IMG/VR virus record: IMGVR_UViG_3300046009_013085
Location: 1 to 29,823 of that record
DNA from: a virus
Reading direction: 5' to 3' (one strand)
Length of the DNA: 29,823 nucleotides
The translations under genes and the position numbers were made by a program. This document shows, one piece after another, positions 1 through 29,823 of the stretch; position 1 is the stretch's first letter, and each line of letters begins with the position of its first letter. Below the pieces are notes generated by a model. The model did no database searches. It had not been told where the DNA came from and was given only the letters and a program-made list of their open reading frames with translations.

Positions 1-1687
1 ACAACATATTTTCAGATCTACTATCCGCTTCTTTCCCAAGCTCTTCAGATGATCGTTCAAGTGGTTTGATATCAGGGTTTGAATGAGGTCTTGATAATAT
101 ATTTGGGTCGTGGATGCCTTCTTCAAATTCAACACCATCTTTTTTACCTTTACCAAATTTCTTTTTAGCCTCGTTATAATCTTCCATTGAAAGATTCCAT
201 CCGTCAACTTCTTTAGCAACATGTTGTTTAGATTCACTATAAGAATGACCATGCTCTATGCAATATTTTAATTGTTTGTAGATGGCTGGATTAATACCTT
301 CAGCCTCAACCATATTACCTTCACCAAACATATCCATTCCCATACCTTCATCTTCTAACATAGCTTCTGCCGTGTTTTTAGCTTCTTCAATCGCTTCTTG
401 GTAATTACCGTCTTCCAAATATTCCTCAATCGTATCTAAACCATTTGCGAATGTAGCTGTATCAGCAAGATCAGATGAACTCATTCCACCTAACATTCTA
501 CCGATAAACGTATCAACTAATTTAACAGCTGTTTCTCTAGCACCGTTATTTTCAACACTCGCTTCAATCTTAGCGTATTTATTAGCAGAACCCTCAGCTT
601 TACCCATTGCTTTCATTGCTTTTTCGTAAGCAACGTCATTAGAATTAGTATCTTCTAAATCATCATCTTCTCCTTCTAAGTATATACCACCTTCTTCTGG
701 ATCTACACCATCCCAATAAGCGCTTTCAAACATCTTTTCTTCAGAACCACCCATTTTATTACCTAAACGTTCTGAGATATAATTAGAAACCTCATTAGCG
801 CAAGAAGAACCTTCGCTCATCATGCAAGATTTAATCATTTCCATGCAAATTTCAGCATCTTCCATCATTGTTTTACAGTAACCTTCGTATGACTCACCTT
901 CATTTAATGTTTCAGGTAAAAAACCTTCATGAATTAAAGTTTCATACATGCATTCTGCAAGTTGATTATTTTCCATAATACCGTTCATGCATTTTGATGA
1001 AAATTCGGGTGTTAATTGTATATTTTTCATAGTATTTGTATTTTCTAAATTTTTATTTTCTTCTGTATAATTTTCATCCAACAATTCGATGGATTCGTTT
1101 AATGTTTTAATAACAGATTCATTGATATTTTCCATTTTAACCATATCAATTGTTTCTGATAAATATTTTTCTCTAATTAGTTTTGCGATAAATTCTGGTG
1201 ATTTACCAGTTTCTTTAGCAATATGAGAACAGTATCCATAACAATCACCACACATCTCTTCTTTAGATTCACCAATAAGTTTAATAGGTTTATCAACAGC
1301 TCCTTGTGAACAATATGGGAATGCAAGGCATTTAGGTTCAATTGCCACCAATTGACCGCCATTATAAGCTGGTTTTTGTTTTAAATCACCACCAAACCAT
1401 TCTAATAAATCGTTTTCAGTAACCAAATTACCTTCAGTGCTATATAAATGTTCTTTAACGTAACCTTGTGGTGGTATAGCTATTCTACCAACACCAGCAC
1501 CGTTTTTAACATTAGAATCTTTCCATGTGTGAAAAAGTCTACTGTTTAATTTTTTCTTTGAGATTCTACTTAATGGACCGATAAATCCACCATATGTTGC
1601 ACTACTTGGGTCACCCAGAACAGAGGCGGTTGATGTTGCCTCACCTTCTTCATTTAGTAAACTTTTTAAAAAATCCTCTTTTTTCAT
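1..1687 (-). CDS. Cysteine-containing hypothetical phage protein, 3' part outside window
   Basis: An open frame of 562 codons starts at the ATG complementary to 1685-1687 and runs to the window edge without a stop, so the C-terminus is missing. I do not recognise the family. Seen in the protein: a Gly/Ser-rich first 60 residues, then a Cys cluster around residues 120-160 (C..YC, then CGDCYGYC), a Glu/Asn-rich linker, and an alpha-helical middle rich in Met, Glu and Cys (several CM pairs, about residues 215-300) followed by an acidic stretch. The Cys clusters might bind metal or form disulfides, but this is a guess. The start overlaps the stop of the 112-aa gene by one base (TAATG), implying translational coupling, and both probably use the promoter at 2041-2072. 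A structural or internal head protein is possible; nothing proves it. Confidence 0.8.
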   Translation of the reverse strand, partial: MKKEDFLKSLLNEEGEATSTASVLGDPSSATYGGFIGPLSRISKKKLNSRLFHTWKDSNVKNGAGVGRIAIPPQGYVKEHLYSTEGNLVTENDLLEWFGGDLKQKPAYNGGQLVAIEPKCLAFPYCSQGAVDKPIKLIGESKEEMCGDCYGYCSHIAKETGKSPEFIAKLIREKYLSETIDMVKMENINESVIKTLNESIELLDENYTEENKNLENTNTMKNIQLTPEFSSKCMNGIMENNQLAECMYETLIHEGFLPETLNEGESYEGYCKTMMEDAEICMEMIKSCMMSEGSSCANEVSNYISERLGNKMGGSEEKMFESAYWDGVDPEEGGIYLEGEDDDLEDTNSNDVAYEKAMKAMGKAEGSANKYAKIEASVENNGARETAVKLVDTFIGRMLGGMSSSDLADTATFANGLDTIEEYLEDGNYQEAIEEAKNTAEAMLEDEGMGMDMFGEGNMVEAEGINPAIYKQLKYCIEHGHSYSESKQHVAKEVDGWNLSMEDYNEAKKKFGKGKKDGVEFEEGIHDPNILSRPHSNPDIKPLERSSEELGKEADSRSENML

Positions 1688-2025
1688 TAATTAGGTGAGT
1701 TTTTAAGGTCATTTACCCAGAAACTTCTTCTGGTCCACAACTGTTTGTATAATTGAACCAACACATTTCTGGTTATTTCAACTACTTTATTTTCGAAATC
1801 TTTATTACTTTTAACAGTATCTTTTATAATATCCTTAACTTTTGTTTCAAACTGAGAACCACGTGCAATGTTTAAGAAATCTTTTATCTCATTCTTAATC
1901 AAAATTTTAATGTCACTCTTATCCGTTGGGGTAAGCGCTTCATTAATTGGTGTTTTGTTATCCATTTCAACCAAACATTCTTTTAAATATTGGTCTAATT
2001 GGCTATCAGTTATTTTTACTTTCAT
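1687..2025 (-). CDS. Conserved-looking small alpha-helical phage protein
   Basis: 112 residues, mostly charged helix, with no signal peptide or membrane segment. The middle is built of Lys/Ile/Asp-rich helices and the C-terminus carries an aromatic/basic patch (LYKQLWTRRSFWVNDLKN). I have the impression of similar C-termini in other large-phage proteins but cannot name a family or function. It is the first gene after the lysis cassette and is preceded by a good promoter candidate (TATTTATA box 15 nt upstream of the ATG). Its TAA stop overlaps the ATG of the next gene by one base. Possibly a virion or scaffolding accessory protein; that is inference only. Confidence 0.8.
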   Translation of the reverse strand: MKVKITDSQLDQYLKECLVEMDNKTPINEALTPTDKSDIKILIKNEIKDFLNIARGSQFETKVKDIIKDTVKSNKDFENKVVEITRNVLVQLYKQLWTRRSFWVNDLKNSPN

Positions 2026-2040
2026 GGTATGTTTTATTAA

Positions 2041-2072
2041 TATAAATAGTCTTTAAATCGGAAATGTTACAA
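2041..2072 (-). promoter_or_regulatory. Candidate phage promoter (TTG / TATTTATA) upstream of the 112-aa gene
   Basis: On the minus strand TTG (2072-2070) is followed after exactly 21 nt by TATTTATA (2048-2041), 15 nt before the ATG. The -33-like block reads TTATTGTAA and overlaps the last two Leu codons and stop of the spanin-like gene. The same block, spacing and box recur at 7456-7487. Layout matches the Bacteroidetes -33 TTG / -7 TAnnTTTG pattern with an altered -7 box. No experimental support. Confidence 0.5.
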
Positions 2073-2474
2073 TAAAAGTAGTATTGTTATTATAAAAATA
2101 CCACCACTAGTTATGTAAGAAATATTTTTTTGTTTTTTATGAACTTTTATATTATGATTTAAATCTGAGATGTGACTATCCTTTGTTTCAATAACCTTAT
2201 CTTTAGCGGTTATAATCGTATCTTTTTCTGATATGATATGTTTCTGATCAATAATAATACTATCCTTTTCCAGTGATTGTTTTGTAATTAAATTAAGACT
2301 ATCTCTTGTAACACCTATTTCAGCTTTTAATAACTGGTGATCCTTTTTAAGGGTCAAAGCGTTTCTTATTGCTGTACAAGGTACGCAACAGGTTGAATCA
2401 CTTAAATTCGTTTGCGAAAGAGCTGGATAGCTGACTGCTAGACATAGTATTAATACGGTTAATATCTTGTTCAT
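2067..2474 (-). CDS. Outer/second spanin-like protein (signal peptide, coiled coil, C-terminal TM)
   Basis: 135 residues. An N-terminal signal sequence (about residues 1-21, likely cleaved after ALS) is followed by a Cys-rich motif (CCVPC, residues 29-33), a long polar coiled coil (about 45-115) in which ISEKD and ITAKD-type units repeat, and a C-terminal hydrophobic segment (about 117-135). The start lies inside the preceding gene in another frame (77-nt overlap), as in Rz/Rz1-type nested spanins, and both sit just downstream of the amidase-like gene. Unlike typical o-spanins I see no convincing lipobox, and the C-terminal anchor recalls unimolecular spanins. I recall similar proteins (signal peptide, Cys-x-Pro, coiled coil) from Bacteroidetes phages. 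The lysis role is inferred from topology and context. Confidence 0.6.
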   Translation of the reverse strand: MNKILTVLILCLAVSYPALSQTNLSDSTCCVPCTAIRNALTLKKDHQLLKAEIGVTRDSLNLITKQSLEKDSIIIDQKHIISEKDTIITAKDKVIETKDSHISDLNHNIKVHKKQKNISYITSGGIFIITILLLL

Positions 2475-2736
2475 GTACTTTTTTTTCCTTATTTAGTTTA
2501 TTTTTTAAACCAGCTAACTCAGTATCAAATGCTGCAATTTTAGCGTTTCTATTTTTAACAGATTCATTTAAAGAATCTATTTTTAAATCACTTTCTGTAA
2601 TTGTCATGTTTAATGAATCAATTGTTTTTTGGTAGTGGCTTGTATCAATTATGACATTTTTTTTATTAAAAATACTCATATAGATTAAAAAACCAATACC
2701 TAAAGAAAATATTAAAAATATTATGTTTTTTTTCAT
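2398..2736 (-). CDS. Inner-membrane spanin-like protein (Rz-like)
   Basis: 112 residues with a short basic N-terminus (MKKN), one transmembrane helix (about residues 5-22) and a periplasmic coiled coil to the end, rich in Asp/Ser/Leu/Lys heptads (repeated KIDSLN/TIDSLN-type units). This is the topology of i-spanins such as lambda Rz: N-in, single-pass, with a coiled-coil ectodomain spanning the periplasm. Its last 77 nt overlap the start of the next gene in a different frame, the classical arrangement of two-component spanins. The start follows the stop of the 186-aa gene almost directly (TAATAATG). Sequence identity to Rz is not visible; the call rests on topology, size and neighbourhood. 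It could alternatively be another small membrane coiled-coil protein. Confidence 0.6.
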   Translation of the reverse strand: MKKNIIFLIFSLGIGFLIYMSIFNKKNVIIDTSHYQKTIDSLNMTITESDLKIDSLNESVKNRNAKIAAFDTELAGLKNKLNKEKKVHEQDINRINTMSSSQLSSSFANEFK

Positions 2737-2738
2737 TA

Positions 2739-3299
2739 TTACAAAGGGTTTTGTGTTTGTTTGTTTTGTGTAATCTTAATCAAAGCGTTTCTACCAATTT
2801 GTCGGTCATTATATGATCTACTAGTTGTGTTCAATAAATTTAACAAATCTTGGTTTAAAATCAAGGTTCCACCGATTAAATTAATTTTAGGGTCCTCATC
2901 GTTAGTATCAATCACAATTTCTTTAACAACATCTAAAGTTGGGTTTTTAATAACATCAGCTGTTAAAATTACACGACCATTTTCTAATCTGATATTAACG
3001 TATGGTAACATCAAACCAGTTGCATCAATAAAATCACCGATAACTTTCGTAAATTCAGTTTTACTTTCATCAGATAACTGAACATCATCAGCTTTGCTCA
3101 AATAACCAACTGTGTTAATTTTGTCAAATGTTAATTCCTCACCGTCTTTTGATTCAATATCAACAGGTTTTGTTCTAACCATCTCATCGTTCTCATTTAA
3201 TAATGATTTAGTTTTTTTAATTGATTCTTGTAATTGAACTGTTCTTACTTTGTTTAGTAATGACTTAATGTCATCGTAGTTTTTATCGTTGTTGTTCAT
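2739..3299 (-). CDS. Hypothetical protein, possible structural/accessory
   Basis: 186 residues, soluble, no signal peptide. The first 70 residues are charged and helical; from about residue 75 a compact mixed domain follows, with alternating hydrophobic strands (around residues 93-148). The last 40 residues are basic and Asn/Gln-rich. I do not recognise a family. Its start overlaps the amidase-like gene's end by 17 nt and its stop abuts the Rz-like gene, so it is co-transcribed with the lysis genes; whether it has a lysis function is unknown. Confidence 0.75.
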   Translation of the reverse strand: MNNNDKNYDDIKSLLNKVRTVQLQESIKKTKSLLNENDEMVRTKPVDIESKDGEELTFDKINTVGYLSKADDVQLSDESKTEFTKVIGDFIDATGLMLPYVNIRLENGRVILTADVIKNPTLDVVKEIVIDTNDEDPKINLIGGTLILNQDLLNLLNTTSRSYNDRQIGRNALIKITQNKQTQNPL

Positions 3300-3909
3300 A
3301 TTTGTATCCCTTATTTATTAATTCATTTATTTTCTTAAAATCAGCTGCTGGTGACAAATCGTAGTTGTTTTTTGTATAATTACTCCTATTCAATATCCCT
3401 CTTTGCGTATTTGGTTTGTTTATAACAATATTATTTCCTATAAAATCTTTTATTATGTTATATTCTATACATAAATAGTCTATTAATTCTGCAAGTTTCA
3501 TATACTGTTCCTCAGAATAAGTGGCCCAATGTCTTTTATTTCTCCAAGGTATTTCAACAACGTCTCCAAGGTATTCAGAACCTTTCCAGGTAAAATATTT
3601 ACCCAAAATAAGATCTTTACTTAACCAACCAACATTTTCCAAACAAATAGTTATTGAGTTTTTTTCTATTTGTTGTTCCAACATAAGCATACTATAGTAT
3701 TTAGGATCAAAGTGTTGGTAAATTTCACCGCTTTGTGAAATAAAAAAACACGGTAATCGGTTATATTTACCGTTGTACCGTGTTTTAATTTTTGTCAAGT
3801 ACTCATCCATAGTACATGACGTATGTGTAAGAATTATTTGTTTCTTTTTGGTTTTGTTTTTCTGTATATTTTCGTTACTTTCAAAGTAATATTCCTTATT
3901 TACCACCAT
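3283..3909 (-). CDS. N-acetylmuramoyl-L-alanine amidase-like endolysin (Amidase_2 type)
   Basis: 208 residues. The fold of type-2 amidases (T7 lysozyme/PGRP) is suggested by IILTHTS with His29 as first zinc ligand, a central 'I-S-Q-S-G-E-I-Y-Q' strand typical of the 'G.iyql' element, ITICLEN (Glu91), and a C-terminal 'RGILNRSNY...YDLSPAADF' block that resembles the family's GH.....K.DPG...F element. In that block the expected second His is not seen (about residues 172-175 read I-L-N-R), while Asp184 could be the third ligand. The enzyme would cleave the MurNAc-L-Ala bond in peptidoglycan; no signal peptide is present, so release would need a holin. It overlaps neighbours on both sides (14 and 17 nt). 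A catalytically weak or binding-only variant is possible. Confidence 0.65.
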   Translation of the reverse strand: MVVNKEYYFESNENIQKNKTKKKQIILTHTSCTMDEYLTKIKTRYNGKYNRLPCFFISQSGEIYQHFDPKYYSMLMLEQQIEKNSITICLENVGWLSKDLILGKYFTWKGSEYLGDVVEIPWRNKRHWATYSEEQYMKLAELIDYLCIEYNIIKDFIGNNIVINKPNTQRGILNRSNYTKNNYDLSPAADFKKINELINKGYKYEQQR

Positions 3910-4735
3910 CTTTTGTGAAAACCATAATATTTTCTATTCCATTATTTTTAATCTCATTGGTTTTATCGTAAACAGGATAGTTTTCTAAATTGTTTTCAGT
4001 TGTAGGTTCTTCAATAACTGGTTCCTCAACAATTTCTAACTCTTTTTCAACTTGCGCTTCAACTAAAAACTCTTCTTCAAAGTTGTCATCTGAATCATCA
4101 AAAGGTTCATCAATTTCATATGGTGTAAAAGCTAAAGCTGTTGGTTCATCAACTAAAACCTCTTCACTTATTTCAGGTGATTCATTAAGTTTTTCCTGAG
4201 CTTTTTCCTTTTCTTCGTTTAAGTTTTTTTCTTTTTCTTTTCTTATGTATTCACTAATACCACCATCATCAATTATAACGTCAATACCTTTTTCTTCTTC
4301 AGTTTCTGGTCTAATATAATCCACCAATGATTTAATAAAACCTAAAGCTACTAATGGTAAGATCGCACCACTAACAATTGATAATATTCTTTTCTGTTCA
4401 ATAGGGTCACTATCAACAAAACCAAATAACTCAATCCATGGTTGATAATTGGTTAAATGGGTATAAGCGAAAAAAGCGTTACCCATCGCCTGCATTGCTG
4501 TTAATATAAAAAATAAAAACCACACAATACCCTTATTCATTTTTTTAAGGGCTATAATAGATGCTAATGATGCGGCAGCACCAACTTCAAAAGCCAAAGC
4601 TAATGTTACGGCTAACCACTTAGGATTTGATAATTCAAAGAAATCAATTACGTGGATTGTTGATATACAACTCGTTAAGATATACAATAAAACAAATGTT
4701 GTTATAACAAATTTATTTATTAAATTTTGATTCAT
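3896..4735 (-). CDS. Four-TM membrane protein with acidic C-terminal tail
   Basis: 279 residues. Four hydrophobic helices are visible (about residues 8-29, 38-62, 69-93 and 116-141), followed by a 135-residue tail extremely rich in Glu/Asp with repeated EEP/VEEP-like units. I do not recognise a family; a holin role is conceivable because the amidase-like gene follows, but large tails of this kind are not typical of holins. The start lies 23 nt inside the 3' end of the homing-endonuclease gene. Codons 1-28 strongly resemble the separate 31-codon ORF at 5527-5622, indicating that the homing endonuclease split this gene from its original start and supplied a replacement one. The ATG at 4735 is supported by that similarity. 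Confidence 0.8.
   Translation of the reverse strand: MNQNLINKFVITTFVLLYILTSCISTIHVIDFFELSNPKWLAVTLALAFEVGAAASLASIIALKKMNKGIVWFLFFILTAMQAMGNAFFAYTHLTNYQPWIELFGFVDSDPIEQKRILSIVSGAILPLVALGFIKSLVDYIRPETEEEKGIDVIIDDGGISEYIRKEKEKNLNEEKEKAQEKLNESPEISEEVLVDEPTALAFTPYEIDEPFDDSDDNFEEEFLVEAQVEKELEIVEEPVIEEPTTENNLENYPVYDKTNEIKNNGIENIMVFTKDGGK
4658..4699 (-). repeat. Copy 1 of duplicated 5' coding segment of the membrane-protein gene
   Basis: On the minus strand ACATTTGTT, TTGTAT and ATATCAACA occur with the same spacing as in 5539-5580. The copies are diverged between these blocks but stay in the same reading frame. They flank the homing-endonuclease gene as a degenerate direct repeat. Confidence 0.75.
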
Positions 4736-5507
4736 AATCTTTTTTATATTTATAATATGTTGGTTCTTTTATCAGCATTATATCCATAATACTTTGTTTT
4801 GTCTTATTTTGTTTTATATATTCACCAAACACTAATAATTTTTCATTATATTTTTTACGTTTATTTTCAGAACGCGTTTTGATCCCATTTTTATATTTTT
4901 CAGAGTTTCTAACACCATCACTTATTTTATTCTTATGGTTATCACTTAAAATAACATTTTTACGGTTATCACAATAATTAATCAAATTATTTATGCGCTT
5001 TCCAGATTCCCATTCACATTTTAATCGATCACTAAGTTGATTTTTGTAATCAATACTATGTATCGGTTTACCTGTTTTAGTTTTAATCATTTTTTCCTTT
5101 TGGTCAAAATCTAATGGTTTACCAAAATTAGGATTCTTATCACCTAACCAATTCAATCTTCTTAGCTCTCTAAAATTTTCTAAATTTTTATTATTAGACC
5201 AAGTATCACCACCATCACCACCTAACGTACCGTTGTAACCATTATTAAAGGAATCATAAACACCAACGTAGTGTTTTTCACGTTCATTAACGTTGAGTTC
5301 TGTTAAACCATCTTCTATAAGAAACCAAACAAGATTATCACCCTCAGCAAGAATACAATCATAAAATTTATGAGAATTTGTTTTTCTTTTAGCCGCTGTA
5401 TAATGTTGTTTTTTTCTTTTTAATAAATCATGTTTTGTTTTACCAATATAATGTTTATTTGATTTTGGGTTTAGTACTCCGTATATTTTATATGTGATAG
5501 TATCCAT
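4713..5507 (-). CDS. GIY-YIG homing endonuclease with NUMOD3 DNA-binding repeats
   Basis: 264 residues. The N-terminal nuclease domain (about 1-100) shows the KIYG...HYIGKT form of the GIY-YIG signature (residues 7-24), the catalytic-type Arg in LLKRKKQHY (R31), a Glu in NEREKHYV (E75/E77), and the NGYNGTLGGDGG end motif. It is followed by a NUMOD3-like motif (GDKNPNFGK, residues 122-130), a second similar stretch (LSDNHKNKISDGVRNS) and a C-terminal helix-turn-helix-like region. This is the layout of free-standing phage homing endonucleases of the I-TevI/Seg type, which nick or cut a related genome and spread by repair. It lies between the ArdC-like gene and the membrane-protein gene, flanked by a diverged direct repeat of the latter's 5' end. 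A TATTTATA box ends 3 nt before its ATG. Confidence 0.92.
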   Translation of the reverse strand: MDTITYKIYGVLNPKSNKHYIGKTKHDLLKRKKQHYTAAKRKTNSHKFYDCILAEGDNLVWFLIEDGLTELNVNEREKHYVGVYDSFNNGYNGTLGGDGGDTWSNNKNLENFRELRRLNWLGDKNPNFGKPLDFDQKEKMIKTKTGKPIHSIDYKNQLSDRLKCEWESGKRINNLINYCDNRKNVILSDNHKNKISDGVRNSEKYKNGIKTRSENKRKKYNEKLLVFGEYIKQNKTKQSIMDIMLIKEPTYYKYKKDYESKFNK

Positions 5508-5510
5508 ACA

Positions 5511-5518
5511 TATAAATA
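5511..5518 (-). promoter_or_regulatory. TATTTATA box immediately upstream of the homing-endonuclease start
   Basis: The minus strand reads ACTATTTATATGTATG, identical in the ACTATTTATAT part to the element upstream of the 112-aa gene. Only 3 nt separate the box from the ATG, so a transcript would be leaderless or begin inside the gene. No TTG sits 19-21 nt upstream, so it may be a partial promoter. Confidence 0.3.
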
Positions 5519-5526
5519 GTTATATT

Positions 5527-5622
5527 TTAACAAAAATTTGTTGATATCAAAGACACCATCACATACAACGTAACAAATGTTCCAATTATAAAGTTTTTTG
5601 TTATTTTATTTTCTACTTGCAT
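5527..5622 (-). pseudogene. 31-codon remnant of the original 5' end of the membrane-protein gene
   Basis: A complete small ORF of 31 codons plus TAA begins at the ATG complementary to 5620-5622, overlapping the ArdC-like gene's TAA by one base. It encodes a polar N-terminus and a single hydrophobic helix, ending at Cys-stop. Over 20 aligned positions it matches residues of the 279-aa membrane protein's first helix at 11 sites (F.I.TFV.LY....S.IST, no gaps), and three DNA blocks are identical with the same spacing. I read it as the decapitated start of that gene, cut off by the homing-endonuclease insertion. It could still be translated as a tiny membrane protein. Confidence 0.7.
5539..5580 (-). 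repeat. Copy 2 of duplicated 5' coding segment
   Basis: Partner of 4658-4699. Blocks AACAAATGT (5572-5580), ATACAA (5563-5568) and TGTTGATAT (5539-5547) on the plus strand match 4691-4699, 4682-4687 and 4658-4666 with identical offsets. Confidence 0.75.
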
Positions 5623-7154
5623 TAATTCAAAATTGTTTTAAATGTGTTTTTTGCTTCGTTAATTTCTTTCATAACCTCATCAAGTGAGTCTTCTTTTCTA
5701 CCCAAAGGAGCTTTTAATAATTTTGCTACCTCACCTTGGCTAACTAAATCACCGTAGATTTGTTGTTCTTCAGCCTCGTCCATAACAATATGTTTATTAA
5801 TGGCTTTAATGATAATATTAGAAGTTGTTGTTATTACATCCAGATTACCAATAATACTATCTCTACTACCCTTCCATAAAGCAATATAGTTTATAGCATA
5901 TTTTAAATCTGGTACATCAAATGATCTTAATACAACGTATGCAACGGATTCAGCTTGCAATTCCAAAATTTCAGACATGTTTCTACCAACATAAGCATCC
6001 ATAATGTGTTTTGTTTTTTCGCCTAGATTAGCATCAGAAGTACCTGATTTCTCAGCTTCAGCTTTTGTTTTAAGGTATTTCTGGTGCATTAACTCATGTG
6101 CAAATTCATGCACTGCTGTAGAAGCTTTACCAATACCAGCACTATCGCTAGAAATTCTAACTTTACCACCAGCTGAATACCCCTTTTCACCACCCTTAGC
6201 ATCTTCAACAGCAAAATCAATACCATAATCCTCGTAAACTTTAACCATCGCATCAAAGATTTTATCAGCAATCGGGTTTTCTTCAGTACTAAACCAATCT
6301 AATTCAGGTTTTTCAACACTAGATGCTCCCTCACCTTTGTCATTTACAACATCAGAAATATCATATACAGGGTATAAGACAAAAGGTGTTGTTGCGATTG
6401 GATCATTAATCATTTTTTCCATCTTTTGTTGCATTTCTGGTGTTAGTTTACCACCTTTACCAAACTTTTTTATAAATTCTTCTTTTCTTGTCTTTTTAGT
6501 AAAAGCGGTAGGTGGTTTAAGTGTCGGTCTCCATATGATAATTTGTTGTGCTCCTTCTTTTGGTATATAACCCAACTTAGACCAACCAGATCTAGAATTA
6601 ACTTTTGTTGAATCTCTTTTTTGAATGTAAATCAAAATTTGGTTATTAAATGAATAACCTGGAAATTTAGCCAACCAATCAAAATAATCTTTAATTTTTT
6701 CTGTTAATCTAACACTATCAACCTCATCAGCTAATTCATTGATAAAACCGTCAATTTTCTTAACAATATCATCTTTCGTTACATCAGTTTCTGGTGCAAT
6801 AGGTGCCGACTTAACAGCATCTTTAACATCCTCAAGCTTTTGTATTAATTCATTAGCTTCATTTGACCCACCCAAAGATTTATTTGCTTCTGCAACAGCT
6901 TTTTTAGCAATTTCAATAACGGTTTCAATCGGTTTAAATTTATCGTTTAACCACCATTGTTTATTGGTGTTATCCCACATAAAACCGTTTCTCTTTAATA
7001 TATCTTTAGCTGCAATTACTTCTTTTGTAGCGGCATTAGGGTCTTCTAAATCGGAGACAACGATAACTCTATTTGATCCGAATTGGTCTTTAACGACTTT
7101 AGCTAAAGTTAAAGCCTCATTAACTGATGATTTTGTGTGTTTAAATATTAACAT
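5622..7154 (-). CDS. ArdC-like ssDNA-binding domain plus zincin metallopeptidase (polyvalent protein)
   Basis: 510 residues with three parts. Residues about 1-85 form a small domain with GFMWDNTNKQWW, a pattern seen at the N-terminus of phage polyvalent proteins. Residues about 135-215 resemble the ArdC N-terminal ssDNA-binding domain (FPGYSFNNQILIYIQKRD...GWSKLGYIPKEGAQ). Residues about 295-420 are a gluzincin-like peptidase: HEFAHELMH (H349, E350, H353) with a likely third ligand in ELQAES (E402), as in the ArdC/IrrE-related group. ArdC proteins protect incoming DNA from restriction, and polyvalent phage proteins of this kind may be injected with the genome; this is inferred from the family. 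The Lys-rich linker (about 215-250) is less conserved. The gene follows the 97-aa membrane protein by 4 nt. Confidence 0.85.
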   Translation of the reverse strand: MLIFKHTKSSVNEALTLAKVVKDQFGSNRVIVVSDLEDPNAATKEVIAAKDILKRNGFMWDNTNKQWWLNDKFKPIETVIEIAKKAVAEANKSLGGSNEANELIQKLEDVKDAVKSAPIAPETDVTKDDIVKKIDGFINELADEVDSVRLTEKIKDYFDWLAKFPGYSFNNQILIYIQKRDSTKVNSRSGWSKLGYIPKEGAQQIIIWRPTLKPPTAFTKKTRKEEFIKKFGKGGKLTPEMQQKMEKMINDPIATTPFVLYPVYDISDVVNDKGEGASSVEKPELDWFSTEENPIADKIFDAMVKVYEDYGIDFAVEDAKGGEKGYSAGGKVRISSDSAGIGKASTAVHEFAHELMHQKYLKTKAEAEKSGTSDANLGEKTKHIMDAYVGRNMSEILELQAESVAYVVLRSFDVPDLKYAINYIALWKGSRDSIIGNLDVITTTSNIIIKAINKHIVMDEAEEQQIYGDLVSQGEVAKLLKAPLGRKEDSLDEVMKEINEAKNTFKTILN

Positions 7155-7158
7155 TTGA

Positions 7159-7452
7159 TTATTTGTTTTCCAAAGCGTTTATTTGTTTATCAATTTCAGC
7201 TTGTCTGGTAACATCTAACATTTTTCTATCGGTTGACTGGATCATGCGTTTTTCGGCTCTAAGACCCTCAACTCTTAAATCTTCATGTGTAACCACGGTC
7301 ATTTCCAATGAGTCCACTTTATTAGACATTTTGTCAATTCTTTTATTCAGACTTCTTACATCACTATTACATGTTCTCATGAATAGTAATACTAACATAA
7401 CCAAGACTATCTTAGTAAAATGTTTATTCAAAATTTGTTCGATTTTGTTCAT
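7159..7452 (-). CDS. Small single-pass membrane coiled-coil protein
   Basis: 97 residues: a short N-terminal amphipathic segment, one hydrophobic helix (about residues 14-27, IVLVMLVLLFM), then Arg-Thr-Cys and a coiled coil (SLNKRIDKMSNKVDSLE) reaching about residue 50, with a charged tail. Predicted topology is N-in with the coiled coil outside, again spanin-like in outline, but no partner lipoprotein lies beside it. I do not recognise a family. A promoter candidate (7456-7487) ends 3 nt before its ATG, and no internal Met would give a longer leader while keeping the membrane helix intact. Confidence 0.7.
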   Translation of the reverse strand: MNKIEQILNKHFTKIVLVMLVLLFMRTCNSDVRSLNKRIDKMSNKVDSLEMTVVTHEDLRVEGLRAEKRMIQSTDRKMLDVTRQAEIDKQINALENK

Positions 7453-7455
7453 ACT

Positions 7456-7487
7456 TATAAATATTTAGTTTTTATTAAAAATTACAA
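7456..7487 (-). promoter_or_regulatory. Candidate phage promoter (TTG / TATTTATA) after the sigma-factor gene
   Basis: On the minus strand TTG (7487-7485) precedes TATTTATA (7463-7456) by exactly 21 nt. The upstream block TTATTGTAA is identical to that at 2041-2072 and again overlaps the Leu-Leu-stop of the gene before it (the sigma factor). The box ends 3 nt before the ATG of the 97-aa gene, suggesting a leaderless or nearly leaderless transcript. Confidence 0.5.
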
Positions 7488-8288
7488 TAAATTAAAGATT
7501 CCACCAGAATAAAACCTAAGTTTCTTAATAGCCTTCTCTTTAATTTGTCTAACACGCTCTTTAGTTAGTTCCAAATCTTCAGATATTTCTTGTAGGGTGC
7601 ACTCGTTACCATCTAACCCAAAATACCTAACGATGACAAGCTTTTCGGTTTCTGTTAAGTTATTTAAAACGTTATTTAACGCGTTAATTAAATTAAGTTT
7701 GTCACTGTCATAAGCATCATCTGGTCTTAGTGATGATTTGTCTTCATAAATATCATACAACGATAAACCTTCATCATCATATTTATCATCAAACCTTTCA
7801 ACTGACGGTAAATTTGAAAAATCATTAATAATATCGTTTTCGTTTATGGAAGCAAAATTCTTTTGGGCTTCTTTGTTGGCTTTACGAACATCATTAATCA
7901 CGTTAATTGGTAATCTAATCATTCTTGAATTATCATGCAATGATTGGATAATAGATTGTTTAACCCACCAAACAGCGTAAGATAGAAATCTAACTTCATC
8001 CTGTTCGTAATTAAACCTTTCAGCTGCCTTTAATAACCCAAAGTTACCCTCAGATATTAAATCTTCAAAATTTACTCCTTGGCCTTGATATTGTTTTGCT
8101 ACAGTAATGACATATCTAAGATTTGAGTAAATTAATTTTTCTTTGGCTTTACTATCACCAGTTTTAATTTGTTTAAGTAATTCACGTTCCTCAAGTCGGC
8201 TAAGCGGCTCATGTTTTCTTACGTCTTGTAAATAATTTGCGATCTCTCTTTGATCGATCCAATGTGCTGTGTTAACTTTCTGTGTCAT
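7482..8288 (-). CDS. Phage-encoded sigma-70 family RNA polymerase sigma factor
   Basis: 268 residues with the layout of a primary-type sigma factor: region 1.2 (about 12-45), region 2 (about 46-122, including LRYVITVAKQYQGQG, DLISEGNFGLLKAAERF and YAVWWVKQSI), a region 3 start (MIRLPINV...), and region 4 (about 203-260, with LTETEKLVIVRYFGL and the helix-turn-helix TLQEISEDLELTKERVRQIK). The aromatic YAVWWVKQSI segment melts and reads the -10/-7 element; region 4.2 reads the -33/-35 element. It closely follows the pattern of Bacteroidetes RpoD, so it would redirect host RNA polymerase to phage promoters, possibly those with TATTTATA described here. Its start overlaps the preceding 208-aa gene by 17 nt. 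Confidence 0.95.
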   Translation of the reverse strand: MTQKVNTAHWIDQREIANYLQDVRKHEPLSRLEERELLKQIKTGDSKAKEKLIYSNLRYVITVAKQYQGQGVNFEDLISEGNFGLLKAAERFNYEQDEVRFLSYAVWWVKQSIIQSLHDNSRMIRLPINVINDVRKANKEAQKNFASINENDIINDFSNLPSVERFDDKYDDEGLSLYDIYEDKSSLRPDDAYDSDKLNLINALNNVLNNLTETEKLVIVRYFGLDGNECTLQEISEDLELTKERVRQIKEKAIKKLRFYSGGIFNLL

Positions 8289-8898
8289 TATCTGTATTGT
8301 AGTGTTTTAAAATTAATCTCTCTTCTTCTGTTAAACTTTCATATCCGTATTCAATTATTTTATCCAAAATTGGATCAATAATATCCATACTAATTTTAAC
8401 CTCTTTACCTGTACTCCTTTTTTCCGTTGCGTTTTTTATCTCATCTTCTAATAAAGAAATATATTGTTCCCTTGCCTTTGCAACTAAATCAACAAAATAT
8501 TGTATTTTATTTAACGTTAGTTCATTATGTCGTTTTGAACCTTCCGTGTATAAGTGTTTATAATATTCATCCGTAACATGCTTTGAGTACTTCTCTTTTG
8601 TTATATCAAATAAGAAGAATGACTCTGTATACTCAGAATACATTTTCTTAAAAAACTTATCCAAAAAACTCATATTCTCTTTTGAATGAAAAATTAATAT
8701 GATTGAAGCTGGCCCAAAAATCCATTTTAATTGATGTTCATTATCCAATATTGGTTTTAACCCATGTTTAAAATTATCAGGGTACTTACCAACAAAAAAC
8801 ATAATATACTTTTTAGGTTTTTTCTTGAATAGTTTATTAAAGAGTAAATAAACCTCATACTTTATTTTAAAGACTATCCAGTCGATTATTTTAGTCAT
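8272..8898 (-). CDS. Hypothetical protein coupled to the sigma-factor gene
   Basis: 208 residues, basic at the N-terminus (KIKYEVYLLFNKLFKKKPKK), then an alpha/beta-looking part with a hydrophobic strand (IFGPASIILIFHS, about 61-73) and a helical C-terminal half. The segment LDKIIEYGYESLTEEERLIL (about 178-197) resembles a short 'LDKI...GY.SLT.EE...L' motif I associate with C-termini of various Bacteroidetes proteins. No enzymatic motif is visible. The gene overlaps the sigma gene by 17 nt and the SbcC-like gene's end by 8 nt, so it is co-expressed with both; a sigma-accessory role is possible but unsupported. Confidence 0.75.
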   Translation of the reverse strand: MTKIIDWIVFKIKYEVYLLFNKLFKKKPKKYIMFFVGKYPDNFKHGLKPILDNEHQLKWIFGPASIILIFHSKENMSFLDKFFKKMYSEYTESFFLFDITKEKYSKHVTDEYYKHLYTEGSKRHNELTLNKIQYFVDLVAKAREQYISLLEDEIKNATEKRSTGKEVKISMDIIDPILDKIIEYGYESLTEEERLILKHYNTDNDTES

Positions 8899-11272
8899 TT
8901 GATTCTAACACTTTTGAAATATTATCATTTTTTTCCACTCTTACTATATGGTCAGCCCAATCTTGTACGTATGGATTATGGCTGATTACCCAAATATGTT
9001 CAAACAATGTTTTTAATTTATCGAAGAACATACCCAATCTATCCAAGTTGTCATTAGATACTTTACCAGTAACCTCATCAAATATGATGATGTTTGGTTT
9101 AGGTAATGAACAAACCTTACTCAATACACATCTTAACGCCAATGAACTAACGGTTTTCTCATAACCAGAACCTGATGTTAACGGTTTTTCAACACCACTT
9201 TCACAATCAATCATCCAGAACTCAATTTCGTTTTTATCATTCATACGCATCTCAAGATCAAAATCACAAGTATCTGATAAAAGGATTTTTAAGTGGCTGT
9301 TGATTAACGGAATCATAGTACTTAATACCATTTTAGAAATACCATTTTTACCATAAACATCAAGATAAACCCTGAATATTTTATCAACCACCTCTTCACG
9401 TTTAAGTTCAGTTATCAAATTATTGTACTCACCAATTTTAGTTTCAGATAATTCAATATCTTTCTTAAAACCATTGATTTGTAACATCAAACCTTCTTTT
9501 TCGTTCGTCTCATTTTCAACTCTAAATTTCAACCTTTGTAAATCGGTATCAATTATTTTGTTTTTCTCCAAAGCTTCTTTAGCCAAACCGTAAGCTTTTA
9601 ACTTATCCTCACCACGTTCCAAACTACCATTATAGTTTGTCAACTCCATTTCTTTGTTTTGTAACAATAACTCAGCTTTATTATAAGCATCCCATAGCAT
9701 TTTAATGGTATCGTAACTTTCTATCTTACTAGACAGTTCTTCGATACTTATGGTTGCTTTTTTATGTGCATTATTTTTGGTTTTTAACTTTTTATCGTTT
9801 TCAGTGATTTCTTTCTTATGGTCAACACCTTCCAATGGTCTTTGGCATGATTGGCAAATCTCACCATCCTCAAGCATTTTAATCGTCTTTTCAATTGAAG
9901 CGATTTCCATCCTTAATTCAATTTCCTTTTCCCTAGCATCACGGATGTTTGAAACAGCTGTTGAGTACGCATCAACATCATATTCTTCTTTTGGTTTTGG
10001 GTTTTCCTTTTTTAATTGCTCAATTTCATTTGTTTTAGTTTCAATAAAACCTTTAACCTTATTAATACCAGCTAAAATATCATCCTCATTTAATTTGTAC
10101 AATTCAGTATCAACATTAACACGGACTTTATTTAATTCATCCCTTTCCTCATCAAAAGATTTTAATAAATCAACTTTGGTTTTAAGATTAACATTCAAAC
10201 CGTCAATAAACTCATTATTATTTTTAATCTTATCTTCCTCAACACTAATCTTAACTAAAATTTCCTGGCTATTATTGTGGTATAATTTTGACTTTTCTTT
10301 CCACTCTTGGTGTTTTTTCTTAGCAATCTTTTCTTTTTCTCTAAAGAATTCCAATCCAATGAATTTAGTTAAAATTCTACCACGCTCAGTTGGTTTTGTT
10401 TTAATTAAATCATCCAAGTTATCACCAGTTGTTAAGATGGTAATTAAAAAATCCTCATATGAACCAACATAAGTCTTAATCAAATCATCAGTAAACTTTC
10501 TTTGCTCACCATTCAATTGTTTAACACCACCTTTTGGTAATACTTGATAGAAGTCTAATTCGCTTTTACATGTATACTCACCGTTTCTACCTTGTTTTCT
10601 GTTGATTTTTCTGCTGATGATGTAATTATCACCTTCAATCTCAACCATACCTTTAACACTAACAGTATCTTCATCACTGAATCGGTTAAACACATCTTCC
10701 ATCTTATCAGTCTTTGATGTAACACCAAAGAATAAGAATAGTAACAAGTCAACCGTCATGGTTGTTTTACCACCAAAATTAGCTGGGTTTGATACCACAG
10801 ATGTAATACCCAATTTATTAGTAAAATCAATTCTATTATCCTCACCAAATGATAAGAAATTTGAAAACTGAATTTGCTTAATTTTGAATTTTTTATATCT
10901 ATTCGTTTGTTCTTTGTAATCCTCTAACTCAACATTTACTGAGTTATCAAGTTTCATCAAATAATCAATTGAAACATCAACATTTTGATCTTTCAAGTAA
11001 CTTTCAATCAACTGTTTTTGGTAGTTCTCATCCAAAATAATCTCAGAAGCATCGGCAGTACCTTCAGCAACAACATCACTATTTTTTATTGATATTGGTT
11101 TAAAGATCACCTTAACCTTGGTGGTTTTATATTTGTTTTGGAAATACTTCTCAATTTGTTTTTCTTTATGCGTTGAATGGTTATCCAACGTATCTTCCCA
11201 AATAACCTTTATTTGGTTATTGCTATCATACAAATCAACTGTCTCTATTTTAGATTTCGTCATATACGTCAT
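8891..11272 (-). CDS. SbcC/Rad50-like recombination ATPase (T4 gp46-like)
   Basis: 793 residues. A 110-residue N-terminal extension precedes the ATPase head: FSNFLSFGEDNRIDF, then a Walker A variant SNPANFGGKTTM (about 157-170). Long coiled-coil arms (about 310-690) are broken by the zinc-hook CQSC (Cys473, Cys476). The C-terminal half-ATPase has the ABC signature-like LTSGSGYEKTVSSLALR, Walker B IIIFDEV (about 728-735) and the H-loop VISHN. Such proteins pair with SbcD/gp47 nuclease to process DNA ends for recombination-dependent replication. The N-terminal extension is unusual; Rad50/gp46 proteins normally begin at the 'f.nf.sf' strand. The start overlaps the 142-aa linker gene by 23 nt. 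Confidence 0.93.
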   Translation of the reverse strand: MTYMTKSKIETVDLYDSNNQIKVIWEDTLDNHSTHKEKQIEKYFQNKYKTTKVKVIFKPISIKNSDVVAEGTADASEIILDENYQKQLIESYLKDQNVDVSIDYLMKLDNSVNVELEDYKEQTNRYKKFKIKQIQFSNFLSFGEDNRIDFTNKLGITSVVSNPANFGGKTTMTVDLLLFLFFGVTSKTDKMEDVFNRFSDEDTVSVKGMVEIEGDNYIISRKINRKQGRNGEYTCKSELDFYQVLPKGGVKQLNGEQRKFTDDLIKTYVGSYEDFLITILTTGDNLDDLIKTKPTERGRILTKFIGLEFFREKEKIAKKKHQEWKEKSKLYHNNSQEILVKISVEEDKIKNNNEFIDGLNVNLKTKVDLLKSFDEERDELNKVRVNVDTELYKLNEDDILAGINKVKGFIETKTNEIEQLKKENPKPKEEYDVDAYSTAVSNIRDAREKEIELRMEIASIEKTIKMLEDGEICQSCQRPLEGVDHKKEITENDKKLKTKNNAHKKATISIEELSSKIESYDTIKMLWDAYNKAELLLQNKEMELTNYNGSLERGEDKLKAYGLAKEALEKNKIIDTDLQRLKFRVENETNEKEGLMLQINGFKKDIELSETKIGEYNNLITELKREEVVDKIFRVYLDVYGKNGISKMVLSTMIPLINSHLKILLSDTCDFDLEMRMNDKNEIEFWMIDCESGVEKPLTSGSGYEKTVSSLALRCVLSKVCSLPKPNIIIFDEVTGKVSNDNLDRLGMFFDKLKTLFEHIWVISHNPYVQDWADHIVRVEKNDNISKVLESND

Positions 11273-11678
11273 AATTATCTTTAATTTGTTTATTTACTAA
11301 TGTTACAGGTTTTTTTACTGGTTTTGGTTCCTCTTGTTTAATCTCATAAACTGGTTCCTTTGGTTGTTCATCAACAACTTCAGGTTCTTTTTCAACAATA
11401 GGTTCCACAACCTTTTTCTTTTTACCACCTTTTTTCTTTGGTTGCTCAATAATAACCTCTGGTTCTGCAATAGGCCCTTCTTCAACAGGTGGTCCTTTAA
11501 AAATCATATCAGCTTCAGTCTTGTTAAAAAACATCGCAAACGATTCACCATATTTTCTTAAATCAAAACCTTTTCTAAGTGTTTTGTTGATGAAATCGTC
11601 TATATCAATTATTTGATTTACCTTACAAAAGTCGACTATGTCCTCATGTAAAGATTTTTCTATATTAAAACTATGCAT
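11250..11678 (-). CDS. Small helical domain with Pro/Glu/Lys-rich tail, between gp47- and gp46-like genes
   Basis: 142 residues. Residues 1-52 look like a compact helical unit (SLHEDIVDFCKVNQIIDIDDFINKTLRKGFDLRKYG), reminiscent of small domains found in Bacteroidetes phage proteins and possibly ribbon-helix-helix related. Residues 60-130 are low-complexity Pro/Glu/Lys/Val (EEP, KKKGGKKKK, KEPEVV). The last 12 residues are Asp/Tyr-rich. It overlaps the SbcD-like gene by 8 nt and the SbcC-like gene by 23 nt, so the three are translated as a unit; it may tether or modulate the complex, which is inference. Confidence 0.75.
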   Translation of the reverse strand: MHSFNIEKSLHEDIVDFCKVNQIIDIDDFINKTLRKGFDLRKYGESFAMFFNKTEADMIFKGPPVEEGPIAEPEVIIEQPKKKGGKKKKVVEPIVEKEPEVVDEQPKEPVYEIKQEEPKPVKKPVTLVNKQIKDNYDVYDEI

Positions 11679-12468
11679 TTACCAGTATTTCATTATTTTC
11701 TTCAATATCACTGATATCGCTTATTTTAAACGTCAAATACTTAACAGGATTTTCAATATCAAAAAATTCATATGATAATGATTTATCGTTTTGTATTTTA
11801 ACCACGTTAAAACCATGTTCACTAACATTTTCCCCGAAATTTTGTTGAATCAACGAACCGACCATAATAATTGGTGTGGTATCGTGCATAAAAACTTGTC
11901 TTTTATGTATATCACCGCAAAGAACCATATCACAATGTCTGAATTTGTTTACTTCAGCACCATGTGTAAATTTAAAACCTTGTTCATTCACAGCACCAAC
12001 AATTGTACCATGGTATAAACCGATATAAGAACCATTATATGGTCTCATTTCCAAGTTTTCTGGGGCCATATGGTTATCAAAAATACTAAATACAGACCAA
12101 ATAACATTTTCATCTTGATATAAACCTGATTTTGTGTAATAAATGATGTTATCAACATCAAGTGCTTTAATAATGGGTGTTAAAGCATCCATACGCTCTT
12201 TATTCTGCTCAACGATGTCATGGTTGCCTGGTATGATAATAACCTTACCAGCGACCTTAGAACAACCGTTTAAAAACCATGATACCTCATTAACCAATTC
12301 TGGACTAATTTGGTTTCTTGAGTGAACGATATCACCAGCAATAACAATCCTTTCTGGTTTAATTCGTTTCATTTGATCAAAAAAGTTCTCGCAAATCGCT
12401 CTAAACTCATTATGTCTTTGGATATTTCTAAAATGGATATCCGCTATATGTGCAATTGTTTCTATCAT
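11671..12468 (-). CDS. SbcD/Mre11-like exonuclease subunit (T4 gp47-like)
   Basis: 265 residues forming a calcineurin-type metallophosphoesterase. The metal-binding motifs appear in order: HIADIHF (D10, H12), AGDIVHSRNQ (D46, H49), IPGNHD (N82, H83, D84), LYHGTI (H153) and CGDIHKRQ (H188). It is shorter than bacterial SbcD, as is usual for phage gp47, having only a brief cap after residue 200. Together with the SbcC-like ATPase two genes downstream it would resect or cut DNA ends. It begins in an ATGA overlap with the PD-(D/E)XK nuclease gene and ends in TAG, overlapping the linker gene by 8 nt. Confidence 0.93.
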   Translation of the reverse strand: MIETIAHIADIHFRNIQRHNEFRAICENFFDQMKRIKPERIVIAGDIVHSRNQISPELVNEVSWFLNGCSKVAGKVIIIPGNHDIVEQNKERMDALTPIIKALDVDNIIYYTKSGLYQDENVIWSVFSIFDNHMAPENLEMRPYNGSYIGLYHGTIVGAVNEQGFKFTHGAEVNKFRHCDMVLCGDIHKRQVFMHDTTPIIMVGSLIQQNFGENVSEHGFNVVKIQNDKSLSYEFFDIENPVKYLTFKISDISDIEENNEILVNA

Positions 12469-13208
12469 AATATAATTCTTTTCATTTTATAATGTTGTAT
12501 AAGCATCTCAGCTTCTTTCTTCATATAGCTGATTGGGATTAGTTTAAACGTTTGGATATTTTTATCCCAATAGAATAAACCCCCACGATTAAACTTTTTC
12601 TTAGTCTCTATCTCGTACATCACAGCATACACAGATAATTGAATTGTATAGTCATTGTATTGACAGTGAGTTAAGTGATCTAATGGGAAATGTAAGAACT
12701 CACCATATTTGTTTTCGTACTCAAATTTTTTGTTTGTCTTGAAATCCCATACATTGAAGAACACACCGTCTGGTAAATCCTCAATAATGTCTGAAGTACC
12801 TGCGACACCTTGCTCATCATTAAACTCAATTGACATGATGTGCTCTGGTTTCAAATAAGGACTATCAATTAAACCCAAACCTTCTTCGTAACAAACATCT
12901 CTAAACGCACCAATTACAATCTTTTCAAACTCATCTCTTGGTGAGTACATTCTGTTTGGTGCCAACAAGAATCTTTCAAGAATCTCATGCAGCGCAGTTC
13001 CATACTCATTAGCCATGCGGTTAATTTCTCTCCATTCAGCAATAACTTCTTCTTTGCTTACACCTTTTCTTTTTGCCACCCTTTCGGCGTGGTAATCTTC
13101 GTTAAATTTTTCTTTGTACTGCCCCAATACAGTAGTAACTGATGTATATTTAACAGTTGGTTTTTCACTGTTGGTATACGTGTGGGTTGCGTGATCTAAT
13201 GTTATCAT
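12465..13208 (-). CDS. RecB/Cas4-like PD-(D/E)XK nuclease
   Basis: 247 residues. The PD-(D/E)XK core is readable: SVTTVLGQYK at the N-terminus, YGTALHEILERF (His74), a Glu in MSIEF (E128), GTSDII (D140), VWDFKTNK (D155, K157) and the motif YTIQLSVYA (Q190, Y194) typical of the RecB/Cas4 branch. The family comprises Mg-dependent DNA exo/endonucleases. No iron-sulfur Cys cluster like that of Cas4 is visible. It sits between primase and SbcD genes, connected by ATGA overlaps on both sides, so it belongs to the recombination/replication operon. Confidence 0.88.
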   Translation of the reverse strand: MITLDHATHTYTNSEKPTVKYTSVTTVLGQYKEKFNEDYHAERVAKRKGVSKEEVIAEWREINRMANEYGTALHEILERFLLAPNRMYSPRDEFEKIVIGAFRDVCYEEGLGLIDSPYLKPEHIMSIEFNDEQGVAGTSDIIEDLPDGVFFNVWDFKTNKKFEYENKYGEFLHFPLDHLTHCQYNDYTIQLSVYAVMYEIETKKKFNRGGLFYWDKNIQTFKLIPISYMKKEAEMLIQHYKMKRIIL

Positions 13209-14167
13209 TCTTTAATTCTTTTACTTGTTTGTAATAATTTACCTAAATTTTCTGGTCCATACTTTTCATAATACAATGAAATATCAATACCTTTAGGTAA
13301 TGTTAAAACCAACACCTTTTTATAGAGTCGGCCAGCATCTAATTTATTGTATATTCCAACGGTATCATTCCACGCATCGGGATCGAGTGCAATAATAATG
13401 AAATTATTTGATTTAAAATATAATTCTTTAAATAATTTTTCAGACATTTTTTTACCAAGCAATGGAATGCTATTAGGTATAACGATATGATCGAAAACAC
13501 CTTCAACTAAAAACACTGGTTTTTCCCAGTTAATTAAAGCTTCGTTAAAAATTAATGTTTGTTTTTCAACCGATGGGTTCAAATACTTGAACTTGGTTGT
13601 TTTTGGACTAATAGATCTTGTTACAAAAAAGTTTAGTTTACCATCAATATCATAAGATGGTATAACAACACGATTTTGGTATTTACCTTCCAAACAAAAT
13701 CCTATTTTGTATTTTTTAATGTGTGAATCGTTTAAACCTCTAGTATAGAGGTAATCAAAAGCAACGTTAAATCTAGAGTTACTTATCTTTCCATCAAGCG
13801 GTATATATTCATCAGGTAACTTTAATTCATCCTTTTTCTCCTCAATAGTTTTTTGTTGAATGAACTTAAAATTAAGTTTATAGAATTGATCTAGCGTTTT
13901 TTTATTAGAATATTTTTTAACTAAAAAAGATAGACGACCCTTTGTTCCATCTATTTCACCGCACGACCAACAATTATACACACCGTCTTTATAGGAAATC
14001 TCAAGATTACCCTTTTTATCGAACTCAACCCCTTTCATGGCAGAACAGTTCGGACAGTCAAAACTAATTTGCTTTTTACGTTTATAGTGCTTTCTAGGTT
14101 CACCTAAAAAGGATTCTAATAAATCAATTAGCTTGTCTGTTTCTAATTCGTTATTTAGTAAATCCAT
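13205..14167 (-). CDS. DnaG-type DNA primase
   Basis: 320 residues. A zinc ribbon (C38, C41, C66, C69; CPNC...CWSC) is followed by a linker and a TOPRIM domain with FLVEGVFD (E222) and IIALDPDA (D262, D264). It is shorter than bacterial DnaG and lacks an obvious helicase-interaction domain, as is usual for phage primases of the T4 gp61 kind. It synthesises RNA primers for lagging-strand replication. The gene is the first after a strong promoter candidate and a palindrome at 14168-14190, and its stop overlaps the nuclease gene (ATGA). A separate helicase gene is not in this window. Confidence 0.9.
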   Translation of the reverse strand: MDLLNNELETDKLIDLLESFLGEPRKHYKRKKQISFDCPNCSAMKGVEFDKKGNLEISYKDGVYNCWSCGEIDGTKGRLSFLVKKYSNKKTLDQFYKLNFKFIQQKTIEEKKDELKLPDEYIPLDGKISNSRFNVAFDYLYTRGLNDSHIKKYKIGFCLEGKYQNRVVIPSYDIDGKLNFFVTRSISPKTTKFKYLNPSVEKQTLIFNEALINWEKPVFLVEGVFDHIVIPNSIPLLGKKMSEKLFKELYFKSNNFIIIALDPDAWNDTVGIYNKLDAGRLYKKVLVLTLPKGIDISLYYEKYGPENLGKLLQTSKRIKE

Positions 14168-14190
14168 AATTCCTACAAATATAAGGAATT
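14168..14190. repeat. Perfect inverted repeat abutting the primase start codon
   Basis: Arms AATTCCT (14168-14174) and AGGAATT (14184-14190) are perfect complements around a 9-nt loop. The repeat directly abuts the primase ATG and embraces the TATATTTG box. It could be an operator or a hairpin in the 5' end of the transcript. Confidence 0.6.
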
Positions 14191-14207
14191 ATTCTTTTAT
14201 AAACAAA
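14176..14207 (-). promoter_or_regulatory. Bacteroidetes-type promoter upstream of primase
   Basis: On the minus strand TTTG (14207-14204), 20 nt, then TATATTTG (14183-14176) matches the Bacteroidetes primary-sigma consensus TTTG-N19-21-TAnnTTTG exactly. It lies in the short gap after the resolvase stop. The box ends 8 nt before the ATG, so the leader would be very short. Confidence 0.55.
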
Positions 14208-14208
14208 T

Positions 14209-14808
14209 TTATTCGAAAATTTCTTTCATGTGGGCAAAAGCAAGCATAACTGTGTAAGAATCAGACATATCAAAATTTTCTTTTTTTAATTGACCTTTTT
14301 TGTCTAATAACCAGTTAATTTGGGGTTCTCTTTTAGATACTCTATCCCAAATAAGTTTTTTCTTATCAACATCTTTAGGTAATCCACCAAATAAAACAAG
14401 TTTTCCAGTGCTTCCTGGTTGCATAAACTCAGGAAATGCATATTTCCTAGCCTCATAAGTGGAGATGTATTCTGGTACAACACCAATCACGTCATAACAT
14501 ATCTTGGTAATCATACCATTAAAACGTAATAAGGTACCAACGGTGTTAACGTTGTTTGATCTTAATAACGGTTCCTCGATAACCACATGTTTAATGTTGA
14601 GTGTTTTATACTTCTGTATAAAATCATAAAACAAATCGGATTTTTTGATAAGCTCCTCAGTCTTTGTTTTAGGTTCGGGTTTAGCTTTTGGAGAAATATG
14701 TGTTAACTCCAAAAGCTCTCCTTTATTGTTGAATAGTGAAATCCCAATTGTTTTGGTTGACACATCTAACCCAAGTAAGTAATATTCTTCTTGTACTTCT
14801 TTTACCAT
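14209..14808 (-). CDS. RuvC-like Holliday junction resolvase (RNase H fold)
   Basis: 199 residues. The RNase H-fold catalytic acids are visible: LLGLDVSTKTIGISLF (D15), HVVIEEPL (E78/E79) and the C-terminal FDMSDSYTVMLAFAH (D180, D183). The insertion between the second and last acid (about 120-175) is like that of phage resolvases related to RuvC and poxvirus A22. It would resolve branched DNA during recombination and before packaging. It lies 10 nt after... reading in transcription order, the 624-aa structural gene starts on its other side; the resolvase starts the replication block, separated from the primase by a 41-nt gap with promoter and palindrome. Confidence 0.88.
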   Translation of the reverse strand: MVKEVQEEYYLLGLDVSTKTIGISLFNNKGELLELTHISPKAKPEPKTKTEELIKKSDLFYDFIQKYKTLNIKHVVIEEPLLRSNNVNTVGTLLRFNGMITKICYDVIGVVPEYISTYEARKYAFPEFMQPGSTGKLVLFGGLPKDVDKKKLIWDRVSKREPQINWLLDKKGQLKKENFDMSDSYTVMLAFAHMKEIFE

Positions 14809-14817
14809 AAAATTTAA

Positions 14818-16692
14818 TTATAATCTAATTTTGATATTAAAACTGACAACGTCATACCAATATTTTTTAATTGGTTGTGTTGGTTTGCAAATTGCTAATA
14901 AATTTCCATCTTGATCGTGAATACCTAATTGTGTGATAATAACAGGGTATAAATCACCATTTGTTGATTTAAACGATGCAAAGTCTTCCATTTGGTCAAC
15001 GCTCATCATATCTTTTGCAGTATCGTTTGTTGATTTAAAAAACTCATCTGAAGATGCCAAACAAACAATGTTTAAAGATTTTTCGCTGTTATAACTATTG
15101 TATGATAATGTATAATCAGTTGCACCAGTGTAGATGAATTGTGTATTGTCCCATAGAACATTGTTACCATCTTTGGTCACGACCAACTCATATGTATCAT
15201 TAGAATCTGTAGTTCTAACAACACCTCTACTATCAGCATTGACAGTTGTACCAGTAATATTTTTTGTTACATCATAGTTTTTAACCATAGCGGTACCAGC
15301 ACCGCTAGTATAAATATAACCATCAAAAACATTACGGAAATATGAATCAACGATTAATGGGTGTGTGATTACAATAAACCCCTTATCTAAGTAAGCAGCC
15401 CCAACACAAACATCGTTTTTATAACTGTATGTTGGTTTTTCTTGAGCTGTAGGTGAAAACACTCTAGTTCCATTTATAACCTCACTATAGGCATCACCCC
15501 AGTTGTTAAAGTTTACAGAAGGTGTTTGTACCGCATCCGTAAATAACAATACAACATTACTCTCATAAGTTGTTGAACCAACTGTTGCTAAATCAGGTCT
15601 AACACCAAGTGTGCCAACACTAATATCTGGTTCAGATAATTTCTTATCTAAATTATTGTTTATACCAGCCGTATTGTAAGTACCGTATAATTCAATTGTA
15701 GTTGGTCCTGTCCAACCAGTCATAATACCCAAACGTTTTGGATCGGCTGTACCTGATAAAGTACCAGTATAATAAGGTAATTCTAATTTAACAGTCTTAC
15801 CGTCAATGATTTCACCGTATTTGTTATTTGGTATTTCAAATATCATGTATAAATCATTTGGAACTGGTAAATTCCAAGGTTTATTTGTTTCAAATTCATT
15901 ACAACCAATTGTTTGCATAACAGTATCATAATACTCACCAGTGTAACCAGTTGTTGGGTGAACTAATAATGTATCTGTTGACCCTGTAAATGTATTTGTG
16001 ATTGCAGTCCATTTATACGCGACACCGTTTCTTGTAACAGCAACGGTATCATTTGTACCAGCTGCACTTAATACACCGTAAGCGGATCTTGAATATTTTT
16101 TATATTCTTCACTCGTAACAGGTAAATTAAGTGACTTTAGTAAGTTAGCAAAAATAGTGTTATTATCTTGTCTACCAACAAAGAAACCTGGTAAAATATC
16201 CGTACTGTTTAATGTTGTACCACTAAATGTATGGTTTAATTCCTGAAAACCATTTGATAAATCAAAAGGTACTGTTTCATTAACTAAAACAACACTCTCA
16301 ACTGTTTTTAAAACATTGTAATTAATTGGGTTAACATCATATTCAATATAACCACGACAAGCCCCACCATATTGTGGTTGTGAAAACTGTGTGTCGCTAT
16401 ATGCAATCGAAAAAACATAAGTATAACCACCATTAGCTGTAACTTGTGCCTGATTAGCGCTAAGGTCTGTCAGTGATTGGAATTGACCTAAACTGGTGTT
16501 TGACCCTAAATCATTTAATTTTGTATATAAACCTGTACTTGTTGAAACTTCTGTATGTGTGATAACAACAGTTTGATTTAATACTGGTATATGTGTTGGA
16601 GCCTCTAACAAATAGAACTCAGCGATACCATCTGTACCAGTAGAAATTGTTCTGCTGTAGTATGGGATTCTAACTTTTAATATTGCACTCAT
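14818..16692 (-). CDS. Tail/baseplate-associated structural protein with C-terminal QxGIxD domain
   Basis: 624 residues rich in Thr, Gly, Asn and Tyr, mostly predicted beta, with no enzymatic motif. The last ~45 residues (ITQLGIHDQDGNLLAI...P.....W.D...FNI.I.L) match the C-terminus of the 919-aa protein (FTQIGIFDSNSVLVAIGK...PI.....D.L.I.A.I.F), so the two are paralogous at that end. It begins 6 nt after the 81-aa gene and in the same reading frame, separated by one TAA. I infer a virion protein at the baseplate or fibre base. The start ATG is followed by a beta-rich sequence that could also be a domain continuation of the 81-aa protein. Confidence 0.8.
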   Translation of the reverse strand: MSAILKVRIPYYSRTISTGTDGIAEFYLLEAPTHIPVLNQTVVITHTEVSTSTGLYTKLNDLGSNTSLGQFQSLTDLSANQAQVTANGGYTYVFSIAYSDTQFSQPQYGGACRGYIEYDVNPINYNVLKTVESVVLVNETVPFDLSNGFQELNHTFSGTTLNSTDILPGFFVGRQDNNTIFANLLKSLNLPVTSEEYKKYSRSAYGVLSAAGTNDTVAVTRNGVAYKWTAITNTFTGSTDTLLVHPTTGYTGEYYDTVMQTIGCNEFETNKPWNLPVPNDLYMIFEIPNNKYGEIIDGKTVKLELPYYTGTLSGTADPKRLGIMTGWTGPTTIELYGTYNTAGINNNLDKKLSEPDISVGTLGVRPDLATVGSTTYESNVVLLFTDAVQTPSVNFNNWGDAYSEVINGTRVFSPTAQEKPTYSYKNDVCVGAAYLDKGFIVITHPLIVDSYFRNVFDGYIYTSGAGTAMVKNYDVTKNITGTTVNADSRGVVRTTDSNDTYELVVTKDGNNVLWDNTQFIYTGATDYTLSYNSYNSEKSLNIVCLASSDEFFKSTNDTAKDMMSVDQMEDFASFKSTNGDLYPVIITQLGIHDQDGNLLAICKPTQPIKKYWYDVVSFNIKIRL

Positions 16693-16698
16693 TTTATG

Positions 16699-16944
16699 TT
16701 ATTTTCTTAATATTTGACTTTTTATTGTTATGTTTTTTGATATTGCGTAAACATTATCATTATAATCACCAGTTATATCCGTAACTATCTGATCGATAGT
16801 TGATAACGCATTATAATTACCGTCTTCATCTGAAATAGAAAAAGTAACTGGTTTAAAACCTTGTTCCAAAAGTCGTCTTCTACCCAACTCTGTTAGGTAA
16901 ACTTTAATTTCTTCAGTGCTTCCGCTTTGTAGTACGAACCCCAT
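16699..16944 (-). CDS. Small LTxxGR-domain virion protein
   Basis: 81 residues. The motif EIKVYLTELGRRRLLEQGF, followed by a strand and a D-x-D/N-Y segment, matches the N-termini of the 126-aa protein (FEIYLTDKGREAFVNDGF) and of the 919-aa protein (VNVKLTNNGRRNLAEGTL). I know this as a recurrent N-terminal unit in tail proteins of large phages but have no family name for it. It is shorter than its paralogues and stops in frame just before the 624-aa gene. It is the first gene after an 88-nt gap following the methyltransferase, with a promoter candidate there. Confidence 0.75.
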   Translation of the reverse strand: MGFVLQSGSTEEIKVYLTELGRRRLLEQGFKPVTFSISDEDGNYNALSTIDQIVTDITGDYNDNVYAISKNITIKSQILRK

Positions 16945-16958
16945 TTTTTTTGTTTATT

Positions 16959-16988
16959 TAAATATATTAATTTTATTGTACAAATCAA
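16959..16988 (-). promoter_or_regulatory. Possible promoter in the gap upstream of the 81-aa gene
   Basis: TTG (16988-16986), 19 nt, TATATTTA (16966-16959), 14 nt before the ATG, in an extremely AT-rich 88-nt gap (16945-17032). One base short of TAnnTTTG. Given the base composition this could be chance. Confidence 0.3.
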
Positions 16989-17032
16989 GTTATTATTTCT
17001 ATATAATAAATATACAGCTCTTTTATTTTTTT

Positions 17033-17662
17033 TTATTTTTTAAAATATATCATACCCCATCTAACTTTTCTTTCGGGTTTGAATTCTTCAACAGTTTTCA
17101 AAAATTTTTCATATCCTACCCAGTCAATCTCACCATCAAATAAAACTTTATCTTCTTCCGTATAACCAAAAGATCTGTAACCTAAATTGTTTACGTGTTC
17201 TAAAATAAGACAAATTTTATCTTTTGTTTCCTCAGCCCACTCAAACGCAAATAACGTATCTGGTAAAAACTTTGTTAATGAAGATAAAACCTCATATTCG
17301 TAACCTTCAACATCTATTTTAACATAATCTGGAATACCATACTCTTCTATTATATTGTCCAATGTTGTTGTTTCAACCTCAATTTGAGTATCCCATGTTA
17401 TTGTATTCGAAAATCTTGAGTTATGAATCCAATCTTCTGAAAATGTTGATAACGAATCTGCATTAGAAACGTTAAATACTTTTGTACCCACTTTGTTAGA
17501 TAAAGCTCTGGTGTCTATAATAACATTATCATGTTTAAACATCTCCTTTAAGTTATTAACTAAAAGTTTGTTTGGTTCAAAAGCAACAATTTTTTTAGAT
17601 TTTCTTATGAATATTTTTACCGTACTACCTAAATTAGCCCCTATATCAAATATTAAATTCAT
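17033..17662 (-). CDS. FkbM-family SAM-dependent methyltransferase
   Basis: 209 residues. The Rossmann-fold SAM site is clear: IFDIGANLG (D6, G8, N10), then AFEPN (E29). The FkbM hallmark VETTTLDNIIEEYGIPDYVKIDVEGYE... (about 97-126) with KIDVEGYE is present. Family members methylate hydroxyls of sugars and polyketides. The gene stands between tail genes, with an 88-nt gap downstream and 4 nt upstream, so it looks like an inserted accessory gene that may modify a glycan on the virion or on the host surface. The target cannot be told from sequence. Confidence 0.9.
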   Translation of the reverse strand: MNLIFDIGANLGSTVKIFIRKSKKIVAFEPNKLLVNNLKEMFKHDNVIIDTRALSNKVGTKVFNVSNADSLSTFSEDWIHNSRFSNTITWDTQIEVETTTLDNIIEEYGIPDYVKIDVEGYEYEVLSSLTKFLPDTLFAFEWAEETKDKICLILEHVNNLGYRSFGYTEEDKVLFDGEIDWVGYEKFLKTVEEFKPERKVRWGMIYFKK

Positions 17663-17666
17663 TTTT

Positions 17667-18302
17667 TTATGTTTTAACGAGTATCACACTAATAACAACT
17701 TGTTCATTAACCACATTGTTAAATGTGTTATCAGTAAAACATTTTATATTAAAAGTTAGATCAACAACACCCACTCTTTTATCTGGATCGGTTGGTGTTT
17801 TACCGTAATAATGTGTGTCTAAAACATTTAAATTTAAAACCTCGTAAAAGGCTGAAAACTCCAAAGTTGTCAACGGTAATAACATTTTATTTGATTCTAA
17901 TAAACCAACTGGTATAACCAAAGTTAATTTACCGATTAACTTACCGTTTTTTGTTAATTGATACTCTTGGTAATGTTTTGTACCAACAATACCTTCACTA
18001 CCAACTAAATTGGTTTCATCATATTCATTTACCAATATTAGTTTTAAAGTGTTTAACCTTGAATTTAATTTAGAATCCCTAAATTGTGCCTTTACATATG
18101 TTAAGTTATTAAAATATATTGAGCTCGTGTTTGGGTTTAGGATATTAAATTTACCCTCTGATTCATTGGTAAGGTATTTATCTGGTCCAACTACACTAAC
18201 GCCTGGGGTGTTTATGTAAAAACCGATTTTAGGTATGCTAAAATTAAAAACGGGCATTTTATATTCAACCCTTCTTCTGTAACTTACTGGTATAGTTGCC
18301 AT
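17667..18302 (-). CDS. Unrecognised virion protein, beta-rich
   Basis: 211 residues, no signal peptide, membrane segment or catalytic motif. The N-terminal 20 residues contain an Arg-rich stretch (SYRRRVEYK); the rest alternates short beta segments. It lies 17 nt downstream of the 344-aa gene and 4 nt ahead of the methyltransferase within the tail module, so a virion role is inferred from position. Its leader is A-rich without a Shine-Dalgarno. Confidence 0.75.
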   Translation of the reverse strand: MATIPVSYRRRVEYKMPVFNFSIPKIGFYINTPGVSVVGPDKYLTNESEGKFNILNPNTSSIYFNNLTYVKAQFRDSKLNSRLNTLKLILVNEYDETNLVGSEGIVGTKHYQEYQLTKNGKLIGKLTLVIPVGLLESNKMLLPLTTLEFSAFYEVLNLNVLDTHYYGKTPTDPDKRVGVVDLTFNIKCFTDNTFNNVVNEQVVISVILVKT

Positions 18303-18319
18303 TAATTATTTATTTTTTT

Positions 18320-19354
18320 TTATAATGATGGTGGTGGACCAACAGGAGCACTATCTGGTAAATCAAATGTTTCATTTACATAAGCAACTGTTGTCTGTGA
18401 TATCCTTCCATTATAATCAACCATTATTTTAAAATCTTTATTACCAGTACATATATTTGAATTAAATAACGTTTCTGTGCTTACATCTAATTCAGCTGTA
18501 ACTTTAAACATGTAACCACTCATAATATTAAACGGGCTAATGTTTGGTTCTGGTGCAAGCCCTTGATCTTGCATTGTATAATTTGGTGATACTCCACTAA
18601 CCTCTGGTGTTGAAAACGAGATTTTAGTAACGCTCGAATGACCAGCAAGATTAGCTCCCAGTGAGTTCCCATAATAAGGGGAACCAACAGTACCTTCTGT
18701 CCATGAATACCCAATTGATGTCGCGCCGTTGTTATTAATAACATATTGGTGTGGATGTGGTAAATAAGACACATTTAAAGTTGTGTTTGAATCTATTATA
18801 GTAACCCAGTTATTAAAAAAAGATGTACTAATATTAACATAACCAGCAACAACTGGATTAGATGTTGATCCGCTGTACGTAGCGGAAGCATAATCATAAA
18901 CTTTTAAATTTGATAACTTAAGTTTTTTCTTATTATTACCAATAATAGCGTAGATATTGACATTAATCGTATAACCTGTCGAGTTAACAGCATAGTTTTG
19001 ACCTTCACCATTAAAATTAAAGTACATATCAAAACTTGTGTAGTATACCCCACCTTTAACTAATGTCTTATTTTTTTTAAATTGTGCGTAATCAACATTA
19101 ACGATTCTTGAAGCTTTTGAGTTGTTACCAATAAACCCATCACCCATTGGCATGTTATAATAAGGTGACGTTTTATCAACCAAATTATAAGACCCGTTAA
19201 TAAATTCAAAATCTGATAAATCATTTGATTTATAAGGGTAAAAATCATAATCTTCAATCAAGGCGTTAACACCCCCAGTAGTATATGATGTGTAATCATA
19301 AGGTGCTTTAAGGTGTATACCGTTTAAATTTTTAAGATTGTATTGTCTAGCCAT
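18320..19354 (-). CDS. Unrecognised virion protein, Tyr/Asn/Ser-rich
   Basis: 344 residues, rich in Tyr, Asn, Ser and Gly, with a Pro-rich C-terminal end (DSAPVGPPPSL). The composition is that of phage fibre or adhesin-like beta proteins. No catalytic motif is seen. Its ATG overlaps the stop of the 126-aa LTxxGR protein by one base, suggesting coupled translation and a shared assembly. A tail-fibre or receptor-contact function is plausible but unproved. Confidence 0.75.
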   Translation of the reverse strand: MARQYNLKNLNGIHLKAPYDYTSYTTGGVNALIEDYDFYPYKSNDLSDFEFINGSYNLVDKTSPYYNMPMGDGFIGNNSKASRIVNVDYAQFKKNKTLVKGGVYYTSFDMYFNFNGEGQNYAVNSTGYTINVNIYAIIGNNKKKLKLSNLKVYDYASATYSGSTSNPVVAGYVNISTSFFNNWVTIIDSNTTLNVSYLPHPHQYVINNNGATSIGYSWTEGTVGSPYYGNSLGANLAGHSSVTKISFSTPEVSGVSPNYTMQDQGLAPEPNISPFNIMSGYMFKVTAELDVSTETLFNSNICTGNKDFKIMVDYNGRISQTTVAYVNETFDLPDSAPVGPPPSL

Positions 19355-19734
19355 TAGTTTTTATATGTTATTATCTTAATCGTTTCTGTTGATAGGTCTG
19401 GGTCATACGCGACATAATTATTTTCAGCTCTTTGGTTAACACCTAAAAAACCATGAGTGAAACGTATATCGTTATCAATTGAACCTCTTTTAGCATCCTG
19501 TACATAGACCTCACTTGTGTTATTAACTTCTGTGGTGTCATAAAATTTTATCGTTGGTATTGTTTGACCCGTTAAAACGTGTGGGTCCACATTGCTCATT
19601 TGGTTGTAATTTGAGTTATCTATTAATGAAAAATATTTAACGTTATTTTTAAAACCATCGTTTACAAACGCTTCTCTACCTTTATCTGTAAGGTATATTT
19701 CAAAAGTGTATTTATTTCTTTTTATGAATCCCAT
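19354..19734 (-). CDS. LTxxGR-domain virion protein
   Basis: 126 residues. The N-terminal unit (YTFEIYLTDKGREAFVNDGF...YFSLIDNSNYNQMSNVDP) is shared with the 81-aa and 919-aa proteins. The C-terminal 60 residues (TSEVYVQDAKRGSIDNDIRFTHGF...) are polar and possibly extended. Linked by one-base TAATG overlaps to the genes on both sides. Likely a small baseplate or fibre-attachment subunit; inferred from domain sharing. Confidence 0.8.
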   Translation of the reverse strand: MGFIKRNKYTFEIYLTDKGREAFVNDGFKNNVKYFSLIDNSNYNQMSNVDPHVLTGQTIPTIKFYDTTEVNNTSEVYVQDAKRGSIDNDIRFTHGFLGVNQRAENNYVAYDPDLSTETIKIITYKN

Positions 19735-22493
19735 TAGAAATCGATTGTGGCTTGTATTACTAGCATATCAGAATTATATTTTCTTGTTATTGGCTCTGAA
19801 AATTTACCAATAGCCACCAATACAGAATTAGAATCAAAAATACCTATTTGAGTAAACGCAACTTTATCCTGGTCAGAATTAAATGTTGGGTTATCAGTTG
19901 TTATGTATTGATTAGGTAACACGTTACAAGTTAATTGTGTTTTGTATATTGTGGCTTTAATATCTGTTTCTATATTACCAAAGAAAAACACTTCATCACC
20001 AAAACTAAAGTCTGTTGATGAGATACCTGGTATGGTAATATAATCACTTAAATTATAGATATCCGTATCACTATTGTCAAGCATAAATTGATCAATATTT
20101 ACTCTAAGCGCTGATATCGTATCTTTTGTTAAAACATTTGTTGATACTGTTTGTCCAGCACCAGAATTATCTAAATAGAACATTGTTATTTCACTACCCT
20201 GTGTTGGTGTAAAATTTAATTCAACGCGTCTATTATCGATTGTCTCATTTGTAACAAAAACACCATATGTTGTTGCATTTAATAACATACCTTTGTAAAA
20301 CAACCATACAGTTGAGTTATTTGGTTGTTTATCTAATTTAAGAGATATTCTATTAGGTGCTATTGTTGATTTATAAATTGCGTCAGCGTTTGTATTTGAG
20401 TTAATGGTAGCCAATGATGGTACTGTTATAACTTGTTTAATTGTTTTTGATGTGATACTTGTACCAGTTAAATAGTAAATTTGTAAAAGATCTGGGTTAG
20501 TACCATAACCTTGTGCAAAAACAATAACCCTTCTACTATTAGGTCCAACGGCATATGTTGTTGGATACGCATAATATGTACCGTCACTTAATGTGTCATC
20601 TGATGCTTGTGTTTGTACGGTACCATTAAAAATAACTATTATCTCACCAACTGGCGTGTCACCCAATTCAAAAACATCAAAAACGTTAATATCAATTACT
20701 GAGTGAGAACCCAATTTATCAGCATCATAGTCAATAATATCAGCATGTAATTCAAAATTAGTACCATTAACATTCATAACACCAGTTACACAACCATTTG
20801 TACCCAAAAATTCGCTTACGTCAATATAAGCCCAGTTTGTTGGATCTGGTTTTATAGCTGTTGTAGATTTTTGCCATAACATTAATACCTGATTAGTTTT
20901 AAAACCAATACCCGTATTATCATCATAATCTTTTAAGAAAGAAAATTCGGTGTAATTAGGGTCATCTGTTTTTTTATTAAATTGGAATAGTACATCCTTA
21001 GCTGTTGTAGTCGTATTTTGTATTGTCGTGTAATCTTCACAATGCATACCTGTTATACCACCACTATCAAGTAACATATAAGTTACATACAAATACTCAC
21101 CTGGTTGTAAAATACCTGTTGTGCTTGTATTACCACAAATACCTGGTTCTGTTAGATTTAACAAAGGTTTTGGTAATGTCCAGTTTCTATTTGCTTTGTA
21201 TGATAAAGCTGATAATAATTCTGGGTGGTCAATCACAACAACTTTTTCGTCAACAAAAACTTTACCTACTACCGTTTTATCAGTTTCTTGATCAACAAGA
21301 TCATAATAAGGATATTTAGATGAACCAAACCCAACTTGACTTGTTTCTGTTAAAAATTTTAATTCTGTGTCAGCAACAAATGTATAACCAACTGTATCAG
21401 CAACATTGCTAGTAAACTGTTGTTTATGCCACATTATATAAGGTACTTTAAGTTTAAATGTTGAGCGATAAAAACCTTCACCATAAAAATTAGAAACCGT
21501 ATTATTTGTGTAATGTATAACCCCAATTTTATGGTTTGTATCATAATAATTAAAATTTATTGCGGTACCTAAATAATCTTTTGATACAACATCATATTTT
21601 GATTTATCAACCGTTGAATCTAAACCAATAATATCTTCAATATTAATTATATTCATGTTCCAAACTGGAACATCTAAGTCTGATTGGGTGTTATTATTTG
21701 AAAAATCTAATAACCCACCTTGCCAGTAAGCCATTGGGCTTGCTTCATCATAATAATCTTTGATTGTATCTTTACCTGGATAAATAAACGCATCAAGTTC
21801 GTAAGAACCAAATGCTGGTAAATCACGATCAACAACAACTGTAATTGTTGTACCAGTGGTTAACCCAGTTAAATTATATGTACTAGAACTATTAATTGTT
21901 TTTATGGTATACATTAAGTATTGAACTGGTTCTACTGTTATTTCATCAGCTGGTACTTGTGTTGTTGTGTAATTTGTTGTATATCCACTGGTTTTAAATT
22001 TAACAAATAGATAGTCACCCTCTTTTATTGTCGTATCATATGAAGAGTTTATGGTGCCACCACTGTTATATGTTAAATCAATTGATGTTGTTGTAACACC
22101 TGTTGTAACACCTGTTGTACTACCTGTTGTGCTTGTTAATGGCCCGACAAGCCATAAATCAGAATTTAAGCTTATTGTTGAACCAGTTGTATCATAATTA
22201 AAAAAACCTCTTTCTATTGCCGATGTATAAATTTCATTTGGTATCGCATTAACAATTGTTATTGGGTTTAAATAATCAACACCATCATATGTTAACGGTA
22301 AACTTAAACCTAACACATTATCGGATGGTCTTAAAATATTAACATTTGGGAATGAATCATTGGAATAGTCCATTTCACCATCACCAAGACCAAAATATGT
22401 AAAATTTAAAGTTCCCTCAGCTAGATTTCTCCTACCGTTATTGGTTAATTTAACATTAACCAACGGATCGTTTTTCTTAATTATATAGCTCAT
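19734..22493 (-). CDS. Large tail/baseplate protein with LTxxGR N-terminus and QxGIxD C-terminus
   Basis: 919 residues. The N-terminus (about 14-45) is the LTxxGR unit (KLTNNGRRNLAEGTLNFTYFGLGDGEMDY). Next comes a Thr/Gly-rich region containing a tetrapeptide repeat (STTG/VTTG, about residues 123-136), a long beta-rich middle, and a C-terminal domain of about 45 residues (FTQIGIFDSNSVLVAIGK...) shared with the 624-aa protein. Combination of both ends in one chain suggests the 81-aa plus 624-aa pair is a split version of this architecture. No enzymatic motif is visible. Most likely a baseplate-attached structural protein, based on composition and its place after the giant baseplate gene. Confidence 0.82.
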   Translation of the reverse strand: MSYIIKKNDPLVNVKLTNNGRRNLAEGTLNFTYFGLGDGEMDYSNDSFPNVNILRPSDNVLGLSLPLTYDGVDYLNPITIVNAIPNEIYTSAIERGFFNYDTTGSTISLNSDLWLVGPLTSTTGSTTGVTTGVTTTSIDLTYNSGGTINSSYDTTIKEGDYLFVKFKTSGYTTNYTTTQVPADEITVEPVQYLMYTIKTINSSSTYNLTGLTTGTTITVVVDRDLPAFGSYELDAFIYPGKDTIKDYYDEASPMAYWQGGLLDFSNNNTQSDLDVPVWNMNIINIEDIIGLDSTVDKSKYDVVSKDYLGTAINFNYYDTNHKIGVIHYTNNTVSNFYGEGFYRSTFKLKVPYIMWHKQQFTSNVADTVGYTFVADTELKFLTETSQVGFGSSKYPYYDLVDQETDKTVVGKVFVDEKVVVIDHPELLSALSYKANRNWTLPKPLLNLTEPGICGNTSTTGILQPGEYLYVTYMLLDSGGITGMHCEDYTTIQNTTTTAKDVLFQFNKKTDDPNYTEFSFLKDYDDNTGIGFKTNQVLMLWQKSTTAIKPDPTNWAYIDVSEFLGTNGCVTGVMNVNGTNFELHADIIDYDADKLGSHSVIDINVFDVFELGDTPVGEIIVIFNGTVQTQASDDTLSDGTYYAYPTTYAVGPNSRRVIVFAQGYGTNPDLLQIYYLTGTSITSKTIKQVITVPSLATINSNTNADAIYKSTIAPNRISLKLDKQPNNSTVWLFYKGMLLNATTYGVFVTNETIDNRRVELNFTPTQGSEITMFYLDNSGAGQTVSTNVLTKDTISALRVNIDQFMLDNSDTDIYNLSDYITIPGISSTDFSFGDEVFFFGNIETDIKATIYKTQLTCNVLPNQYITTDNPTFNSDQDKVAFTQIGIFDSNSVLVAIGKFSEPITRKYNSDMLVIQATIDF
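22091..22126 (-). repeat. 12-bp tandem coding repeat (three units)
   Basis: On the plus strand TTGTAACACCTG is repeated perfectly twice (22091-22114), then once as TTGTACTACCTG, followed by a decayed unit. In frame it encodes (S/V)TTG repeats of the 919-aa protein, a likely flexible linker and a slippage-prone spot. Confidence 0.8.
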
Positions 22494-22505
22494 TTTTTGT
22501 TTTTA

Positions 22506-22513
22506 TATAAATA
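22506..22513 (-). promoter_or_regulatory. TATTTATA box upstream of the 919-aa gene
   Basis: TATTTATA lies 12 nt before the ATG at 22493, within the 36-nt gap after the giant gene. No TTG is found 19-21 nt upstream, so it matches only the proximal element of the promoters at 2041 and 7456. The leader after it is A-rich, as is typical for genes in this window. Confidence 0.3.
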
Positions 22514-22529
22514 CCGTTATTTTATAAAT

Positions 22530-25500
22530 TTATGGTAGTTTTATGTAATCTCTCGGGTCAACCGTTTCAGCGGTTACAATTGTCGCACCGTCAAAATCAA
22601 TTTTTACAACTCTACCTTCATTTATATCTTTTAATTTTATTGTTCTTGTTACTAATCTACTTACGTTTGTTTTTGTTGAAACAAAATATCCGTTTTCAAT
22701 ACCATTATCATTTGCATCAAATAATGTATAATTATCCATGAATCCTGATGTATATCTACTAAGGTTTCTTGTTATATCAGTTTTAATAGTAATTGTAATA
22801 GATTCTCCGTAATTAACAATAACGTTTTCATCAAAATATTTATTTTTAGTTAATACTTTATTAAACACTGTGGTACCAGCTGTATTATTTTCAACAATAA
22901 CGGTTACATTTGACGCACCGTTTTGATTAATAATTAATCTAACTTCTGGTCGGAAACGTGTTATTAATCCAATATTTTCTGGTAAAGCTTGTGGTGTCAT
23001 AATCCTAGGGCTCAATTGGTCTAACTTGGTTAAATCAGCTTCAAATAAAGCACCAAATATTGTTTTTGCTGTATGTCCACAAGGATTTGTTATTGTTAAA
23101 CCACCAATAAACTCACCAGTAAAAGGTAACCCGTTATCATCTTTTTCATAATAATAATCCATAATTATGTCACTACCAACTTTTCTAAACCCAGTTAAAC
23201 CATAATTTTTAACACTTCTAAGATTTGTGTTCTTAGCATCAAAAAGTTTATTAACACCATTTAATAGTTTTTCGTTTGTTGTTGCTCCACTAAACGTTTG
23301 TTCTGTAAAACCTGTTTTTAATTTTAAATTACTATCAAAGAAATAAAGGTTATTTTTTGTTAGAGTATTAATTGATTCAATCGTACCTTCATAAATACTA
23401 ACCCTACATCTATCTTTTTTAAAGGTAAATTTATTAACCAACATAAAATCACGCTCTTCCCAATTTGTAGATAAGTGTGGTTCTATTGCGTTTGTAAATG
23501 TTCCAATACCAGGAACTGTTCTATATAAAACATTTCTGCTAACAGTGTATTTTTTACTGTGATAATTAGAATTGCTGTTATATGTTGTACCTGTAGCAAT
23601 AAAATCTAATATCCCGTTATCTTCGGCTGTAGTACCTACATTATGAAATAATGGTTGTATATTAACTAATGGGTTATAATACATCCAAAACACCTGCCCA
23701 ACTAATCGTTGTGGAAAAGTAAATCCATATAATAAACCATTTACTAGTGTATAAGTGTAACTATTCTGTATTAAATTGGTATCTTGTGTACCAGTAAAAG
23801 TCATTAAACTGTTAGACGTACCCGTATAATCTAATGTTGATCCTGTTATTCTAAAATAATCGATAACATCAGTGTGTTCTTCTATACCGTTTGTGTCACC
23901 AGGTAAAGTTCGATAAAACGCATCAGCGATTGCAATATTTGTTGTTCCAGTTAATGGTAGGCGATAATCATACCCAGTTACACTAGACACAGTTGGTAAT
24001 AAATTTTTAACTCTATACGCTGCTGGTCCGTTAGTATAAAAATTTGGGTTTGTTGTTATACCTGTAATATCTTTTATCCAAAATGGGCTATTGGCGTTCG
24101 TACCAGTTACAGGCATTTCATACCAACCAGCACCACCTGGTGGAGTACCAGTTGAGGAGTTTACGTTATACCAAAAACTATATTTAGCGTCTGTCGCAAA
24201 ATTAGATCCAGGGTAATAAACTATTTCACCAAGATAATAATTGTTAGTTGAATCCCAAGTTAATGGTTTATTGTAAACATATTCATATAAAGTATATACT
24301 GTTGACGAACCACTACCACTAGCGTAAGTTTTAACTATGTCACCTAAATCTAATTTTTGTGTTGGTGTGCCGTCTAATATAATTGGTTCTCTGTATCTAT
24401 AAGGAGCAACATTTGACCTTGTTGTATCAAATATAATTTGTTTATCATAACCTATTGGTGTGAAATTTTTTAAATTATAATTTTCTATTGGAATAAAACA
24501 AGTTCTAGCACCATTTGGTCTGTAGATTGGGTGTATTTCAAATGTTGATGAATAACCACTTATTTTACATAAATGATCGGCTGTTATATCTTCCACACAA
24601 ACATATAATCTTTCAACATCAGTTGTTTCTACCGTTGTACCTGTGGTGCTTTCAACAACTTTTCTATAATTACTTAATTTAACTTTAACGATATCATTAA
24701 TAACGTAATTATTAATACTTGTACTGAAATATGGTACAACAGATAAAATATCTTGATATAGTTCTGTTTTATAAACATCATTTTCTTTTTTTAAATATCC
24801 GTATGTTGAACCAGTAATTAATTTATACCTTTTTTTAGATATTAAACTGTCAACTAAATCACCACTAAAATCTAATTGATTATAATCATCAAGACCATCA
24901 TCATACCCCAAAAAATTAATGGTTGTACCTGTTAACTCAACATCATTATTATATAACTTTAAAAACGGATAATTTGGTCTATTAAGATTAACCACTCTAG
25001 GTTTTGGTGTTTTACCGATAAAAATATTTTTTGTTATACTAGTGTTTTCAACAGCCTGTGGTGTATTACCTAAGTAATTTCCAGTGGATGAAATTGTATA
25101 TGTTTTTTCAGAACCAGCAAATGAATAATAAATTTGAGGTGTACTACCAGTAGTATAATATTGAGGTGTGTTATTTAATTCTTTACTTCTAACAGTTAAT
25201 TCAAAATTAACATAATCATTATTAAATTTCTTTTCATAAGAAGTTACATCACCAATTTGTGAAGTATTTTTATACTTTTCAAAATATCGCCCATATAATA
25301 AACCAAAATTGTAATCCTCACCATATGATTGGTTTATATTTAATTTTGGTATGAATTCGTATGTATCATACGTATTTTCAAGTTTTAATAAATAATTATC
25401 TACCGTATGATTATCATTATAACCAATCGGTTCTATTGATAAAGCATCGTCAAAATAATGGTTATTAATTAAACCTCTACCACCATTAAAATAAACCCTA

Positions 25501-28500
25501 AATCTTGGGTCATCTAATGAATCGTATGTTGCAGCATTAGCATAATCAACATCAATTGTTTCGTATCTAGATAATCTACACCCTTCTGTTACTGGTTCAA
25601 TCACTAAATAAACCTTTGTATCGGTAAAAAACACACCCTCATGTGTAAAATTAACAACTCTAAGCGTATTTACGTCAGCACCACTAAATGTGAATAATTG
25701 TTCATGAATTAACCCACCAAATTGATCAATTAATTTGATTATAACAGATTGTTGTACAATAAGTTCTGATTCAAAAAATAAATCTATGTCAAATTTAAAA
25801 TATTTATTTTGTTTTATTAAGTAATAACCGTTACTTAAACTAATATTACTATTAACAAAATTAAAATTGGTATTAAGTGATTCAAAATCTATATAATTAT
25901 TTGTGTCTGGAACCAGATCTATCGATTCAACCAATGTTTGTATACCTATCGATTCAACATTTGGAGTATAAAAAGGACCAACTTTAGTTTCATCTAACGA
26001 ATAAAAACCATCAAATGATAACGTGTTTGAATCACTAATATATAACTCATCATTTAATAAATTATCAATAACTTTATAAGTTTCTTGATCTGTAGCCCCA
26101 CTATAAACTTGGTATAAGTATAATGATTTTGTTAAATTAAATGAGATTATATCCGACAACGGATTAATCAAATTCTTTTTAATGTTTGCAGAGTTTATAT
26201 GCATGTAAGGGTCTGTCGTTGTTCTTCCAGTATAATGTTGATATAAACCAGGAACAATAGTTGTCACCGTGGCACCAGTTGGTGTTGTTGTTGTACCTGT
26301 AACAGTATCAAACGTAACTTCATAATAAGTTGAACCTGTGCTTGGGTACTTTACAATATCACCTTTATAGTAAGTCACACCAGTAGTCCATATATTTTCT
26401 TTTTGGTAAGGTATAATCCAATTAGATGTTGTTCCGTAAAGAGCATTATTTGGTTTTGTTGCTACGGTATTTTTTGAATACCCGTAATATTTTGATTGTT
26501 CAATCGTCAAATATTTACCAGACTCATCATAATAATCAGTGATACCAGCTGTTGCCATTGATATCGTATTACCACTAAAATTAAAATAGCATGTGTGTGG
26601 TTTTGGTATTGGACATAAGAAATCAACGTCAGCTGCTAAATGAGCATGACCAAAAGATATCGCTTCAATATAATAATTTCTCTCCTCAAGTGATGTCGCA
26701 TCCAATGGAACACCATCTAATTTTAAATCTATAATTTTATTTGGTGTATTAACGTTACCAATATTATAAAAAGTGATAAAGCCAGTAGTTGAGGTTATTG
26801 AACTTGAGTGATTAACAACACCAGCACCACGAGCCTTGGTTATTAAAAGAGTCCCAGCGATTGTTTTACCGTCATATACTCTCATATCATCTCCAGTATC
26901 TGTTGTGAAAGTTAACTGATATGTTCCAGGTCCTTCTGGTAATTTAACTGTATGTGTGTTACCAGAAATAGGGTCTGGCATCAATAATATTGAATCAGAA
27001 TCTTTAAACGTTAATGTTTTTGCGTCAGCATCAAATGGTATATATTCATAAACCATTTCACTGTTAACTGTTAACGAATCTGGTGTATGTTTTTGTGATA
27101 TAACTAAATTTGTTATCGTAGCATCATTACCAAAAGTAAATATGTTTCTAATTGTTATATAATTTGTTGCTAAAGTTAAATTAGCTGAGTATGTTTTGGT
27201 TGTTCCACTAACAATACTAAATGAATCTATTTGTGTGGTACTAGATGAAGTTGTAGCACCAGAAATATAACCATCGTAGATAATAACATCATCACCTGAT
27301 AAAGTGAATGTCACTTTATAATCACCAGGTCCGTTTGGTAACGTTATGGTATCTGAGATATATCCAGCATCCAATAACACATAACTTTTTTTAACTTCTG
27401 GGTACGTATTTATTTGGGTAGGGTTAATAAATAAAGTGTTTGTGTTTAGTCTATATAACTTATTATCATATGTTATGAAAGTACCCTTCTTTTGTACTTC
27501 AGTTAAAGGTATAACAAATAAATCTGAAATATAACAATCAAAACCATTATTAAGATCGTTATAGACTGATATTGTATTACCAGTAACTGTTACTATAGCA
27601 CTATAAGAACTTATTGTACCTGTAGATCCTAAAGTAGCTATTAAACTTGGGTTGCTATTGGTTGACGCGTTATAAACATATAAATCATCATTACTTGCAT
27701 ATTTAAATGCTAATAAATATGTACCAGGACCATCTGGTAATGTTATTATTTTACTGGTTGGGTAATAATTAGGTCCATAAGCTGGGTTCCCTAAACCAAA
27801 CGATTCAAGGTTTCCAACGTTCACATTACCAAAATGTATGGTATCGTTACCAAAATCTAAACCATCTTCCCATTTGTATATTTGAAGTTCTGAAGCGCAG
27901 GCTTCTTCAATACCATAATAAAAACCAAAATATTCGTTAATCGTTGGATCATAACCAACATAATTTTTACCCCTTAAACCTTCAAGTGTAAATGTTGATG
28001 ATTCACCAGCAATTGGTAATTTGTTAACACCAATTGTATTGAATGGGTTTATTAAACCTTGATTAACCGTTTTTTTGGCTAAATCTTGAAATTCTGACCC
28101 ATCTGTACCTAACCAACTAACACTATTGTTTAACCCGTGTTTATAGATAAACTTATTATCCATGAACTTGGAGTTCTGTATTTTCTTACCAGCGTTTAAT
28201 ATTGTTGTTGCTGGTGTAAATTGTTGTACCAATTTTACCCAAGATGAATCAAAATAACTTAAGAATTCTAAATCTTTTGTGTTTGTCATTGGTGACGAGA
28301 CACTGTTTAGATAATCGTAATATATTTTAGTTAATGTTGGATATGTTTTAATTGTTTTTCTATTATCTGGCTTAATGTAGTTGTCAAGTGATTTTTGTAA
28401 GAACTGATTAAAGGTTAAATCACCCCCATTTATTGTTGGTACAACCCTAAACGTTAAATCACTATTAATATCAACAGCGTTTCTATTGTAATATCTATAA

Positions 28501-29823
28501 ATTGATAAATCAAATATTTTATCTGAGGCTAAATAAACTTCCAACTCTTTTGAGTTGATAACTAATTTAGAGTTTGGTTCGTAGTATTCTGTATACCCAA
28601 CAGAATCATCTGATAATCTTAAAACCTCTTCTGTGCTATAAGCCCATGATTTAACATTATCAACATATCTATCAACCGTAAACATATCAACATTACCTCT
28701 TTTTTCAAAAGCTTGGATGTATTGTTTACCAAAATCATAAGGTCCAAAGTTTCTACCATCATTTGTTGTGGTAAAACCACTTTCTTGGTATCTCACATCG
28801 TGAGGTACCGTTGGGTAACCATCTTTATCAAAAGGCAGTAAAGTTAATAACGTTTCATCAGAATAATTATTACCATATATTTCATATGACTTATCGGTAT
28901 AATTAATCGGATTTCTAGCCATATAAACATGCTCACTAATCTCAAAAATAGAATCTGGTAAACCAACCAAATTTAAAATAAATTCAATTGATTTTCTAGT
29001 ACCTTTTGATTTCCAAAGATAATAAGCGTTTATAAATATTCTTCTCCATAATTCAATATCAATTTCAGCTGGGGTTAAACCAGGTTCAACATTAAGATCT
29101 TTTATATTGAATAAAGATTCAATGATTGTATTTTCATCTTCAACATTGTAGGTTTCAAAACCCAACATGTTACCAAAATTCTTAACCAATAAATCTGGTA
29201 TGTTTTCAATTTTGTCATAAGTTAAATTTGTCATGAAGGTTATACCATCAATGTACTTTCTTATGTTATCAAAATTTTTACCAATAAGACCAAACATCAA
29301 CTTTATTTTCCTATCATCAGTATCAAATTCTTTTAACGAATCTGTTGTTAAGAATCTTGAAATTAAGTTTGTTTTAGTTTCGTCAAAATCATCTGATATT
29401 CGATTCAATTTTGTTAAATAAACATCAAAATCTGAGGAAAAAATATCAATATTGTTGCTATCAGATTGTGGAAAAACTAATCGTTCTTCAGTATTTAATC
29501 TAACACCAGAATCTGTTACTTTTGTATACCTAATAACCGAAACATATCTTTTTAACTCATAATCATAATCCATCAAAAATTTACCCATGTCAGATAAACC
29601 ACTTTGGAATTCATCGAATTTTTTTAATGATGGTTTTAACCAGAATGTTTTATTAACTGTTTGGTTGTTATTAACCACATCACCAAAAGGATTACCTTGA
29701 ACAACCAAATAAATACCGTTATCGGTATCGGTTTTTGAGTTTGGTAAGGTTACATTTAATATTTTATACTCAATGTCATTGTAATAAAGAACAAAATCAC
29801 GGTATTTTTTAGAAAAATTTCTA
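22530..29823 (-). CDS. Giant baseplate/adhesin protein, 5' end outside the window
   Basis: The frame is open from the right edge, with no stop in the last 38 codons (29709-29823), and no ATG there; a TTG at 29706-29708 is the first possible start but the preceding 38 codons read like protein (FVLYYNDIEYKILNVTLP...), so the gene probably continues beyond the window. The visible part is about 2430 residues. Numbered from that TTG: about 90-280 are baseplate-like, with ELWRRIFINAYYLWKSKGTRKSIEFIL (about 220-246), similar to the 'RR.....Y....KGTR..IE..L' helix of tail protein I/P2 gpI-type proteins. Three related beta domains follow (about 655-1000), then CBM5/12-like segments (about 1107, 1818 and 2049). 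A baseplate protein fused to host-surface binding modules is my reading. Confidence 0.85.
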   Translation of the reverse strand, partial: RNFSKKYRDFVLYYNDIEYKILNVTLPNSKTDTDNGIYLVVQGNPFGDVVNNNQTVNKTFWLKPSLKKFDEFQSGLSDMGKFLMDYDYELKRYVSVIRYTKVTDSGVRLNTEERLVFPQSDSNNIDIFSSDFDVYLTKLNRISDDFDETKTNLISRFLTTDSLKEFDTDDRKIKLMFGLIGKNFDNIRKYIDGITFMTNLTYDKIENIPDLLVKNFGNMLGFETYNVEDENTIIESLFNIKDLNVEPGLTPAEIDIELWRRIFINAYYLWKSKGTRKSIEFILNLVGLPDSIFEISEHVYMARNPINYTDKSYEIYGNNYSDETLLTLLPFDKDGYPTVPHDVRYQESGFTTTNDGRNFGPYDFGKQYIQAFEKRGNVDMFTVDRYVDNVKSWAYSTEEVLRLSDDSVGYTEYYEPNSKLVINSKELEVYLASDKIFDLSIYRYYNRNAVDINSDLTFRVVPTINGGDLTFNQFLQKSLDNYIKPDNRKTIKTYPTLTKIYYDYLNSVSSPMTNTKDLEFLSYFDSSWVKLVQQFTPATTILNAGKKIQNSKFMDNKFIYKHGLNNSVSWLGTDGSEFQDLAKKTVNQGLINPFNTIGVNKLPIAGESSTFTLEGLRGKNYVGYDPTINEYFGFYYGIEEACASELQIYKWEDGLDFGNDTIHFGNVNVGNLESFGLGNPAYGPNYYPTSKIITLPDGPGTYLLAFKYASNDDLYVYNASTNSNPSLIATLGSTGTISSYSAIVTVTGNTISVYNDLNNGFDCYISDLFVIPLTEVQKKGTFITYDNKLYRLNTNTLFINPTQINTYPEVKKSYVLLDAGYISDTITLPNGPGDYKVTFTLSGDDVIIYDGYISGATTSSSTTQIDSFSIVSGTTKTYSANLTLATNYITIRNIFTFGNDATITNLVISQKHTPDSLTVNSEMVYEYIPFDADAKTLTFKDSDSILLMPDPISGNTHTVKLPEGPGTYQLTFTTDTGDDMRVYDGKTIAGTLLITKARGAGVVNHSSSITSTTGFITFYNIGNVNTPNKIIDLKLDGVPLDATSLEERNYYIEAISFGHAHLAADVDFLCPIPKPHTCYFNFSGNTISMATAGITDYYDESGKYLTIEQSKYYGYSKNTVATKPNNALYGTTSNWIIPYQKENIWTTGVTYYKGDIVKYPSTGSTYYEVTFDTVTGTTTTPTGATVTTIVPGLYQHYTGRTTTDPYMHINSANIKKNLINPLSDIISFNLTKSLYLYQVYSGATDQETYKVIDNLLNDELYISDSNTLSFDGFYSLDETKVGPFYTPNVESIGIQTLVESIDLVPDTNNYIDFESLNTNFNFVNSNISLSNGYYLIKQNKYFKFDIDLFFESELIVQQSVIIKLIDQFGGLIHEQLFTFSGADVNTLRVVNFTHEGVFFTDTKVYLVIEPVTEGCRLSRYETIDVDYANAATYDSLDDPRFRVYFNGGRGLINNHYFDDALSIEPIGYNDNHTVDNYLLKLENTYDTYEFIPKLNINQSYGEDYNFGLLYGRYFEKYKNTSQIGDVTSYEKKFNNDYVNFELTVRSKELNNTPQYYTTGSTPQIYYSFAGSEKTYTISSTGNYLGNTPQAVENTSITKNIFIGKTPKPRVVNLNRPNYPFLKLYNNDVELTGTTINFLGYDDGLDDYNQLDFSGDLVDSLISKKRYKLITGSTYGYLKKENDVYKTELYQDILSVVPYFSTSINNYVINDIVKVKLSNYRKVVESTTGTTVETTDVERLYVCVEDITADHLCKISGYSSTFEIHPIYRPNGARTCFIPIENYNLKNFTPIGYDKQIIFDTTRSNVAPYRYREPIILDGTPTQKLDLGDIVKTYASGSGSSTVYTLYEYVYNKPLTWDSTNNYYLGEIVYYPGSNFATDAKYSFWYNVNSSTGTPPGGAGWYEMPVTGTNANSPFWIKDITGITTNPNFYTNGPAAYRVKNLLPTVSSVTGYDYRLPLTGTTNIAIADAFYRTLPGDTNGIEEHTDVIDYFRITGSTLDYTGTSNSLMTFTGTQDTNLIQNSYTYTLVNGLLYGFTFPQRLVGQVFWMYYNPLVNIQPLFHNVGTTAEDNGILDFIATGTTYNSNSNYHSKKYTVSRNVLYRTVPGIGTFTNAIEPHLSTNWEERDFMLVNKFTFKKDRCRVSIYEGTIESINTLTKNNLYFFDSNLKLKTGFTEQTFSGATTNEKLLNGVNKLFDAKNTNLRSVKNYGLTGFRKVGSDIIMDYYYEKDDNGLPFTGEFIGGLTITNPCGHTAKTIFGALFEADLTKLDQLSPRIMTPQALPENIGLITRFRPEVRLIINQNGASNVTVIVENNTAGTTVFNKVLTKNKYFDENVIVNYGESITITIKTDITRNLSRYTSGFMDNYTLFDANDNGIENGYFVSTKTNVSRLVTRTIKLKDINEGRVVKIDFDGATIVTAETVDPRDYIKLP
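23450..23605 (-). other. Third CBM5/12-like segment of the giant protein
   Basis: Encodes a stretch with spaced Tyr residues, LYR, and a terminal NWEERDF, matching the loose 'Y..g..Vly....P..s..W' outline of carbohydrate-binding modules 5/12. The weakest of the three. Confidence 0.3.
24105..24260 (-). other. Second CBM5/12-like segment of the giant protein
   Basis: Encodes LTWDSTNNYYLGEIVYYPG, then FWYNVNSSTGTPPGGAGWYEM: the W.....Y..G..V.Y....Y......G..P....W outline of CBM5/12-type modules. The clearest of the three. Confidence 0.4.
26300..26400 (-). other. First CBM5/12-like segment of the giant protein
   Basis: Encodes NIWTTGVTYYKGDIVKYPST followed by YYEV, the W....YYkGDIV.Y....Y start of a CBM5/12-like module, but without an obvious closing Trp. 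Confidence 0.3.
26700..27760 (-). repeat. Three diverged ~85-residue beta-domain repeats in the giant protein
   Basis: Three copies begin with LP(D/N/E)GPG(T/D)Y and contain a (D)D.x.(V/I)Y(D/N) motif: roughly 27755-27500, 27350-27100 and 26955-26710. Each ends with an N-x-I-x-(V/I/F)-x-N-like strand pattern. The DD..VYDG motif suggests a metal-binding loop in a jelly-roll domain. Confidence 0.65.

Follow-up and report, generated by a model that had tools for sequence, protein, structure and literature searches.

A putative GIY-YIG homing gene inside a phage membrane-protein gene, with a replacement for the gene start that it displaces

Introduction

A free-standing GIY-YIG nuclease gene interrupts the coding sequence of a phage membrane protein, and is followed by a second, rewritten version of the gene start that it displaces. 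The reading favoured here, at a probability of roughly 0.86, is that this is a homing gene residing within a coding sequence and carrying a replacement for the gene part that it cuts off, with cleavage and homing presumed from the sequence. The window that was analysed is the whole 29,823-nt stretch of IMGVR_UViG_3300046009_013085.

In general, free-standing homing genes are thought either to be harmless by virtue of an intergenic position, or to leave split genes behind. A nuclease inside a coding sequence that brings its own repair would be the strategy of gene-drive engineers, occurring naturally in phages. It would also explain how a conserved phage gene acquires a foreign start, which would mislead both gene trees and gene calling. 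An earlier, sequence-only reading of this DNA described the one case; the phenomenon is not a one-off, as a second, different nuclease does the same at a RuvC-like gene (see below). With two nucleases, two target genes, and the states before and after insertion at hand, the mechanism is directly testable.

Anatomy of the insertion

On the minus strand, the order of genes is an upstream gene, a 31-codon ORF (5622-5527), the GIY-YIG nuclease gene, the membrane-protein gene and an amidase gene (Table 1). The upstream gene has no match in Pfam or PHROGs, and the label 'ArdC-like' previously attached to it finds no support in either. The 31-codon ORF reads MQVENKITKNFIIGTFVTLYVMVSLISTNFC up to its stop, and the membrane-protein gene begins MNQNLINKFVITTFVLLYILTSCISTIHVIDFF. 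The insertion point lies after codon 28 of the native membrane-protein gene, that is, inside the coding sequence and not in an intergenic position. The small ORF leads nowhere after its 31 aa, and a complete replacement start is present in the downstream copy; the target is not left as two separate polypeptides working together.

Table 1. Coordinates of the inserted element, its surroundings and the second target gene in the window.
Feature	Position	Strand	Basis or remark
Upstream gene, HExxH motif, intact	5622..7154	(-)	Stop overlaps remnant ATG (TAATG)
Remnant: original first 28 codons of membrane-protein gene	5539..5622	(-)	89% nt identity to intact L002 start
5' edge of element, gives remnant an in-frame stop (...ACA/AATTTTTGTTAA)	5527..5538	(-)	Aligns with L006 edge (...ACA/ATCTTTTATTAA) at the same position
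Entire insertion of 881 nt, from 5' edge through nuclease gene to junction at end of replacement start	4658..5538	(-)	Not in L002/L082, whose identity to the window extends across both flanks of the site
TATTTATA box, 3 nt before nuclease ATG	5511..5518	(-)	Common to nuclease genes of L006 and L103; putative role
GIY-YIG homing endonuclease gene, 264 aa	4713..5507	(-)	Pfam, PHROGs
23-bp overlap coding for nuclease C-terminus and new membrane-protein start	4713..4735	(-)	Same overlap in L006
Replacement start, 26 codons, rewritten relative to native start	4658..4735	(-)	Groups with L006 replacement start, not with own remnant
9-bp direct repeat ATATCAACA, left copy, end of remnant	5539..5547	(-)	
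9-bp direct repeat ATATCAACA, right copy, end of replacement start	4658..4666	(-)	
Target gene, membrane protein	3896..4735	(-)	Returns to native sequence at 4657
N-acetylmuramoyl-L-alanine amidase gene, next gene downstream	3283..3909	(-)	Pfam Amidase_2, E 1.3e-8
RuvC-like resolvase gene, intact native start; empty site for second element (occupied in L103)	14209..14808	(-)	phrog_159; start compared with L103

The similarity between the two starts was already apparent from the letters alone. Three DNA blocks, ACATTTGTT, TTGTAT and ATATCAACA, do recur in both copies with identical spacing, the nuclease gene does lie between the copies, and the small ORF does begin in the TAATG overlap with the upstream stop. 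The claimed residue match of 11 of 20 holds in its count and not in its length: over the last 22 codons before the junction, 11/22 residues (50%) and 67% of the bases are shared. When 18,487 stop-free 22-residue stretches from all six reading frames of the window were compared with the remnant, none but the remnant itself matched better than the start of the membrane-protein gene, which scored 58 (next unrelated stretch, 26); none of 200,000 shuffles reached the observed score.

The arrangement is found again in a second contig of 7,060 bases, 7,058 of which align at 99.99% identity. As this contig is near-identical, and as the same architecture recurs in a different phage (L006), the arrangement is not an assembly error.

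Empty and occupied sites

A membrane-protein search of viral contigs gave 104 relatives, 80 of which were kept. In the nearest one (L002/L003, also read as L082), the upstream gene is 85% identical at the amino-acid level and runs via GAATTAATGCGATCAGAAAATAAATTAACAAGAAACTTTATAATTGG into one intact membrane-protein gene, with no nuclease. The same holds for L030, in which the upstream gene likewise passes through TAATG into a single intact gene. This is what the sequence-only reading had predicted for phages lacking the nuclease, including a first helix like that of the remnant. L004, L025, L042 and L048 are empty too, each with one intact gene and no nuclease, and in more distant phages the membrane-protein gene is intact behind a different small gene, mostly with TAATG coupling. 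The intact starts of the close nuclease-free relatives L002 and L030 match the remnant, which bears out the suggestion that the small ORF is the ancestral start. Two starts, or a small ORF together with a full-length gene, were found in none of the relatives examined that lack the nuclease; the latter combination had been named as one that would speak against the insertion.

The second occupied site is in L006 (IMGVR 3300017917_002656), whose nuclease is 70% identical to that of the window over its whole length. Its remnant reads MNKENVTKNFIIGTFVTLYVLVSLISTIFY before the stop, and its new start MNQKLIDKFVIGSFVVLYVLTSCISTIHVIDFF. The insertion point is identical in both phages, directly after ATATCAACA; both elements open with an A/T-rich edge holding an in-frame stop for the remnant, and in both the end of the nuclease gene overlaps the new start, as had been noticed for the window, by 23 bp. 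Presence and absence thus alternate at one fixed site, which is occupied in the window and L006 and empty in L002, L004, L025, L030, L042 and L048.

Ancestry of the remnants and replacement starts

The remnants are as close to the native starts of their own nuclease-free relatives as the neighbouring genes are. The divergence comparison proposed earlier puts the window's remnant (Table 1) in line with its neighbouring genes, which are 86-90% identical to those of L002; the L006 remnant and the native start of L025 share 86% of nucleotides, with neighbouring genes at 82-83%. The replacement starts are only 75% (window/L002) and 63% (L006/L025) identical to the native starts at the nucleotide level. 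They resemble each other, at 78% of nucleotides in this comparison, and at 77% amino-acid and 76% nucleotide identity over 22 codons. A tree built from the last 22 codons joins the two replacement starts (UFBoot 97) and places the L006 remnant with L025 (97). On the basis of these nucleotide identities and the tree, the remnants come from the host phages and the new starts from the element; the replacement start thus travels with the nuclease.

These relationships bear on two other explanations. The first is a duplication of the gene start within the genome, with later entry of a nuclease gene between the copies. Two related starts with a nuclease gene between them are indeed what this would leave; however, the window's new start shares more with that of L006 (77% aa, 76% nt) than with the remnant beside it (50% aa, 67% nt), and no relative has two starts and no nuclease, so that such an origin is highly improbable.

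The second is a single old insertion that predates the split between the window's phage and L006, followed by precise losses in lineages between them, with the remnant kept as a small functional membrane peptide. In its favour, the nucleases have diverged about as far as the host genes (75% and 76% nt identity, respectively), the remnant retains its TAATG coupling, and codon differences between the two remnants are mostly synonymous (11 synonymous, 2 amino-acid-changing). However, the closeness of each remnant to its own nuclease-free relatives means that losses must have restored host-type starts exactly in several lineages, and the small ORF is kept separately in no nuclease-free phage. The synonymous excess also means that the remnants were still constrained as coding sequence until recently, a point in favour of two separate insertions, albeit from a short alignment that is not proof. 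A single old insertion is accordingly judged improbable. For the window's element, no gradient of flank identity was seen in comparison with L002, so the case for its recent homing rests on the comparison of remnant and flanks.

A second element at a RuvC-like gene

The contig of L006 (read as L103) carries another insertion. At L103:2694-4090, a different GIY-YIG nuclease gene, with NUMOD3 motifs, stands in front of a RuvC-like resolvase gene. A remnant, MIKKEIQEEFYLLGLDVSTKT plus stop, precedes the nuclease, and a new start, MKKTNDNEYYLLGLDVSTKT, follows it and is joined to IGVSLFDNKG. The insertion is flanked by an 18-bp repeat, GATGTGTCAACCAAAACA. In the window and five other relatives the RuvC-like gene is uninterrupted, and its start resembles the remnant (81-93% DNA identity).

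A one-sided gradient of identity is the trace that remains when a break made by a nuclease is repaired. Downstream of the L103 insertion, identity to L025's virus is 96, 97, 95, 93, 92, 88, 88, 92 and 91% in successive 100-nt intervals, and 76-90% from about 900 nt onwards; on the upstream side it is 78-89% over 800 nt. The decaying downstream tract is typical of homing.

L025's virus itself has a RuvC-like gene with a replacement-type start and no nuclease (L231, about 1392-1489). A 19-aa intergenic ORF in L231 resembles the N-terminus of the second nuclease. This relic peptide, MLYIYRLFESHTNEASYVR, has that nuclease as its best match, with none of 5,000 shuffles scoring as well against that nuclease alone and 48 of 2,000 doing so against the best of all nucleases. 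As the peptide overlaps a TATTTATA motif, it is a weak indication of a scar left by a lost element, and the new start of L006's RuvC-like gene may instead be native to the L025 lineage.

Proposed mechanism

When two phages infect the same cell and one of them is without the element, the nuclease of the other would cut its membrane-protein gene in the native start, at ...ATATCAACA/AT or close to it. Break repair with the donor phage as template would then bring in the nuclease gene along with the rewritten start. Of the old start, a 28-codon remnant would be left, closed by the stop at the 5' edge of the element. The target gene would begin anew at an ATG that adjoins or overlaps the nuclease gene's end, allowing full-length protein still to be made. 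The rewritten start would keep the protein and change the DNA upstream of the junction; together with the split target, it would also stop self-cutting. Nuclease activity, the position of the cut, self-resistance and translation from the new start are all predicted from the arrangement of the genes and from the comparison with relatives.

Ordinary mosaic recombination, with a breakpoint at the nuclease gene and no site-specific cleavage, deserves consideration because phage nuclease genes are often found at recombination boundaries (PMC10448857). It would have to account for an identical insertion point in two phages, for short direct repeats exactly at the junctions of all three insertions, and for the same anatomy with two different nuclease families; we regard it as quite improbable.

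A self-splicing group I or II intron encoding the nuclease is also conceivable; the remnant would then be spliced to the native remainder, and the new start would be irrelevant. Joining ...ATATCAACA to ATCCACGTA does recreate the native protein exactly, and insertion at one point inside a coding sequence is the habit of homing introns. However, Rfam searches of all three insertions at permissive thresholds returned chance matches only. There is also too little non-coding sequence: besides the nuclease gene, the element has no more than some 31 nt ahead of that gene and the new start of 78 nt. Furthermore, an intron has no need to bring along an in-frame homologue, 26 codons long, of the exon it follows; such a copy is present in both phages, and the pattern is repeated at a second gene with a different nuclease. 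We consider a spliced intron extremely unlikely. The intron-less homing event that restores the gene it splits, as originally proposed, is supported by the empty sites, by L006 and by the lack of an intron in these searches; cutting by the nuclease, and homing as the route, would be the most plausible way to reach this state.

Occurrence

Further copies of the window's nuclease were sought by an alignment scan of viral contigs, with a C-terminal pattern and with the pattern LTSxISTIHVID, and only the window's virus and L006 were recovered; a scan of genome contigs yielded no relative, and a phage collection no match. A screen of 7,743 pairs of small ORFs and gene starts in related loci returned only the three insertions in the window, L006 and L103. 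Among 123 ORFs with a GIY-YIG pattern from other viral contigs, 111 were testable; a start duplication was found at none of these loci, and a 3'-end duplication at one. In the latter (L139:2549-4511; IMGVR 3300001598_000103), a gene that is DNA-ligase-like by inspection has its 3' end in two copies, of which the second supplies the C-terminus of the GIY-YIG nuclease ORF beside it. The first copy, before the nuclease, reads LIAWRNDKLPQDCQWSQVE and the second, which closes the nuclease ORF, LINWREDKKPEECEWSQLQ, each followed by a stop. As in the present element, a GIY-YIG nuclease lies beside a conserved phage gene, but with the 3' end duplicated it is a mirror image. The strategy looks uncommon, not unique.

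Relation to known systems

The nearest precedent is provided by the mobile ORF endonucleases (mORFs) of fungal mitochondria, known from atp6 of Allomyces macrogynus and from atp6, atp9, cox2 and nad3 of Glomus (PMC3630166). In both cases, an endonuclease gene in a coding sequence is accompanied by a divergent copy of the displaced part, the native part persists as a remnant matching relatives, and the result is a hybrid gene. The mORFs replace the carboxy-terminal end, whereas the phage element replaces the start together with its translation initiation; in addition, the mORFs are mostly LAGLIDADG enzymes with one GIY-YIG case (atp9), and the present phage elements are GIY-YIG.

Among phages, the Seg endonucleases of T4 are likewise GIY-YIG enzymes of a large tailed phage without intron or intein (PMC2988022). 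Their genes are intergenic and they cut hundreds or thousands of bases away, whereas the present element sits inside its presumed target and brings a repaired start. Closer in position are mobE in Aeh1 nrdA and mobA in T4 gene 60, free-standing nuclease genes inside conserved phage genes (PMC2988022). Their targets stay split, as two polypeptides that assemble; the present target is made whole again by the replacement start.

In function, the element comes closest to an engineered home-and-rescue gene drive, and would work in much the same way. HomeR pairs nuclease-driven insertion into a gene with recoded sequence for the 22 or 27 residues that are lost (PMC7968924); the corresponding parts here comprise 26 and 20 codons. 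HomeR is synthetic, uses Cas9 in flies and recodes 3' coding sequence, whereas the present element is natural, resides in phages and concerns the 5' end. Gene-start replacement in phages was not found in the literature searched, which did not include most subscription journals and thus gives no proof of novelty.

Whether large tailed phages host a class of natural home-and-rescue elements is a question on which we would place even odds. Different GIY-YIG nucleases would then target the 5' ends of conserved genes and carry a rewritten, cut-resistant start as the only functional one. Such a start may persist as a scar after loss of the nuclease, as the RuvC-like gene of L025 hints, leaving foreign N-termini.

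Properties of the nuclease and its target

The nucleases of the window and L006 score 25.6 and 28.5 bits, respectively, against the Pfam GIY-YIG model (PF01541; cut-off 22.6), and that of the window matches the homing endonucleases of phrog_314 (E 2e-15). Its structure model is poor except for the C-terminal helices, too poor for a fold search.

The target membrane protein is predicted, in a model of moderate confidence, to have four long helices on its N-terminal side (3-36, 39-62, 68-93 and 111-141), and it has an acidic tail. The model (mean pLDDT 60.5) has no PDB match at E <= 0.001, and the family has no match in Pfam or PHROGs. Residues F9, I11, F14, V15, L17, Y18, S22 and I24-I30 of the window's protein are invariant in 18 aligned relatives, which accords with a rewritten start that keeps the protein. 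With the amidase gene next to it and a weak match to an Rz-like spanin not far off (minus strand of the window, 3283-4735 and 7159-7452), the gene may be part of a lysis cassette, perhaps encoding a holin-like protein.

The motif TATTTATA occurs shortly before gene starts in these phages in 10 of 149 cases, with 0.3 expected, and is probably a phage promoter element, possibly one that gives very short leaders. In the window it is found at 5518-5511, 7463-7456, 22513-22506 and 2048-2041 (minus strand), 3-17 nt before an ATG. Both nuclease families have the box 3 nt before the ATG, and it may drive nuclease expression. Elsewhere in the window, two small genes overlap at 2067-2736 (minus strand). 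They look like a pair of inner and outer spanins: one has an N-terminal membrane anchor, the other a signal-like start.
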